This document shows, piece by piece, positions 1 to 64,000 of a stretch of DNA of 64,000 nt. The position numbers and the translations under genes are program-made. Under the pieces are notes generated by a model, which did not search any database, had not been told where the DNA came from, and saw only the letters and a program-made list of their open reading frames with translations. The stretch is from the NCBI GenBank assembly GCA_033344875.1, contig JAWPMO010000001.1, positions 1,141,595 to 1,205,594 on the forward strand, in the 5' to 3' direction. The first letter of the stretch is position 1, and each line of letters starts with the position of its first letter. This stretch comes from Ilumatobacteraceae bacterium (GTDB lineage Bacteria > Actinomycetota > Acidimicrobiia > Acidimicrobiales > Ilumatobacteraceae).

Positions 1-516
1 CTCGGTGTGGTCGAGCGCCACGTTGGTGACGACCGCGACCTGTGCGTCGACGACGTTGGTCGCGTCCCATCGACCGAGCATGCCGACCTCGATCACCGCG
101 ACGTCGACGGCGACATCGGCGAACCAGCGGAACGCTGCTGCCGTCACCGCCTCGAAGTAGGTGGGGCGCACGCCGGTGATCGCTTCGATGTCGGCGATGC
201 CGGCGATCTGCTCGGCGAAGTCGTCGTCGGAGATGGGCTCGCCGTTGCGCTTGATCCGTTCGTTGATGCGCTCGAGATGCGGGCTGGTGTAGGTGCCGAC
301 CGTCAGCCCCTGCGAGATGAGGAGGCGGCTGATGATCTGCACCGTCGACCCCTTGCCGTTGGTGCCGGTGACGTGGATGACCGGTTGCGCCAACTGCGGG
401 TCGCCCATGGCGGAGCACAGTTTCGCGATCGAGTCGGTCGACGGGTCGTCGACACGCCCCGTCTTGTCGTACGACGCATGGTCGTCGAGGTATGCGAGCG
501 CGTCGGTGAACTCCAT
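1..516 (-). CDS. folC: FolC, dihydrofolate/folylpolyglutamate synthase (partial, cut by left edge)
   Basis: Bifunctional Mur-ligase-type enzyme that adds glutamate to dihydropteroate and folates in the cytoplasm. Translating the minus strand from the ATG at 516 gives about 172 residues. They include the ATP-binding loop [11 protein letters not shown], then [13 protein letters not shown], then [14 protein letters not shown] and the edge-proximal TNVALDHTE, all typical of FolC. The C-terminal part lies outside the window, so there is no stop codon here. The start is 27 bp after the clpX stop on the same strand, which suggests cotranscription with clpX. The family call is firm; only the length is unknown. 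Confidence 0.9.
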
Positions 517-543
517 GGCGGCGATCGGGCGGCTCTCGCCGCG

Positions 544-1827
<1,284 letters not shown>

Positions 1828-1944
1828 CTGTGTCGCCCCCTCTCCGAGTGAGTCATGTCGTGAGTCATGTCGTCGATCGTGTCGTCGGCCACCGGCTCAG
1901 AGCTCGGGCACCCAGCGGAGACGTTAGTGAATGTGGTGACCGGA

Positions 1945-2577
1945 TCAGCGGATCGCCGACGTCTGGTCGACGCCGGTCCTCGATGAGATCACCGTGTCGA
2001 TGATGCCATATTCGAGCGCGTCGTTCGCTTCGAGCACGAAATCGCGGTCGGTGTCCTCGTGGATCTTCTCGAGGGTCTGTCCGGTGTGCTCGGCCAGGAT
2101 GATCTCGAGGAGGTCACGCATGCGCAGGATTTCGTTGGCCGCCAACTCGAGGTCGGTGACCTGCCCGTAGCCCACCTGACCGTGCGGCTGGTGCAGCAGG
2201 ATGCGGCTGTGCGGGAGGGCGAGGCGCTTGCCCTTCGTGCCCGCGGCGAGCAGCACGGCGGCAGCCGACGCGGCCTGGCCGAGGCAGATCGTCGCGATGT
2301 CGTTGCGGATGAACTGCATCGTGTCGTAGATCGCGAACAGGGCCGTGATGTCGCCGCCCGGGCTGTTGATGTAGATGTTGATGTCCTTGTCGGGATTCTC
2401 CGACTCGAGGTGGATCAACTGCGCACACAGCAGCGACGCGATCTGATCGTCGATCGGCGTCTGCAGGAAGATGATGTTGTCCTTCAACATCCGGCTGTAG
2501 AGGTCGTACGCGCGCTCGCCCCGGCTCGTCGTCTCGACGACGTTCGGGACCAGGTAGTTCGTGGCGTCCAGGTTCAT
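1945..2577 (-). CDS. clpP: ClpP, serine protease subunit of ClpXP
   Basis: Tetradecameric serine peptidase that degrades substrates supplied by ClpX or ClpC. The 210-residue protein has the ClpP triad: Ser104 in GQAASAAA, His129 in LLHQP and Asp179 in DTDRD, with the usual 25-residue Ser-His spacing. Other family signatures are INSPGG and HTGQTLEKI. The start codon overlaps the tig stop (ATGA at 2574-2577 read on the minus strand), so translation is probably coupled to trigger factor. Only one clpP copy is visible here. Actinobacteria often carry two, so another may lie elsewhere. Confidence 0.98.
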
Positions 2578-4010
2578 CAGGAATCCTCTCCGTCGTCGGC
2601 GTCGTCGTCGGTCACGGCGGCGTCGGTTTCGGCGATGACCCGGCTCGCAGCGGCGGCCGGATCTTCGTCGTGGTCGTGGTCATGATCGTCGTCGTGGGTG
2701 TGGCCGAGGATGAGATCGCGATCGATCGGGTCACCGGCGGCGTCGACCATCTCGACGTGGTGGAGCAACCAGTCCATCGCCTTGGACTTGCGGATCTGCG
2801 CCATGAGTTCGGGGACCGCATCGTTGCTCTCGTACGCCTTGCGGATCTCCTTGGCCTTCTGGCCGTACTGCATGGCCATGCGGGAGTACTCCATCTCGAG
2901 CTCGTGGTCGTCGACCTCGATCGCCTCGGCGGTGGCGACGGCTCGCAACGCCAGGTCGGCCTTGACCGCCTGCTCCGCCTGCGGACGGGTGGACTCGATG
3001 AACTGCTGCGGGTCCTGGCCGGTGGCCGACATCCAGGCCTGGAAGTCGATCCCCTGCTGCTGCAGCTGGCGGACCATCTGCTCGGCCTGGTTCTGCATCT
3101 CGGACCGCACCATCGACTCGGGGGCCTCGTCTTCGACCAGCTCGACGAGCGCCTCGTTGAGCTTGAAGCCGACCGTCTGGCGGACGCCCTGCAGCTTGCG
3201 CTCGGAGATGCGTTCGCGAATCGACGCCTCCCACTCCTCGACGGTCTCGAACTCGCCGGTGTTCTCGGCGACCCAGTCGTCGGTGGCCTCGGGCAGCTCG
3301 AGCGCCTGGATGGCCTTGACCGTGACGGTCATGTCGGCCGGCTCTTCGGTGCCCTTGGGGGTGGTGGTGAAGGTCAGGACGTCGCCCACCGCGGCGCCGG
3401 TGATCTGCTCGTCGAAGTCGTCGGCGACCCAGCCCTGACCGAGTTCGTACGACCAGTCTTCGGTGTTGAGACCCATGACCTCTTCGCCGTCGCGGGTGGC
3501 GGCCAGGTCGAGCGTCAGGAAGTCGCCGGACTCGGCGGGACGGTCGACGTCGGCCAGGGCGCCGCCCTGCTTGAGCTCTTCGTCGCGAGCCTCGGCGATC
3601 TCGTCGTCGGTCGGGACCGGCGACTCGAGTTCGATCCGGAGTCCGTCGTACCCGGGCACGGTGATGTCGGGACGGATCTCGCACTCGGCCTCGAACTCGA
3701 CCAGGCCGTCTTCTTGGCCGCCGGTGATCTCGACCTCCGGCGTGGCCACCAGATCGACGTCGTGCTCGCGCACGGCCTTGCCCAGATACTGGGGAATCGC
3801 GTCGCGGAGCGCCTGCTCGCGGGCGGGTCCGAGACCGATTCGGGCTTCGAGAACTCGCCGCGGCGCCTTGCCGTTGCGGAACCCGGGAAGCTTGACCTCA
3901 CGGGCGATCGACCGGAACGCCTGCTCGATGTCCTTCTCGAACTCGGCCTCGTCGACCTCGATGTACAGCTTGACTTTGTTCCCCTCGAGGGGTTCGACCG
4001 AAGATTTCAC
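2577..4010 (-). CDS. tig: Trigger factor, ribosome-associated chaperone with an acidic His-rich tail
   Basis: Chaperone that binds the ribosome exit tunnel and shields nascent chains. The 477 residues show the N-terminal ribosome-binding signature ([13 protein letters not shown]), a central FKBP-like region and the helical C-terminal domain. The final 50 residues are unusual, an Asp/Glu-rich tail with a His-Asp cluster ([14 protein letters not shown]) that could bind divalent metal. The start is GTG at 4010, with no clear ribosome site. It is the first gene of a tig-clpP-clpX-folC run and overlaps clpP by 4 bp. The function is secure; the role of the tail is unknown. Confidence 0.97.
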
Positions 4011-4131
4011 AGGGCCAGAACTCTATCGGCGCCCGATGGAGATGCCCGGGAGTCCCCCACGATCCTCGTCCGGATCGGGAGGTTCCGCCGAGAACGTGCG
4101 CGCGAGGCTCCCGATCGGGCACAATGGCCCG

Positions 4132-4410
4132 GTGCAGTACTGGAAGCCCCACGCGCTCGCGACGCCCCATGAGGGCCAGATCGACCTGAAGATCGGCGAC
4201 AAGGTGCGCACGATCGCCGAACTCCACGAGGTGCCCGTCGGCACCGAGGGGCGGATCCTCCTCGCGAACGGCTTCAACTGGCAGCGGTATCGCGTGCTGT
4301 TCGACAACGGCGCCGAGTTGGGCGACCTCGATCACCGCACGATCGAACCGATCGGTCGCGCCGCCAAGCGCGTCGCCAAGCGGGCCAAGGTCGCGGCGCG
4401 AGGCGGCTGA
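4132..4410 (+). CDS. Small basic-tailed protein, possible SH3/KOW-like fold
   Basis: A 92-residue protein of unknown function. The first 75 residues look like a compact beta protein (KIGDKVRTIAELHEVPVGTEG, then GFNWQRYRVLFDNGAELG and DLDHRTIEPIG), resembling SH3 or KOW modules that begin with a GDKV strand and a Gly turn. The C-terminus is strongly basic (RAAKRVAKRAKVAARGG), which suggests nucleic-acid contact. GTG at 4132 is chosen because CACAAT lies six bases before it, a leaderless -10 pattern. An in-frame ATG near 4039 would add about 30 proline-rich residues with no family signal. It is divergent from tig and convergent with the NYN gene. Confidence 0.7.
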   Translation: MQYWKPHALATPHEGQIDLKIGDKVRTIAELHEVPVGTEGRILLANGFNWQRYRVLFDNGAELGDLDHRTIEPIGRAAKRVAKRAKVAARGG

Positions 4411-4413
4411 CCG

Positions 4414-5637
4414 CTACCGCATGAGCGCGATCATCTGATCGCTGCTCATCAGATTGGCACCCATCGCCCGCGTGTCGGTGAGGATCTCGCGGTCGTTCGT
4501 GACGACCACGACGTGGCGCGTCGCGGGCAGTCGACGCACCTCGTCACGGATCACGTCGTCGGCGGTGACGCCCTCGGGCGAGAACACCACCCTGACCACG
4601 CGCCGCCCGTCGGCCGAGGCACCGACCACGTCGGCGCCGTCGAACACGACGGTGATGTCACCGCCGTAGCGACGCACGAGGTTCTCGACCGCGTCGAGCA
4701 GCACGACCCGCTGGCCGGCGAGATCGAGGCCGGGCCAGGCCTGCTTGGCGACGTTGTACCCGTCGACGAGCACGCTGGCACCCGACCGCATGAGGAACTC
4801 GGCGGCGGCACCGGAGCTGCCGAGCACGCCGCCGGGCAGCGGCATCGCCTTGCGTTTGGCCGGAGCTGGTTGGCCTGATCGGGGAGGCATCGCCACCGCT
4901 GCGAGTTGGTCGGCCAAGGCCGAGGCCGCCGCTGCCAGCCGTGCGAGTTCGGAGCGCTCGGTGGCGATGGCTGCACGGTCGGCGAGCACGTCGTCGCGCA
5001 CGTGCTCGGCGGCACCCTGCTTGGCGAGCGCCTCGGCGCTGGCCTGCTCGGCCGCCTCGAGCTTCTGCAGCGCCGCAGCCTCGCGATCGCGGGCGTGACG
5101 GACGTCGTTGCGGGTGTCGATCAGCTCGGCTCGGAGCTCGGCGACCTCGTCGACGAGCTTCTGCACATCGGATCGCAACCCGTCGATGACCTCGTTGCGC
5201 TGGTCGACCTGGTCGGAGAGCGTCACGATCTCGGCACGGGAGCGCGCCGCCGCCTGTTCGGCGGCGTCACGCCGCTTCTCGGCCTTCTTGAGCCGTTGGG
5301 CGGCATCGGCCTCGGCAGCGGCCTCATCGGCCTCGTTCACGAGCCTGGCGATGTCGCGCTCCCAACCCTCGGGCCGTTCGAGCCACAGCTTGCCGATCGG
5401 GTCGACGAGTTCGGGGAGCGCCCCCGCCGCGATCCGACGCCGGAAGGTCTCGTCGCCGTCGACCATCCGCCGAATCGACCCGAGCGCACTGGTCGGGATC
5501 CTGTTGCCCTTGAAGTACTTCTTCAGCCCCGACGGATACGCCATCGGCGGCTTGAACTTCTGCCCCTCGGCCGCCATCAACACCGCGAACTCGAGGGCCT
5601 GGCGCAGGTGCCGGGGCTCGATGTCGGGGGCCGTCAT
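4414..5637 (-). CDS. Coiled-coil protein with C-terminal NYN (YacP-like) nuclease domain
   Basis: A 407-residue protein. Residues 1-100 are conserved but unassigned, about 105-260 form an Ala/Glu/Arg-rich coiled coil, and about 300-407 form a NYN/PIN-like domain (VLVDGYNVAKQ, VVFDGADVV, VVTNDREI). The Asp residues in the first and last motifs are those expected to bind metal, so it is probably a ribonuclease. The exact substrate is unknown. The start at 5637 is supported by TACGAT (5644-5649) six bases upstream, a leaderless promoter. Two SOS boxes lie just beyond, so LexA control is plausible. A longer start at 5739 would run back through both boxes and is rejected. Confidence 0.8.
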   Translation of the reverse strand: MTAPDIEPRHLRQALEFAVLMAAEGQKFKPPMAYPSGLKKYFKGNRIPTSALGSIRRMVDGDETFRRRIAAGALPELVDPIGKLWLERPEGWERDIARLVNEADEAAAEADAAQRLKKAEKRRDAAEQAAARSRAEIVTLSDQVDQRNEVIDGLRSDVQKLVDEVAELRAELIDTRNDVRHARDREAAALQKLEAAEQASAEALAKQGAAEHVRDDVLADRAAIATERSELARLAAAASALADQLAAVAMPPRSGQPAPAKRKAMPLPGGVLGSSGAAAEFLMRSGASVLVDGYNVAKQAWPGLDLAGQRVVLLDAVENLVRRYGGDITVVFDGADVVGASADGRRVVRVVFSPEGVTADDVIRDEVRRLPATRHVVVVTNDREILTDTRAMGANLMSSDQMIALMR

Positions 5638-5672
5638 CCACCCATCGTAGCGCGCCCCGTATCCGGGTCGAC

Positions 5673-5686
5673 CGAACACGTGTTCT
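5673..5686. promoter_or_regulatory. LexA-type SOS box 1
   Basis: CGAACACGTGTTCT matches the Gram-positive/actinobacterial LexA consensus CGAACRNRYGTTYG at 13 of 14 positions. It sits 36 bp from the NYN gene start and just upstream of that gene's expected -35. It is 19 bp centre-to-centre from box 2, nearly two helical turns, so two LexA dimers could bind side by side. Confidence 0.8.
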
Positions 5687-5691
5687 TGACG

Positions 5692-5705
5692 CGAACGTAT
5701 GTTCG
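5692..5705. promoter_or_regulatory. LexA-type SOS box 2
   Basis: CGAACGTATGTTCG is a perfect 14/14 match to CGAACRNRYGTTYG. It overlaps an ATG at 5699 that could be mistaken for the start of the exonuclease gene; the box argues for the start at 5723. It lies 17 bp upstream of that start, a position suited to repression. Confidence 0.85.
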
Positions 5706-5722
5706 TGATTGGATCGGCGCCC

Positions 5723-7435
5723 ATGTCCCCTCCGATCACCGGTCAGCGCAGCTTCGACGAGCTGGGGACGCCGTTGCACGACACCACGTTCTGCGTGCTC
5801 GATCTCGAGACGACCGGCGGCAACCGGACCGACGACATGATCACCGAGATCGGCGTGGTGAAGGTCCGCGGGGGCGAATGCGTCGGCACCTTCCACACGC
5901 TGGTCAATCCGGGCAGGGCGATCCCGCCGCAGATCACCGTCCTCACCGGGTTGACCGATGCGGTGGTGTACCGAGCGCCGCGCATCGAGACCGTGCTCGG
6001 CTCGCTGATGGACTTCCTCGGCGACGCGGTGTTCGTCGCACACAATGCGTCGTTCGATCTCGGGTTCGTCCGGGCAGCGCTCGCCCGCGACGGCCGGGCG
6101 GAGTACCACCCGACCGTGGTCGACACGGCGACGCTCGCCCGGCGCCTGCTCCGAGACGAGGTCCCCAACTGCAAGCTCAGCACGCTCGCATCGCGGTTCC
6201 GTCTCGACCACACGCCCAACCACCGAGCCCTCGACGACTCGCTGGCCACCACCGACCTGCTCCACCTCTTGATCGAGCGAGCGGCCGGCCTGGGCGTGCT
6301 CGGACTCGACGACCTCGTGTCGCTCGGCAAGCTCGCGGGGCATCCGCAGGCGAGGAAGCTCACGATGACCACGGCGCTCCCCCGCACGCCGGGCGTCTAC
6401 CTGTTCTGCGGCAACCGCGACGAGGTGCTGTACGTGGGCAAGGCCACCAATCTGCGCCAACGCGTCCGGAGCTACTTCGGACGCGACGACCGCCGACGGA
6501 TCGGCCCGATGCTGCGCGAGATGCAGCAGGTCCGCCATCTCGAGCTGTCCGACCCGCTCTCGGCCGAGATCGTCGAGACACGCCTGATCGCCCGCATGCT
6601 CCCGCGCTACAACCGGGTCGGCACCAGGGTCGAGAAGTACTGCTACGTGCGCCTCGACGTCGACAGCCCGTGGCCTCGGCTCGCCGTCGTCAAAGAGCCG
6701 TCGGCGTCCGGCGTGCACCTCGGCCCGCTGCCGTCACGCTCCATGGCGAACCTGGTGGTCGAGGCGATCCAGACCGTGGTGCCGATCCGCCGCTGTTCGG
6801 CCCGCTTGGGCGTCAATCACGTCCCGGCGCCCGATGCGACACCCTGCAGCTCGGCGCAACTCGGCGTCAGTCAGTGCCCGTGTGCCGGCATGGCCGACCG
6901 ACCGACGTATCAGGCGGCCGTGGCGACCGTGCTCCGGGTGTTCGACGGCGACCCCGAGCCGGTGCGACGGCGGCTGACCGGCCGGATGGCCGACCTGGCA
7001 GCGGCGCAGCGGTTCGAAGAGGCAGCGCTCGTGCGCGACCGCCTCGCTGCACTCCTCGCAGCGGTCCACCGTGGACGGTTGCTCGCTGCCCTGCTCGACA
7101 GCGGGCGCTGCACGGTCCGGCGTGGCGATGTCAGTTGGGTGATCGACGGCGGCCGGCTCGTCGACGTCACGATCGCGGGCGAGATCGGCCGTGCCCTCCC
7201 GGTCGACCCGCCCGAACCACCGACGCCCGGCCGCCCCCTCCGGCGCCAGCACGTCGACGAGGCCCTCTGCCTGGCCAAGTATCTCGACAAGCATGCGGCG
7301 CGACTCGAGATCACGGGCTGCACCGGTACCTGGCGGTTTCCCGTCGACTCCACCACGGAGATCCCGCGGCTCGATGCTCAGACGTCGACGGTCGACCCGA
7401 TCGGTTCGACTCCCGTGACCGTCGCACCGTCGTGA
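5723..7435 (+). CDS. DEDDh 3'-5' exonuclease fused to a GIY-YIG/UVR (UvrC-like) module
   Basis: A 570-residue DNA-repair protein. Residues 20-185 are a DnaQ-type exonuclease with Asp27 and Glu29 in VLDLETTGG, then AHNASFDLGF and HRALDDSLAT (DEDDh). Residues about 220-310 are a GIY-YIG domain (TPGVYLFCGNRDEVLYVGKA) as in UvrC and Cho. Near 425-455 is a UVR segment (MADLAAAQRFEEAALVRDRL) that in UvrC contacts UvrB. The fusion suggests incision coupled to trimming during excision repair; that is inference. ATG 5723 is preferred to ATG 5699, which lies inside SOS box 2. The last 58 bp overlap thrB tail to tail. Confidence 0.88.
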   Translation: MSPPITGQRSFDELGTPLHDTTFCVLDLETTGGNRTDDMITEIGVVKVRGGECVGTFHTLVNPGRAIPPQITVLTGLTDAVVYRAPRIETVLGSLMDFLGDAVFVAHNASFDLGFVRAALARDGRAEYHPTVVDTATLARRLLRDEVPNCKLSTLASRFRLDHTPNHRALDDSLATTDLLHLLIERAAGLGVLGLDDLVSLGKLAGHPQARKLTMTTALPRTPGVYLFCGNRDEVLYVGKATNLRQRVRSYFGRDDRRRIGPMLREMQQVRHLELSDPLSAEIVETRLIARMLPRYNRVGTRVEKYCYVRLDVDSPWPRLAVVKEPSASGVHLGPLPSRSMANLVVEAIQTVVPIRRCSARLGVNHVPAPDATPCSSAQLGVSQCPCAGMADRPTYQAAVATVLRVFDGDPEPVRRRLTGRMADLAAAQRFEEAALVRDRLAALLAAVHRGRLLAALLDSGRCTVRRGDVSWVIDGGRLVDVTIAGEIGRALPVDPPEPPTPGRPLRRQHVDEALCLAKYLDKHAARLEITGCTGTWRFPVDSTTEIPRLDAQTSTVDPIGSTPVTVAPS

Positions 7436-8253
7436 TCGATGCGCAACGACTTGGTGTGACCCGATCCGGGCAGCGCCGCAGCAACCTCGTCGGCGCGTGC
7501 CGACTCGCACAGCATCGCGACCGTCGGCCCGCTGCCCGACAGCCAGGCGGCCCACACGCCGGCGTCGAGCGCCGCGTCGAGCGCCGCGGCCGACTCGGGC
7601 ACGGCGGTCAAACGCTTGCCCTGGTGAAGACGGTCCTCGGTCGCATGGCGCAGTGCGGCGACGTCGCCGGTGGCGCAGGCGGCGACGAACATCGCGACCC
7701 GGCCGAGGTTGAACACGGCGTCGGCGCGCGAAACGCTGTCGGCCAACGAGGTCCGTGACCGGTCGGTCGACGTGGTGGTGGCTTCCGGTACCCAGACGAC
7801 GACGGCGGGGTCGACGGCCAGCGGGATCCGCGCGACCGCCCCGCCCGACGTCGCGACGATGCCGCCGTACAGCGAGGCAGCGGCGTTGTCGGCGTGGCCT
7901 TCGAGGTCACCGGCGACCTCGAGCACGGCAGCGCGGCGGTCGTCGTCGTGCAGTGCGTCCGGGCCGTGCCGCTGCACCTGGGCAGCCGCAGCACCACCGA
8001 CTCGCACGGCACCGCTGAAGCCCAGACCGCGGCTCATCGGGATCGGTGACCTGACCCAGAGGTTGCCGACGCCGCCGGACCGGACGAAGGCGACCGAGGC
8101 CGGGTGTCGCGGCTCGGCCGGGCGAGCGCCGTCGGGCGCCGGACCGATCCCGACCTCGGCGTGGAGCGTCACCGCCATGCCGAGCACATCGAAGCCCGCG
8201 CCCAGGTTGGCCGACGACGCCGGCACCCGCACCGCCCAGTCGGCGTCGGTCAC
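7378..8253 (-). CDS. thrB: Homoserine kinase (GHMP family)
   Basis: Phosphorylates L-homoserine on the path to threonine. The 291 residues carry GHMP-kinase motifs: substrate loop VPASSANLGAGFDVLGMA near the N-terminus, the phosphate-binding loop PMSRGLGFSGA, and the C-terminal WLSGSGPTVAML. GTG 8253 is chosen because the trpD stop lies 7 bp upstream; the longer frame to 8316 would run back into trpD. Cotranscription with trpD is likely although the pathways differ. The 3' end overlaps the convergent exonuclease gene by 58 bp, so no room remains for a terminator between them. Confidence 0.9.
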   Translation of the reverse strand: MTDADWAVRVPASSANLGAGFDVLGMAVTLHAEVGIGPAPDGARPAEPRHPASVAFVRSGGVGNLWVRSPIPMSRGLGFSGAVRVGGAAAAQVQRHGPDALHDDDRRAAVLEVAGDLEGHADNAAASLYGGIVATSGGAVARIPLAVDPAVVVWVPEATTTSTDRSRTSLADSVSRADAVFNLGRVAMFVAACATGDVAALRHATEDRLHQGKRLTAVPESAAALDAALDAGVWAAWLSGSGPTVAMLCESARADEVAAALPGSGHTKSLRIDHDGATVTGVEPIGSTVDV

Positions 8254-8260
8254 GGCGCCG

Positions 8261-9307
8261 TCACAGCGTCGCCACCGACGCTCTGGCGAAGGCGTCGAGG
8301 GTCGATGCCGCGGCACCCGAGTCGATCGACCGTGCCGCCAGGTCGAGACCGTCTGCCAGTGTCTCGGCTCGTCCTCCGACGACCAATCCGGCCGCGGCGT
8401 TCAGCACCACGATGTCGCGGTGCGGGCCTGCGTCACCGGCGAGCACGCTGCGGACCGCTTCGGCGTTGACCGCCCGGTCGCCACCGACCAGATCACCGGA
8501 CCGTGCCGGCGCCAGGCCGAGCGCCTCGGGGTCGACCGTGAAGTGGTCGATCTGGCCGTCGCGCAGCTCGATGACCTCGCTCGTACCGGTCGTGGTCAGT
8601 TCGTCGAGGCCGCCGCCGTGGACGACCCAGGCGTGGATCGAGCCGTGTGTGCGGAGCGTCTCGACCATGCGTTCGGCGAAGTTCGCGTTCGCGACGCCGA
8701 TCACCTGCCGACGGACGCGCCCCGGGTTGGCCATCGGCCCGAGCAGGTTGAACACGGTCGGGATACCGATCTCGCGCCGCGCCGGCGCCGCGAAGCGGAA
8801 CGCCGGGTGGAAGGCCGGTGCGAAGCAGAACCCGATGCCGGCGGTGTCGATGCAGTGCCGCACCTGCTCGGGCGACAGCTCGATCGCAACACCCAGTTCT
8901 TCGAGCACGTCGGCGGTCCCGCACTTCGACGACGACCCGCGGGCGCCGTGCTTGCACACCGGCACGCCGGCACCGGCGGTGACGATCGCCGCCATCGTCG
9001 ACACGTTGATCGAGTGCGAGTGATCGCCACCCGTGCCGACGATGTCGACCGCGTGATCGCGTTGGTCGTCCGTGAGGGGGACCAGGGTGGCGTGTGCGAG
9101 GACGGCGTCGAGCAGTCCGGCGAGTTCGGCCGAGCTCTCCCCCTTGGCACGGAGCGCCACGACGAACGCGATCAACTGGGCGGCGGTCGCCTCGCCGGAG
9201 AGGATCGTCGTCATCGCCGACTCGGCCTGCGATGCGGTGAGGTGGTTGCGGTCGAGCAGCGCGCTCAGCAGCGCGGGCCAGCCCCCGTGGTCATCGATCG
9301 TCGACAT
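8261..9307 (-). CDS. trpD: Anthranilate phosphoribosyltransferase
   Basis: Transfers phosphoribose from PRPP to anthranilate, the second dedicated step to tryptophan. The 348 residues match family length and motifs: VDIVGTGGDHSHSINVST (PRPP site), KHGARGSSSKCGTADVLEELG (anthranilate/PRPP contacts), and FNLLGPMANPG. Other trp genes are not nearby; it is paired with thrB 7 bp downstream. The N-terminal helical domain (HLTASQAESAMTTILSGEAT) is intact, so it looks functional. Confidence 0.96.
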   Translation of the reverse strand: MSTIDDHGGWPALLSALLDRNHLTASQAESAMTTILSGEATAAQLIAFVVALRAKGESSAELAGLLDAVLAHATLVPLTDDQRDHAVDIVGTGGDHSHSINVSTMAAIVTAGAGVPVCKHGARGSSSKCGTADVLEELGVAIELSPEQVRHCIDTAGIGFCFAPAFHPAFRFAAPARREIGIPTVFNLLGPMANPGRVRRQVIGVANANFAERMVETLRTHGSIHAWVVHGGGLDELTTTGTSEVIELRDGQIDHFTVDPEALGLAPARSGDLVGGDRAVNAEAVRSVLAGDAGPHRDIVVLNAAAGLVVGGRAETLADGLDLAARSIDSGAAASTLDAFARASVATL

Positions 9308-9355
9308 GTGGGGCGAGGCTAATCGTCATGCCCCGCCGGTTCCCCATGCGTTCGG

Positions 9356-9595
9356 TCAAGCGCTGCGACGACGTTGGCGCAGGATCCTCCGTCGCTCACG
9401 TTCGGTGGCGCCGCCCCAGACGCCGACCTTCTCGCGCTTGGTGAGTGCGAACTCCAAGCATGCGGTGCGAACCCCGCACTGCTGGCACACCTGTGTCGCG
9501 ATCTCGGCTTCTTCGTCGTTGTCGGGATAGAAGACGCTGGCATCGAGACCGCGACAGGCCCCCAGCATTCTCCATTCCAGTTCATGTGCTGACAC
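9356..9595 (-). CDS. WhiB-family Fe-S transcription regulator
   Basis: A 79-residue WhiB-like protein, an actinobacterial [4Fe-4S] regulator that usually partners the primary sigma factor. Cys residues lie in LGACRGLD, QVCQQCG and RTACLEFAL in the C-x(n)-CxxC-x5-C pattern, followed by the family turn GVWGG and a basic tail (RERRRILRQRRRSA). GTG 9595 is preferred because a G-rich ribosome site (GGGGGG) sits five bases before it. An ATG four codons earlier, at 9607, lacks one. TAAGGT about 40 bp upstream could be the -10. Which WhiB subgroup it belongs to cannot be decided by eye. Confidence 0.92.
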   Translation of the reverse strand: MSAHELEWRMLGACRGLDASVFYPDNDEEAEIATQVCQQCGVRTACLEFALTKREKVGVWGGATERERRRILRQRRRSA

Positions 9596-9684
9596 TTCGC
9601 CCCCCATTGGACATCGTCACTCGTTGCGGACCTTAGAACGGGTCCGGTCCGAATTCCAGGGGAAATCTGCGGAGGTGCGGACCG

Positions 9685-9698
9685 GGCGCTGATGCGCC
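9685..9698 (-). terminator. Short GC hairpin after the DUF3501 gene
   Basis: GGCGC-TGAT-GCGCC, a 5-bp stem with a tetraloop, lies 7 bp past the DUF3501 stop. No T-tract follows, so it may be only an mRNA-stabilising or weak termination hairpin. Confidence 0.3.
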
Positions 9699-9704
9699 GT
9701 CGCG

Positions 9705-10295
9705 TCAGGGCCGCAGGTCCGAGAGCAGCTCGGCGTGCAACGTGTCGCCGAGTTCGACCGACTCGAGGTACTCGGGGTGATCGATCTCGAGCCGCACCGA
9801 GCCGGAGGCGAACGAGTCGACCTGTTCGGGCGTCAGATCCCAGTGCAGATAGTGCACGGCGGCGGTGACGTAGTCGCGGGTGAGGCCCTGCTCGTGTTGC
9901 TGGTCGATGGCTCCCCGCACTCGATCGCCGTTCGGGAGCACCAGCACGGCCGAGCGTTCGATGTCGACCAGCTTCGGCAGCCACTCGCGCATCTGCTCGT
10001 CGGACGTGAGTTCGATGAACATCGTGGCGCAGACCTGACCGGGATCGGGGATCATCGGGTTGTAGATGTCGAGTTCGCCCTGGATCTCGGCATCGGTCGT
10101 GAGCTTCTCGACCCGGGCCATCTCCTGGATCTGGAACCGCATGGTGTCGCGGTTCTCGAACAGGAGCGTCACGACCGTGCCGAGATGCAGCCGCCGGCGG
10201 CGCTTGAGCTCGATCACGCGGGGGCGGAACTCGTCGCGCTCGCGCTCGTAGGCGCGGACGTCGGCGATGTCGGCGAGCGAGAGTTTGCGGGACAT
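9705..10295 (-). CDS. DUF3501 family protein
   Basis: A 196-residue protein matching the DUF3501 pattern ([49 protein letters not shown]). No catalytic motif is evident. The family commonly sits beside rubrerythrin and a CCG-domain iron-sulfur protein, exactly as here, so a role in peroxide or metal-redox stress is inferred from context. The start at 10295 is well marked by GGAAGGAA seven bases upstream. The 44-bp gap to the Fe-S gene suggests one operon transcribed rubrerythrin, Fe-S protein, DUF3501. Confidence 0.85.
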
Positions 10296-10339
10296 GGGGT
10301 TCCTTCCAGGCCACCCGAGGGTGGATCGTTCGGGACGGG

Positions 10340-11647
10340 TCAGGCGTCTTCGGCGATGCCGTACGCGCGTGCGATCAGCTGGATCGGGTGGCTGGGAGCG
10401 GCACCCGTCTGTTCGGCAATCGCCGTGTTGGCGAGATTGCAGTCGCCGGTGACGACGTCGCCGGCGGCCTTGTCGATCTGTTCGGCGAGCTTCTTCGCGA
10501 TCGGGATCGAGATGTCTTCGTTCTCGGCCCGGAGCCCCCACATGCCGTCGATGCCGGAGCACTGCTGGACCAGCTTGATCTTGGCACCGGTGAGCTTCAT
10601 CAGATCGCGGCTCTTGAAGCCGATGTTCTGGGCCCGCAGGTGACAGGCGGCGTGGTACGTGATCTTCTCGGGCACCGGACCGGTGAAGTCGGTGTCGAGC
10701 TCGGTGTCGTCGGCCTTGTGGAGCTTCACGAGGTACTCGGCCGCGTCGAACGTGTGCTCGGCGACCAGTTCGGCGTCGGCGCCGCCCACGTAGTCGACGT
10801 AGTCCTTCTTGAGCACGTAGCCGCACGTCGGTTGCGGCACGACGATGTCGCCGTTGCCGGCACGGATCTCGTCGGCGAGCACCTTGACGTTCTTCTCGGC
10901 GACCTTGGTGAAGTGCTCGATGTCACCGGAGTGCAGCCACGGTGCACCGCAGCATCCGGCGGCCGTGTTGGAACACTCGACGCCGTTGCGCTCGTACACG
11001 TTGACGAGGTCCTTGCCGATCTGGACCTCCTGGTACTCGACGAGGCACGTCGGGAAGACGGTGACCTTGCCCTGACGCTTGGCGGCGATGTTGCGCGTTC
11101 GCTTCTTGAACCAGGTCGAGAACCGCTGCTTGGCGTACGGCGGGAGCAGGCGGACCGACGACACGCCGGTGACCTTGGCGACCGCCTTGCGGACCGTGGA
11201 GCCCTCGGGGGCGTTGATGACCTTGTTCGCGACCGGTGACGCAGCCGTGGCGACCGTGCCGAGCAGGTCGGTGCGGCTCATCAGCTGCGTGGTGGCCCGC
11301 TGCCGGACCGGCTTCTGCCCGTTGGCGTACCGCATCGCCTCGGTGCGCAGCATCAGGCGGGGGAAGTCGAGCGCCCATTCGTGCAGCTCCGGGATGTACG
11401 GGCAGTTGACGTAGCAGAGCTTGCACTGGAAGCACTCGTCGACGACTTGGTCCTGCTGGGCGGGCGTCAGCCGACCGGCGTCCTGGTCGTCGTGCTGGTC
11501 GATCATGTCGAACAGCGTCGGGAACGACGTACAGAACTTGAAGCACAACCGACACCCGTGACAGAGGTCGTAGACGCGGGTCAGTTCTTCGCGCACCGAC
11601 GCCTCGTCGAGGTAGGTCGGGTCTTTGGGGTCGTAGGTCGTCGTCAT
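10340..11647 (-). CDS. Iron-sulfur protein with two 4Fe-4S motifs and CCG domains (GlpC/HdrD-like)
   Basis: A 435-residue soluble electron carrier. The N-terminus has ferredoxin-like clusters ([11 protein letters not shown] and [13 protein letters not shown]). The rest holds two cysteine-rich CCG-type domains ([18 protein letters not shown] and QQCSGIDG), as in GlpC, HdrB/D and glycolate-oxidase iron-sulfur subunits. There is no membrane segment. Its neighbours, rubrerythrin and DUF3501, suggest it supplies electrons for peroxide reduction; that is inference. The start at 11647 begins the conserved protein; the longer frame adds only a Pro/Thr-rich stretch from the leader. Confidence 0.85.
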
Positions 11648-11712
11648 CGAGGTCTCGGTCGTGTCCGGATGTCGGGTGGTGGTCGGGTGCTGGTCGGGTG
11701 GTGGTCGGACTC

Positions 11713-11742
11713 GCACCCGGGCCGCTTCTGCGACCCGGGTGC
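11713..11742 (-). promoter_or_regulatory. Intercistronic hairpin between rubrerythrin and the Fe-S gene
   Basis: A perfect 9-bp inverted repeat (GCACCCGGG and CCCGGGTGC) with a 12-nt loop begins 13 bp past the rubrerythrin stop. No T-run follows, so it may protect the rubrerythrin mRNA end or attenuate reading into the Fe-S gene rather than terminate fully. Confidence 0.55.
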
Positions 11743-11755
11743 TCGTCCGGACGGG

Positions 11756-12175
11756 TCAGTCGAGCTCGTCGAGGCCCTGCTGGAAGCGGCCGGCGTGGCT
11801 CTTCTCGGCGCGGGCGAGCGTCTCGAACCACTCGGAGATCTCGTCGAAGCCTTCGTCGCGAGCGGTCTTGGCGAAGCCCGGGTACATCTGCGTGTACTCG
11901 TAGGTCTCGCCGGCGATCGACGCCTTGAAGTTCTCCTCGGTGTCACCGATCGGCTCGCCCGACGCGGGGTCACCGACCTCTGCGAGGTACTCGAGGTGGC
12001 CGTGTGCGTGGCCGGTCTCACCCTCGGCGACCGAGCGGAACAGCGCGGCGGCGTCGGGGTAGCCCTCGATGTCGGCCTTCTGGGCGAACCAGAGGTATCG
12101 GCGGTTGGCCTGGCTCTCGCCGGCGAACGCCTCGGCCAGGTTCTCGTGGGTCTTGGTGCCACTCAGGTTGGGCAT
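11756..12175 (-). CDS. Rubrerythrin (di-iron domain only)
   Basis: Non-haem di-iron peroxidase that reduces hydrogen peroxide. The 139 residues form the four-helix ferritin-like domain with the Glu/His ligands in [32 protein letters not shown] and [10 protein letters not shown]. The C-terminal rubredoxin domain of classical rubrerythrins (about 190 residues) is absent, so electrons must come from a separate donor, perhaps the Fe-S protein encoded downstream. A ribosome site (GGAGGAA) precedes the ATG. Its position next to katG and the Fur-family gene makes this a peroxide-defence region. Confidence 0.93.
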
Positions 12176-12243
12176 GTTTCCTCCAATGGGGGATGGTTGC
12201 TGTGGATCCGACGCCTTGCCTAGTGGTTCGGGCTCGGCGCGCG

Positions 12244-12289
12244 AAAATCGGGGCCGTCGACGGACGTGGTCGGCCGTCTCGGGCCCCGA
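12244..12289 (-). terminator. Rho-independent terminator of katG
   Basis: Reading the minus strand, TCGGGGCC and GGCCCCGA form an 8-bp stem, with an inner ACGG/CCGT pairing in the loop, followed directly by TTTT. It starts 34 bp after the katG stop and precedes rubrerythrin, separating the two transcripts. Confidence 0.75.
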
Positions 12290-12323
12290 CTCTCAATGGT
12301 ACGGACGATTCGACGAGAGCGGG

Positions 12324-15115
<2,792 letters not shown>

Positions 15116-15180
15116 AGACGCGATAGTCAATCGTGCTCGCCGAGCCGGGCACCGCAACCGCCGGCACGTAGATTGGGCTC

Positions 15181-16830
15181 GTGACCGCTCCCCCGCCGAC
15201 GCCGTTCGAGCGGTCGGCGATGCTCCACCAACTCGCCGACCGGCGCTTCGACCTGCTGGTCGTCGGCGGCGGCATCACCGGGGCGGGCGTCGCCCTCGAC
15301 GCCGCCTCGCGCGGGCTGTCGGTCGCACTCGTCGAACGCGACGACTTCGCGTCGGGCACGTCGTCGAAGAGCTCCAAGCTGATCCACGGCGGCCTGCGGT
15401 ACCTCCAGCAGGGCGACGTCCGGCTGGTCTACCAGGCGCTCCGGGAGCGCCAACGCCTCCTCCGCAACGCTCCCCACCTGGTGTCGGTGCTGCCGTTCCT
15501 GATCCCGATCCTCACCAAGGACGGCCCGATCTCGAAGAAGATCGCCAAGGCGCTGCGATCCGCGCTGTGGATGTACGACCTCACCGGCGGTCTCAGGATC
15601 GGCAAGCGCCACCGGCGACTCGACGCCGACGAGGCGCTCGCCCACTGTCCGACCATGCCCGCCGATCGGCTGTCCGGCGGCTTCGTGTACTACGACGCCT
15701 CGGCCGACGACGCCCGACTCACACTGACGATCGCCCGCACGGCCGCCGCCCACGGAGCGATCGTCGCCAACCGGTGCGAAGTCGTCGGCCTCACCACCGA
15801 CGACGGCGGCCGCGTCGACGGCGCCCGGGTCGAGACCGGCGACGGCGAGATCGCGGTGCGCGCCCGCACCGTGGTGTCGGCAACGGGCGTGTGGGCCGAC
15901 GAGATCCGCGAGCTCGACCGCGACGTCGAGGCCGACACGCTGCGACCGGCCAAGGGCGTCCACGTGACCGTCCCGTGGGACCTGGTCCGCAACGACATCG
16001 CCGTGATCATCTCGGTGCCCGGCGACAAGCGCAGCCTGTTCCTCGTCCCGTGGACCGAGCGACCCGGAGGCGGCTTCGACCACTGCTACATCGGCACGAC
16101 CGACACCGATTTCGTCGACGACCTCGACCGGCCCCAGACCAACGACGACGACCTCGACTACGTGCTCGACGCGGTCAACCACCACCTCACCACGACCATC
16201 ACCCGCGACGACGTCACCGGGGTGTGGGCCGGGCTCCGCCCGTTGGTCAAGCAGGCGTCGTCGGGGCGCACCGCCGATCTGTCCCGACGCCACGCGATCA
16301 CGTCGAGTCCGTCCGGCCTGATCACGGTGACCGGCGGCAAACTCACGACGTACCGGGAGATGGCCGCCGACACGGTCGACGCCGTGCTCGCACGACTCGA
16401 GCGACGGGCGAGGTGCCGAACGGCACGACTGCGCCTGATCGGCGCCACCGACGACTCGGCGACCGACGCCCACCTCGCGTCGCGGTACGGCACCGAGGCG
16501 GAGACGGTGCTCGCCCTCCGCGGCGCCGACCCGGGTCTCGGGGACGCCCTCGTTCCGGGTCTGCCCTATCTGCGAGCCGAAGCGGTGTTCGCCGTCAGAC
16601 ACGAGATGGCGACCACGCTCGTCGACGTCCTCACCCGCCGCACTCGCGCCCACCTGCAAGACCGGGCGGCGTGTCTCGATGCAGCCCCCTCGGTCGCCGA
16701 ACTGCTCGCGACCGAACTCGGCTGGGACCCGGCCGAGTCCGCCGCCCAGATCGCTGCCTACCGACGGCTGTGCGACGACGAACTCTCCGCCGCCACCCGC
16801 CCCGACTCCCGCCATGCGGAGGCCCCATGA
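15181..16830 (+). CDS. glpD: Glycerol-3-phosphate dehydrogenase (FAD, quinone-linked)
   Basis: Oxidises glycerol-3-phosphate to dihydroxyacetone phosphate, passing electrons to quinone at the membrane. The 549 residues begin with the FAD dinucleotide fold LLVVGGGITGAGVALDAA, then ASGTSSKSSKLIHGGLRYL (substrate/FAD contacts), GLRPLVKQ and VTGGKLTTYREMA, and end in the C-terminal helical cap. GTG 15181 is supported by TAGATT six bases upstream (leaderless pattern). It is the first gene of a four-gene operon; its stop overlaps the next start as ATGA. The Fur-family gene is divergent. Confidence 0.96.
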   Translation: MTAPPPTPFERSAMLHQLADRRFDLLVVGGGITGAGVALDAASRGLSVALVERDDFASGTSSKSSKLIHGGLRYLQQGDVRLVYQALRERQRLLRNAPHLVSVLPFLIPILTKDGPISKKIAKALRSALWMYDLTGGLRIGKRHRRLDADEALAHCPTMPADRLSGGFVYYDASADDARLTLTIARTAAAHGAIVANRCEVVGLTTDDGGRVDGARVETGDGEIAVRARTVVSATGVWADEIRELDRDVEADTLRPAKGVHVTVPWDLVRNDIAVIISVPGDKRSLFLVPWTERPGGGFDHCYIGTTDTDFVDDLDRPQTNDDDLDYVLDAVNHHLTTTITRDDVTGVWAGLRPLVKQASSGRTADLSRRHAITSSPSGLITVTGGKLTTYREMAADTVDAVLARLERRARCRTARLRLIGATDDSATDAHLASRYGTEAETVLALRGADPGLGDALVPGLPYLRAEAVFAVRHEMATTLVDVLTRRTRAHLQDRAACLDAAPSVAELLATELGWDPAESAAQIAAYRRLCDDELSAATRPDSRHAEAP

Positions 16831-18305
16831 CCTCACCGACACCACCGATCGAACTCACCGGTCACGCCGACCATCTCGCCGGCTCGGGCGTCGCCCTGGC
16901 CGAGGGTTTCGTCGATCGGCTGGCATCGATCTGCGACATCACCGTCGACCCGGCGGAGACGGCCGAGGCCAGCCGCGATTGGTGGCCGCTCGCCCTGCAC
17001 TGGTCACTCGCCGGCGAGGTCCCGCGTCGCGCCGGCGTGGTCGCCCGCCCGACCACCACCGATCAGGTCGCGGCGGTCCTCGCCGCCGCGCACGGCGCCG
17101 GCGTACCGGTCACCGCGGCAGGGGGTCGCAGCGGTGTGTGCGGGGCGTCGGTGCCGGTGTTCGGCGGCGTCGTGCTCGACCTGACCGGCCTCGATCGCTT
17201 GGTCAGCGTCGACGAACTGTCCGGCATCGTCGAGGTGGAGTCGGGCATGTTCGGTCCCGAACTCGAACGGCTCCTGACGAACAACCACGAACTCACCGTC
17301 GGCCACTTCCCACAGAGCTTCGACATCTCGACCGTCGGCGGGTGGGTGGCGTGCCGCGGTGCCGGCCAGTACTCGACCCGCTACGGCAAGATCGAGGAGA
17401 TGGTCGTCGGGCTCGAAGTGGTCCTCGCCGACGGGCGCATCATCCGGACGGGCGGCGCTCCCGCCGCAGCCGTCGGGCCCGACCTCGACCAGGTCTTCGT
17501 GGGCTCGGAGGGCACGCTCGGCATCATCACGCGGGTCTGGCTGCGGGCGCACCCGGTCGCCACGGCGGCGCGCCGGGCTGCCTACCGCCTGCCCACCCTC
17601 GCCGCTGGGTTCGAGGCGTGCCGCCAGGTGATCCGGCGCGGAGCGACCCCGGCGGTGCTGCGCCTGTACGACGCCGTCGAGAGCGCCCGCGGCCGTGGCG
17701 GCGACGGCACCGACTGCATCCTGCTCGTGCTCGACGAGGGCGATCCCCGGATCGTCGACGCCACGATGGCGATCGTCGACGAGGTGTGCAACGGCGCCGG
17801 GACGCCGGCGGAGCAGCAACTGGTCGACGACTGGCTCGAGCACCGCAACGACACGTCAGCGCTGCAGGGACTCACCCACAAGGGGTTCGCGGTCGACACG
17901 ATGGAGATCGCCGCTCCGTGGAGCAGACTGGCCGACGTGTACGACGCAGCGACCGCAGCGATCATGGACGTGCCGCATGCGCTCGCTGCGAGTTGCCACC
18001 TGTCGCACAGCTACCTCGACGGCGCCTGCCTCTATTTCTCGTTCGCCGCCAGGCCTCCCGCCGACGAGATCGAGTCGACGTACCGGGCCATGTGGGACGC
18101 GGGCCAGCGAGCCGTGCTCGCGACCGGCGGCAACCTGTCGCACCACCACGGGGTGGGCCTCAACCGGTCCCGCTTCGTCGAGGCGGCGCTCGGGCCGGCG
18201 TTCGACGTCCTCGTGGCGCTCAAGCGAGCACTCGACCCGACCGGCATCCTCAACCCCGGCAAGCTCGGCCTGCCATCACCGTTCGGAGACACGCCGTGGC
18301 CGTGA
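16827..18305 (+). CDS. FAD-binding oxidase of the VAO/AGPS-like class
   Basis: A 492-residue flavoenzyme with the PCMH FAD fold at about 55-235 (PVTAAGGRSGVCGASVPVFG, then VGHFPQSFDISTVGGWVACR and GSEGTLGIITRVWLRAHP) and a C-terminal substrate domain ending in LDPTGILNPGKLG. The arrangement resembles alkyldihydroxyacetonephosphate synthase and D-lactate/glycolate oxidases. Inside a glycerol operon, an enzyme acting on glycerol phosphate or a DHAP ether is attractive but unproven. It overlaps glpD by 4 bp and the following membrane gene by 4 bp, so it is translationally coupled on both sides. Confidence 0.85.
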   Translation: MTSPTPPIELTGHADHLAGSGVALAEGFVDRLASICDITVDPAETAEASRDWWPLALHWSLAGEVPRRAGVVARPTTTDQVAAVLAAAHGAGVPVTAAGGRSGVCGASVPVFGGVVLDLTGLDRLVSVDELSGIVEVESGMFGPELERLLTNNHELTVGHFPQSFDISTVGGWVACRGAGQYSTRYGKIEEMVVGLEVVLADGRIIRTGGAPAAAVGPDLDQVFVGSEGTLGIITRVWLRAHPVATAARRAAYRLPTLAAGFEACRQVIRRGATPAVLRLYDAVESARGRGGDGTDCILLVLDEGDPRIVDATMAIVDEVCNGAGTPAEQQLVDDWLEHRNDTSALQGLTHKGFAVDTMEIAAPWSRLADVYDAATAAIMDVPHALAASCHLSHSYLDGACLYFSFAARPPADEIESTYRAMWDAGQRAVLATGGNLSHHHGVGLNRSRFVEAALGPAFDVLVALKRALDPTGILNPGKLGLPSPFGDTPWP

Positions 18306-18718
18306 TCGACCCGTCTCGTTGGGATCTCGACGCGCTGCGCGCCGGTGGCATGGTGGCACTCGTGTTCGCCGTGCCGCTGTCGATCGGGGCGTCGTTGGCG
18401 GCCGACGCCGACGACACTGCGCTCGCGACGTGGTTGTCGATCGGTGCCGTGCTCGGCTTCGTGCTCGGCGCCGGGTGCGCTGCCTGGGTCCAACGCCGCG
18501 ACCTGCCGCTCTCGCACGGCCTCGCCACGGCGATCGGCACGTACACGATCGCCCAAACGGTCTTCATCATCGTCAAGCTCGCACGCGGCAGCGACGTCAA
18601 CTGGTTCGCCGCGCTGTTCAACCTGTCGGTCATGGCCGGCGCCGGGCTCGTCGGCGGCCTGCTCGGCGGCCGACTGCGCACGAGCGGGTTCCGGCCGTCC
18701 GGTTCGGAAGGAACCTGA
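18302..18718 (+). CDS. Small four-helix membrane protein in the glycerol operon
   Basis: A 138-residue membrane protein with about four predicted helices (VALVFAVPLSIGASLAA; WLSIGAVLGFVLGAGCAAW; TYTIAQTVFIIVKLA; LFNLSVMAGAGLVGGLLGG). No known family is recognised. GTG 18302 overlaps the preceding stop as GTGA; a GTG two codons earlier is also possible. Its stop overlaps the glpK start (TGATG), so it is made together with GlpD and GlpK. It could aid glycerol entry or anchor the dehydrogenase, but it lacks the NPA motifs of aquaglyceroporins. Confidence 0.75.
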   Translation: MIDPSRWDLDALRAGGMVALVFAVPLSIGASLAADADDTALATWLSIGAVLGFVLGAGCAAWVQRRDLPLSHGLATAIGTYTIAQTVFIIVKLARGSDVNWFAALFNLSVMAGAGLVGGLLGGRLRTSGFRPSGSEGT

Positions 18719-20166
18719 TGATCCTCGTCATCGACGTCGGAACCACGGGCCTGCGGGCAGCACTGGTCCGCCCCGACGCCTCGCTCGCACACGTCGAGTA
18801 CCGGGCGTTCGCCCCCGATTCGCCGTTCCCCGGCATGGTCGAGTTCGACGCCGCCGAGATGGCCCGTCTCGTGCTCGACGCGGCCGAGGCCGCGATCGCG
18901 GCCACCGGCGAGCCCGTCACCGCAGTCGGCGTCGCCGCGCAGCGCGCCAGCACGATCGTGTGGGACCGGGCGACCGGCAAACCGATCGGCCCGGCGCTCG
19001 GCTGGCAGGACCTCCGCACCATCGGCGAATGCCTCACCGCCAGGGCCGAGCACGACCTGGCGCTCGCACCCAACCAGTCGGCGACCAAGATCGGGTGGCT
19101 GCTCGCCAACCACGCGGCCGATCGCGATCACGCCGACCTGTGCTTCGGCACGGTCGACACGTGGGTGGCCTGGACGCTGACCGGCGGCGCCGCTCACGTC
19201 ACCGACCACACCAACGCAGCCGTCACCGGCCTGTACTCGTTCGAGCACCAGCGTTGGGACCTCGAGGTCTGTGCACTGCTCGGCGTCGAGCCTCGTCTGT
19301 TGCCCGAGATCGTCGATTCGACCGGCACGATCGGTCCGGCGTCCGCGATCGCGGGTGCACCACCGCTCGCGGCACTCGTCGGCGACCAGCAGGCGTCGAT
19401 GGTGGGCCAGGGTTGCATCGAGCCGGGGCGTGCCAAAGTCACGTTCGGCACCGGGGGCATGCTCGACGTGTGCATCGGCGACACGGCGCCCGCGGCCGGT
19501 CGCCGCTCCGACAACGGGACGTTCCCGATCATCGCCTGGACCGACGCCGACCGGAAGGTGTGGGGCGTCGAGGCGATCATGCTGTCGGCCGGCACGAACG
19601 TCGAGTGGCTCTGCGACGACATGGGCCTGATCGACTCCCCCGCCGACAGCCACGCCGTGGCGAACCGCTGCGACACCACCGACGGCGTGGTCTACGTTCC
19701 CGCGCTCCTCGGCCTCGGCACCCCGAACTGGGACTACGGCGCTCGCGGCACGCTGCTGGGCATCACGAGAGGCACCGAACGCCGCCACATCGTGCGCGCC
19801 GTGCTCGAAGGGGTGGCGCACCGTGGCGCCGACATGGTCGCCGCCGCCGAGACCGACATCGGGCTGACGATCCCCACCCTGCGGATCGACGGCGGCATGA
19901 GCCAGAACCCGACGTTCGTCCAAGCCCTCGCCGATGCCTCCGGCAAACCGGTCGAGGTCTCGCCGATCGTCGAGTCGACGACGCTCGGTGCCGCCTTCCT
20001 GGCCGGGGTCGCGACGGGCACGTGGTCGTCGCTCGACGACACGGCGGCCGCATTCTCGCCGGCCGTCCACGTTGAACCGGGCGACCGCCTCGACCGCGGC
20101 CAGTGGGCCGAGGCGCTGGAGCGGGCGGCTGCCTGGATCCCCGAACTCTCGGCGCTCGACTTCTGA
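18718..20166 (+). CDS. glpK: Glycerol kinase-like FGGY carbohydrate kinase
   Basis: ATP-dependent kinase, expected to turn glycerol into glycerol-3-phosphate. The 482 residues start with the phosphate-1 loop VIDVGTTGLRAALV and contain GWQDLRT, DTWVAWTLTGGAAHVTD and the FGGY-family segment VTFGTGGMLDVCIG, then IDGGMSQNPTFVQALADA near the C-terminus. The sequence diverges from canonical GlpK (about 500 residues), but the glpD context supports glycerol. A GGAAGGA ribosome site precedes the ATG, which overlaps the upstream stop. It is the last gene of the operon. Confidence 0.85.
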   Translation: MILVIDVGTTGLRAALVRPDASLAHVEYRAFAPDSPFPGMVEFDAAEMARLVLDAAEAAIAATGEPVTAVGVAAQRASTIVWDRATGKPIGPALGWQDLRTIGECLTARAEHDLALAPNQSATKIGWLLANHAADRDHADLCFGTVDTWVAWTLTGGAAHVTDHTNAAVTGLYSFEHQRWDLEVCALLGVEPRLLPEIVDSTGTIGPASAIAGAPPLAALVGDQQASMVGQGCIEPGRAKVTFGTGGMLDVCIGDTAPAAGRRSDNGTFPIIAWTDADRKVWGVEAIMLSAGTNVEWLCDDMGLIDSPADSHAVANRCDTTDGVVYVPALLGLGTPNWDYGARGTLLGITRGTERRHIVRAVLEGVAHRGADMVAAAETDIGLTIPTLRIDGGMSQNPTFVQALADASGKPVEVSPIVESTTLGAAFLAGVATGTWSSLDDTAAAFSPAVHVEPGDRLDRGQWAEALERAAAWIPELSALDF

Positions 20167-20305
20167 CGACGTCGACCGCGCCGGATTTCGCCCGAGGCAA
20201 CACCGTTGGATCGGGTCCCGTCCTCCTAAACTGGCATCTCCGCGACCGCAGGCACCATCATGTGGTCCGCGCATGCAGCCGAACATCTCGAAAGGACACC
20301 CACAC

Positions 20306-20887
20306 GTGACTGACTCCGCCCTTGCGGATCACGCAGGCAACGATCGCTCGTCGCGCCGAGCGCTGCTCGGCGCCGCCGTCGGCGGCGCGGCCATTGCGCT
20401 CGCCGGTGGCCGGTCGGTCGCCGCCGCGACGCCGGCCGGTTTGTCCGACGAAGATCTGTCGATCTCTGGTTCCGCCATCGCTCTCGAACTCGCCGCCCGT
20501 GACCTGTACGACTCGGCGATCGCCGCCGGTGCCGACGACGAGATCTGGACCGCCATGCGCGAACAGCACGAGTCCTACGCGCAGCGCCTCGCCGGCATCA
20601 CCGGTATCTCGGCGACGACCCGCGACCAGGAGTCGTTCGACCAACTCGGCGACGGTTTCGCGACGAGCGACCCCGCTGCCGCCGCGTTCGACCTCGAGAA
20701 CACGTTGGCCGCCACGCACCTCGAACTCCTCGGCCAGGTCGCCGACGTCGACATCGCCAAGGCGATGGCCTCGTTCGTCGCCATCGAGAGCCGCCACGCC
20801 ACCGTCCTGGCCACCCTCTCGGGTCAGGCCGACGACTTCGACGCACTGTTCGTGAACCCGGCCGTCGCGGTCGTGGCGGAGGCCTGA
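20306..20887 (+). CDS. Tat-exported ferritin-like protein
   Basis: A 193-residue secreted protein. The N-terminus is a twin-arginine signal (SSRRALLGAAVGGAAIALAGG), followed by a helical ferritin-like domain with LELAARDLYDSAI, REQHESYAQRLAGI, NTLAATHLELLG and FVAIESRHATVLA, where Glu and His could bind a di-iron site. GTG 20306 is preceded by AAAGGA. The next gene encodes a second ferritin-like Tat protein two bases after this stop, so the two are probably cotranscribed and may act together at the cell surface. The substrate is unknown. Confidence 0.8.
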   Translation: MTDSALADHAGNDRSSRRALLGAAVGGAAIALAGGRSVAAATPAGLSDEDLSISGSAIALELAARDLYDSAIAAGADDEIWTAMREQHESYAQRLAGITGISATTRDQESFDQLGDGFATSDPAAAAFDLENTLAATHLELLGQVADVDIAKAMASFVAIESRHATVLATLSGQADDFDALFVNPAVAVVAEA

Positions 20888-20889
20888 TC

Positions 20890-21711
20890 ATGACCAACAT
20901 CCCGAACCCCTCCCTCGATCGCCGGTCGCTGCTCCGCAACGGCGGCATCATGCTGTCGTTCGGCGCGATCGTGGCGGCGTGCGGCGGCGGCCGCAGCGGT
21001 AGCGACGACCCGGGCCGTCTCGGCGTGGCCGCGCCGGCTCCCACCCTGCCCGACGCCGAACTGAACGACGGCGTGCTCCTGCGCACGGCCCAGTCGCTCG
21101 AGTACACCGCGATCGCCGTGTACGACGCCGCTGCCGGCCTCGATGTGCTCAGCGGCAGCGAAGTCGCCCTCGTCGAGCGTTTCGTCTCCGATCACCAGCG
21201 TCACGCCGCCGACCTCGGGGCGCTCGCTCAGCGGGCGGGCGCCGAAGAGTTCACGTGCCCGAACCCGTTCATCATGGACCGGGCGGTCGTGCCGGTACTC
21301 GGCGCGCTCGAAGACAGCGACGACCTGCACCGTGACGTGCTCAACATCGCCTACGCGTTCGAGGCGCTGGCCGGAGCGTCGTACCAGGCACTCGTCGGCG
21401 TGCTCGACGACAAGTCGCTCCGGACGACCTCGATGCTGATCGGCAGCGAAGAGCATCGCCACGCGGCGATCCTCGCCACGGCGATCAACCCGGACGTCCT
21501 GATCAACCCGGTGCTGCTCGGCGGGGCGAGTGCCGCTGCCGACACCGACGACGAGGGTTTCCCGATCCCGTATGCGATCCCGGCGACGTTCGGGCAGCTC
21601 ACCGGTATCGAACTGGTCGTCGGCGCCCGGAACGAAGAGGGCGCACGCTTCTCCACGCAGCTGCAGACGCCAGCCGACAACACCTTCGTCTACGACTACC
21701 TCAGCTGCTGA
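20890..21711 (+). CDS. Tat-exported ferritin-like lipoprotein
   Basis: A 273-residue protein with a twin-arginine signal (LDRRSLLRNGGIMLSFGAI) ending in the lipobox VAAC, so it is anchored in the outer leaflet of the membrane. The mature part is ferritin-like: LRTAQSLEYTAIAVYDAA, FVSDHQRHAADLGAL, AYAFEALAGASYQALVGV and GSEEHRHAAILATAI carry the Glu and His expected of a di-iron four-helix bundle. It ends in a single Cys (YDYLSC). Two-base spacing from the preceding paralogue suggests a heteromeric or sequential pair. Function in metal handling or oxidation is inference. Confidence 0.82.
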   Translation: MTNIPNPSLDRRSLLRNGGIMLSFGAIVAACGGGRSGSDDPGRLGVAAPAPTLPDAELNDGVLLRTAQSLEYTAIAVYDAAAGLDVLSGSEVALVERFVSDHQRHAADLGALAQRAGAEEFTCPNPFIMDRAVVPVLGALEDSDDLHRDVLNIAYAFEALAGASYQALVGVLDDKSLRTTSMLIGSEEHRHAAILATAINPDVLINPVLLGGASAAADTDDEGFPIPYAIPATFGQLTGIELVVGARNEEGARFSTQLQTPADNTFVYDYLSC

Positions 21712-21757
21712 GCCGGGCGAACTGACCCGGTCGGGCCGAACCGGGCGGGGCGGCGGG

Positions 21758-22297
21758 TCAGCCGACCCGCACGGCCTCGACCAGGTTGTACACGAACGAC
21801 GCGCCGAGCACGGCGCCGAGCAGCAGCCACAGACGGCTCGCGAGGGCGGTGCTCTTCTTCCAGAGGAACACAGCGGCGACGCAGGCAACGATGACCACCA
21901 GCAGGAACCCGGTGTCGCCGGCGAAGGCGACGTCCCAGAGTTTGGTGGCGCTCACGTCGCCGGGGAACAACGGGTTGTCCTGCGCCGACAGCGTGTTCCA
22001 GCCGAGCCAGCCGGCCCAGAACGCCCCGATCGACACGGGGACGATGACCGCGCGGTGCACGTCGATGTTGAGCATGGCGATCACGGCCGCCGTGGCGACG
22101 ACGAGGGCGATGCCGGTCTGATAGCCGTTGTTGCCGAGGTTGTCGACGACCGAGCTGATGACGTCGGCGAAGCTGGACACGAATCCGGCGCCGTCATCGG
22201 GCTGCTCCCCGGCGACGACAGGTTGCGTCACCGGCGGCGTGGTCGGCGGGACGGTCGCCACCACCGTCGCCCACGCATCAGCAAGTCGCTCCAACAT
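21758..22297 (-). CDS. Predicted four-helix membrane protein
   Basis: A 179-residue protein of unknown function. An N-terminal soluble segment with a Pro/Thr-rich stretch (TVPPTTPPVTQPVV) is followed by predicted helices at IALVVATAAVIAMLNI, VIVPVSIGAFWAGWLGW, FLLVVIVACVAAVFLW and LWLLLGAVLGASFVYNL. The start at 22297 is chosen over 22363, which adds a non-conserved Pro/Thr stretch; CAAGCT lies eight bases before it. It is convergent with the ferritin-like pair and divergent from the DUF2855 gene. Confidence 0.7.
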   Translation of the reverse strand: MLERLADAWATVVATVPPTTPPVTQPVVAGEQPDDGAGFVSSFADVISSVVDNLGNNGYQTGIALVVATAAVIAMLNIDVHRAVIVPVSIGAFWAGWLGWNTLSAQDNPLFPGDVSATKLWDVAFAGDTGFLLVVIVACVAAVFLWKKSTALASRLWLLLGAVLGASFVYNLVEAVRVG

Positions 22298-22382
22298 CAC
22301 CGTCCAGCTTGTCACGACGGTCGGCGTCGTTGGCGGATGCCGCGACCACGTCGACGGATGCATCGATCACTAGGTTGACGAC

Positions 22383-23471
22383 ATGAGCGACTGGCACTTC
22401 CTCGTCGACCGCGATGACTATCGCCGAACCAAAGTCGTCGAGTTCGAGCCGACCGAACTCGACGACGGCCAGATCCGAGTCCGGGTCGATGCGTTCGGGT
22501 TCACGGCGAACAACGTGACGTACGCAGCAGCCGGCGACATGATCGGCTACTGGACGTTCTTCCCGGCACCCGATCTGGGTGACGACACGAACTGGGGTCG
22601 GGTTCCCGTCTGGGGGTTCGCCGAGGTGGTCGAGTCACGCACCGGCCTGATCGTGGGCGGCGACCGGCTGTTCGGCTACTTCCCGATGTCGACCGAGCTC
22701 GTGATGACGCCGACGCAGGTGACCGACACCGCGCTGACCGACGGGGCCGAGCACCGGGCAGCGCTGCCGCCGGTCTACAACCGGTATGTCCGCTGCGGCG
22801 CCGACCCCGGCTACGACCCCGAGCTCGAGGCGGAGCAGATGCTCTATCGGCCGTTGTTCTTCACGTCGTTCCTCATCGACGACTTCCTGGCCGACAACGA
22901 CTTCTTCGGTGCGAGCACCGTCGTTCTGGCGAGCGCGTCGAGCAAAACGGCGTTCGGCACCGCGCACCTGCTGCAGCAGCGTGACGGGTTGACGGTCGTC
23001 GGTCTCACCTCGCCCGGCAACGTGGCGTTCGTCAAGGGTCTCGGCTGCTACGACCACGTGCTGAGCTACGACGACGCCGCACTGCTCCCTGACGGCCCTG
23101 CGGCACTGGTCGACATGAGCGGCAACGCCACCGTGGTGCGCTCGGTGCACGAGCGATACGGCGACGACCTGGCCCACTCGATGATCGTGGGATTGACCCA
23201 CTGGGAGGACCGTCTCGGCAGCACCGAGCCGCTGCCGGGGCCGCAGCAGTCGATGTTCTTCGCCCCGAGCCAGATCGAGAAGCGCCACGCCGACTGGGGC
23301 GCCGGGGTGGTCGAGTCGAAGCTCGCCGAGGCGTGGGGGCCGTTCATCCGCAAGGTCTCCGACTGGGTGTCGATCGAGCACTCGTCTGGCCCCGACGCCG
23401 TGAGCGAGGTGTTCGCCGAGACGCTCGAGGGTTCGACCAGTCCGAACGTCGCACGCGTGCTCCACCCCTGA
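22383..23471 (+). CDS. DUF2855 family protein (MDR-like)
   Basis: A 362-residue protein resembling quinone oxidoreductases of the medium-chain dehydrogenase superfamily but belonging to DUF2855. Recognisable parts are FGFTANNVTYAAAGDMIGYW, the PVWGFAEVVES catalytic-domain strand, and a nucleotide-binding-like segment (VVLASASSKTAFGTAHLL). The usual zinc ligands are missing. The substrate is unknown. TAGGTT ends six bases before the ATG and there is no ribosome site, so the transcript is probably leaderless. Confidence 0.85.
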   Translation: MSDWHFLVDRDDYRRTKVVEFEPTELDDGQIRVRVDAFGFTANNVTYAAAGDMIGYWTFFPAPDLGDDTNWGRVPVWGFAEVVESRTGLIVGGDRLFGYFPMSTELVMTPTQVTDTALTDGAEHRAALPPVYNRYVRCGADPGYDPELEAEQMLYRPLFFTSFLIDDFLADNDFFGASTVVLASASSKTAFGTAHLLQQRDGLTVVGLTSPGNVAFVKGLGCYDHVLSYDDAALLPDGPAALVDMSGNATVVRSVHERYGDDLAHSMIVGLTHWEDRLGSTEPLPGPQQSMFFAPSQIEKRHADWGAGVVESKLAEAWGPFIRKVSDWVSIEHSSGPDAVSEVFAETLEGSTSPNVARVLHP

Positions 23472-23529
23472 CGATCCGTCGTTCCGTCCGTCGCTCCATC
23501 GGTCGGTGCCGCCCGTAGGCTGGCGCGGC

Positions 23530-23900
<371 letters not shown>

Positions 23901-23993
23901 GCACCTACGGGTGTTCGCCTCTCGTGGGTCATAGCGACACTTGTGGCTTCTCCGTCACGTTGGCGTGAATCCGCTCGTAGTAGGAATGGGCCG

Positions 23994-25355
23994 ATGAAAC
24001 TTCGGTTCGGCCTCGTTCTGTCGTTGGTTGGCGCGGTCTCCGTTCCGGTGGTGCTGGGATGGCCGTCACCGGCGTCCGCTGTCGGCAAGATCGACGATGG
24101 GGACAAGCGTTGCTTCGCTGTGGCGGGGTCACCGGGTGATGTTGCATTGGTCAACCTCACCCCGGTCGAAGCCGAGGGCCTCGGCAACGGCCAACTGGTG
24201 TCGTCCGACGTCAACAACACACCGCTCGCATCCAACGTGAACTTCGGCGCCAACACCTTCGACCCCAACGTCGCCGCCGCACCAATCGGTGCCGACGGCC
24301 AGGTCTGCTACCTGAACTCGAACAACACGCGCACCCACCTCGTTGCCGACCACCTCGGCACCCTCGACGCCGACATCTACCAACCAGCCACCAACTCCGG
24401 CGTCGCCAAACGCCTCGTCGACACCCGACCAGGCAGCAGCAAGATCCAAGCCGGCGGCCGACTGTGCTTCGCTGTGGCGGGGTCACCGGGTGATGTTGCA
24501 TTGGTCAACCTCACCCCGGTCGAAGCCGAGGGCCTCGGCAACGGCCAACTGGTGTCGTCCGACGTCAAAAACACACCGCTCGCATCCAACGTGAACTTCG
24601 GCGCCAACACCTTCGACCCCAACGTCGCCGCCGCACCAATCGGTGCCGACGGCCAGGTCTGCTACCTGAACTCGAACAACACGCGCACCCACCTCGTTGC
24701 CGACCACCTCGGCACCCTCGACGCCGACATCTACCAACCAGCCACCAACTCCGGCGTCGCCAAACGCCTCGTCGACACCCGACCAGGCAGCAGCAAGATC
24801 CAAGCCGGCGGCCGACTGTGCTTCGCTGTGGCGGGGTCACCGGGTGATGTTGCATTGGTCAACCTCACCCCGGTCGAAGCCGAGGGCCTCGGCAACGGCC
24901 AACTGGTGTCGTCCGACGTCAAAAACACACCGCTCGCATCCAACGTGAACTTCGGCGCCAACACCTTCGACCCCAACGTCGCCGCCGCACCAATCGGTGC
25001 CGACGGCCAGGTCTGCTACCTGAACTCGAACAACACGCGCACCCACCTCGTTGCCGACCACCTCGGCACCCTCGACGCCGACATCTACCAACCAGCCACC
25101 AACTCCGGCGTCGCCAAACGCCTCGTCGACACCCGCACCGAAGCACCCCCACCAACGACCACCACAACGCCGCCCGCCACCACGACGACAACCACGGTTC
25201 CGCCCAGCTGTGACCCGTCGTATCCGACGGTGTGCATCCCACCTCCGCCGCCAGACCTGAACTGCGGCGACATCACCCACCGCAACTTCGTGGTACTTCA
25301 ACCTGATCCTCACAACTTCGATGGAAACAACGACGGGATCGGCTGCGTCGGCTAG
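23994..25355 (+). CDS. Secreted protein of three near-identical 118-residue repeats with an Excalibur-like C-terminus
   Basis: A 453-residue exported protein. A signal peptide (LRFGLVLSLVGAVSVPVVL) is followed by three copies of a 118-residue unit (CFAVAGSPGDVALVNLTPVE ... RLVDTRPGSSKIQAGGR), a Pro/Thr linker (TEAPPPTTTTTPPATTTTTT), and a Cys-rich tail with NFDGNNDGIGC that resembles the calcium-binding Excalibur motif. The unit is a permuted form of the VDTR/VESR repeat also seen in the 52,325-54,919 gene. Copies differ by very few bases, so the array is recent or kept uniform by recombination. An IS481 element sits exactly at its stop codon. Function is probably surface or extracellular, otherwise unknown. 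Confidence 0.85.
   Translation: MKLRFGLVLSLVGAVSVPVVLGWPSPASAVGKIDDGDKRCFAVAGSPGDVALVNLTPVEAEGLGNGQLVSSDVNNTPLASNVNFGANTFDPNVAAAPIGADGQVCYLNSNNTRTHLVADHLGTLDADIYQPATNSGVAKRLVDTRPGSSKIQAGGRLCFAVAGSPGDVALVNLTPVEAEGLGNGQLVSSDVKNTPLASNVNFGANTFDPNVAAAPIGADGQVCYLNSNNTRTHLVADHLGTLDADIYQPATNSGVAKRLVDTRPGSSKIQAGGRLCFAVAGSPGDVALVNLTPVEAEGLGNGQLVSSDVKNTPLASNVNFGANTFDPNVAAAPIGADGQVCYLNSNNTRTHLVADHLGTLDADIYQPATNSGVAKRLVDTRTEAPPPTTTTTPPATTTTTTVPPSCDPSYPTVCIPPPPPDLNCGDITHRNFVVLQPDPHNFDGNNDGIGCVG
24111..25135 (+). repeat. Tandem 354-bp repeat array (2.9 copies)
   Basis: Copies begin at 24111, 24465 and 24819 with an exact 354-bp period. The third stops matching at 25135, after GACACCCG. The only difference noticed in the shared core is AAC versus AAA in the codon near 24213. 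The array lies wholly inside the coding sequence and keeps frame (118 codons). Confidence 0.95.
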
Positions 25356-25356
25356 C
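25351..25356. repeat. Left target-site duplication GCTAGC of the IS481-type element
   Basis: GCTAGC here is repeated exactly at 26445-26450 on the far side of the element. It fits the NCTAGN target reported for IS481. The TAG inside it (25353-25355) is the stop codon of the repeat-protein gene. Confidence 0.9.
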
Positions 25357-26444
25357 TGTGATGACCGGGAACGTTGTCCCTGGCGGGATGGGATTGTTGG
25401 TCCGCTGAATAGGTGAGCCCTCCGAGCGAGGCTGTGTGTCTTCGACAACGCACACCACTCGCAAGGAGAGCTCGATGGGACACGCTAGAACCCAACACCC
25501 GAACGCGTCACTGACACCGCTCGGTCGCCGCAAGATGATTGCCTGTGTGATCGATCGGGGCTGGACGATCGAAGCCACTGCGGAACGGTTCCAGGTCGAC
25601 GCGAAGACAGTTCGGAAGTGGCGGGACCGGTTCGTCGCCGAAGGGTCGTCGGGTTTGTTGGATCGTTCGTCGCGGCCGCACCGTTCTCCGAGCGCAACAC
25701 CTGATGATTGTCGGCGGCGGATCATCGAGCTGCGTCAACAGCATCGGTGGGGTGCTGCCCACATCGGGTTCGAGGTTGGTCGGGCCAGTTCCACGGTGCA
25801 GAAGATCCTCATCGCCGAGGGTCTTGGCCGGCTCGACTCCGGTGATCGTGCCACCAAGGACTCGGTCGTGCGCTATCAGCGCGATCGGCCCGGTGAGCTG
25901 GTCCACGTCGACGTCAAGAAACTCGCTGGCATCCCCGACGGTGGCGGTTGGCGAATCCACGGCAAAGGCAACGCCCCCACGGCGAAACGGTCAACTACCG
26001 GTTACAGGTTCCTGCACTCGGCGCTCGATGACCGCACCCGCCTCGTCTACTCCGAGATCCACGCCAACGAACAAGCCGTCACCGCCGTCGCCTTCTGGCA
26101 CCGAGCGAACACCTGGTTCAACGCTCACGGCATCACCGTCGAACGAGTGCTGACCGACAACGGGTCCTGCTACAAGAGTCACCTGTGGCGAGACACGCTG
26201 CTCGCTGCCGGGATCACCCCGAAACGGACACGACCGTTCCGACCCCAGACCAACGGCAAGATCGAACGCTTTCACCGAATCCTGCTCGAGGAATGGGCCT
26301 ACATCCGCGACTGGCACAGCGACGACGAACGCTCAGTCGAGTACGACCACTTCGTGCACTTCTACAATCACCACCGAGCACACGGCGCACTCGGATGGTC
26401 AACACCAATCGACACGCTCAAGGACAACGTCCCCGTCATGCACA
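25357..26444 (+). mobile_element. IS481-family insertion sequence, intact (1,088 bp)
   Basis: The element begins TGTGATGACCGGGAACGTTG and ends in the complementary imperfect inverted repeat (reading inward TGTGCATGACGGGGACGTTG), matching at 19 of the first 26 positions. It encodes one intact DDE transposase and is flanked by the 6-bp duplication GCTAGC. TGT...ACA ends and the CTAG target are hallmarks of IS481. No second copy is present in the window. Confidence 0.92.
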
Positions 26445-26449
26445 GCTAG
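25475..26449 (+). CDS. IS481-family transposase
   Basis: A 324-residue DDE transposase. An N-terminal helix-turn-helix (IEATAERFQVDAKTVRKW) and a second HTH region near GAAHIGFEVGRASSTV are followed by the rve-type catalytic core: Asp in LVHVDVKK, Asp in VLTDNGSCYKS and Glu in NGKIERFHRIL. The ATG at 25475 has GGAGAG upstream; a start at 25436 would add 13 non-conserved residues. The last codon and stop (AGC TAG, 26444-26449) run out of the element into the target duplication, so the insertion site supplies the stop. The frame is intact. Confidence 0.95.
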   Translation: MGHARTQHPNASLTPLGRRKMIACVIDRGWTIEATAERFQVDAKTVRKWRDRFVAEGSSGLLDRSSRPHRSPSATPDDCRRRIIELRQQHRWGAAHIGFEVGRASSTVQKILIAEGLGRLDSGDRATKDSVVRYQRDRPGELVHVDVKKLAGIPDGGGWRIHGKGNAPTAKRSTTGYRFLHSALDDRTRLVYSEIHANEQAVTAVAFWHRANTWFNAHGITVERVLTDNGSCYKSHLWRDTLLAAGITPKRTRPFRPQTNGKIERFHRILLEEWAYIRDWHSDDERSVEYDHFVHFYNHHRAHGALGWSTPIDTLKDNVPVMHS

Positions 26450-26450
26450 C
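26445..26450. repeat. Right target-site duplication GCTAGC
   Basis: Exact copy of 25351-25356. It supplies the transposase stop codon TAG at 26447-26449. The 220 bp after it, up to the HNH nuclease gene, hold no gene I can support, only a short TGAGA/TCTCA dyad at 26655-26668. Confidence 0.9.
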
Positions 26451-26670
26451 AAACGCGAGGGCACTCCCTGCAGACGACGAGGGCGGAATGAACGTCATCA
26501 TGCGCTTCGGCCGGACATCGGCACGTGGCGATCGTGCTGGCGAGACCGCGACTCGTTTCACGTCCTCGGCACCTCACGCCCTGAGACAATCAGCGCTCAG
26601 ACTCACAGGACAGCGCCCAAGCCGTCGCGCCTGTTCACCGTTCGAGACAGATCAGTGAGATCATTCTCAA

Positions 26671-28044
26671 ATGACGGGCGACGGGGAGAACGCTTGGGAA
26701 CCACCCTCGATAGGGCCGACCCTTCCGCCGGCGACGCCGCAGTTGCCGCTGCAGTCGGCAACGTCGCGTGACTCCGGCGAGCCTCGTGGCACGAACCGCT
26801 GGCGGCGGAAGTTCTTCCACGTGCCGGTCTGGGGTTGGGTGGCAGGCCTCGTCGCGCTGATCGTCGGCATCGCCGCGCTCCCCGACACCAACCCTGACGA
26901 CGCGACCATCAGCATCGGTGACACGCCGCCGGTTACCCAGCCATTCGTCGACGTCCCTGCGGCTACGTCCACCGGCGACACGTTGCCAACGCAGACCACG
27001 ACGGCGCAGGACACCGCTCCGTCCGAGCTACCGGCGACAACTCCGGCACAGGCCACCACACCGGAAACGTCGACTGCTCCCGGCCTCTCACCGGCGATCA
27101 CCGAGGCGGCCGCCGATCTGGCTTCGCTGCGCACTGCCGACCCAGATCCCGATCGCCCACCGTACGAGCGCACCGATTACGACGGAGGTGGCTGGGCCGA
27201 CTTCGACGGTGACTGCGTATCGACCCGGCACGAACTCCTTATCGCAGCGAGCCTCGACGAGCCCGTGATGTCCGACGGCTGCTACGTCGAGTCAGGCCGC
27301 TGGATCGATCCGTACACCGGTGACGAGCACTCCGAGAGCTCCCAGGTGACCATCGACCACGTCGTCCCGCTGGCTGAGGCTCATCGGTCCGGCGCGTGGA
27401 AGTGGGACCTCGACAGCAAGCGCCGATTCGCGAACGACGAGACACCTGGCCACCTCGTGGTCGTCGGAGCCGACGTCAACCAGTCGAAGGCCGACAGCAC
27501 TCCGGACCAATGGCTGCCCCCGGCTCCGAGCGCGCACTGCCAATACACCATCGACTGGATCACGTCGAAATCTCGTTACGACCTGACCGTGACGGCGGTC
27601 GAACGAGCCGCTCTCGGCCAGGCGCTCGACACGTGCTCGGCGAAGAGCGTGGTGCGGCCGGTGAGCGAGGCTCCAGCGCCCATCGTGGTCATCACGGTCC
27701 CGACGACCACCACCACGACCACGATCGCCCCTGCACCTGGCCCGGGTGTGGTCACACTGCTCGCCTGCGACAAGCGGGCGGAGGTCGTCACCATCGGCAA
27801 CACCGGAGGGCAGACCGCGTCGTTGTCCGGATTCCTGCTCCACGACGAGGGCCTCAAACACAGCACGAGTCTCGGCGACTACGGCACGCTCGAACCCGGC
27901 CAACAGCTCCGGTTGCTCAGCGGACCCGACGCATCGCCTGGTACCGGTGAGGTCGTTTGGACCGGGCAGAACGTCTGGAACAACGACGGCGACGTCGCCA
28001 CCCTCATCGCCCCCGACGGAACCCAGCAGATCAAGAACTGCTAG
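26671..28044 (+). CDS. Membrane-anchored DUF1524-type HNH nuclease with C-terminal lamin-tail-like domain
   Basis: A 457-residue protein. A basic N-terminal segment leads to one transmembrane helix (VWGWVAGLVALIVGIAAL, about 52-69), then a Thr/Pro-rich external linker. The HNH-type domain follows (DFDGDCVSTRHELLI, then VTIDHVVPLAEAHRSGAW, KRRFANDETPGHLVVV, VNQSKAD). After a second Thr-rich linker, the last 90 residues resemble a lamin-tail domain (EVVTIGNTGGQTASLSGFLL). It is probably a surface nuclease for external DNA, used in nutrition, uptake or competition; that is inference. It lies directly downstream of the IS element. Confidence 0.85.
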   Translation: MTGDGENAWEPPSIGPTLPPATPQLPLQSATSRDSGEPRGTNRWRRKFFHVPVWGWVAGLVALIVGIAALPDTNPDDATISIGDTPPVTQPFVDVPAATSTGDTLPTQTTTAQDTAPSELPATTPAQATTPETSTAPGLSPAITEAAADLASLRTADPDPDRPPYERTDYDGGGWADFDGDCVSTRHELLIAASLDEPVMSDGCYVESGRWIDPYTGDEHSESSQVTIDHVVPLAEAHRSGAWKWDLDSKRRFANDETPGHLVVVGADVNQSKADSTPDQWLPPAPSAHCQYTIDWITSKSRYDLTVTAVERAALGQALDTCSAKSVVRPVSEAPAPIVVITVPTTTTTTTIAPAPGPGVVTLLACDKRAEVVTIGNTGGQTASLSGFLLHDEGLKHSTSLGDYGTLEPGQQLRLLSGPDASPGTGEVVWTGQNVWNNDGDVATLIAPDGTQQIKNC

Positions 28045-28061
28045 GACGAACGAGCGAGCGA

Positions 28062-28949
28062 TCAGGTGATCTGGTCGCGCCAGCGGCTCTCGGGGGTGAA
28101 GCCGACCAGTTGCTTGGCTTTGTCGTTGGCGTAGAAGGTTTCGTACTCGCCCATCTCGCGGCGCTTCGGCACCCCTTCGTAGAAGCGCTGGTAGACCTCG
28201 TCGCTGGTAAGGCCGACCGACGTGTCGTCGTTCGACACGTTGAACACCTCGAAGCCGAGGCCGTCGGTGCGGAGGCACCGGTCGACCATGTGACCCAGGT
28301 CGCGGGCGTCGATGTAGGCGAAAATGTTGCGGCGCCGCAGCTCGGGGTCGGCGACGTACGCCGGGAAGTCGGTCTCGTACTCGTGTGGCTCGATCACGTT
28401 GTTGATCCGCAGCCCGTAGATGTCGATGCCCGTCCGGGCCTGGAACGAGCGCGCCGTCGCCTCGTTGACCACCTTCGACATCGCGTAGCTGTCGTGCGGC
28501 ACCGTGGGGTGCTCCTCGTCGACCGGCACGTACTCGGGCTTCAGTTCACCTTCGGCGAAGCAGATCGCGTACGTCGTCTCCGAACTGGCGAAGATCACCT
28601 TCGGGATGCCGAGCTTCGTGGCCGCGTCGAGCACGTTGTAGGTGCTGAGCGCGTTGACCCGGAAGGTCTCGTTGTCGGGCTGGCGGAACAGCGAGGGAAT
28701 CGCCGCGAAGTGCACCACAGCGTCGTACCTGGGAACACCGGCCGCCGCGTCGAGCTCGTCGCCGCCGGCGTAGGCAGACAGTGCGTTGAACACCTGGCCG
28801 GCGTCGGTCAGATCGATCCGGAGGTCGGCCACACCGCGGTGGCCGAGCGCGACCAGGTCACCGTTGACGACCAGATGTCCCTGCTCGACGAGATGCGCGA
28901 CCGCATGCCGTCCTGCCTTGCCGCTGCCACCGGTGAAGAACACTCGCAT
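28062..28949 (-). CDS. NAD-dependent epimerase/dehydratase (extended SDR)
   Basis: A 295-residue Rossmann enzyme: FFTGGSGKAGRHAVAHL binds NAD(P), VVHFAAIPS follows, and the catalytic YAMSK is in SYAMSKVVNEA. The motifs fit nucleotide-sugar epimerases and related reductases; the substrate is unknown. ATG 28949 is chosen because TACCAT lies exactly six bases before it (leaderless), whereas the ATG at 28967 would place this hexamer inside the coding region. It is divergent from the 119-residue protein gene. Confidence 0.88.
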   Translation of the reverse strand: MRVFFTGGSGKAGRHAVAHLVEQGHLVVNGDLVALGHRGVADLRIDLTDAGQVFNALSAYAGGDELDAAAGVPRYDAVVHFAAIPSLFRQPDNETFRVNALSTYNVLDAATKLGIPKVIFASSETTYAICFAEGELKPEYVPVDEEHPTVPHDSYAMSKVVNEATARSFQARTGIDIYGLRINNVIEPHEYETDFPAYVADPELRRRNIFAYIDARDLGHMVDRCLRTDGLGFEVFNVSNDDTSVGLTSDEVYQRFYEGVPKRREMGEYETFYANDKAKQLVGFTPESRWRDQIT

Positions 28950-29055
28950 CCGGCCATGGTATGGCATCGCCCGACCATCAGGTGCCGAACCGGAGGTCAG
29001 ATGGCGGAAGTCGCTGTGACGCGAGTCATGTCGTCATCCGCCGCTCGGCTGGATA

Positions 29056-29082
29056 CTGTATCGATACAGAACTCAATCGATT
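29056..29082. promoter_or_regulatory. Paired ATCGAT-centred palindromes, probable operator
   Basis: A perfect 14-bp palindrome CTGTATCGATACAG (29056-29069) is followed by AATCGATT (29075-29082), with centres 16 bp apart, directly upstream of the 119-residue protein gene. The downstream LacI-family regulator is a candidate ligand, but this is unproven; the sites could bind another dimeric repressor. Confidence 0.55.
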
Positions 29083-29100
29083 CAGAAAGGCTTCTCCCCC

Positions 29101-29460
29101 ATGAAGCTCATCCTCACCCACTACATCGACGCTTCCCCGGCGACGGTCACGGCGCGGCTCGACGCCGCCGTGACGGCCGGGCTGGATGCCGCCGCTTCCC
29201 GCTCGGCGACCGAGCGCAGCGACACCGTCACCACCACGTTCGAACACGGCGTCCACATCGACGGCGGCCTCGACGTACTCGCCGGCACCGACTGCACCTT
29301 CACCGGCTCCGATCAGCTGACCGAGCTCCGCGTCGAGGTGCCGTGGTCGCCCTCCGACAGCGGCACGACCAAGCTCTGGGCCGCGAACCGCTTCGCCGGT
29401 GTCCTCGCCGAGCAACTCGCCGGCGAGCCGCTGACCGTCGAACCACTCGCCGTCGCCTGA
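29101..29460 (+). CDS. Hypothetical 119-residue protein
   Basis: Not recognised. The sequence begins MKLILTHYIDASPATVTARL, is moderately acidic, has no signal or membrane segment, and ends in LAGEPLTVEPLAVA. The alternation of strands and helices suggests a small alpha/beta fold. AAAGG sits about 12 bases before the ATG, and a strong palindrome lies 32 bp upstream, so it is probably a regulated gene. A LacI-type regulator starts 36 bp after its stop on the same strand and could be cotranscribed. Coding is supported by codon pattern and an uninterrupted frame. Confidence 0.65.
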   Translation: MKLILTHYIDASPATVTARLDAAVTAGLDAAASRSATERSDTVTTTFEHGVHIDGGLDVLAGTDCTFTGSDQLTELRVEVPWSPSDSGTTKLWAANRFAGVLAEQLAGEPLTVEPLAVA

Positions 29461-29496
29461 CGCCACGCTTTCACCGGGGCGGCGTGATCCGACAGG

Positions 29497-30579
29497 ATGT
29501 CCACCGTGTCGACCCGTGTCACCCTCCAGACGATCGCCGATGAACTCGGCGTGTCGCGGGCGACGGTCTCCAACGCGTACAACCGCCCCGACCAGTTGAG
29601 CCCCGCACTGCGGGCACGCATCCTGGATTCGGCCACCCGGCTCGGCTACCACGGCCCCGACGCTGCCGCCCGCATGCTGCGCACCGGTCGGATGCAGTCG
29701 ATCGGCCTCCTGTTCACCGAAGACCTCCGCTACGTCTTCACCGACCCGGACACCATGCTCTTCATGCAGGGGGTCGCCGAGACCAGCGCGCTCGCCGGCA
29801 GCGGGTTGACCCTGCTGCCGGTCCCGCCGGGCAAAGAACTCGAGGCGACCGCCGTCCGCTCGGTCCCGACCGACGGCCACCTGGTCTTCTCCGTCGACGA
29901 CCACCACCCCGCCGTCGCAGCACTCGTCACCGCCGGCCGGCCGATGGTGACCGTCGACGAACCCGACCTCGGCGATCGCACCTCGTTCGTCGGCATCGAC
30001 GACCGGCTCGGAGCCGAACTCGCCGCCAACCACCTGATCCAGCTGGGGCACCGACGTCTCGGCGTGCTGCTCGGTCGGCTCAGCAGCACATCCACCACCA
30101 CCGGTCCGGTCGACGCACAGGGCCAGGCCGCCATCACCATCCGCATCGCTCGGCAACGGATCGCCGGCTACCGCGACGCGTTCCGCGCGGCCGGGCTCGA
30201 ACCCGATTCGATCGTCGTGTGGGCGGCAGGGGCCAACGACCCCGACTCCGCCCGCACCGCCGCCAACGACTTCCTGACCGCCCATCCCGAACTCACCGGT
30301 CTGCTGTGCTTCAGCGACCAGATCGCGATCGGGGCCGCGCAGGCGGCCGAGCGGCTCGGCCGACATGTCCCCGGCGACCTCTCGCTGGTCGGTTTCGACG
30401 ACGTGCCGCGCGCCGCGGCATGGGACCCGCCCCTCACCACCGTCCGCCAGCCTCTCGTCGACAAGGGCCGGGCCGCCGCCGACCTCCTCCTCGAACTCAT
30501 CGACGGACGGCCGCCACGCCGGATCGAACTGCCGATCGAACTCGTGGTGCGAGCGTCGAGCGCTCCCCCGTCGAGCTAA
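29497..30579 (+). CDS. LacI-family transcription regulator
   Basis: A 360-residue repressor. The LacI-type HTH and hinge helix are at the N-terminus (VTLQTIADELGVSRATVSNA, then YHGPDAAARMLRTGR), followed by a periplasmic-binding-protein-like effector domain (IGLLFTEDL, GRPMVTVDEP, SFVGIDDRLGAELAANHLI, LSLVGFDDVPRAA). The effector is unknown; no sugar operon is adjacent, only the 119-residue protein, whose promoter has palindromes. The 3' end overlaps the convergent phosphatase gene by 4 bp (30576-30579). Confidence 0.93.
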   Translation: MSTVSTRVTLQTIADELGVSRATVSNAYNRPDQLSPALRARILDSATRLGYHGPDAAARMLRTGRMQSIGLLFTEDLRYVFTDPDTMLFMQGVAETSALAGSGLTLLPVPPGKELEATAVRSVPTDGHLVFSVDDHHPAVAALVTAGRPMVTVDEPDLGDRTSFVGIDDRLGAELAANHLIQLGHRRLGVLLGRLSSTSTTTGPVDAQGQAAITIRIARQRIAGYRDAFRAAGLEPDSIVVWAAGANDPDSARTAANDFLTAHPELTGLLCFSDQIAIGAAQAAERLGRHVPGDLSLVGFDDVPRAAAWDPPLTTVRQPLVDKGRAAADLLLELIDGRPPRRIELPIELVVRASSAPPSS

Positions 30580-31151
30580 CTCGGGTCGACGAGCGCCTGC
30601 TCGTTGAAGCTGTAGAGCAACGGGCCGAACTTGCCCATGTCGATTCGGCAGAGGCTCGCCTGCGACAGGTGGCAGTGGAACATGATCTCCATCGTCGCGT
30701 TGAGTGCCCATGACACCGCCGACTTGATCGGCGAGACGTGGCTGACGACCACGATGTTGCGACCGGCGAGCCGACCGGCGAGGTCTTCGCACGCGCTGCG
30801 GACACGCGCGTCGAGCGACCCGAAGCTCTCTCCGCCCGGCGTGGCGAACTCGCGGTTGGTGCGCCACGATTGCCAGACCTCCGGTGGCACCTCTCCCACC
30901 GGCACACCCTCGTACTCGCCATAGGCGACCTCGATCCAGCGATCGTCGGTGACGACGTCGTCGCTGAAGTATCCGGCGGTGTCCTGCGCCCGCTGGAGCG
31001 AACTGGCGTACACCTCGTCGACGTGGCCGATCCGTTCGGCGACCGCTCGGGCCTGCCGGTGACCCAACTCGTCGAGCGGCGGGTCGAGCCGACCCTGGAG
31101 CAGTCCGCTGGCGTTGGCGTCGGTACGGCCGTGTCGGACGAGGTAGAGCAC
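30576..31151 (-). CDS. Histidine phosphatase (phosphoglycerate-mutase-like)
   Basis: A 191-residue phosphatase of the RHG superfamily. The catalytic motif LVRHGRTDANASG opens the protein, the second Arg is in ASSLQRAQDTA, the Glu in EVAYGEYEG, and the second His in VVVSHVSPIKS. Substrates of such proteins range from sugar phosphates to alpha-ribazole phosphate; none is indicated here. It lies 24 bp downstream of a small membrane protein gene and is probably the last gene of the run that starts at the PBP gene. Confidence 0.9.
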   Translation of the reverse strand: MLYLVRHGRTDANASGLLQGRLDPPLDELGHRQARAVAERIGHVDEVYASSLQRAQDTAGYFSDDVVTDDRWIEVAYGEYEGVPVGEVPPEVWQSWRTNREFATPGGESFGSLDARVRSACEDLAGRLAGRNIVVVSHVSPIKSAVSWALNATMEIMFHCHLSQASLCRIDMGKFGPLLYSFNEQALVDPS

Positions 31152-31175
31152 GACGTCAGTGAAGCACAGTTCGGC

Positions 31176-31658
31176 TCACTGCACCGGCAGGGCGAGTTGA
31201 CCGGTCTTCGAGAACCAGGCGCGGCGATCGGGGTCGCGCAGCTCGGCACGCTGCACGATCCACCAGCACAGACCGAGCCCGATCAGCTCCAGCGGTACGT
31301 TCCACCAGCCCCTGGCGGCGACCGGATGGCGAGCTCCATCGAACGAGAAGCCACCGAACGGCCACCAGAACACCGTCGTGTCGGTCCACGCTCCGGTCAT
31401 CACGAGGTGCAGCAAGGTGCCGACCGGCAGACCGAGCAAGGTCTTGCGGATCGGCTTCCGACCCGGCGTCGCCAACATCAGCACGACGAGCAGGGCCACG
31501 CTGAACGTGATGCTGTGGAGGACGCGGGCCCCACCGAAGAAGGCGTCGACCACCGCCGGCAGGACGGCGCCGACCACGAGCAGCCGATAGTCGAACGAGG
31601 GATCGCGAAAGACGAACCAGACCGCGATGACCACGGTGCCGATGAACCAGAAGAACAT
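31176..31658 (-). CDS. Predicted membrane protein
   Basis: A 160-residue integral membrane protein with about four helices (FFWFIGTVVIAVWFVF, RLLVVGAVLPAVVDAFFG, HSITFSVALLVVLMLA, WWNVPLELIGLGLCWWIV). A His in VLHSITF and another in LLHLVMTGAW with acidic neighbours recall membrane metal-dependent hydrolases of the YdjM type, but assignment is weak. It starts 6 bp from the zinc-ribbon gene stop, so cotranscription is likely. Confidence 0.75.
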   Translation of the reverse strand: MFFWFIGTVVIAVWFVFRDPSFDYRLLVVGAVLPAVVDAFFGGARVLHSITFSVALLVVLMLATPGRKPIRKTLLGLPVGTLLHLVMTGAWTDTTVFWWPFGGFSFDGARHPVAARGWWNVPLELIGLGLCWWIVQRAELRDPDRRAWFSKTGQLALPVQ

Positions 31659-31664
31659 CGCCGG

Positions 31665-32366
31665 TCAGACGGCGAGGAGTCGACCGCACTGCGGACAGTC
31701 GGCGAGACCACCCTTGGCGACGCTGTCCTTGACCGTGTCGACCTCGGCGGCTGACAGGTCGAGGTGGCACCCCTCGCACCGCGACCCCGCCAGCGTCGCC
31801 GCCGCGATCAGATGCTGCTCGCGCAAGCGGTCGTAGCGCTTCAGCGCCTTCTTGTCGACCGCGGCCCGCAGCGTCTCCAAGCGGGTCGAGATCCGTGCCA
31901 ACTCGCCGTCGATATCCGATTCGGCGGAGCTCGCTTCCTTGTCGGCGGCGATGTAGGTCTCGGTCAGCGCGCCTTCCTGGTCGAGGAGTGCGCGGAGTTC
32001 GTCGTCGGCGACGGATTGTTCTTCGAGCGCAGTGAGTTCGATGTCGTCGAGCTCGCCACGTCGCTCGCGCAGCCCGGCGATCTCGTGCTGGAGCGCCTCG
32101 GCTTCGCGAGGCGCGATCACGGTCTTCATCTGCTGGTTCAGTCGCTCGAGTTTGGTGTCGATCGCGTGCGAGTCCTTCTCCGCCTGCTCGATGGCGGCGG
32201 TGAGTTCTTCGACCCGCTTCCGGGTCACCATCCGGGCCTCGTTCCAGCGGACCAGGGCGTTCTTGGCCGCCTGCAACTGCTCGCGCTCGGGAAGATGATC
32301 GCGCCGATGTCGAAGCTGATCGGCCATCGTGTCGGCGGCCTGCAGCTCGAGGATCGGGTGCGTCAC
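31665..32366 (-). CDS. Coiled-coil protein with C4 zinc ribbon (DUF164/zf-RING_7 type)
   Basis: A 233-residue cytoplasmic protein. Residues about 5-185 form a long coiled-coil hairpin (LERLNQQMKTVIAPREAEAL, then LREQHLIAAATLAG), and the end is a zinc ribbon with CEGC and CPQC pairs. The family occurs widely in bacteria, often near DNA- or RNA-metabolism genes, and some members are proposed to bind nucleic acid. It starts 9 bp after the penicillin-binding protein stop, so the two genes share a transcript. Confidence 0.9.
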   Translation of the reverse strand: MTHPILELQAADTMADQLRHRRDHLPEREQLQAAKNALVRWNEARMVTRKRVEELTAAIEQAEKDSHAIDTKLERLNQQMKTVIAPREAEALQHEIAGLRERRGELDDIELTALEEQSVADDELRALLDQEGALTETYIAADKEASSAESDIDGELARISTRLETLRAAVDKKALKRYDRLREQHLIAAATLAGSRCEGCHLDLSAAEVDTVKDSVAKGGLADCPQCGRLLAV

Positions 32367-32375
32367 CGTGGGTGC

Positions 32376-34751
32376 CTAGCGACAGGGCTGGACGAGCTGT
32401 TCGGCTGGGGCCGACGGTAGCGGAGCGTTGGGATCGAGGACATCAGGAGGGATGGTAGTGCCACTCTCGACCTGCCCGAAGATCGGCCTCGGCGGGAGGG
32501 TGGTCGTCGGGACCGTTTCGGGTGCCGTCTCGGGCGGCTGGGTGCCCGGTGGCGGCGCCGGCGGGTCGGTGGTCGGCGGGTCGGTGTCGGGCGGCGCGGC
32601 CGGCGACCGGAACCCCTCGGGTGCGGGCGGGGCCGTGTCCTCGGGAGGCACCGTTTCGGGCACCTCGTAGCCGATGATCTCGTACAGACACTCGTTGCCC
32701 GGGAGGTACAGGCGAGCCGGACCACGTGCCGGAGCTTCGGGCCGATCCCAATCGGCGAACTCGAACTGCTCGCCGAGTTGCCCGAGCGCGACCGCCTCGT
32801 TGAATGCGCCCCAGATGCGCGCCGGGAACGTGCCGCCCTGCACTCGGGGCACACCGGCTTCGACGAACTCGGGGATGTTGACCATCGGCGTGTACCGATC
32901 GGGATCTCTGACCATGACGGCCGTGGCCAGTTCGGGCGTGGCACCGACGAAGAACGCCGTCCAGTTGCTCTGCTGCGTGCCGGTCTTGCCGAACGACGGA
33001 CGCCGGCTGGCGAAGTCGGCGAGGCTGCCCCTGGCCGTGCCGCTGGTGAGCACACCCTTCATCACGTCGATCGTGGTGAGCGCCACGTTGCGGTCGAGCA
33101 CCTCGGTGCCCGCATCCGAGTGGGTGTAGATCCGGTTGCCGAACGCGTCGTCGATCGACTCGACGTAGTAGGGCTCGTGGTGCACCCCCTCGTTCGCGAT
33201 CGACTGGATGCCCGACGCCATGTCGAGCGTGCTCAGCTCGTTGCCGCCGGTGGCGAACGAGGCGTAGGGAAGGATCGGCTCGCGCTCGCCGGCGGGCTGG
33301 CCCTCGTACAGGTACGGGTTCTCGGCCATCCGGTAGACGGTGTCGACCATGCGGTTCAGACCGACGATCTGCGACGTGCGGGCGAAGGCACAGTTGATCG
33401 ACCGCACCGTGTGCTGTCGCAGCGTGTCGACGCCACCGTTCACACCACCGCGGATCTCGAAGAACGGTTCGTCCGGATTCCCCTCGTTCGGCAGGCGACA
33501 CGGGTGCGTGCCGTCAATGATGTCCTCGGGGTTGGCGCCTGCCTGCAGTGCTGCGGCGAGGATGAACATCTTGATGCTCGAGCCGGTCTGGCTCGGGGCG
33601 AGTGCCAGGTTGACCTCGTTCTGGCCCGGGTCGAACCCCTTGCCGCCGACCATCGCTCGGATCGCCCCGGTCTCGACGTCGACCGAGGTGAGCGCTGCGT
33701 CGATGCCGACCGTGTTGGCCGGCAGCTCGTCACGTGCCCGTTCCGCCTGCCCCTGCAGGAACGGGTCGATGGTCGCCTGGATCCGGAGGCCCCCGCGGAA
33801 CAGGCGGGTGTAACGCTCCTCGTAGGTGTCGCCGAGGATGTCGGAGCGATTGAGGAGATAGTCGCGCAGCGCTTCGGTGAAGTAGGTCCGCTCGGTCGCC
33901 CGCTCGGCACGGCGACGCACCCGCTCGGGCAGGACGAACGTCTCGTCGATCTCGACCCGCTCGGCTTCGGTGATCATCTCCAGCGACTCGAGCCGGTCGA
34001 GGACCTGGCCGAACCTGACACGGCTGCGCTCCGGGTTGTTGATCGGGTCGTAGCTCGACGGCGCCTGCACCAGCCCGGCCAGGAACGCCGCCTCGATCGG
34101 GCCGAGCTCCTGGACCGACTTCCCGAAGTATGTCTCGGCCGCAGCGCCGACGCCGTACGAGTTCTGGCCGAAGAACACGGTGTTGAGATACCGCTCGAGG
34201 ATCTCCTCCTTGGTCTTCTGCTTCTCGAGCCGGACCGCATAGGTGGCCTGCAGCACCTTGTACCGGCCGTCGCGCTCGAAGCCGGCCATGTAGTCGTTCT
34301 TGACGACCTGCATCGTGATGGTCGAGGCACCCTGGATCGGGCCTTCGGTCGCGAAGTTCGACAGGGTCGCCCTGAACAGACTGCGCACGTTGACGCCGTG
34401 GTGGACCCAGAACTCGTTGTCCTCGACCGCGAGGAACGCGTCGACCACGTGCTCGGGCACGTCGGCGATCTGGATCGGCTGGCTGTTCTCGACCTCGAAC
34501 GAGGCGATCTCGCGGCCGGACAGGTCGTACACGTACGAGCGTTGGGCGAGATCGGCGAAGTCGGGCAACTCGACCGGGATCTCCTCATGGGCGTTCGCGA
34601 TACGCCACAATCTCGGCGCCACCGCCACGACGGTCGCCGTCATCAGCAACGCACCCGCGCCGATCACCAACGCCATCCGGAACACCCAGCTCAGCCGCGT
34701 CACAGTGGCCCCGACACTACCGACGGCGCCCTGCCGACGGGTGGCAGCCAC
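32376..34751 (-). CDS. Bifunctional class A penicillin-binding protein
   Basis: A 791-residue cell-wall synthase with one N-terminal membrane helix (FRMALVIGAGALLMTATVV). The transglycosylase domain has EDNEFWVHHG, GASTITMQ and RLEKQKTKEEILERYLNTV. The transpeptidase motifs are the nucleophile SSIK (in QTGSSIKMFIL, where SSFK is commoner), SIN in RSINCAFA, and KTG in FGKTGTQQS. A Pro/Thr-rich external tail of about 110 residues ends in VQPCR. The start may be GTG 34751 or GTG 34703; the latter leaves more room for a promoter before the divergent LLM gene. Confidence 0.95.
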   Translation of the reverse strand: MAATRRQGAVGSVGATVTRLSWVFRMALVIGAGALLMTATVVAVAPRLWRIANAHEEIPVELPDFADLAQRSYVYDLSGREIASFEVENSQPIQIADVPEHVVDAFLAVEDNEFWVHHGVNVRSLFRATLSNFATEGPIQGASTITMQVVKNDYMAGFERDGRYKVLQATYAVRLEKQKTKEEILERYLNTVFFGQNSYGVGAAAETYFGKSVQELGPIEAAFLAGLVQAPSSYDPINNPERSRVRFGQVLDRLESLEMITEAERVEIDETFVLPERVRRRAERATERTYFTEALRDYLLNRSDILGDTYEERYTRLFRGGLRIQATIDPFLQGQAERARDELPANTVGIDAALTSVDVETGAIRAMVGGKGFDPGQNEVNLALAPSQTGSSIKMFILAAALQAGANPEDIIDGTHPCRLPNEGNPDEPFFEIRGGVNGGVDTLRQHTVRSINCAFARTSQIVGLNRMVDTVYRMAENPYLYEGQPAGEREPILPYASFATGGNELSTLDMASGIQSIANEGVHHEPYYVESIDDAFGNRIYTHSDAGTEVLDRNVALTTIDVMKGVLTSGTARGSLADFASRRPSFGKTGTQQSNWTAFFVGATPELATAVMVRDPDRYTPMVNIPEFVEAGVPRVQGGTFPARIWGAFNEAVALGQLGEQFEFADWDRPEAPARGPARLYLPGNECLYEIIGYEVPETVPPEDTAPPAPEGFRSPAAPPDTDPPTTDPPAPPPGTQPPETAPETVPTTTLPPRPIFGQVESGTTIPPDVLDPNAPLPSAPAEQLVQPCR

Positions 34752-34768
34752 CTTCTAAGGTGGGGCGC

Positions 34769-35713
34769 ATGTCGAGCTCGCAGCGTCCGTTCCGTTTCGG
34801 TGTCCAGGTCAACGGTACGGGCAGCCGTCAGGAGTGGGTCGACCTCGCCCGCAACGTCGAGGCGAACGGGTACTCAACGCTCACCATGCCCGACCACTTC
34901 TCCGACCAGCTGGCGCCGGTTCCGGCGCTGCAGTGCGCCGCCGACGCCACGACCACCCTGCGGCTCGGGGCGCTGGTGTACGACAACGATTACAAGCACC
35001 CGGTCGTGCTGGCCAAAGAACTCGCGACGATGGACGTGCTGTCCGACGGCCGCGTCGAGATCGGGCTCGGCGCCGGCTGGATGGTCAGCGACTACGAGCA
35101 GTCGGGCATCCCGTACGACTCCCCCGGCGTCCGGGTCAGCCGCTTCATCGAGGGTCTGGCCGTCATCAAGGGCGCGCTCGGCGAGGGGCCGTTCTCGTTC
35201 GAGGGCGAGCACTACACGATCACCGACTACGACGGCTCCCCCAAGCCGGTGCAGTCGCCCCCGCCGGTGCTGATCGGCGGCGGCGGCAAGCGTGTGCTGT
35301 CGTTCGCCGCACGCGAGGCCGACATCGTCGGGATCAACGCGACACTGACGTCGGGCGCCGTCGATGCGGCCACGTTCGAAACGATGACGGCTCCGGCGGT
35401 CGACGAGAAGGTACAGATCGTGCGAGCTGCCGCGTCCGAAGCGGGCCGGCTCGACGACATCGAGATGAACCTGCGTGCGTTCATGGTGTTCGTCACCGAC
35501 GACGTCGACCAGGCGCTCGGCACCCTGTCGGAGTTCACCGGCGCACCTCGCGAGATCATCGCCGAGTCGCCGTTCGCACTCGTCGGGCCGACCGGCAAGA
35601 TCATCGACGAACTGCAGGAACGGCGCGACCGCTGGGGCTTCAGCTACGTCATCGTCGGCCAGAACGACGTCGAGGCGTTCGCCCCCGTCGTCGCCGCACT
35701 CGCCGGTACGTGA
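34769..35713 (+). CDS. LLM-class F420-dependent oxidoreductase
   Basis: A 314-residue TIM-barrel flavin/F420 enzyme: RFGVQVNGTGSRQEWVDLAR, YSTLTMPDHFSDQLAPVPAL, VELGLGAGWMVSDYEQSGIP-like segments and PPVLIGGGGKRVLSFAAREA. The family reduces or oxidises varied substrates with coenzyme F420 in actinobacteria; the substrate is unknown. ATG 34769 is favoured over GTG 34760, because TAAGGT (34756-34761) lies seven bases upstream as a leaderless -10 and would overlap the longer start. A 7-bp-arm dyad (CCACCTT/AAGGTGG, 34748-34763) covers this promoter and could be an operator. Confidence 0.9.
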   Translation: MSSSQRPFRFGVQVNGTGSRQEWVDLARNVEANGYSTLTMPDHFSDQLAPVPALQCAADATTTLRLGALVYDNDYKHPVVLAKELATMDVLSDGRVEIGLGAGWMVSDYEQSGIPYDSPGVRVSRFIEGLAVIKGALGEGPFSFEGEHYTITDYDGSPKPVQSPPPVLIGGGGKRVLSFAAREADIVGINATLTSGAVDAATFETMTAPAVDEKVQIVRAAASEAGRLDDIEMNLRAFMVFVTDDVDQALGTLSEFTGAPREIIAESPFALVGPTGKIIDELQERRDRWGFSYVIVGQNDVEAFAPVVAALAGT

Positions 35714-35729
35714 CGGACGACGACCACCG

Positions 35730-37211
35730 TCACGGCTCCGTCGTCTCGGTCGCGTGCTGCGTGCACGGGACCGGTTCTCCCTCGCTCGTCCGGAACTCGG
35801 GGAATCGGTCGACCTCGTCGACCGGTACGTCGGCGATGTCGACGATGGCGGCGCCGTATCCGGAGTCGAACGGCTCGAGCTCGATGGTCACGGCGCCGCC
35901 ACCGTCCACCGGCACGGCGACGACGTCGGTCGGATCCACCGACACGAACCAGGCGTACCCCTCGTCGAAACGGCGGGAGATGCGCGTCGAGTGCTCACGG
36001 CAGCTCTGACCCGCCCCGCCACCGTTCCAGTCCTGATCGCCGTAGTAGACCGTCTCGGTGATCGACCACGAATCCGGGAACGTGGCGTCGCGGAGCACGG
36101 CGAACTCCCCGCCGCGCCACGGCAAGCGGGCGACGATCTCGAATTCCGGGTGCTCCGCCAGGTAGCCGGCGAAATACTCGTCCGCGCCGGCCTCGGGTGG
36201 ACCCGTCACCGGTGGCACATCGGCGGCCGTGTAGGCGACCAACTCATCGACGACGAGGTCCACGTCGGCTGCGGCACCGGCGACGACGACACGCCAGTTC
36301 GGGTCGTCGATCTGGACGACCCGATACGCGCCGTTCGACGGTCGGTGGACGCAACCCCTCGATTGCTCGACCTCCACCCATCCATCGTCGTGGAACTCGA
36401 TGACCGAACGGAGTCGGAGGCACGCCCCTTCCTCACGGGCCGTGATCGAACCCAGCCGGAGGTCGGGTGCCAGGTACCAGCGGTCGACGGGGAGGTCGAC
36501 GCCGCTGAAGACCACGAACGGCAGCGGTGACAGCGGCGCATCCGGATCGGCCACATCGACCGATGCGGCGAGCGCCTCGAGGCTCCCCTCGGGCCACGCC
36601 CCGGCGGACGGTGGCCTCGGATCGACACTGACGTCGGCGGACCCGCCGCGATCGCCGCTGCCGATCAGCGCGCACCTGCCGCCGACGCCGCCGACGCTCC
36701 CTCGGCCCGCGGCGACGAGTTCGTCGTCGTCACCGGAAGCGACCGGGTCGACGTCGATGTCGACGACGTACCGACCAGCGGCACCCAGTGCGATCGTGCC
36801 CGCCGCGCCGGCGTATCCGACGTCGCCGGTGATGATCAAGAATTCGGCGGGCACATCGACCGCCGCGTCGGCGCTACCGCCGGCAGGTGGTCGCCAGTCG
36901 ATCGTCAGCTGGTACTGACCGATCCATCGCCACGCACAGGTCTGCAGGTCCCAGGTGCCCCCGGACGCGTCGAGATCGTCGACATCGATGTCCGCATGCA
37001 CGAAATCGACCCGAGCGATCGCGCCATCATCCTTCGACGCCTCCGACGTCGTGTCGGTCGTTTCGTCGGTCGTGTCAGTGACGGCGTTCGTGGTCGTCGT
37101 GGTAGCGGCCATGACCGACGTCGGCGCGGCGGCCGGTTCGGTCGACGCGGTACAGCCGGCGGCGACGACCACCGCAACAGTGGTGGATGCGCACAGCAGG
37201 CGGCGCCTCAT
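35730..37211 (-). CDS. Putative lipoprotein, function unknown
   Basis: A 493-residue exported protein. The signal RRRLLCASTTVAVVVAAGC ends in a lipobox (VAAGC), followed by a Thr-rich linker and an acidic, Trp-containing beta-rich body. No domain is recognised. Cys residues recur in pairs (TCAWRW, GGRCALI, GACLRL, RGCVHR, QSCREH, VPCTQH), which suggests disulfide bonds outside the cell. ATG 37211 overlaps the stop of the preceding lipoprotein gene (ATGA), so the two are translationally coupled; a longer start would run into that gene. Confidence 0.75.
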   Translation of the reverse strand: MRRRLLCASTTVAVVVAAGCTASTEPAAAPTSVMAATTTTTNAVTDTTDETTDTTSEASKDDGAIARVDFVHADIDVDDLDASGGTWDLQTCAWRWIGQYQLTIDWRPPAGGSADAAVDVPAEFLIITGDVGYAGAAGTIALGAAGRYVVDIDVDPVASGDDDELVAAGRGSVGGVGGRCALIGSGDRGGSADVSVDPRPPSAGAWPEGSLEALAASVDVADPDAPLSPLPFVVFSGVDLPVDRWYLAPDLRLGSITAREEGACLRLRSVIEFHDDGWVEVEQSRGCVHRPSNGAYRVVQIDDPNWRVVVAGAAADVDLVVDELVAYTAADVPPVTGPPEAGADEYFAGYLAEHPEFEIVARLPWRGGEFAVLRDATFPDSWSITETVYYGDQDWNGGGAGQSCREHSTRISRRFDEGYAWFVSVDPTDVVAVPVDGGGAVTIELEPFDSGYGAAIVDIADVPVDEVDRFPEFRTSEGEPVPCTQHATETTEP

Positions 37212-37918
37212 GTTCGCTCCAAGAAGTCGCCGCCCTCGGGTACCGGACCGGAGAGGACATCCGTGATCGACAGGCTCGGATCGATCGTGCGGTACGTACG
37301 ACGTTCGGCCGGGTCGTCGAGACCGACCTCGAGGGTGAGGAGTCGGCGCCCAGCATCGCTCTGCGCGTCGGAGACCAGCCAGATCTCGAGCACGGAACTC
37401 TTGGTCGGATCGACCGGGAACTCGAACGGTTCGACACGCTGGAACGCGCCGGTCGAATACCCGAACATCGCCCCCTCGCCGTCGGCCCACGCGAACACGG
37501 CGGCACCGTCGGATCGGTACCACGACTCCGGTGCCGTGAACGCCACGACGATGATGCGGCTCGAATCGCCGTCACCGGCCGGGTCCGCCGGTGTATTCAG
37601 CCGGTCACGCCAGGTCGGTGCACCGGCGATCGGTGCAGCCGGCGTGAAACCTTCCTGCAACACGACGGTGGCGAACGACGTGATCGGAGGCGGCACCGTG
37701 TCGTTCGAGGTCGGCTCGGACGTCGAACTCGGTCCGGCGGTTGGTGTGATCTCCGTCGTGGTCGTCGTCGTGATCACCGTCGCGGTCGTCGTCACGCCCA
37801 TGGGCGTGCGCGGCGTGGCCGTTCCGACGTCGTCGCCGTCGCAGGCTGCGGGAAACAGCACCATCGAGGCGACCGCGAAGCAGGCCCACCGACCGCGTCG
37901 CTCCGGTGTCTCCCCCAC
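37208..37918 (-). CDS. Putative lipoprotein, function unknown
   Basis: A 236-residue exported protein with signal GRWACFAVASMVLFPAAC ending in a lipobox (PAAC), then a Thr-rich linker, then a domain with VVAFTAPESWYRSDGAAVF and DGEGAMFGYSTGAFQRVEP and a C-terminal acidic end. No family is recognised. GTG 37918 is preceded by TAACGT with six bases between, so it is probably leaderless. It is first in a two-gene unit with the 493-residue lipoprotein, which makes a joint surface role plausible. Confidence 0.75.
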   Translation of the reverse strand: MGETPERRGRWACFAVASMVLFPAACDGDDVGTATPRTPMGVTTTATVITTTTTTEITPTAGPSSTSEPTSNDTVPPPITSFATVVLQEGFTPAAPIAGAPTWRDRLNTPADPAGDGDSSRIIVVAFTAPESWYRSDGAAVFAWADGEGAMFGYSTGAFQRVEPFEFPVDPTKSSVLEIWLVSDAQSDAGRRLLTLEVGLDDPAERRTYRTIDPSLSITDVLSGPVPEGGDFLERT

Positions 37919-37970
37919 GGACGCACGTTAGCCGTGGGGCGAACCGGCTCGCCCGCGTACGATTGGCCCC

Positions 37971-38438
37971 ATGTCCGCCCGGCTGCCCTCGCTTTCCCGG
38001 GTGGCGATCCTGCTCGTGGCCGGACTCGCCCTGACCGGCTGTTCGAGCGGCGGCGACGACACCGACCCGGCCGTGACCGCCACAGATCCCGGAACCGGTG
38101 TCGATGCCGACCAGAGCGACCGATTTCCGGAGGTCCTCGACGTCGTGGCGACCCGCGACGACGCGACGGGCACGTGGAGCTTCGCGGTCACGATCTCCTC
38201 GCCGTACGACACGCCCGAGCGGTACGCCGACGGCTGGCGGGTCCTCGGGCCCGACGGCACCGAGTTCGGCGTCCACACGCTCACCCACGATCACGCCACC
38301 GAGCAACCGTTCACCCGCACCCAGACCGGCGTCGAGATCCCGACCGACGTCGATGAGGTGACCATCGAAGGACGCGATCTCGTCAACGGTTTCGGTGGCC
38401 CGACCTTCACCATCGATCTCCAGGCAGGAACCCCATGA
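37971..38438 (+). CDS. Small lipoprotein upstream of ppc
   Basis: A 155-residue lipoprotein: signal LSRVAILLVAGLALTGC with lipobox LTGC, acidic linker, then a beta-rich domain (FAVTISSPYDTPERYADGW and LTHDHATEQPFTRTQTGVEI). Strand pattern and Asp/His content suggest an Ig-like or metal-binding surface domain; no firm family. TACGAT lies seven bases before the ATG (leaderless). The stop overlaps the ppc start as ATGA, an odd coupling of a surface lipoprotein to a cytoplasmic carboxylase. Confidence 0.8.
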   Translation: MSARLPSLSRVAILLVAGLALTGCSSGGDDTDPAVTATDPGTGVDADQSDRFPEVLDVVATRDDATGTWSFAVTISSPYDTPERYADGWRVLGPDGTEFGVHTLTHDHATEQPFTRTQTGVEIPTDVDEVTIEGRDLVNGFGGPTFTIDLQAGTP

Positions 38439-41191
38439 CCGACGACACCACGCCGACCTTCGACACCGGCGACGACATCCGTTTGATCGGCCGACTGATC
38501 GGCGACGTCCTCCGCGAGCAGGCGGGCGACGACGTGTTCGACCTGGTCGAGGAGGTCCGCCGCACCGCGGTTCGGGGCCGCCGGGCCGGCGAGAACCCGA
38601 TCGCCGCGCTCGCGGCGCGCCTCGACGACGCCGATGTCAACGATCAGCTCCACCTCATCCGTGCGTTCGGCTGGCTGTCGCTGCTCGCCAACACCGCCGA
38701 GGATCTCCACACCGAACGACGCCGCCGCTTCCATCGCGACAGCGGCTCTGGTTCGCAGGAGGGCAGCGTCGAAGCCGGCCTCGACCGCATGCTCGCCGAC
38801 GGCGTCGACGCCGAACGCATCGCCGACGAACTGGCCGACCTCCGGGTGTCGCCGGTGATCACCGCCCACCCGACCGAGGTCCGCCGCCAGACGGTGCTCG
38901 ACCACGTCGACGCCGTGTCGACGTTGCTCGCACGGCGGGCCCGAGCGGGCGACAGTCCGAGTGAGCTGGCCGAGATCGACGACCGTCTCCGGCTCGAGGT
39001 TCTCACGCTCTGGCAGACCGCCGAGGTGCGCCTCTCGAAACTCCGCGTCCGCGACGAGATCAACGAGGCGCTCCGCTACTACCGGTCGAGCATCTTCGCC
39101 ACGGTGACCAAGTTGCAGACCGACGTCGAAGAACTCGCGGAACAACGACTCGGTCGCACGCTCTCGGTACCGAACGCGATCTCGATGGGGTCGTGGATCG
39201 GAGGCGACCGCGACGGCAACCCGTTCGTCACCGCCGACGTGCTGCGGTTGGCGGTCGAGATGCAGGCCGGCGTCGCGTTCGAACACCACCTCTCGACGCT
39301 CCACGAGCTGTCGCGTGAGCTGTCGATGTCGGCTCGGCTGATCACCCCGACCGAGGCGCTCGTCGAGCTCGCCGACGCCTCGCACGACGACTCGCCGTTC
39401 CGCGCCGACGAGCCGTATCGCCGCGCGCTCCGCGGCATCCATGCCCGGTTGTGGGCGATGGCGTCATTGGTGATCGACGATGTGCCCGGGCCACTCCCCC
39501 ACGCCGACCTGGAGCCGTACGCATCTGCCGATGCCGTCTCCGCCGACCTCGGCATCGTCATCGAATCGCTCCACTCCCACGGAGCGGGGATGCTCGCGGA
39601 CCAACGGGTTGCGCCGCTCCGTCGGGCGCTCGACACGTTCGGCACCCACCTCTGCGGACTCGACATGCGCCAGAACTCCGCCGTGCACGAGGTGGTGGTC
39701 GACGAGCTGTTCCGGGTCGGCGGCGTCACCGCCGACTACCTCTCGCTCGACGAAGCGGCACGGATCGACGTCCTCACCGCCGAACTCGCCAGCCCCCGTC
39801 CGCTCACCACCCCGTATGCGAACTACTCGGACATCACCCGGAGCGAGTTGGCGGTCGTGACCGAAGCCGCGTCGGCGCACCGCCGCTTCGGAGCCCGCTC
39901 GATCCCCCACTACGTGATCTCGATGGCCGAGTCGGTGAGCGACGTGCTCGAGGTCGCGGTGCTGCTGAAAGAGGTCGGCCTCATCCGCATCGACGGCGAG
40001 ACCGGGAAGCTGTCGAGCGCGCTCGACATCGTGCCGCTGTTCGAAACGGTCGCCGACCTCCGCGCCGCCGACACGACGCTCGTCCAGATGTTCGAGCACG
40101 AGCGGTACGGCCAGATCGTCGAGAGCCGGAACCGCTGGCAGGAGGTCATGATCGGTTACTCCGACTCGAACAAGGACGGCGGCTACGTCACGTCACAGTG
40201 GGAGCTGTACCGGGCGCAGCGGGCCCTCGTGGCTGCCGCCGAACGATGCGACACCCGCCTCCGGCTGTTCCACGGACGCGGGGGCACGGTCGGACGTGGC
40301 GGCGGCCCTGCCTATCAGGCGATCCTCGCCCAGCCCCCTGGGTCGGTACACGGCCAGCTCCGCATCACCGAGCAGGGTGAGATGGTGGCGGCCAAGTACG
40401 CGCAGCCCGCGTCGGCGCGTCGCAACCTCGAGACGTTGCTGTCGGCCACCCTCGAGGCGAGCTGTCTCGACGCCGACGATCTCGGCCCCGATCACGACCG
40501 ATTCGTCGACGCCACCCAGGAGCTCTCCGACCTCGCGTTCAACCGGTACCGGGCGTTGCTCGACGGGCCGGCCGACTTCGTCCGGTTCTTCCAGGCGATC
40601 ACGCCGATCAACGAGATCTCCAGCCTCAACGTCGGGAGCCGACCGGCCAAGCGCAAGAACTCCAACCGGATCGAAGACCTCCGGGCGATCCCCTGGGTGT
40701 TCGGATGGAGCCAGTGCCGGCTCAACATCCCCGGATGGTTCGGCGCAGGCACCGCGTTCGAGTCGTTCGCCACCGACGACGACCGACTCGCGCTCCTCCA
40801 CGAGATGCACGACCGTTGGCCGTTCTTCCGGGCGATGCTCAACAACATGGGCATGGTGCTCGCCAAGACCGACATCGAGGTCGGCCGCAAGTACGCCGAC
40901 GCGCTCGTCGACGATGCCGAACTCCGCGACACGGTCTTCGGTCAGATCGAGGCCGAGCACGACCTCGCCCGCACGTGGCACGCTCGACTGACCGGGTCGG
41001 ACGATCCGCTCGTCGACAACCCGGCGCTCGCACGGAGCATCCGGAACCGGTTCCCGTACCTCGATCCGTTGCACGTCATGCAGATCGAACTGCTCCAGCG
41101 GCACCGGGCCGGTTCGGACGACGACCGGGTCGGGCGCGGCATCCAGCTGACGCTCAACACGATCGCCACGGGCCTGCGCAACAGCGGCTGA
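38435..41191 (+). CDS. ppc: Phosphoenolpyruvate carboxylase
   Basis: Adds bicarbonate to PEP to make oxaloacetate, refilling the citrate cycle. The 918 residues hold all family landmarks: VITAHPTEVRRQTV with the catalytic His, WIGGDRDGNPFVT, VMIGYSDSNKDGGYVTSQW, the mobile loop FHGRGGTVGRGGGPAYQAI, FGWSQCRLNIPGWFGAGTAF, and the C-terminal NTIATGLRNSG, which closes the active site. Its start overlaps the lipoprotein stop, so expression probably comes from the promoter at 37958. The frame is intact and of normal length. Confidence 0.98.
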   Translation: MTDDTTPTFDTGDDIRLIGRLIGDVLREQAGDDVFDLVEEVRRTAVRGRRAGENPIAALAARLDDADVNDQLHLIRAFGWLSLLANTAEDLHTERRRRFHRDSGSGSQEGSVEAGLDRMLADGVDAERIADELADLRVSPVITAHPTEVRRQTVLDHVDAVSTLLARRARAGDSPSELAEIDDRLRLEVLTLWQTAEVRLSKLRVRDEINEALRYYRSSIFATVTKLQTDVEELAEQRLGRTLSVPNAISMGSWIGGDRDGNPFVTADVLRLAVEMQAGVAFEHHLSTLHELSRELSMSARLITPTEALVELADASHDDSPFRADEPYRRALRGIHARLWAMASLVIDDVPGPLPHADLEPYASADAVSADLGIVIESLHSHGAGMLADQRVAPLRRALDTFGTHLCGLDMRQNSAVHEVVVDELFRVGGVTADYLSLDEAARIDVLTAELASPRPLTTPYANYSDITRSELAVVTEAASAHRRFGARSIPHYVISMAESVSDVLEVAVLLKEVGLIRIDGETGKLSSALDIVPLFETVADLRAADTTLVQMFEHERYGQIVESRNRWQEVMIGYSDSNKDGGYVTSQWELYRAQRALVAAAERCDTRLRLFHGRGGTVGRGGGPAYQAILAQPPGSVHGQLRITEQGEMVAAKYAQPASARRNLETLLSATLEASCLDADDLGPDHDRFVDATQELSDLAFNRYRALLDGPADFVRFFQAITPINEISSLNVGSRPAKRKNSNRIEDLRAIPWVFGWSQCRLNIPGWFGAGTAFESFATDDDRLALLHEMHDRWPFFRAMLNNMGMVLAKTDIEVGRKYADALVDDAELRDTVFGQIEAEHDLARTWHARLTGSDDPLVDNPALARSIRNRFPYLDPLHVMQIELLQRHRAGSDDDRVGRGIQLTLNTIATGLRNSG

Positions 41192-41255
41192 ACGGAGCGA
41201 ACCCGGTGCGCCCGGATCGGTTTCGGCGGGGAGCCGACGCGGGTACGGTCGGGGC

Positions 41256-41525
41256 ATGAGCGATCACCGGATCAGCATCACGTACTGCGTCCCTTGAGAC
41301 TATTCGGAGCGCGCCGTGGGCGCTGCACGAGATCTCCTGCACGACTACCAGCACATCATCAGCGAGTTGTCGCTGGTGACGGGGTCGAAAGGAGTGTTCG
41401 ATGTCGTCGTGGACGGCCGGACTCTGTACTCGAAGCACGAGACCGGCCGCCACGCCGAACCACTTGAAGTGTTGACGCTCTTTCGGGAGCAGTACGCCAC
41501 CGACGTCACGCCGTACGAGCGCTAG
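41256..41525 (+). CDS. SelW-like Rdx-family selenoprotein with in-frame TGA (Sec14)
   Basis: A small thioredoxin-fold redox protein. Reading through TGA at 41295-41297 gives 89 residues: MSDHRISITYCVPUDYSERA, then LLHDYQHIISELSLVTG, GVFDVVVDGRTLYSKHETGR and a helical end. This fits the SelW/SelT/SelH (Rdx) pattern: a first strand, CxxU/CxxC, then GxFxVxVDGxxxYSKxxTG. The TGA falls exactly at the second redox Cys, so U14 with Cys11 makes CVPU. TACGGT (41244-41249) lies six bases before the ATG, a leaderless promoter. A hairpin with GU in its loop begins nine bases after TGA. A call starting at GTG 41316 would lose the active site. A nonsense mutation is the main alternative. Confidence 0.85.
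41306..41326 (+). promoter_or_regulatory. Candidate bacterial SECIS hairpin
   Basis: Downstream of the TGA, GCGCC-GTG-GGCGC (41311-41323) or, in a second register, AGCGC-(7 nt)-GCGCT (41308-41324) forms a stable stem inside the coding frame. The apical GTG starts 18 nt after the TGA. Loop size, the leading G and the distance agree with the published bacterial SECIS model. Confidence 0.6.
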
Positions 41526-41568
41526 AACTCAGCGCCCGTGGTCAACAGGTGTCAACCGTCGTCGTGGA

Positions 41569-41769
41569 TCAGACGACCTTGACGCCGACCGCTTCCGGAC
41601 CCTTGCGTCCGGCTGCGATCTCGAACTCGACCTGCTGACCGTCGAGGAGGGTGCGACGCCCGGTGCCTTCGATGTTGCTGAAGTGCACGAACACGTCGTC
41701 ACCGTCGTCGCGGCTGATGAAACCAAAGCCCTTCTGATCGTTGAAGAACTTCACTGTGCCGATGGCCAT
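41569..41769 (-). CDS. Cold-shock domain protein (CspA family)
   Basis: A 66-residue single-stranded nucleic-acid-binding protein and RNA chaperone. RNP1 is KGFGFI and RNP2 is VFVHFS, set in the five-strand OB fold ([36 protein letters not shown]). Full length for the family. AGAAAGCAG precedes the ATG, and the next 160 bp upstream carry no gene, leaving room for the long regulatory leader usual for csp genes. It is convergent with the selenoprotein gene, 43 bp apart. Confidence 0.96.
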
Positions 41770-41934
41770 TGCTTACTGCTTTCTGTATTCGCCGATCACC
41801 ACCGCGGCGACCGACATTCACCTGAACGTTACCCAGCCGGTGTGATGTTTGCTCGTCGCGGCGCCGTCCCGACCGAGTGCGTCGTCCACCTCACACCCCT
41901 GGATCTCGTCGCCGACCCTCCGCCGACACGGCGG

Positions 41935-42870
41935 TCACCAGTTCGTCGGACCGCTGATCCGGTCCGCCACGTCGGCGCCGTCGGGGATGAAATGCACCAC
42001 GTACGAACGTCGGGTCGTCTCCGGCCGACGGATCGCCTGCCCACCGTGGATCAGCATCCCGTGCCAGAACAGCACGTCGCCCTTGCGCGCCAGGAAGGTG
42101 TGCTCGGCGAATCCGGCGGACTCGGTGGCAACGTGCGCGTTGTAGGCCGCCGATGTCGTCGGATCGGCCGTCCGCAGGTTCACCATCGGGTAGCTGCCGA
42201 ACCCGTCGAACAGTTCGCGACGGTGTGATCCGGGGTAGTACACCAGCGGGCCGGAGCCTTCCACGATGTCCTCGCAGGCGATCCATGCACCGCAGATCAG
42301 GTTCGGCACGCCGAGGTGGAACACGGCCGTGTCCTGGTGCAGCGCCTGCGTGCTGCCGTTGTGGAAGTTGATGCTGTAGTTGGCCCGGCTGTCGACGCCG
42401 AGGATCATCGACGCGATCCGACGCAACTCGGGGTGCTGACGCACGGCATCGGCGGCAGCGGAGTGTTGGTAGAACCCGTGGATCCGCCAACTCGACCGGT
42501 CACGAACCGCCACCCGCTCGGCGGGCTCGAGCGCCAGCAGGTCGCGATGGTCGGTGTTCGGCCGATGACCGTCGGGCATCACGAGGTCGTGCAGCACGGC
42601 GCTCGGCGCGAGGTCGTCGTCGACGAACAAGCGGTCGAGGTCGTCCACCATGTGATCGATCAGGTCGTGCGGGACGACGTTCTCGACGATCGCATACCCG
42701 TCGCGCACCCACGACTGCAGCACGCGACGATCGTCCGGCCGGTTCGCCCGTGCGTCGATCTGCTCGAGCGCGTCGGGTTGGTCGAACCACGCAACATCGG
42801 GCAGATGCGGCGGTCGTCGACCTCCCGTGAGGCGGTCGGCGAGTCGTCGGATCGGCGCCAGGACTCCCAT
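41935..42870 (-). CDS. Phytanoyl-CoA dioxygenase-like Fe(II)/2-oxoglutarate oxygenase
   Basis: A 311-residue non-haem iron oxygenase. The iron-binding HxD is in TQALHQDTAVF and the distal His in LFWHGMLIHGG, followed by an Arg in RRSYVVHFIP that would hold 2-oxoglutarate. PhyH family members hydroxylate lipids, osmolytes or natural products; no substrate is indicated. ATG 42870 is supported by TAGCTT seven bases upstream (leaderless). GTG 42900 would include that promoter. It is divergent from a second oxygenase gene. Confidence 0.88.
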   Translation of the reverse strand: MGVLAPIRRLADRLTGGRRPPHLPDVAWFDQPDALEQIDARANRPDDRRVLQSWVRDGYAIVENVVPHDLIDHMVDDLDRLFVDDDLAPSAVLHDLVMPDGHRPNTDHRDLLALEPAERVAVRDRSSWRIHGFYQHSAAADAVRQHPELRRIASMILGVDSRANYSINFHNGSTQALHQDTAVFHLGVPNLICGAWIACEDIVEGSGPLVYYPGSHRRELFDGFGSYPMVNLRTADPTTSAAYNAHVATESAGFAEHTFLARKGDVLFWHGMLIHGGQAIRRPETTRRSYVVHFIPDGADVADRISGPTNW

Positions 42871-43007
42871 GTCGACGAAGCTAGTCGGCCGGCGCGACAC
42901 CTCGCCCGAACACGCCCTCCCAGCAATACCCGACCAAGCTGGTCGGATTCATCGGAATATCGATTAGGCTTCGCTCACCCATCGTCGTTCGACCCATCGG
43001 AGACAAC

Positions 43008-44078
43008 ATGAGCGACACTCTGATCCGGCCCGCCGAGGTGAGCCACCACGACATCATCGAACCCCGCTGGTGGCAGGGAACGCCCGCGGTCGACCCGATG
43101 GCGTACCAGGTCGACCGGACCGAGTTCGCGATGGATGCGAGCGACCTCGATCCCGATGGCGCCCTCGCCCGCCGGATGCGTGATACCTTCCGCGACGTCG
43201 GCTTGGTGCGCCTCGTGAACACCGGGCTCACCGATCACTCCGACATGCGGGCGTTCGCCCAGCTCGTCGTCGACGCCGAGATGCCGTACGAGGGAGGCGC
43301 GAATCCGCGCGACGCTCTCGAGCCGAACGTGTTCGAGATCGGCGCTCCCCTCCCTGCATGGCTCCACTACCACCACGAGATGGCATACGTCGGCACCAGC
43401 ACCAAGATGGTGGCGTTCCTGTGCAAGCGCGAACTCCCGGGGCGCGGCGCCACGTTCGTCTCCGACAACCTCCGCGTGACCGACGCTCTGCTCGCCACCG
43501 AGTTCGGCCAGAAGCTCGCCCGGCTCGGCATCTGTTACCGGCGCGACCTCACCGACCGCGAGGCGTTCAACGGTCGCGCCCCCGTCGGCGTGTACAACCA
43601 TTGGCAGCAGTCGCTGGGCACCGACGATCCGGCCGAGGCCGAGCGACGGGCACGGTCGAAAGGACTCCAGACCTCGTGGGGCCCCGATCGGCTGCTGCGC
43701 ACGCGCTACTACGTCTCGGCATTCGAGTACTTCCCGCAGCTCGATCGCAACGTGCTGTACAGCAGCGTCGCCGACCACGCGATGTGGTTCGACACCTGGC
43801 CGTTGGTCGAGCAACTCCCGCCCGATCAGCGACCGCTCTGGATGACCTTCGGCGACGACACCGACTTCACGATCGACGAGCTGCGGCAGTTCGTCGAGGT
43901 CTACGACCGGTTCGGTTCGCCGATCGACTGGCGCGTCGGCGACGTCGGGGTGATCTGCAACTACCGGTTCGCTCACGGGCGTCCGTCGATCGTGCTCGGC
44001 GAGCACGAGGAACGCGAACTCGGTGTGCTGCTGGGCGAGCCGTTCCAGCGGGTCGGCCACCTTGGCGACAAGTGGTGA
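43008..44078 (+). CDS. TauD/TfdA-like Fe(II)/2-oxoglutarate oxygenase
   Basis: A 356-residue enzyme of the TauD/clavaminate-synthase-like fold. The probable iron ligands are His and Glu in LHYHHEMAYVG and the distal His in NYRFAHGRPSIVL, next to the 2-oxoglutarate-binding Arg. Segments GRGATFVSDN and FTIDELRQFVEVY fit the family. The substrate is unknown. It is divergent from a phytanoyl-type oxygenase; with a third oxygenase at 45,902, the region is rich in this chemistry. The start ATG lies after CATCGGAGAC, a weak ribosome site. Confidence 0.86.
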   Translation: MSDTLIRPAEVSHHDIIEPRWWQGTPAVDPMAYQVDRTEFAMDASDLDPDGALARRMRDTFRDVGLVRLVNTGLTDHSDMRAFAQLVVDAEMPYEGGANPRDALEPNVFEIGAPLPAWLHYHHEMAYVGTSTKMVAFLCKRELPGRGATFVSDNLRVTDALLATEFGQKLARLGICYRRDLTDREAFNGRAPVGVYNHWQQSLGTDDPAEAERRARSKGLQTSWGPDRLLRTRYYVSAFEYFPQLDRNVLYSSVADHAMWFDTWPLVEQLPPDQRPLWMTFGDDTDFTIDELRQFVEVYDRFGSPIDWRVGDVGVICNYRFAHGRPSIVLGEHEERELGVLLGEPFQRVGHLGDKW

Positions 44079-44097
44079 GCGGCGTCACACTGGCCAC

Positions 44098-44397
44098 ATG
44101 ATCGTCGTCCTCGCCTCGAACGAACCGCCGCGTCTCACCGACCTCGATCGGCTCGACCGGTTGCACGCCGAACTGCACGGCGCACTCGACGCAGCCCAGC
44201 TCGGCGACCTGTGCGAACCCGCCGAGGACGAGCACGTGTGGCTCGACGTCGCCCGGGCCCGCGCCAACGGTGTCGAACGCTCGTCCGACGCGACGTTCGG
44301 CGAGAACTTCGACGCCATGATCGGCTACGCGGCGAGCAAGGGCTGGCTCAACGACGCCGGGACCCACGTGCGCGCCCATGTCGAGCCCGCCGACTGA
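44098..44397 (+). CDS. Hypothetical 99-residue protein
   Basis: Not recognised. Acidic soluble protein (MIVVLASNEPPRLTDLDRLD; ATFGENFDAMIGYAASKGWL). Hydrophilic helices suggest a small helical bundle. CACACT ends six bases before the ATG, an acceptable leaderless -10. It starts 19 bp after the TauD-like gene. Coding status rests on codon pattern and conserved-looking composition only. Confidence 0.6.
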   Translation: MIVVLASNEPPRLTDLDRLDRLHAELHGALDAAQLGDLCEPAEDEHVWLDVARARANGVERSSDATFGENFDAMIGYAASKGWLNDAGTHVRAHVEPAD

Positions 44398-44452
44398 CCC
44401 TGTCCGGCGACGGTCTCGACCCCGCGCCGACCGGCTCGATACCATCGTCGCC

Positions 44453-44674
44453 GTGCCCACCGACCGTCAGACCCTGAACCTCGTAGCCGCCGTGCTCTGC
44501 GGAGTCGGCAGCCTGGCCGCCCTGATCGACGGGTGGTCATCCGGCGGCCTCGGCAATCGGACGTCGCGTGCGGGCATCCTGTCGGGCCTGTTCGGCACCG
44601 TCGGCTCGATCGCGTGGGCCGTCTCGGCGTTCCAGGACCGCCAGGAATCGCGTGGCGAGACCGACCTCGCCTGA
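44453..44674 (+). CDS. Small two-helix membrane protein
   Basis: A 73-residue protein with two predicted helices (LNLVAAVLCGVGSLAALI and AGILSGLFGTVGSIAWAV) and a charged end. No family is recognised. GTG 44453 is picked because TACCAT sits exactly seven bases upstream; a longer start at 44378 would overlap the previous gene with non-hydrophobic residues. Its end overlaps the MFS gene start by 23 bp, so translation may be coupled. Confidence 0.6.
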   Translation: MPTDRQTLNLVAAVLCGVGSLAALIDGWSSGGLGNRTSRAGILSGLFGTVGSIAWAVSAFQDRQESRGETDLA

Positions 44675-45887
44675 GCCACCCGCCGCTCCACGCCCAGCAC
44701 CGGGCATCGGCCTCGGGCGCCTCGTCCTGCCCGTCTATCTCCCGGTCATCGCCGGGACGATCGGTGTCGCGGTCCTCGTTCCGGTCCTGCCGCTCTACCT
44801 GAAGGACTCGGGCCTCTCGCTCCGCACGACATCGGTCGTACTCGCCGCGGTCGGTCTCGGCGCCGCGGTCGGCAGCCTGCCTGCCGGCTCCTTGCTCGCA
44901 CGTTTCGGTGAGCGACGTGTGCTGTTCGTCTCGCTCGGAGCGCTCGCCGCCAGCACGGCACTGCTCGGCTTCACGACGGCGGTCGTCGCGCTCGTAGCGC
45001 TCCGGATGGCTGCGGGCGCCTCCAACGTCGCGCTGCGTCTCTCACGCCAGACCTACATCGCACGCCGTGTCCTCGGCGAGCACCGTGGGCGCTCGATGGC
45101 GATGATCGGCGGTTCGTTCCGGTTCTCGCTGCTCGTCGGACCGCTGCTCGGCGGGTGGCTGGTCGACACGTCCGGATTCGCGACGACGTTCGTGGTCGCC
45201 GGAGGCTTCGCCGCGCTCGGCGTGATCCCGCCCCTGATCAGCGGCCCGCGCCACCTCGCTCCACGCACCGACGTGGTCGCCGTCCCCCAGTTCGGAGTGG
45301 TCGACGCGATGCGGACCCATTGGCGCCTCCTCCTCGTCGCCGGTGTCGTCCCGCTGCTGGTGATGACCGCACGGGAAGGCCGGTTCGTCGTGCTCCCCCT
45401 GATCAGCGACGACCTCGGGCTCAGCCCGACCGCCGTCGGGGCGGTGATCGCGGTCGGCACCGGCGCCGATCTCCTCCTGTTCCCCGTCGCCGGGTTCGTG
45501 ATGGACCGCTTCGGACGCCTCGCTGCCATGGTGCCGGCGTTCGGCACCATCGCCGTGGGCCTCCTCATGCTGGCAGCAGCCGGCTCGACCACGTCGGTCG
45601 TGGTCGCCGGTGCCGTGATCGGCATCGGCAACGGCCTGAGTTCCGGCACGATGCTCACGCTCGGCAGCGACCTCGCTCCCGCGGATGCGACCGGGCCGTT
45701 CCTCGCGGGGCTCGCCGCGATGCAGGACGCCGGGAGGGTCACCGGTCCGCTGCTCGTCGGCGTCATCGGCGCCGGTGCCGGGTTGGGCGTCGCATCGGTT
45801 GCGCTCGCGGCCGTGCTGGTCGGCGCCGTGTTGTGGCTGGTGCTCGTGATCGGCGAGACCGGCGGCGTGCCGGCCCCGGCCCGCTGA
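44652..45887 (+). CDS. MFS transporter
   Basis: A 411-residue major-facilitator exporter or importer with twelve predicted helices. Features include an N-terminal GTIGVAVLVPVLPLYLKDSG segment, LPAGSLLARFGERRVLF (the loop 2-3 motif), RSMAMIGGSFRFSLLVGPLL in helix 5, and VAGFVMDRFGRLAAM in the second half. The substrate cannot be told from sequence; multidrug efflux is common for this pattern. GTG 44652 overlaps the small membrane gene. There is no regulator next to it. Confidence 0.88.
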   Translation: MARPTSPEPPAAPRPAPGIGLGRLVLPVYLPVIAGTIGVAVLVPVLPLYLKDSGLSLRTTSVVLAAVGLGAAVGSLPAGSLLARFGERRVLFVSLGALAASTALLGFTTAVVALVALRMAAGASNVALRLSRQTYIARRVLGEHRGRSMAMIGGSFRFSLLVGPLLGGWLVDTSGFATTFVVAGGFAALGVIPPLISGPRHLAPRTDVVAVPQFGVVDAMRTHWRLLLVAGVVPLLVMTAREGRFVVLPLISDDLGLSPTAVGAVIAVGTGADLLLFPVAGFVMDRFGRLAAMVPAFGTIAVGLLMLAAAGSTTSVVVAGAVIGIGNGLSSGTMLTLGSDLAPADATGPFLAGLAAMQDAGRVTGPLLVGVIGAGAGLGVASVALAAVLVGAVLWLVLVIGETGGVPAPAR

Positions 45888-45901
45888 CCGTGAGGTCGGG
45901 G

Positions 45902-46600
45902 TCAGCGACGCTTCTTGCGCTTCGGTGGCCGCTTCGGCTGCGGCATCGTGCGCGACGACACCGGCGCCGCAGGACCCTTCTGGTACCGGTGTTCGCGGAA
46001 CCACAGGTTGCATGCCCACTTCTCGCCCGACTCGACGGGCAGACCGCCGTGCAGCGAGTGCGGGTGTCGGTCGCTGGTCCCGGGAACGAGGTTGTGGAAC
46101 AGGCACAGCCGGCCGGGCACCGCCTCGACTTCCACGTCGAGTTTCGGGAAGCCGGTCGCGCCGCCGGCCGGCACCTCGTTGAGGTACATCAGCGCCGTGA
46201 CGAGTCGGTTGCCGCCGCGGGCGGTCTTCTCCTTACCCTTCGGCGTGTCGATGTCCCACGCGTCGAAGTGCGGTTTGTACTGCTGCGTCTCACCGTAGTG
46301 GACGACCTGCAGCGACTCCGCGTGGGTGGTCGGCAGGCCGACGAGGTCGCCGACCCGCTTCACCAGGCCGCGGATGATCGGCGTCTGGTTGTGCTTCACC
46401 CATCCGACGCTGCCCGTGCGCTTCTCGCTGGTCGCGTTCTTGCCGAGCCGGCTGACCTTGGCCTCGCTCATGTTCGGGGACCCGAGTTCGACGATGTGCT
46501 CCCGTTCGATGTCGCTCAGGAAGTCGTCGATCACCCAGACGAGTGGGTCGTCGGCGACGGGGACGCCGAGTTCGTACTCCGACTTGAGCAGTGTGACCAT
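45902..46600 (-). CDS. Prolyl-4-hydroxylase-type Fe(II)/2-oxoglutarate oxygenase
   Basis: A 232-residue enzyme of the P4H/PHD family. The iron site HxD is in YKPHFDAWD and the distal His in HSLHGGLPV; Lys in GEKWACNLWFREH would bind 2-oxoglutarate. The N-terminus WVIDDFLSDIEREHIVELG is typical of bacterial P4H proteins. The last 30 residues are strongly basic (KRPPKRKKRR). The target could be a protein prolyl residue. The start at 46600 is preceded by GACACT with six bases between. It is convergent with the MFS gene, 14 bp apart. Confidence 0.88.
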   Translation of the reverse strand: MVTLLKSEYELGVPVADDPLVWVIDDFLSDIEREHIVELGSPNMSEAKVSRLGKNATSEKRTGSVGWVKHNQTPIIRGLVKRVGDLVGLPTTHAESLQVVHYGETQQYKPHFDAWDIDTPKGKEKTARGGNRLVTALMYLNEVPAGGATGFPKLDVEVEAVPGRLCLFHNLVPGTSDRHPHSLHGGLPVESGEKWACNLWFREHRYQKGPAAPVSSRTMPQPKRPPKRKKRR

Positions 46601-46693
46601 GCCTTCAGTGTCGCAGATCCGCCCGTCCCGGGGCGGGCGAGTCGCCGCCTGGCCGAGTCGCCAGCGGCGTCGGCGTGGTGACAAGCTCACCGC

Positions 46694-47530
46694 ATGGGCG
46701 ACTTCATCGACACCGGCTCCGACGACCTGTTGGCGCGCGTCGACGGCAACGTCGGCATCATCACGTTCAACCGACCGGAACGACGCAACGCCCTGTCCGA
46801 AGGCGTCTACCGCGGCTTCGACGCGGCACTCCCGGTGATGGCCGACGACCCCGAGGTCCGCGTCGTGCTCGTCACCGGTGCTGGTGGAGCCTTCTGCGCC
46901 GGCGGCGACGTCAAGGGGATGCACGAGGCCAACCAGACCGGCACGGATCGACCGGGTCGGCCGAGCGGCGTCGAAGATCAAGTCGCTCACCTCCGCAAGC
47001 TGCAGCGGGCGGTGTCGCTCGCGCTGCATCAGCATCCGAAGCCGGTCGTCGCCGCGCTGCCCGGGGCTGCAGCCGGTGCCGGCCTGTCGATCGCACTCGC
47101 CGCCGACATCCGGCTGGCCGCCGAGCGGGCCATCCTGGTCACCGCATTCGCCAACGTCGGCGCCTCCGGCGACTTCGGTGGGTCCTGGCTCCTCACCCAA
47201 CTGGTCGGTCCGGCCAAGGCGAAGGAGTTGTACTTCACGTCGCCTCGGCTGACGGCGCGGGAAGCCGCCGACCTCGGTCTCGTCAACCAGGTCCTGCCCG
47301 ACAAGGGCTTCGACGAGGCAGCACTCGAGTGGTGCCGGAACCTGGCCCGCCAGGCGCCGATCGCTCAGCGGTTGATGAAGGAGAACCTCAACCGTGCGTT
47401 GCACTGCGATCTCGCCACGGCACTCGACGCCGAGGCGACCAACATGGTGCGGTCGATGAGCACCGCCGACCATCGTGAGGCCGCGGCGGCGTTCGTCGAG
47501 AAGCGCTCGCCGAACTTCACCGGCCGGTGA
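46694..47530 (+). CDS. Enoyl-CoA hydratase/isomerase
   Basis: A 278-residue crotonase-fold enzyme for CoA thioester metabolism. GIITFNRPERRNALS begins the fold, AFCAGGDVKGMHE is the first oxyanion-hole region, and PGAAAGAGLSIALAADIRLA the second. The catalytic Glu positions of true hydratases are not obvious: ANVGASGDFGGSWLL has Gly-Asp where a Glu is usual, so isomerase or another crotonase activity is possible. Its last 14 bp overlap the VOC gene tail to tail. Confidence 0.88.
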   Translation: MGDFIDTGSDDLLARVDGNVGIITFNRPERRNALSEGVYRGFDAALPVMADDPEVRVVLVTGAGGAFCAGGDVKGMHEANQTGTDRPGRPSGVEDQVAHLRKLQRAVSLALHQHPKPVVAALPGAAAGAGLSIALAADIRLAAERAILVTAFANVGASGDFGGSWLLTQLVGPAKAKELYFTSPRLTAREAADLGLVNQVLPDKGFDEAALEWCRNLARQAPIAQRLMKENLNRALHCDLATALDAEATNMVRSMSTADHREAAAAFVEKRSPNFTGR

Positions 47531-48224
47531 CGACCTCGAAGCGGCAGTTGCAGATCGTGGTCGTCCCGACCTGATCGGCACGGTCGGTTCGCAGCTCGAC
47601 TCCGCACACGCCCTCACCCCGGTCACCCGCTCGGACGAACCGGATTTCACCGCCGTCGGGCAGGGCGATCGTGCCGTCGATCGCCTCGCAGCCGAGCACC
47701 TCGGACCAGCGCTCCGACATCGCCGTCGGTTCGAGCGCCTCGATCTCGACTGCGACGATCTCGTCGACGGCATCGTCGCGGACGTGGTCGCGCCACATCG
47801 GTCCGGCCCACTGCCACTCGCCCCACGTGTCGGCCCGGTCGACCGACAGGATCGCTCCACCGATGTCGGCCGGGTGCAGGTGCAGACCGACGATGCCGAC
47901 GTCCGCCGCCTCGAAGACGACCCGAACACCGTGCTCGTCGAGGCGTCGGCGGAGTGGTTCGAGGTCGTCGACCTCGAGGATCACCATGTAGCCGCTGTCG
48001 CCGCCGCGCTTGTCGATCAGCCGACCGGCCGTGGTGCCCGGCTGTGTCGGCGAGACGACTTCGAGGAACTGGTCCCCGACCGCGTAGAGGGCGTTGCGGA
48101 GCCCGAACGTGGCGACGCCCGGGTCCCGATGACAGAGCTCGAGCCCGAGTTCACGTTCGATCCGGTCTTCGGCTGCGGCGAGGTCGCTCGCCACCATCGC
48201 GATCTGTCGGAGCCTCATGCGCAT
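47517..48224 (-). CDS. VOC (glyoxalase-like) superfamily protein
   Basis: A 235-residue protein of the vicinal-oxygen-chelate fold, built of paired beta-alpha-beta modules (RLRQIAMVASDLAAAEDRIE; YMVILEVDDLEPLRRRLDEH; DEIVAVEIEALEPTAMSERW). The second half resembles the glyoxalase-like domains found in uncharacterised dioxygenase relatives. A full metal triad is not evident. CAGACT lies six bases before the ATG at 48224. Function unknown. Confidence 0.82.
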   Translation of the reverse strand: MRMRLRQIAMVASDLAAAEDRIERELGLELCHRDPGVATFGLRNALYAVGDQFLEVVSPTQPGTTAGRLIDKRGGDSGYMVILEVDDLEPLRRRLDEHGVRVVFEAADVGIVGLHLHPADIGGAILSVDRADTWGEWQWAGPMWRDHVRDDAVDEIVAVEIEALEPTAMSERWSEVLGCEAIDGTIALPDGGEIRFVRAGDRGEGVCGVELRTDRADQVGTTTICNCRFEVVTGR

Positions 48225-48241
48225 GCCGCGAGTCTGTCCGA

Positions 48242-48652
48242 GTGCGGCTGCGCCGATCGAGGCAGGGCTGGCAGACTGGCGGGATCGACACCGTCCGCAT
48301 CGACCAGTGGCTGCACGCCGTCCGGCTCACGAAGACCCGCGCCGAGGCCGCGGCGGCCTGCCGAGGCGGCCACGTCGACGTGAACGGCAAGGCGGTCAAG
48401 CCGTCGGCGACGGTGCAGCTCGGCGACCGGGTCGAGGCCTACCTCCACCAGCGCCGTCGGATCGTGGTCGTCGATCGGCTCCTCAAGAAGCGTGTCGGCG
48501 CGGCGGTCGCCGTCGAGTGCTACACCGACCACAGTCCGCCGCCACCCGAGCGCGAGGTCGCCGACGTGTTCGCCGTGCGCGAGAGGGGCGCCGGCCGCCC
48601 CACCAAGCGCGACCGTCGCCAGATCGACCGCCTGCGCGGCCGCCGCGGTTGA
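48242..48652 (+). CDS. S4-domain RNA-binding protein (HslR-like)
   Basis: A 136-residue RNA-binding protein. The S4 fold is at about 20-80 (VRIDQWLHAVRLTKTRAEAA, then GGHVDVNGKAVKPSATVQLG), followed by a basic tail (RPTKRDRRQIDRLRGRR). HslR-type proteins recycle stalled 50S subunits carrying nascent chains. The start is uncertain: GTG 48242 is the nearest in-frame candidate, and the conserved part begins about 17 codons later with no ATG between. It is divergent from the VOC gene. Confidence 0.85.
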   Translation: MRLRRSRQGWQTGGIDTVRIDQWLHAVRLTKTRAEAAAACRGGHVDVNGKAVKPSATVQLGDRVEAYLHQRRRIVVVDRLLKKRVGAAVAVECYTDHSPPPPEREVADVFAVRERGAGRPTKRDRRQIDRLRGRRG

Positions 48653-48664
48653 CCGACGCCCGGG

Positions 48665-48724
48665 TCAGTCGGCGCGGAACCAGAACTCGATCTCAGGTGG
48701 AAACTGCGGAATCCGACTCGCCAT
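48665..48724 (-). CDS. Tentative 19-residue leader-like ORF after the helicase
   Basis: MASRIPQFPPEIEFWFRAD is encoded by an ATG seven bases after the helicase stop and ends in TGA. It is rich in aromatic and Pro residues and neatly spaced after the helicase, but there is no clear ribosome site. It could be chance. Low confidence. Confidence 0.25.
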   Translation of the reverse strand: MASRIPQFPPEIEFWFRAD

Positions 48725-48731
48725 GACTGCA

Positions 48732-51542
48732 TCATCCCAGACGGACGATGTCGGTCAGCGACGCGACCAGGCGGTCGTCGGCGCGTGACGCCTCCAGGTC
48801 GACCAGGCCGATCGCCCGCCAGTCGTCGTTGCCGTCCGGGTCGTGCAATGTCTGCTCGACGCGGCCGGTCGACAGATCGAAGGCGAACCGTGACGCGTGG
48901 CGGGCGTCGCCGCCGATGTCGATGTGCTCGTGTTCGGCCCAGTAGGGCTCCATCGCCGCCGCGACGTCGAGATCGGGATCGGTGACGGGTGGCCGGCGGC
49001 GCCGAGCGAGGTGCTCGACCCACCGGAACGCCTCGTTGCGGACCATCGTCCGGAACGCCCTGGCGTCGCTGGTGATCGTGACCGGTCCCTCGTCGCCGGT
49101 GGCGCCGGGACGCACCGCTGCACCAGCGTCGTCGTCGGGGTGCTGGAGCCGTTCCCACTCGTCGAGCAGGCTGGAGTCGACCTGGCGGACGAGCGCGCCC
49201 AACCAGTGGATGATCTCGTCGAGTTCCTCGCTGCCCGCCTCGGCGGGGACGTTCTGCATGAGCCCCTTGTAGACGTCGGAGATGTAGCGCAGCACGACGC
49301 CTTCGGAATTCTTGAGGCCGTAGTGGTCGATATACTCACCGAACGTCATCGCCCGCTCGAACAGGTCGCGAACCACCGATTTGGGTTTGACCGTGTCGCC
49401 GCCGACCCACGGGTGGTGACGTCGGAACTCGTTGAAGTCGCCGTAGATCCAGTCCTTCAACGGGCGGGGAGGTTCGACCTTGGAGAGCCGTTCCATCCGT
49501 TCCTCGTATTCGACGCCCGACGACTTCATCTCGCTCATCAGCGCGTCCTTCGCCTTGCGGAGTTGGGCGGCGATCACGACGGCCGGGTTCTCCTGCACCG
49601 CCTCGATGATCGTCAGGATCGCGAGCGAGCGGTCGATGTCGCCGGTGGCGCCCACGGCGACCGTCGTGTGCTCGACCTCGGGCTCCGCGTCGATGCCGAC
49701 GCCGTCGGGCTCGACGGCGTCGATGTCGTCGGGCCGTTCGCCGCCGTCGACGGTCCCGGCATCGGCATCGGCACCGGACTCGGACTCGGACTCGGACTCG
49801 GCCAGGTCGAGCATCTCGGCGAGTCCGGCGAAGGCGCCGCCCGATGTTGCCGGGGCCTCGCGTCGGCGCTCGGGCGCCGGCGCCCGTTCGGGACGGCGCG
49901 CCGTTCGCTCGGGACGGACCTCGACCCGGAGCTCACGGTCGAGATGCGTGATCGCGTCGATCGCCCACAGCGAGAGTGGCTGGTGGAGTGCGAACTCGTC
50001 TTGCAGGTCGAAGTTGACCCGCACCCGTCGTCCCTGGTCGTCGGGCGGATCGGGGAACTCGAGCAGGTTGGCGTCGACGAGCGACCGGTAGATCGAGATC
50101 GACCGGCGAATGTGCTCGCGCTGGCGACGCCGTGTGTCGTGGTTCTCGACCATCAGCCGGCGGACGGCCGAGCATCCGTCGCCGGGTCGGTCGAGCAGGC
50201 TCATGACCATCTGATGGTTGACGTCGAAGCTCGACGTGAGCGGTTCGGGATCACCGCTGACGAGCCGGTCGAAGGTGCCTTCGTCCCAGTGGGCGTAGCC
50301 ACGCTCGGGCGCCTTCTTCTTGACCATCTTCTTTTTCTTCTTGGCGTCCGTCTCGGCCTGCTCGGCCATGCGCTGGTTGTCGACCACGTGTTCGGGCGCC
50401 TGCGCCCACACGTCGCCGCGGTCGTCGAAGCCCCGGCGCCCGGCGCGCCCGGCGATCTGCTGGAACTCGCGCACGCGCAGGATGCGAACCCCGCTGCCGT
50501 CGTACTTGCAGAGCTGGGTGAACAGCACCGACCGGATCGGTACGTTGACGCCGACGCCCAGCGTGTCGGTGCCGCAGATGATCTTGAGCAGCCCGGCCTG
50601 GGCGAGCCGTTCGACGAGCAGCCGGTACTTCGGGAGCAGCCCGGCGTGGTGCACGCCGACGCCGGCGACGAGGAACCGACGGAACGTCTTGCCGAACGGC
50701 GAGTCGAACCGGAACCCGCCGATCAGGTCTTTCACCTGCTGCTTCTCGTCCTTCGTGAGCGGGTCGAGACTCAGGTAGCCCTGTGCGGCTTCGGTGGCCT
50801 CGCGCTGCGTGAAGTGCACGAGATAGATCGGTGCCCGTCCCGACTCGAGGAGTTCTTCGATCGAGTGGTGCAGGGTCGACGTCCGGTACTGGAAGTCGAG
50901 CGGCACCGGCCGCTGCGTCGATCGCACGAGCGCCGTGTCGCGCCCGGTCCGTTTGCTGAGCTCGTCCTCGAAGAAGGTGGTCGAGCCGAGCGTCGCCGAC
51001 ATCAGGAGGAACTGACAATGCGGCAGTTCGAGCAGTGGGAGCTGCCACGCCCAGCCGCGTTGCGGGTCGGCGTAGAAGTGGAACTCGTCGGCGATGACGA
51101 CGTCGACGTCGGTGCGATCGCCGTCGCGCAGCGCCCAGTTCGCCAGGATCTCCGCAGTGCAGCAGATGATCGGTGCGTCGGGGTTCACGCTGCCGTCGCC
51201 GGTGATCATGCCAACCAGGTTCGAACCGAACGTCTGGCAGAGCTGGAAGAACTTCTCCGACACGAGCGCCTTGATCGGCGCCGTGTAGACACTCCGCTCG
51301 TCGCGGGCGAGGGCGACGAAATGGGCGGCGACGGCGACGAGCGACTTGCCCGAACCGGTCGGCGTGTTGAGAATCACGTTGTTGCCGGCGATCAGTTCGA
51401 GGACGGCCTCCTCCTGCGCCTCGTACATCTCGATCCCCTGCTCGACCGTGTAGGCGGCGAAGCCGTCGAGCAGTGCGCCCTCGTCGGGTGCCGGCGGCAT
51501 GTGCCGCAGGATCGGCGTGAGTTCGTCGGGTGAGATCGGCAT
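48732..51542 (-). CDS. DEAD/DEAH-box helicase with DUF3516-type C-terminus
   Basis: A 936-residue superfamily 2 helicase related to Ski2/Mtr4. Motifs: Q-like YEAQEEAVLELIAG, Walker A TPTGSGKS, motif Ia TAPIKALVSEKF, Walker B DEFH, motif III SATLG, motif V CGTDTLGVGVNVPIRSVLF, and motif VI QIAGRAGRRG. After a Lys-rich stretch, the C-terminal half is typical of actinobacterial DUF3516 helicases. It carries a Ser/Glu acidic insert (AESESESESGADADAG). Probably an RNA helicase in turnover or ribosome biogenesis. The start at 51542 fits the domain; an upstream extension to 51758 would overlap the GntR gene. Confidence 0.92.
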   Translation of the reverse strand: MPISPDELTPILRHMPPAPDEGALLDGFAAYTVEQGIEMYEAQEEAVLELIAGNNVILNTPTGSGKSLVAVAAHFVALARDERSVYTAPIKALVSEKFFQLCQTFGSNLVGMITGDGSVNPDAPIICCTAEILANWALRDGDRTDVDVVIADEFHFYADPQRGWAWQLPLLELPHCQFLLMSATLGSTTFFEDELSKRTGRDTALVRSTQRPVPLDFQYRTSTLHHSIEELLESGRAPIYLVHFTQREATEAAQGYLSLDPLTKDEKQQVKDLIGGFRFDSPFGKTFRRFLVAGVGVHHAGLLPKYRLLVERLAQAGLLKIICGTDTLGVGVNVPIRSVLFTQLCKYDGSGVRILRVREFQQIAGRAGRRGFDDRGDVWAQAPEHVVDNQRMAEQAETDAKKKKKMVKKKAPERGYAHWDEGTFDRLVSGDPEPLTSSFDVNHQMVMSLLDRPGDGCSAVRRLMVENHDTRRRQREHIRRSISIYRSLVDANLLEFPDPPDDQGRRVRVNFDLQDEFALHQPLSLWAIDAITHLDRELRVEVRPERTARRPERAPAPERRREAPATSGGAFAGLAEMLDLAESESESESGADADAGTVDGGERPDDIDAVEPDGVGIDAEPEVEHTTVAVGATGDIDRSLAILTIIEAVQENPAVVIAAQLRKAKDALMSEMKSSGVEYEERMERLSKVEPPRPLKDWIYGDFNEFRRHHPWVGGDTVKPKSVVRDLFERAMTFGEYIDHYGLKNSEGVVLRYISDVYKGLMQNVPAEAGSEELDEIIHWLGALVRQVDSSLLDEWERLQHPDDDAGAAVRPGATGDEGPVTITSDARAFRTMVRNEAFRWVEHLARRRRPPVTDPDLDVAAAMEPYWAEHEHIDIGGDARHASRFAFDLSTGRVEQTLHDPDGNDDWRAIGLVDLEASRADDRLVASLTDIVRLG

Positions 51543-51629
51543 GGGGTGACTGCAGTCTGCCCGATGCGAGCGGCGAGCGCCGACCGTCGATCCGATACTC
51601 TCGTGCATCGATCGAACTTCGAGGCCGAC

Positions 51630-52379
51630 GTGACCGCATCCTCCCGAACGACCGCCGGACGGCGCACGACCCGACATCCCGACGACGTCGCCGCCGAACT
51701 CCGCCGCGACATCCTCACCGGCGCGTTCGACCCCGGGGAGCGACTCGTCGAGTTGCAACTGTGCGAGCGCTACCGGTGCGGCCGTGCCGCCGTCAGGGCG
51801 GCGCTGGTCGAACTCGACGGCGAGGGCCTGGTGTCACGCGAGGTCAACCGGGGCGCCACCGTCCGGCAGATCTCGGTCGACGAAGCGATCCAGATCGCCG
51901 AGGCGCGCGCCGCACTCGAGAGCCTGCTGGCGAGTCGGGCGGCGACCAACGCGACCGACGCCGAACGCGCCGAGCTCGCGGGCATCATCGCCCGGATGCG
52001 CTCCGTGGTCGACAGCGGCGACCACGTGGCGTACTCGAACCTCAACGCCGAACTCCACCAGCGGATTCGTGAGGTCGGTCGGCATCAGGTTGCGTCCGAG
52101 TTGGTCGGCGCGCTCAGGAACCGCTCGTACCACCATCAGTTCCGACTCGCGATGATGCCGGGCCGACCGAGCGAGTCGCTCGAACAGCACGCTGCGATCG
52201 TCGAGGCGATCGATGCTCGGGACCCGCAACGGGCCGCGACCGCAGCCACCGAGCATCTCCGATCGGTGGTCGAAGCGCTCGGCGACTGGGGTCGACAGTC
52301 GATCGAGAGGGCGGGTACGAACGGTCAGTCGGTGGAGGCGTTGACGTCGACGATGAGGTCGGTCGCCGACAACGAGTAG
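51630..52379 (+). CDS. GntR-family regulator (FCD subfamily)
   Basis: A 249-residue repressor. The winged-helix region is at about 12-75 (DVAAELRRDILTGAFDPGER, then CGRAAVRAALVELDGEGLV), and an all-helical FCD effector domain follows (LESLLASRAATNATDAERAE; LNAELHQRIREVG with His/Asp-type metal ligands). The effector is probably an organic acid. GTG 51630 has GAGG five bases upstream and GATACT near 51594 as a possible -10; GTG 51603 is the alternative. Its last 55 bp overlap the convergent repeat-protein gene. Confidence 0.88.
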   Translation: MTASSRTTAGRRTTRHPDDVAAELRRDILTGAFDPGERLVELQLCERYRCGRAAVRAALVELDGEGLVSREVNRGATVRQISVDEAIQIAEARAALESLLASRAATNATDAERAELAGIIARMRSVVDSGDHVAYSNLNAELHQRIREVGRHQVASELVGALRNRSYHHQFRLAMMPGRPSESLEQHAAIVEAIDARDPQRAATAATEHLRSVVEALGDWGRQSIERAGTNGQSVEALTSTMRSVADNE

Positions 52380-54919
52380 ATGCAGGCCTCCCCGTCGTCG
52401 TTCAACGCCGTCAACACCGCATTCGGAGCGACGTCGCCCGCCGCGTAGTTCACGCTCGACGCCACCGGCACATCACCATCACACGACCACACCGTCAAGA
52501 ACCCAGCCGCATCCGGGAACACCGCCGTCACGTTCAACATCGCAGCATCGGCACCATCGGGCACCCCACCACGACCGGCCACATCGAACCGCGTCACCGA
52601 ACCAGCCGCCACCTGGCCGAACCCCTCGAACTCACCGTCGATCGTCTCCTCACCCGGACGAGACTCCACCAGACGAGCCGGCAACACCGGTGTGGGTTGA
52701 TCGCCTGCTTCGACGGCGGCGTTGACGTCGACGATGAGGTCGGTCGCCGACAACGAGTAGATGCAGGCTTCGCCGTCGTCGTTCAACGCCGTCAACACCG
52801 CATTCGGAGCGACGTCGCCCGCCGCGTAGTTCGCGCTCGACGCCACCGGCACATCACCATCACACGACCACACCGTCAAGAACCCAGCCGCATCCGGGAA
52901 CACCGCCGTCACGTTCAACATCACTGCCTCGGCACCGTCGGGCACTCCACCACGACCGGCCACATCGAACCGCGTCACCGAACCAGCCGCCACCCGATCG
53001 AACCCCTCGAACTCACCGTCGATCGTCTCCTCACCCGGACGAGACTCCACCAGACGAGCCGGCAGCACTGCAGCCGGTGAGCCGCCGACCGGCACATAAC
53101 CGTTGACGTCGACGATCACGTCGGTGGCCGACAGCGAGTAGACGCAGGCTTCGCCGTCGTCGTTCAACGCCGTCAACACCGCATTCGGCATCACGTCGCC
53201 GGCCGCGTAGTTCACGCTCGACGCCACCGGCACATCACCATCACACGACCACACCGTCAAGAACCCAGCCGCATCCGGGAACACCGCCGTCACGTTCAAC
53301 ATCGCAGCGTCGGCACCGTCGGGCACACCACCACGACCCGCCACATCGAACCGCGTCACCGAACCAGCCGCCACCCGACCGAACCCCTCGAACTCACCGT
53401 CGACGGTCTCCTCACCCGGACGAGACTCCACCAGACGAGCCGGCAACAACGGCTGCAACGTCCCGCCGGGAATCAGTGGGAACTCGAACAGGAAGGCCTG
53501 ATCGACGTCATCGGGGTCGAATTCGGCGGTGTAGTACCCACCGCCGACACAGGTGCCGTCGGACGTACACGAGATCGCGTGCACCTCTGCGTCGTTCTCG
53601 TCACCCGGCAGGGTCGGAAGGCCGGGGATCCGGATCGTGTCGCCCCACACCCCGTCGGTCTGTACCAGGTAGTACCCGAACCAGCCGAGTTCGTCATCGT
53701 CGTAGTAGCCGCCGGCCACGCAGTTGCCCGGCGAGACACACGCGACCGACTCGACCTCGGCGTCGAGACCCGTGTTGAGCGCGACCAGACCGGGTGCGGC
53801 GATCGCGTCGCCCCAGACACCAGCGGTCTGGGTGACGACGAACCCTTGATCCTCGTTGAAGACGTCCTCGTAGACGCCGCCGGCGGAGCAGTAGCCGGGC
53901 GCGGTGCACGAGATCGAGAGCACGTCGGCGTCGCCGCCGACGTTGAGCGCGGCGAGGCCCGGCATCGGGATCGCCGTGCCCCACGCACCGTCGACCTGCG
54001 ATGCCACGAACGCCTGGTCGTCGGCGGAGGCATCGGTGTAGTAGCCGCCGGTGGAGCAGTTGCCGGGCGAGGCGCACGACAGCGCGTACACGTCGCCATC
54101 CCCGCCGACGTTCAAGGCGCCGAGGCCGGGAATCTGGGTCGCCGAGCCCCAATCGCCGTCGACCATCGAGGCCACGAAGACCTCGTAGTCGTCATCGGCG
54201 TCTTGGTAGTAGCCGGCGACCGTGCAGTTGCCCGCCGAAGCACATGACCCCGCGTCGAGTTCCGAGTCGACACCGACGTCGAGCGCTGCGAGCCCCGGAA
54301 CACCGGTCGCCGTGCCCCACACACCGTCGACCTGCGACACCACGAAGGCGTGGTTGCCGAGGTCGCTCGAGTACTCGCCACCGGCGAGACAGTCACCGGG
54401 TGCGCCGCACGACAGTACGTTCACCTCGGCGTCATCGCCCGTGTTGAGTGCCGCCAGGCCGGGCACCGGCATCGCATCACCCCACACACCGTCGACCTGC
54501 GACACCACGAAGGCCTGGTTCACGTCACCGGCGTCGGTGTAGTAGCCGCCGGCCGAGCAGTTGCCGTCCGATGTGCACGAGATCGCTCGCACTTCCGTGT
54601 CCCTGCCCACGTTGAGGGTCGCCAGGCCGGGAACGGGAATCGCCGTGCCCCACACACCGTCGACCTGCGAGACGACGAAACTGCCGTAACCGTCGTCGTC
54701 CTCGTAGTAGCCGACGGCCGAGCAGTTGCCGGGAGAGCTACACGACACCGCATCCACCGACGCCGATCCGGCCGTGTTCAGCGCCACCACACCGGGGACG
54801 GGGAAGGCGTCGTCGCCCGGCGCAGCCTCGACACCGGCCCTGCCGGTCAACGCGAGGGTCCCCACCAATGCGGTGGCCGCGGCAACCGATATCCAGGACT
54901 TCGCTCGACGACCACCCAT
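52325..54919 (-). CDS. Large secreted protein with eight short and three long repeats
   Basis: An 864-residue exported protein. A signal peptide (KSWISVAAATALVGTLALTG) precedes eight repeats of about 55-60 residues (VPGLAALNVGGDADVxxISC, PGNCSAGGYYTD, FVVSQVDGVWG). Each has a Cys pair and aromatic-Gly motifs, which suggests blades of a beta-propeller. Three 127-residue repeats follow (RLVESRPGEETVDGEFEGFG, MLNVTAVFPDAAGFLTVWSC, IVDVN), an actinobacterial surface repeat also present in permuted form in the 23,994-25,355 gene. ATG 54919 has GAGGTG upstream. Probably a surface adhesin or matrix protein. The C-terminus lacks an anchor. Confidence 0.85.
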   Translation of the reverse strand: MGGRRAKSWISVAAATALVGTLALTGRAGVEAAPGDDAFPVPGVVALNTAGSASVDAVSCSSPGNCSAVGYYEDDDGYGSFVVSQVDGVWGTAIPVPGLATLNVGRDTEVRAISCTSDGNCSAGGYYTDAGDVNQAFVVSQVDGVWGDAMPVPGLAALNTGDDAEVNVLSCGAPGDCLAGGEYSSDLGNHAFVVSQVDGVWGTATGVPGLAALDVGVDSELDAGSCASAGNCTVAGYYQDADDDYEVFVASMVDGDWGSATQIPGLGALNVGGDGDVYALSCASPGNCSTGGYYTDASADDQAFVASQVDGAWGTAIPMPGLAALNVGGDADVLSISCTAPGYCSAGGVYEDVFNEDQGFVVTQTAGVWGDAIAAPGLVALNTGLDAEVESVACVSPGNCVAGGYYDDDELGWFGYYLVQTDGVWGDTIRIPGLPTLPGDENDAEVHAISCTSDGTCVGGGYYTAEFDPDDVDQAFLFEFPLIPGGTLQPLLPARLVESRPGEETVDGEFEGFGRVAAGSVTRFDVAGRGGVPDGADAAMLNVTAVFPDAAGFLTVWSCDGDVPVASSVNYAAGDVMPNAVLTALNDDGEACVYSLSATDVIVDVNGYVPVGGSPAAVLPARLVESRPGEETIDGEFEGFDRVAAGSVTRFDVAGRGGVPDGAEAVMLNVTAVFPDAAGFLTVWSCDGDVPVASSANYAAGDVAPNAVLTALNDDGEACIYSLSATDLIVDVNAAVEAGDQPTPVLPARLVESRPGEETIDGEFEGFGQVAAGSVTRFDVAGRGGVPDGADAAMLNVTAVFPDAAGFLTVWSCDGDVPVASSVNYAAGDVAPNAVLTALNDDGEACIYSLSATDLIVDVNASTD
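52340..53467 (-). repeat. Three tandem 381-bp repeats in the secreted protein gene
   Basis: GTTGACGTCGACGAT-type starts occur at 52340, 52721 and 53102, an exact 381-bp period (127 codons). Copies are largely identical in DNA (for example ACCGTCAAGAACCCAGCCGC in all three), with most changes at the linkers. The same unit type exists as 354-bp copies 28 kb away. Confidence 0.93.
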
Positions 54920-55086
54920 GTCACACCTCGTTCGGATCCGTCGCCGACCGGCACGCCGACGAGTGCTCGGCACCGTAGCTCCGCGACCGAGCCCGGCCGG
55001 GGAGGCACGCTGTTATCGTTCGGTGGCCGGCGACGACCGCGGTCGTCGTTCGGTAGCGATCGCCCGGACCTCGTAGCATCGCCCCC

Positions 55087-55572
55087 ATGTCGAGTCTCCT
55101 GGAGCGCTGTCACGGACTCCCGGTGCGTGAGGTGGCCGCAGGCGAGGCACTCGTCACCGAGCGCCGTCCCGACGGCACGATGTTCGTGCTGCTCGACGGC
55201 GAGTTCGACGTGACGAATCAGGGCGCCAAGGTCGCCTCGATCACCGAACCCGGAGCGGTCATCGGCGAGATCTCGGTGCTGCTCGATTCGTCGCCCGGTG
55301 CCACGGTCACGGCGGTCGTCCCCTCGCGAGTCCATGTGGTCGACGACCCGCTCGGCTTCATGACCCGCGACCCGGCAGCACTGCTCGCGGTGGCCCGCAC
55401 ACTCGCCGGTCGCCTCGACCGTCTCGTCGGCTACCTCGCCGACGTGAAGACGCAATACGCGTCCGCAGGCGGCCACCTCGAGTTGCTCGACGGCATCCTG
55501 GCCGAACTGGCCTTCGGGGAGCAGCCACCGGTCGACGCAGGGTCCGAGCGGGACCCCGATCCGTACTACTGA
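55087..55572 (+). CDS. Stand-alone cyclic-nucleotide-binding domain protein
   Basis: A 161-residue protein with a Crp-like beta-roll (GTMFVLLDGEFDVTN, GAVIGEISVLLDSSPGATVT, the phosphate-cassette position) and a helical end (VARTLAGRLDRLVGYLAD), but no DNA-binding domain. The Arg of a classical cAMP cassette is replaced by Ala/Thr near SSPGATVT, so the ligand may differ. It may act by protein contact. TAGCAT sits seven bases before the ATG (leaderless). It is convergent with the phosphoesterase gene, 6 bp apart. Confidence 0.82.
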   Translation: MSSLLERCHGLPVREVAAGEALVTERRPDGTMFVLLDGEFDVTNQGAKVASITEPGAVIGEISVLLDSSPGATVTAVVPSRVHVVDDPLGFMTRDPAALLAVARTLAGRLDRLVGYLADVKTQYASAGGHLELLDGILAELAFGEQPPVDAGSERDPDPYY

Positions 55573-55578
55573 GTCGTC

Positions 55579-56328
55579 CTACGACGTCGCTGCCACCTGC
55601 GCGGCCGTCGACCAGAGCCGCTGGTCTCCACGACCGAACGGTGACCACCACTCGGCGAGGCCGGTCGCCAGGTCGACGATCGCGTGGGTCGGGACCGGCC
55701 CGCGTTGGCGACCGGCGTTGATCACCCAGGAGGCGTCGAGCCGGCCGATCCACGAGCCTCCGTCGAGGAACGGCGAGTCGTGGATGTGGCCGGTGAGCAC
55801 GAGGTCGGGCCCGTGTTCGTGGATCCACGCATGGAGATCGTCATCGCCGATGTACCGATTTCCGACCCACGACACCGGCGTCTCCGTCGGTGGGTAGTGG
55901 TAGATCCAGACCCAGCGGCGAAGCCGATCCCGGCCGTCGCGTTCGAGTTGCGACGCGACGTCGGCCCGTGTGGCGGGACCGTCCCACCACGGGCACACCG
56001 TGATCCGCACGTCGCCCACGTCGAGGCACTGCCCGTCGACGATCACGCCGTCGTCACGGCATGCTTCGATCCATGGTGCACTCTTCTCACCGTGGCCGTT
56101 GCGGGCGGAGAGATCGTGATTGCCCGAACAGACGACCGTGGTCGTGCGTTCGGCCAGGTTGCGGAGGTACGTGCGAATGACGACGATCTGCGACTCGAGC
56201 GGCACCGGCGACGACACGTCGAGCAGGTCGCCGGCGAGCACCACCGCGTCGACGCCGACCGCCTGATCGAGGATCCAGTCGAGCTGCGGCAAGGCGTAGT
56301 GGAGGTCCGACGCCACGAGCAACTGCAC
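55579..56328 (-). CDS. Calcineurin-like metallophosphoesterase
   Basis: A 249-residue two-metal phosphoesterase: Asp-His in VASDLHYALPQLDW, GD in VVLAGDLLD, GNHD in VCSGNHDLSA, His in WIYHYPPTET and GHIH in VLTGHIHDSPF. This is the complete motif set. The substrate could be a nucleotide, nucleic acid or phosphoprotein. GTG 56328 is chosen since TAGTGT lies seven bases upstream and nothing conserved precedes it; a TTG start at 56346 is the alternative. Confidence 0.9.
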   Translation of the reverse strand: MQLLVASDLHYALPQLDWILDQAVGVDAVVLAGDLLDVSSPVPLESQIVVIRTYLRNLAERTTTVVCSGNHDLSARNGHGEKSAPWIEACRDDGVIVDGQCLDVGDVRITVCPWWDGPATRADVASQLERDGRDRLRRWVWIYHYPPTETPVSWVGNRYIGDDDLHAWIHEHGPDLVLTGHIHDSPFLDGGSWIGRLDASWVINAGRQRGPVPTHAIVDLATGLAEWWSPFGRGDQRLWSTAAQVAATS

Positions 56329-56364
56329 TGCGCCGACACTAGCCAACCGGGCCGGTCGACGGAG

Positions 56365-57609
56365 TCAGTCGATGATCGCCTGGTGGACGACCGAACGGAA
56401 GGTCCGGTCGGGCTGTTCGGGGCCGGTCATGTACTGGGCCATGAACACCCCGACGAGGTCTTCGGCGGGGTCGACCCAGTAGTAGGTCTTGGCGGCGCCG
56501 GCCCAGCCGAACTCACCGACCGAGCCGGGTCCCTGGCTGGCAGCCAGGTCGACCATGACCCGCGAGCCGAGGCCGAATCCGAACCCGGGGGTCGGCAACC
56601 CCATGATCTCCCATGGCATCTGCGCCGGGGCCAGGCGGTTGGCGTGCATGAGTTCGAGCGTCTTCCGGCCCACGACACGTTCACCGTCCAGTTCGCCGCC
56701 GTTGGCGAGCATCTGGGCGAAACGGTGGTAATCGTCGATCGTCGAGAACAGACCGAGGCCGCCGCGGACGAAGACGTCGGGTGTCGAGGTCGGGTAGGTC
56801 GCCGACACGTCGATCCGTTCGTTGAAGCCACCGAGCGCGGCCTCGACGAGGTCGCCGGCGTGGTAGTCGGCGCCCACGAGGTCGGGCAGGCCGTACATGG
56901 CGGAGAGCCGGTCGAGTCGATCGTCGGGCACGCCGAATGCGGTGTCGTCCATCCCGAGCGGTCCGAACATGCGCTCGGCGAGGAAGACACCGAGCGGCTG
57001 ATCGGCGAGCACCTCGATCAGGCGGGCGGCCACGTCGATGCCGACCGAGTAGTGGAACCGCTCCCCCGGCTGGAACGCGAGCGGCAGCGAGGCGATCAGG
57101 TCGACGACCTCGTCGAGTGGGCGGGTGGCGTCGTGCATGACCCGGTGTTCGCGATAGAGCTCGGCCGCCGGGTTGTCGATCATGAAGTCGTAGGTCAGCC
57201 CGCTCGTATGGGCCAGCACGTCGCCGATCGTGACCGGCCGAGCGGCGTCGACGAGCGAACCGTCGGCCTGGATCACCTTCGGGGCCGCGAACGCCGGCAG
57301 GAACGCGGCGACCGGCTGATCGAGCTGGAACCGCCCGGTCTCGTGGAGCAGCATCAGCGCGGTCGAGACGATCGGCTTGGTCATCGAGTAGACGCGGAAC
57401 ACGGTGTCGTCGGTCATCGGCAGACCGGCCTCGGCGTCGCGGTGGCCGTGCAGGCTGCGGTGCACGATCCGTCCGCGACGGGCGACGAGCGTGCTGATGC
57501 CACGCACGACACCGCGGTCGACGAACTCCTGCATCGCCGGCGCGACGCGCGCGAGGCGCTCGCCGCTCATGCCCACTGCTGCCGGATCGGTCATCTCGTG
57601 CTCGGCCAC
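56365..57609 (-). CDS. Serine hydrolase of the beta-lactamase/esterase VIII class
   Basis: A 414-residue penicillin-binding-protein-like hydrolase. The nucleophile motif is SMTK (in VYSMTKPIVSTALM), the Tyr motif is YSV (in HYSVGIDVAARL, typical of esterases rather than lactamases), and FGWAGAAKT covers the region of the KTG-like element. There is no signal peptide, so it is cytosolic, favouring an esterase or peptidase. GTG 57609 has AAAGGAG six bases upstream. A PadR regulator gene lies 67 bp upstream on the same strand. Confidence 0.9.
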   Translation of the reverse strand: MAEHEMTDPAAVGMSGERLARVAPAMQEFVDRGVVRGISTLVARRGRIVHRSLHGHRDAEAGLPMTDDTVFRVYSMTKPIVSTALMLLHETGRFQLDQPVAAFLPAFAAPKVIQADGSLVDAARPVTIGDVLAHTSGLTYDFMIDNPAAELYREHRVMHDATRPLDEVVDLIASLPLAFQPGERFHYSVGIDVAARLIEVLADQPLGVFLAERMFGPLGMDDTAFGVPDDRLDRLSAMYGLPDLVGADYHAGDLVEAALGGFNERIDVSATYPTSTPDVFVRGGLGLFSTIDDYHRFAQMLANGGELDGERVVGRKTLELMHANRLAPAQMPWEIMGLPTPGFGFGLGSRVMVDLAASQGPGSVGEFGWAGAAKTYYWVDPAEDLVGVFMAQYMTGPEQPDRTFRSVVHQAIID

Positions 57610-57676
57610 CTCGGTCTCCTTTCGACGGGCCCATTGTGGGCGCGCCGCGGCCACGCCGCCGAACCGGCTGCTCCGA

Positions 57677-58312
57677 TCAGGACGGATCGAGGACCGAACG
57701 GCCCTCCTTGATCAGTTGCAGGATCGACTCGGTGCCGGCGGTCATGCCGAGCCCATCGGTCGACGGCCAGCGCTCGATCTCCGCCTTCGCGAAGTCGACC
57801 CACCTGACGACCAGGTCGAAGAACTCGAGCTGGAAGGTGGCGAAGAGCACCGACAGGTGCGCCCGGTCGGGAAACGGGTGCCCGCCGTCCAGGTACGACG
57901 TGTTGATCGTGGCGACCTGTTCGCGTAGGACCGCCGCGTCGTCGGCCAGCTTCGTGAGGGCCGAGAGGAGGTCGTCGATGTCGCCGTTCTCCGCGAACAG
58001 CAGGCGGACGAGGGCTTCGGCTTCGAGCGCCGGCGGTTGGGGCGAGGTCGTCATCCACGTTCGCAGCTCGGATCGACCGGCATCGGTGATCGTGTAGACG
58101 GCCCTGGTCCGTCCGCCGGCCTGTTCGTTCGTCACGGTGGCGAGGCCGTGTTCGACCAGCTTCTTCGGCTCGGCGTACAGGAGGCGCTCGGACTTCGGCC
58201 AGGCGAACCGGAGGCTGCGGGTGGCCTGCTGGGCCAGTTCGTACGCCGACCACGGCTGGATGGCGAGCAGCCCGAGGACCGCGTACGAGGAGGTCGTCAA
58301 TCGTGCGGGCAC
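57677..58312 (-). CDS. PadR-family transcription regulator
   Basis: A 211-residue repressor. The winged helix comes first (SSYAVLGLLAIQPWSAYELA, then KLVEHGLATVTNE and RAVYTITDAGRSELRTW) and a helical dimerisation domain follows. PadR proteins answer phenolics or drugs and usually repress a nearby gene. Two dyads sit in the 82-bp gap to the divergent gene at 58,395, so both that gene and padR itself are probable targets. The serine hydrolase downstream on the same strand may belong to the same regulon. Confidence 0.92.
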   Translation of the reverse strand: MPARLTTSSYAVLGLLAIQPWSAYELAQQATRSLRFAWPKSERLLYAEPKKLVEHGLATVTNEQAGGRTRAVYTITDAGRSELRTWMTTSPQPPALEAEALVRLLFAENGDIDDLLSALTKLADDAAVLREQVATINTSYLDGGHPFPDRAHLSVLFATFQLEFFDLVVRWVDFAKAEIERWPSTDGLGMTAGTESILQLIKEGRSVLDPS

Positions 58313-58324
58313 GGCTTGACTTTA

Positions 58325-58337
58325 CTGCAGATTGCAG
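58325..58337. promoter_or_regulatory. PadR operator dyad 1
   Basis: CTGCA-GAT-TGCAG, a perfect 5-bp-arm dyad, lies 12 bp upstream of the padR start. It repeats the TGCA core of dyad 2, whose centre is 23 bp away (two helical turns). Confidence 0.65.
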
Positions 58338-58344
58338 CAATGAT

Positions 58345-58363
58345 CTACTGCAACTTGCAGTAG
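58345..58363. promoter_or_regulatory. PadR operator dyad 2
   Basis: CTACTGCAA-C-TTGCAGTAG is a perfect 19-bp palindrome between padR and the divergent gene. The arms contain TACTGCA, near the ATGT/TGCA style of PadR sites. Confidence 0.75.
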
Positions 58364-58394
58364 CGGATGGGTGGCCATCCAGGGAGGGGCCGTC

Positions 58395-59165
58395 GTGGAC
58401 GTGTCGGAGTACATCGGTGCCGTGAGCGACGAGGGCGAGCGGTTCGCGAGGGCCGCCGAGGCCGGCTCGTTGGCGGTCGAGATCCCGCCGTGCCCCGGTT
58501 GGACCATGCGCGACCTGGTCCGTCATCTCGGCTTCATCCATCTGTGGGCGGCGGAGAACGTGACGCATCCGATCGACGACTGGGCCGACGTCGACGATCT
58601 GCCCGATCTCACCACCCACTGGCCGGAACTCGCCACCGCCTGGCCCGACGACGCCGACCTGGTCGCCTGGTATCGCCGGACGAACGCAAACCTGGTGCGG
58701 GTGCTGGAGTCGGCGCCCCCCGACCTCGAGTGCTTCGCGTTCCTCCCGGCACCGACGCCCCTCACGATGTGGTCGCGTCGCCAGGCGAGCGAGATCGCGA
58801 TCCACCGGTTCGACGCCGAGGTGGCGCATGGGGTCGTGTCACAGTTCGATGAGGCGTTCGCTGCGGACATGCTCGACGAACTGCTCGCCGGTTTCGCTCC
58901 CCGCCCCGGCAAGGTCGCGGTCGACGACACACGAACGATCCACGTCCACGCGTCCGACGTCGACGAGCACTGGCACCTCACGTTCGAACCGCACGGGATC
59001 ACGACGTGCCGAATGGTCGGCGACGCCGACCTCACCGTCAGAGCGACGGCTGCCGAGCTCTACCTCGCGTTCTGGAACCGCACGGCCGACACGACCCTCG
59101 GACTCGACGGCGACGCCGGCCTGATGGACACCTGGCGGCAGACCTGTCGCGTCCGCTGGGGCTGA
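58395..59165 (+). CDS. Maleylpyruvate isomerase-like (DinB-fold) protein
   Basis: A 256-residue protein of the mycothiol-dependent maleylpyruvate isomerase/TIGR03083 group. The four-helix DinB-like part includes CPGWTMRDLVRHLGFIHLW and RRQASEIAIHRFDAEVAHG, whose His residues would hold a metal, and a C-terminal SCP2-like domain follows. Some relatives use mycothiol for thiol transfer or detoxification. GTG 58395 has a GGGAGGGG ribosome site; the PadR dyads lie immediately upstream. The substrate is unknown. Confidence 0.88.
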   Translation: MDVSEYIGAVSDEGERFARAAEAGSLAVEIPPCPGWTMRDLVRHLGFIHLWAAENVTHPIDDWADVDDLPDLTTHWPELATAWPDDADLVAWYRRTNANLVRVLESAPPDLECFAFLPAPTPLTMWSRRQASEIAIHRFDAEVAHGVVSQFDEAFAADMLDELLAGFAPRPGKVAVDDTRTIHVHASDVDEHWHLTFEPHGITTCRMVGDADLTVRATAAELYLAFWNRTADTTLGLDGDAGLMDTWRQTCRVRWG

Positions 59166-59308
59166 GGAGCGACCCGCAATCCCCCGCGATCCTCCCGCCG
59201 ACCTCACGGTAGGCGCGACCCCGGGGCTTGAGGCAAACCGAGATTTCTGCTTCCGTTCACCAGGTCGCTGCACCCGGATCGGGACGGTGAAACGGGTCGG
59301 AGGGCCTG

Positions 59309-59806
59309 ATGACGAACGGCGAACACGACACGGAGAAGATTCCCACGGAGTCCGACGACGTCGAGTACGTCCCGGTGACGTTCGAACGGTGCGACCACGT
59401 CGAAGGACCCTTCTACCACGGCACGAAGACCGCCTTCGCGGTCGGCGACCGTCTCCTGCCCGGCCACGGCTCGAACTTCCACGAGGGCCGCACCTCGAAC
59501 CACGTGTACTTCTCCGCGATCGTGGAGACGGCCGTGTGGGGAGCGGAGTTGGCGACCGCGCTGGCCGGGAGCGACGAGCGCGGGCACGTCTACGTCGTCG
59601 AGCCCACGGGCCCGTTCGAGGACGACCCGAACGTGACGAACAAGCGGTTCCCCGGCAACATCACCCGGTCCTACCGGACCCGCGACCCGTTGGTCGTCGT
59701 CGGTGAGGTCGAGAGCTGGGAAGGCCACCCGCCCGACGTGTTGCAGACGATGCTCGACAACATCGCCGAGCTGCGCGAGCAGGGCCTGGACGTGATCGAG
59801 GACTAG
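59309..59806 (+). CDS. arr: Arr-type NAD(+)--rifamycin ADP-ribosyltransferase
   Basis: A 165-residue enzyme matching Arr, which inactivates rifamycins by ADP-ribosylation with NAD. Arr landmarks are FYHGTKTAFAVGDRLLPG, SNFHEGRTSNHVYFSAIVET, GHVYVVEPTGPFEDDPNVTN and SYRTRDPLVVVG, aligned in the family order. The 25-residue acidic N-terminus is an addition. GGAGGG precedes the ATG. Such genes are intrinsic in many actinobacteria; no mobile signature surrounds it. A tRNA gene follows 6 bp after the stop on the opposite strand. Confidence 0.93.
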   Translation: MTNGEHDTEKIPTESDDVEYVPVTFERCDHVEGPFYHGTKTAFAVGDRLLPGHGSNFHEGRTSNHVYFSAIVETAVWGAELATALAGSDERGHVYVVEPTGPFEDDPNVTNKRFPGNITRSYRTRDPLVVVGEVESWEGHPPDVLQTMLDNIAELREQGLDVIED

Positions 59807-59812
59807 ATCGGG

Positions 59813-59886
59813 TGGGCGCAGAGGGACTCGAACCCCCGACATCTGCCTTGTAAGGGCAGCGCTCTAACCAGCTGAGCTATGCGCCC
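59813..59886 (-). tRNA. tRNA-Val (anticodon UAC)
   Basis: The minus strand folds as a cloverleaf. Acceptor GGGCGCA pairs with TGCGCCC (discriminator A), the D arm has GCTCAGCTGGTTAGAGC, the anticodon stem CTGCC/GGCAG encloses loop CTTACAA (anticodon TAC), and the T arm has GGGGGTTCGAGTCCCTC. The 74-nt gene does not encode CCA. It is a single gene without an array. Confidence 0.97.
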
Positions 59887-59949
59887 CGGGAGATGGGATG
59901 CTAGCGGGGCGTCCGTTGCGGCCCGCCGGGCGTTGTCAGGAGAACCGGG

Positions 59950-60699
59950 TCAGGAGAACTTGGTGCGGGGGCGCTCGACGAGCTCGCCGTCGATCTCGAG
60001 GTCGACCTGCTCGTTGTAGAAGCACACGAGCCCGGCGATCGCCTCCGACTCGGGCAGAGGCGTGGTGTAGCCCCACACGATGTCGTCGTGGGTCGTGTCG
60101 CCGACGGTCACGCGCCAGTAGCTCGCCCACCCCTTGTACGGGCAGGCACTCGACGTGTCGGTCGGCGTCAACAGATCCATACGAACGTCCAGCTTGGGGA
60201 GGTAGTACCGGGCCGGCAGGCCCGTCTCGTACAGGATCGTTGGGCGCACCGAGTCGGCGACCACCTCGCCGTCGATCAGCACCCGCACGTGCCGGCTCGA
60301 CGGCAGCGCATCGACACGAACCTCCGGGCTGCGCGGATGCACGAACACCTCGGTGTTCTCCTCGAACCACGAGTCCATCGCGGCCCACTCGAACCGCACG
60401 AGGTCACGGAGCTCCTCGACCGGCGAGTCGAGATGGCGCCACGCCGCGTCCGCGATCGTGCGTTGCCCCACCACCAGGTCGTAGCGGGTGCCATCACCGC
60501 GGCTCGGCGAACGCACCGTGCCGCCGTTCGGCACGAGCTCACCGGCGACCGCGTCGAGCGGGAAGTACCACGCCGGGTAGTACGGGATCTCCCACACGTA
60601 CCGCACGTCATGGCTGTCGACCACGGTCTGACCATCGACCACACCTCGGATCCACTTCGGGTTCGGCTCGACACGGACACGGGGACGCTGGGCAGCCAT
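59950..60699 (-). CDS. Tandem DUF427 protein
   Basis: A 249-residue protein with two DUF427 domains. The first (KWIRGVVDGQTVVDSHDVRYVWE) is at about 15-110 and the second (SRHVRVLIDGEVVADSVRPTILYE, then CPYKGWASYWRVTVGD and YNEQVDLEIDG) is at about 130-245. The CPYKG/HDDIVWGY elements sit in the second. The family is common in actinobacteria and its function is not established. ATG 60699 begins the conserved part; it is divergent from the PLP decarboxylase gene. Confidence 0.85.
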   Translation of the reverse strand: MAAQRPRVRVEPNPKWIRGVVDGQTVVDSHDVRYVWEIPYYPAWYFPLDAVAGELVPNGGTVRSPSRGDGTRYDLVVGQRTIADAAWRHLDSPVEELRDLVRFEWAAMDSWFEENTEVFVHPRSPEVRVDALPSSRHVRVLIDGEVVADSVRPTILYETGLPARYYLPKLDVRMDLLTPTDTSSACPYKGWASYWRVTVGDTTHDDIVWGYTTPLPESEAIAGLVCFYNEQVDLEIDGELVERPRTKFS

Positions 60700-60757
60700 G
60701 CCAGGGACAACACGAATCGAGCGCCGTCGATTCCGCCGCACGCGGCAGGATGGGACG

Positions 60758-62125
60758 ATGACGACCGACACTGATCTGCTCCGACACGCCGGCGAACTGG
60801 CGATCGCCTACACGGCGCAGGTCGACGAGCGGGCGGCGGCAGCAACCCCGGAGGCGATCGCCGCGCTCGCCGCGTTCACCGAGCCCCTCCCCGATACCGG
60901 CGCCGACGCCACCGAGACGCTCGACCTGCTAGCAGAGATCGGCGGGCCGGCCACCGTGGCATCCACCGGCCCCGACTACTACGGCTTCGTCACCGGGGCC
61001 ACGTACCCGGCGGCCCTCGGTGCCTCGTTCATCGCCGACGCCTGGGATCAGAACGCGGCGCTCCCCGCGATGTCGCCGATCGCCACCGCCCTGCACGACG
61101 TGACCCGCGGCTGGCTCGTCGACCTGCTCGGCCTGCCGACCCACACCGACGTCACGTACGTCACCGGCGCCACGGTCGCCAACGCGAGCTGCATCGCCGC
61201 CGCCCGCGACGAGCTGCTCCAACGGGCCGGTTGGGACGCCCAGCGCGACGGCATGTTCGGCGCCCCGGAGATCACCGTCGTCATCGGTGCCCAGGCCCAC
61301 AGCACGCTCCGCAAGTCGCTCGGACTCGTCGGGCTCGGCCGCGAACGGGTGATCGTCGTCCCCGCCGACGACCAGGGGCGGATGATCGCCGAGCGTCTCC
61401 CCGACCCCGCCTCACTGACCGGACCCGTGCTCGTCTGCGCGCAGGCCGGCGAGGTCAACTCCGGCGCCTTCGACCCGTTCGACGCCATCGCCGACTGGCT
61501 CGCACCGATCGACAACGGGTGGCTCCACGTCGACGGCGCGTTCGGGCTGTGGGCGCTCGCCGACCCGACCCGAGCGCACCTCGTCGCCGGTCTCGAACGT
61601 GCCGACTCGTGGGCGACCGACGGACACAAGTGGCTCAACGTCTCCTACGACTGCGGGATCGTGTTCGTCGCCCGCGAGGGCGCCCTCGTGCGCACGTTCA
61701 AGGCAGCTGCCGGCTACCTCCCACCCGCCACCGGCTTCGAGGCGATGCACCACACACCCCAGTCGTCGCAGCGAGCACGCCAGATCGAGATCTGGGCCGT
61801 GCTGCGCACGCTCGGCCGTGCCGGCGTCGCCGAACTGGTGCAGCGCCACTCGTCGTGTGCGGTCACCATCGCCGATCGCCTCCGTGGCGCCGGGTTCGAC
61901 GTCCTCAACGACGTCGTGCTCAACCAGGTGCTCGTCCGCTACCGCGACGGTGCGACCACCGAACGCCTCATCGCCGCGATCCAGGCCGACGGCCGCATCT
62001 GGTGCGGCCCCACCACCTGGCAGGGCGAGACGGCGCTGCGCGTCAGTGTCTCCTCGTGGAAGACCACCGTCGCCGACGCCGATCGCGCCGCCGACGTCAT
62101 CATCGAGTGCGCCGGCGGACTCTGA
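60758..62125 (+). CDS. PLP-dependent decarboxylase (group II)
   Basis: A 455-residue aminotransferase-fold enzyme. PLP-binding features are VTGATVANASCIAAARDELL, the Asp region HVDGAFGLWALADP and the Schiff-base Lys in WATDGHKWLNVSYDCG. It resembles aromatic amino acid, glutamate and DABA decarboxylases, but the substrate is unknown. AGGATGGGA precedes the ATG at 60758. Two CoA/SDR genes follow 46 bp downstream on the same strand, possibly as one operon. Confidence 0.88.
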   Translation: MTTDTDLLRHAGELAIAYTAQVDERAAAATPEAIAALAAFTEPLPDTGADATETLDLLAEIGGPATVASTGPDYYGFVTGATYPAALGASFIADAWDQNAALPAMSPIATALHDVTRGWLVDLLGLPTHTDVTYVTGATVANASCIAAARDELLQRAGWDAQRDGMFGAPEITVVIGAQAHSTLRKSLGLVGLGRERVIVVPADDQGRMIAERLPDPASLTGPVLVCAQAGEVNSGAFDPFDAIADWLAPIDNGWLHVDGAFGLWALADPTRAHLVAGLERADSWATDGHKWLNVSYDCGIVFVAREGALVRTFKAAAGYLPPATGFEAMHHTPQSSQRARQIEIWAVLRTLGRAGVAELVQRHSSCAVTIADRLRGAGFDVLNDVVLNQVLVRYRDGATTERLIAAIQADGRIWCGPTTWQGETALRVSVSSWKTTVADADRAADVIIECAGGL

Positions 62126-62171
62126 CCACCGACCCTCCCCCCGCCATCGCGCTTCGCGCGAGGATGCCCGC

Positions 62172-63023
62172 ATGGGTGAAGCAGTTCGAGAGGACACACA
62201 CGGCCACGTCCGACGCCTGACGCTGTGCCGCGCCGAGCGGTACAACACGATCACGCCGCAGCTCCGCGACGAACTCGGCGCCGCGATCGACGCTGCCGAG
62301 CGCGACTCGGCCGTGAGCGTGATCCTGCTCGACGCGGAGGGCCCGGCGTTCTGCGCCGGCTACGACCTCGACTGGGGCACCGGAGCCCAGGCCGACGAGG
62401 AGACCGGGGACGCTCCCGTCTGGGACTCGGTTCGCGACCAGCACCTCATCCGCTCGTTCGCCGACACCTGGGCGAAGCTGCACGACTGTTCGAAGCCCAC
62501 GGTCGCCGCCGTGCAGGGCTGGTGCATCGCGGGCGGCACGAACATCGTCTTCAACGCCCACCTCATCGTCGCCGCAGAGTCGGCCCGGTTCGGCTACCCG
62601 CCATCGCGGGTCTGGGGTGTGCCGGAGGCGCCGTGGAACTGGGTCGCCCGGATGGGGCTCCAGAACGCCAGGCGCTACATGCTCACCGGCGACGAGTTCA
62701 CGGCCGCGCAGGCGCTCGAGTTGGGGGCGGTCCTCGAGGTCGTGCCCGACGATGCGCTCCACGATCACGCGATGGCGCTCGCCCAGCGCATCGCACAGGT
62801 GCCCGTCAACCAGTTGGAGATGATCACCTGGTCGCTCAACGCGGTCGCCGACGAGATGTACGACCCGAGGTCGTCTCGACGGCTCGGCACACTCTTCGAC
62901 GGCGTCGCCCGCCACACCCAGGAAGGCCTCGACTTCGTCGCTCGTTCGGGCGAGGTCGGCATCCGCGAAGCGGTGCGAGAACGCGACCGTCCGTTCGGCG
63001 ACTACGGGGAGCGCTCGTCGTGA
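62172..63023 (+). CDS. Enoyl-CoA hydratase/isomerase
   Basis: A 283-residue crotonase-fold enzyme: LCRAERYNTITPQLRDEL, oxyanion region AFCAGYDLDWGTG, then WCIAGGTNIVFNAHLIVAAE and the site region PSRVWGVPEAPWNWVARMG, where Glu after Pro may be catalytic. It belongs to the group annotated crotonase/enoyl-CoA hydratase, with unknown substrate. GAGGA lies seven bases before the ATG. Its stop overlaps the SDR start (GTGA), so the two are coupled and may act in one pathway. Confidence 0.88.
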   Translation: MGEAVREDTHGHVRRLTLCRAERYNTITPQLRDELGAAIDAAERDSAVSVILLDAEGPAFCAGYDLDWGTGAQADEETGDAPVWDSVRDQHLIRSFADTWAKLHDCSKPTVAAVQGWCIAGGTNIVFNAHLIVAAESARFGYPPSRVWGVPEAPWNWVARMGLQNARRYMLTGDEFTAAQALELGAVLEVVPDDALHDHAMALAQRIAQVPVNQLEMITWSLNAVADEMYDPRSSRRLGTLFDGVARHTQEGLDFVARSGEVGIREAVRERDRPFGDYGERSS

Positions 63024-63823
63024 CCGGCCGCCTCGACGGGAAGGTCTGCATCGTCGTCGGCGCCGGCCAGCAAGCCGGGCCGACGATCGGCAACGGCCGC
63101 GCCACCTCGATCAGGTTCGCGCAGGAGGGCGCCCGCCTGCTGCTGGTCGACCGCGACGCCGACGCAGTCGCCCAGACCGCCGACGAAATCCGCTCCGGCA
63201 CCCCAGCGGCCGAGATCGTCACGGTCACCGCCGACATCACGGCCGACGACGCACCGGCGACCATCGTGCGGACCGCGCTCGACGCCTACGGGCGGATCGA
63301 CGTCCTCCACAACAATGTCGGCATCGGCGCCGGTGACGCACCGCCCCACCGGCTCACCGACGAGGTGTTCGACCGCATCATCGACGTCAACCTGCGGGCG
63401 CTCTGGCGCACGTGCCGCGAGGTCGTCCCGCCGATGCGCGAACAAGAGGCCGGCGTGATCACGAACGTCTCCTCGATCGCATCGATCGCCGGCAACCACA
63501 TCGCCGCCTACCGGATGTCCAAGGCGGGCGTCGACGCGCTCACCAAGAACCTCGCCCTCACCAACGCGAGGTACGGGATCCGCGTCAACGCGATCCTGCC
63601 CGGGCTGATCGACACACCCCTCGGTGTCGACTCGGCCGCCGCGGCGATGGGGGTCGAACGGGACGTCCTCGCCGCCCGACGCGCCGAAGCCGTCCCGATG
63701 GGACACCAGGGCACGGCGTGGGACGTCGCCAACGCAGCGCTCTTCCTCGCATCCGACGAGGCGGCGTTCATCAGCGGCGTATGCCTCCCGGTCGACGGCG
63801 CCCAGTCGGCACGCGTCGGCTGA
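63020..63823 (+). CDS. Short-chain dehydrogenase/reductase
   Basis: A 267-residue classical SDR. Cofactor loop VVGAGQQAGPTIGNGRATSI (a longer Gly-rich loop than usual), LHNNVGIG in place of NNAG, the catalytic Ser in NVSSIASIAGN, YRMSK as YxxxK, and the C-terminal FISGVCLPVDGAQ. GTG 63020 overlaps the stop of the crotonase gene. The substrate is probably a hydroxyacyl or alicyclic compound. Confidence 0.9.
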   Translation: MTGRLDGKVCIVVGAGQQAGPTIGNGRATSIRFAQEGARLLLVDRDADAVAQTADEIRSGTPAAEIVTVTADITADDAPATIVRTALDAYGRIDVLHNNVGIGAGDAPPHRLTDEVFDRIIDVNLRALWRTCREVVPPMREQEAGVITNVSSIASIAGNHIAAYRMSKAGVDALTKNLALTNARYGIRVNAILPGLIDTPLGVDSAAAAMGVERDVLAARRAEAVPMGHQGTAWDVANAALFLASDEAAFISGVCLPVDGAQSARVG

Positions 63824-63836
63824 GGCGCGAGCGTCG

Positions 63837-64000
63837 TCAGCCGCGCCGACGTTCGGCGAGCAACGCGTCGAGCAACTCGGGCGTCGCCGCGACGACCGGA
63901 GCGCGTCGGGCTTCGTGGTCGAGCACGCACAGGTCACGGCCGAGCACCTCCCGTGCCACGCCCCCGGCCTCCTCCAGGATCAGCACCGACGCGAGGTAGT
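63837..64000 (-). CDS. Inositol monophosphatase-like protein, C-terminal end (partial)
   Basis: The minus strand reads, from the window edge to TGA at 63837-63839, YLASVLILEEAGG, then LGRDLCVLDHEARRAPVVAA, then TPELLDALLAERRRG. This matches the end of inositol monophosphatase/HisN-type phosphatases (A-x-VLI-x-EEAGG; AATPELLDAL). The catalytic Asp residues lie beyond the edge, so SuhB, HisN or a relative cannot be told apart. It is convergent with the SDR gene, 13 bp apart. Confidence 0.8.
   Translation of the reverse strand, partial: YLASVLILEEAGGVAREVLGRDLCVLDHEARRAPVVAATPELLDALLAERRRG

Follow-up and report, generated by a model that had tools for sequence, protein, structure and literature searches.

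A predicted SelW-like selenoprotein gene in an Ilumatobacteraceae genome, with a covarying SECIS hairpin and a probably leaderless mRNA

We predict with high confidence that the window analyzed here, a stretch of 64,000 nucleotides from an Ilumatobacteraceae bacterium, carries an intact and working gene whose product is a redox protein containing selenium and belonging to a well-known family, the SelW-like selenoproteins. The frame belongs to the Rdx family and is interrupted by a TGA that is conserved among its relatives; this TGA is followed by a covarying SECIS hairpin, and the genome possesses a complete selenocysteine (Sec) machinery, with which the family co-occurs. The features of the locus are as follows.

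41244..41249, + strand: TACGGT, the -10 element of a promoter that is probably leaderless; transcription would start at the A of ATG 41256 or at a base beside it.
41256..41525, + strand: SelW-like selenoprotein gene of the Rdx family, with 89 codons followed by the stop codon TAG and with Sec predicted at codon 14.
41295..41297, + strand: TGA (codon 14) predicted to be decoded as Sec, in a CVPU motif containing Cys11 and Sec14.
41309..41326, + strand: SECIS hairpin, identified from pair counts, synonymous constraint, synonymous resampling and folds.
41309-41314, 41315-41319 and 41320-41326, + strand: 5' arm, apical loop and 3' arm of the SECIS hairpin, with U41324 bulged in the window copy.
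41316..41318, + strand: GTG (Val21), the conserved GUG of the SECIS loop and the false start of a 69-aa ORF.

The earlier note had described a frame running from ATG 41256 through the TGA at 41295-41297 to TAG 41525 and encoding an 89-residue Rdx-family protein with a CVPU motif. Its coordinates are exact: the TGA is the single interruption, the stop codon TAG lies at 41523-41525, and the product with TGA read as U is MSDHRISITYCVPUDYSERAVGAARDLLHDYQHIISELSLVTGSKGVFDVVVDGRTLYSKHETGRHAEPLEVLTLFREQYATDVTPYER. The family assignment also stands, as the protein matches the Pfam profile Rdx PF10262 (E 6.4e-17; 62 bits, cut-off 22.6) and TIGR02174 CXXU_selWTH (45.1 bits, cut-off 34.2). With the equivalog profile NF041051 SelTWH_Campy it reaches 69.4 bits, below the cut-off of 88, making the window protein a relative of Campylobacter jejuni SelW and not a member of the same equivalog. 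An AlphaFold2 model with Cys replacing Sec at position 14 has a mean pLDDT of 95.8 and comprises a complete Rdx domain, in which a strand at residues 4-10 precedes CVPU at residues 11-14; both columns of the CxxU/CxxC motif after this first strand are invariant in 29 aligned sequences (Sec shown as C). The fold is the thioredoxin-like fold of the Rdx family, structural ranks 1-21 all being chains of six bacterial entries (3dex, 2fa8, 2oka, 2obk, 2ojl and 2p0g) that match the window protein by sequence as well. The best solved match by sequence (E 6.5e-10) and by structure is 3dex, Streptomyces avermitilis SAV_2001, which has the same fold at 36% identity (TM 0.80/0.85) and a Cys that aligns with Sec14. 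SAV_2001 differs in having CxxC where the window protein has CxxU, and such Cys-form Rdx proteins therefore need no Sec insertion. Mouse SelW (2npb) and human MIEN1/C17orf37 (2ljk) have a similar fold, with TM 0.65 and 0.67 over the query, at only 19% and 24% identity. The downstream conservation that the earlier note had put forward was also found: from codon +12 after the TGA, NG86 dN/dS is 0.16-0.32 against nine relatives, indicating purifying selection.

A lone stop at the position of an active-site Cys is just what one base change would produce, and the frame might thus be the debris of a gene in which a TGC or TGT codon was mutated, or misread in sequencing, to TGA. The relatives leave this reading with a negligible probability. 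In a set of 61 genomes an Rdx gene was found in 18 (the genome studied here included), and exactly one in-frame stop, TGA, is present in 18 of 18, so that the pattern of stops in relatives, on which the earlier note had made its case depend, is not random. In named public contigs TGA occupies this codon at 35 of 36 loci, the remaining one (L073, on a Bathyarchaeota-titled contig) having TGC; many of the 36 are titled Ilumatobacter, Acidimicrobiaceae or Acidimicrobiales, and 6 of them are the same genes as in the 61-genome set. A TGA common to relatives in this way is therefore no sequencing error and already refutes the candidate explanation of a pseudogene or misread base. Purifying selection downstream and covariation of the SECIS hairpin weigh against it too. 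The earlier claim of a working gene is upheld.

The gene co-occurs with the Sec machinery. Within the 61 genomes, tRNA-Sec is present in all 18 with Rdx, and Rdx is found in 0 of the 16 that lack tRNA-Sec (Fisher p 0.0015, uncorrected for relatedness). A SelA match is present in 17 of the 18 Rdx genomes of this close set, and the association of Rdx with SelA has a Fisher p of 0.047 when any SelA match is counted and 0.012 when weak matches are treated as absent, again uncorrected for relatedness. The exception, G015, has a TGA-type Rdx gene and a tRNA-Sec, both on contig C43, and no SelA match in an assembly that is 90% complete; its SelA may either be missing from the incomplete assembly or have been truly lost. 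As 27 of the 45 genomes with tRNA-Sec have no Rdx, the SelW-like gene is dispensable.

Searched class-wide, Rdx was found in 154 of 395 genomes, with one TGA in every match listed except that of G063; the rows of G197, G287, G355, G357 and G414 are not among the matches listed. The G063 gene (L077, contig C65) has TGC and encodes a CTQC form, and its genome yields no SelA match, providing a clean Sec/Cys contrast. The earlier note's wording that relatives have CxxC or CxxU calls for one refinement: almost all Rdx proteins seen in the class carry CxxU, and the Cys forms seen are those of G063 and the archaeal-labelled L073. In family f47, whose members (e.g., G064, G069 and G082) are assembled at 0.6-1.1 Mb, the TGA-type Rdx gene is kept; 37 Rdx genomes of this family are among the matches listed, and SelA was found in 14 of the 14 that were checked.

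The genome itself consists of one contig of 4,968,626 bp (99.65% complete), and the components that the earlier note proposed to look for, selA, selB, selD and a tRNA-Sec (selC), are all four present. SelA scores 337.9 bits and SelD 367.2 bits; SelB scores 275.9 bits against a cut-off of 242.25 and carries SelB-wing_3, its gene overlapping selA by four bases; and the tRNA-Sec, with anticodon TCA, scores 66.6 bits against a cut-off of 47. Further TGA codons were observed in the same genome. The selD gene (G000:C1:4687734-4688651, minus strand) contains a TGA within GAGUGCK near the N-terminus, and is thus probably a selenoprotein gene itself; in the mechanical ORF list its start was placed downstream of the TGA codon. 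A formate dehydrogenase alpha gene, FdhA (G000:C1:4447319-4449190, minus strand), has a TGA within NRTUHAP and scores 648.4 bits, just below the cut-off of 666.25, and a second Fdh-like match at 4444603-4444851 contains one TGA. In GAGUGCK and NRTUHAP the TGA stands where SelD and FdhA of other organisms are known to have Sec.

Near-cognate read-through of TGA is a known phenomenon, and the TGA of the SelW-like gene could accordingly be decoded as an ordinary amino acid, by a near-cognate tRNA or through an altered code, and not as Sec. We regard this as very unlikely. TGA terminates both flanking genes, which by their sequences we take to be ppc and a cold-shock gene; the genome has SelA, SelB, SelD and a tRNA-Sec with the TCA anticodon; the only non-TGA Rdx gene among the class matches listed belongs to a genome without a SelA match; and the hairpin that follows the codon shows conservation at synonymous positions. 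The same flanking genes were considered as a clue to the substrate through operon linkage, and this was set aside: ppc accompanies the gene at 12 of 52 loci (seven distinct) and the cold-shock gene at 6 (three distinct), with about 1.5 kb inspected on each side for the contig-search loci, and because this neighborhood is local the linkage says little on function.

The SECIS hairpin lies shortly downstream of the TGA. With columns numbered from the first base of this codon, its stem is formed by columns 15-20 with 26-31. Among the columns tested, synonymous conservation is strongest at codons +5 to +8, which make up most of the hairpin; their observed/expected values are 1.56, 1.67, 1.64 and 1.89 (the next column has 1.47). 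Pairs were counted after removal of six duplicate loci (L038, L039, L040, L042, L043 and L046); L073, having TGC, entered neither the SECIS nor the synonymous counts. The first set comprises 47 sequences, 41 of them distinct; 84.6% of its cells are paired and 19 cells are changed on both sides. In both sets together (68 distinct among 75) the six pairs have 90.4% of cells paired, with 47 changed on both sides. No shuffle of 500 reached the observed value for paired cells or double-change cells, and slid versions of the stem pair at 15-61%. The weakest measure was the number of pairs showing a both-side change, reached by 28 of 500 shuffles in the first set and 15 of 500 in both sets. In synonymous resampling of codons +4 to +11, 369 of 408 pairs were observed, against a mean of 243.6 and a highest value of 268 in 2000 resamplings. 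As the six-pair stem was chosen from folds of the first 47 sequences, a cleaner test is provided by 28 others from the class search that played no part in this choice (L098 and L077, the Cys form, being left out), among which 27 form six of six pairs and 1 forms five.

The single-sequence fold of the window copy is no better than those of shuffles (z -0.72, with 45 of 200 as good), and RNAalifold alone gave a weak consensus of three pairs only. The fold after the TGA is not significant in one sequence; the SECIS element is recognized only when relatives are compared. With the register fixed, the two outer pairs are lost in 16 and 15 of 68 sequences. The window copy is among these, and in it the two pairs form through one bulged U. 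The consensus apical loop is CGUGG in the window copy and mostly CGUGA or CGUGG in the first set, CGUGA being the commonest; the single-sequence fold of the window copy also pairs C41315 with G41319, leaving GUG as the loop. A G in the apical loop, as in known bacterial SECIS elements, is found at column G22, which is invariant in 75 of 75 aligned sequences.

The GTG in this loop, kept in 44 of 47 genes, opens the 69-aa ORF at 41316-41525 that the earlier note had correctly pointed to as a source of a shortened call. Given its open frame and its conservation, this short ORF might be considered the functional product, one lacking the active site. The GTG is itself the SECIS loop, however, the conserved first strand and active site precede it, and the conserved -10 element lies ahead of the upstream start and not of the GTG, making a short functional product extremely improbable. 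A standard-code gene caller would truncate or drop the SelW-like gene, a call that is corrected here; truncation arises because the SECIS loop itself supplies a start-like GTG.

The -10 element TACGGT lies exactly where the earlier note had placed it, six bases ahead of the ATG, and its conservation suggests that the SelW-like mRNA is probably leaderless. A TANNNT motif occurs 6-8 nt ahead of the start at 37 of 47 loci, compared with 101 of the 12071 remaining start-like triplets of these loci, a contrast that is somewhat flattering as genes could offer several candidate starts and each control only one triplet; in this count the archaeal L073 was kept among the 47 and L037 is absent. In the second set, whose genes come from more distant genomes, the motif recurs at this spacing in 23 of 28. 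It was not found at 6-8 nt in 10 of the 47 loci, the archaeal one included, or in 5 of the 28, and these five genes (L078, L081, L082, L094 and L104) have AGGAG- or TGGAGG-like stretches ahead of the start, as in leadered mRNA. When a comparable rule is applied to the whole window, 11 of its 37 plausible genes look leaderless, against 0 of 37 antisense controls; judged by such motifs, leaderless genes seem to be ordinary in this genome.

SelA, SelB, SelD and tRNA(Sec) have established roles in Sec synthesis and insertion, and expression of the SelW-like gene can be pictured on this basis. RNA polymerase would start at the ATG and yield a leaderless mRNA, as the conserved -10 element suggests. 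SelA would convert the serine carried by tRNA(Sec) to Sec, using selenophosphate supplied by SelD, and when the ribosome reaches the UGA at codon 14, SelB with GTP and Sec-tRNA(Sec) would bind the hairpin just downstream and insert Sec. The predicted product is a thioredoxin-like Rdx protein of 89 residues. Its Sec14 would be the nucleophile and Cys11 the resolving residue, the pair undergoing thiol-selenol exchange in which either a selenenylsulfide or a mixed bond to thioredoxin or a low-molecular thiol is formed and released. It would thus serve as a small thiol/peroxide redox protein. A search for a thiol partner returned a MshC-like (mycothiol) match of 422.5 bits, below the cut-off of 485.1. 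Alternatively, the UGA could act mainly as a selenium-responsive regulatory stop, the output being a short peptide or decay of the mRNA, and with the UGA at codon 14 and the mRNA probably leaderless, synthesis of the full product would indeed depend strictly on selenium. This seems very improbable to us: the downstream protein is under purifying selection and is modeled as a complete Rdx domain, so that the full-length protein is one of the outputs whichever way the UGA acts.

SelW-like selenoproteins have long been known, and the window gene is an added member and not a new type of gene; its less usual traits are a clear SECIS element and an mRNA that is probably leaderless. The bacterial SelW-like selenoproteins of the Sargasso Sea and GOS data (Zhang and Gladyshev) are alike in belonging to the SelW family with CxxU and in having, immediately behind the UGA, a SECIS element whose small apical loop contains a G. 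They differ in that Acidimicrobiia and leaderless mRNAs are not named in the passages considered, and the word "actinobacteria" appears in neither text. The Sargasso paper calls SelW function unclear, takes CXXU to suggest a redox role and notes an interaction with glutathione. Zhang et al. 2006 (PMC1794560) list SelW-like for Symbiobacterium thermophilum, under Actinobacteria, and count it with the families for which Sec-containing organisms have few or no Cys homologs. Eukaryotic SECIS elements, unlike that of the window gene, are described as lying in the 3'-UTR. C. jejuni SelW (CJnc60) offers a parallel, being an unannotated SelW homolog of 80-81 aa with a UGA-encoded Sec, whose read-through is backed by Ribo-seq and proteomics according to PMC11955535; according to PMC4607533, annotation completely missed Epsilonproteobacteria SelW genes in some genomes. 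Searches of the open-licence PMC literature found no report of selenoproteins of Acidimicrobi- or Actinomarina, and none of Sec recoding on leaderless mRNAs among the papers listed, the latter judged mostly by title. Selenocysteine occurs there together with Ilumatobacter and with Acidimicrobiia in one paper each, on soil metaproteomics and on a sponge microbiome.

In conclusion, the known SelW genes of Sec type gain a well-supported group whose SECIS element covaries strongly. We consider it likely that these genes form a class-wide SelW selenoprotein lineage expressed from leaderless mRNAs, with Sec at about the 11th-16th codon and, in the window copy, a SECIS element spanning nt 54-71 as counted from the 5' end. 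The lineage is also retained in genomes close to 1 Mb in size, and SelW may contribute there to maintaining the Sec machinery. The genes suggest that Sec recoding occurs on leaderless mRNAs; if true, it would work on ribosomes that have started without Shine-Dalgarno contact.
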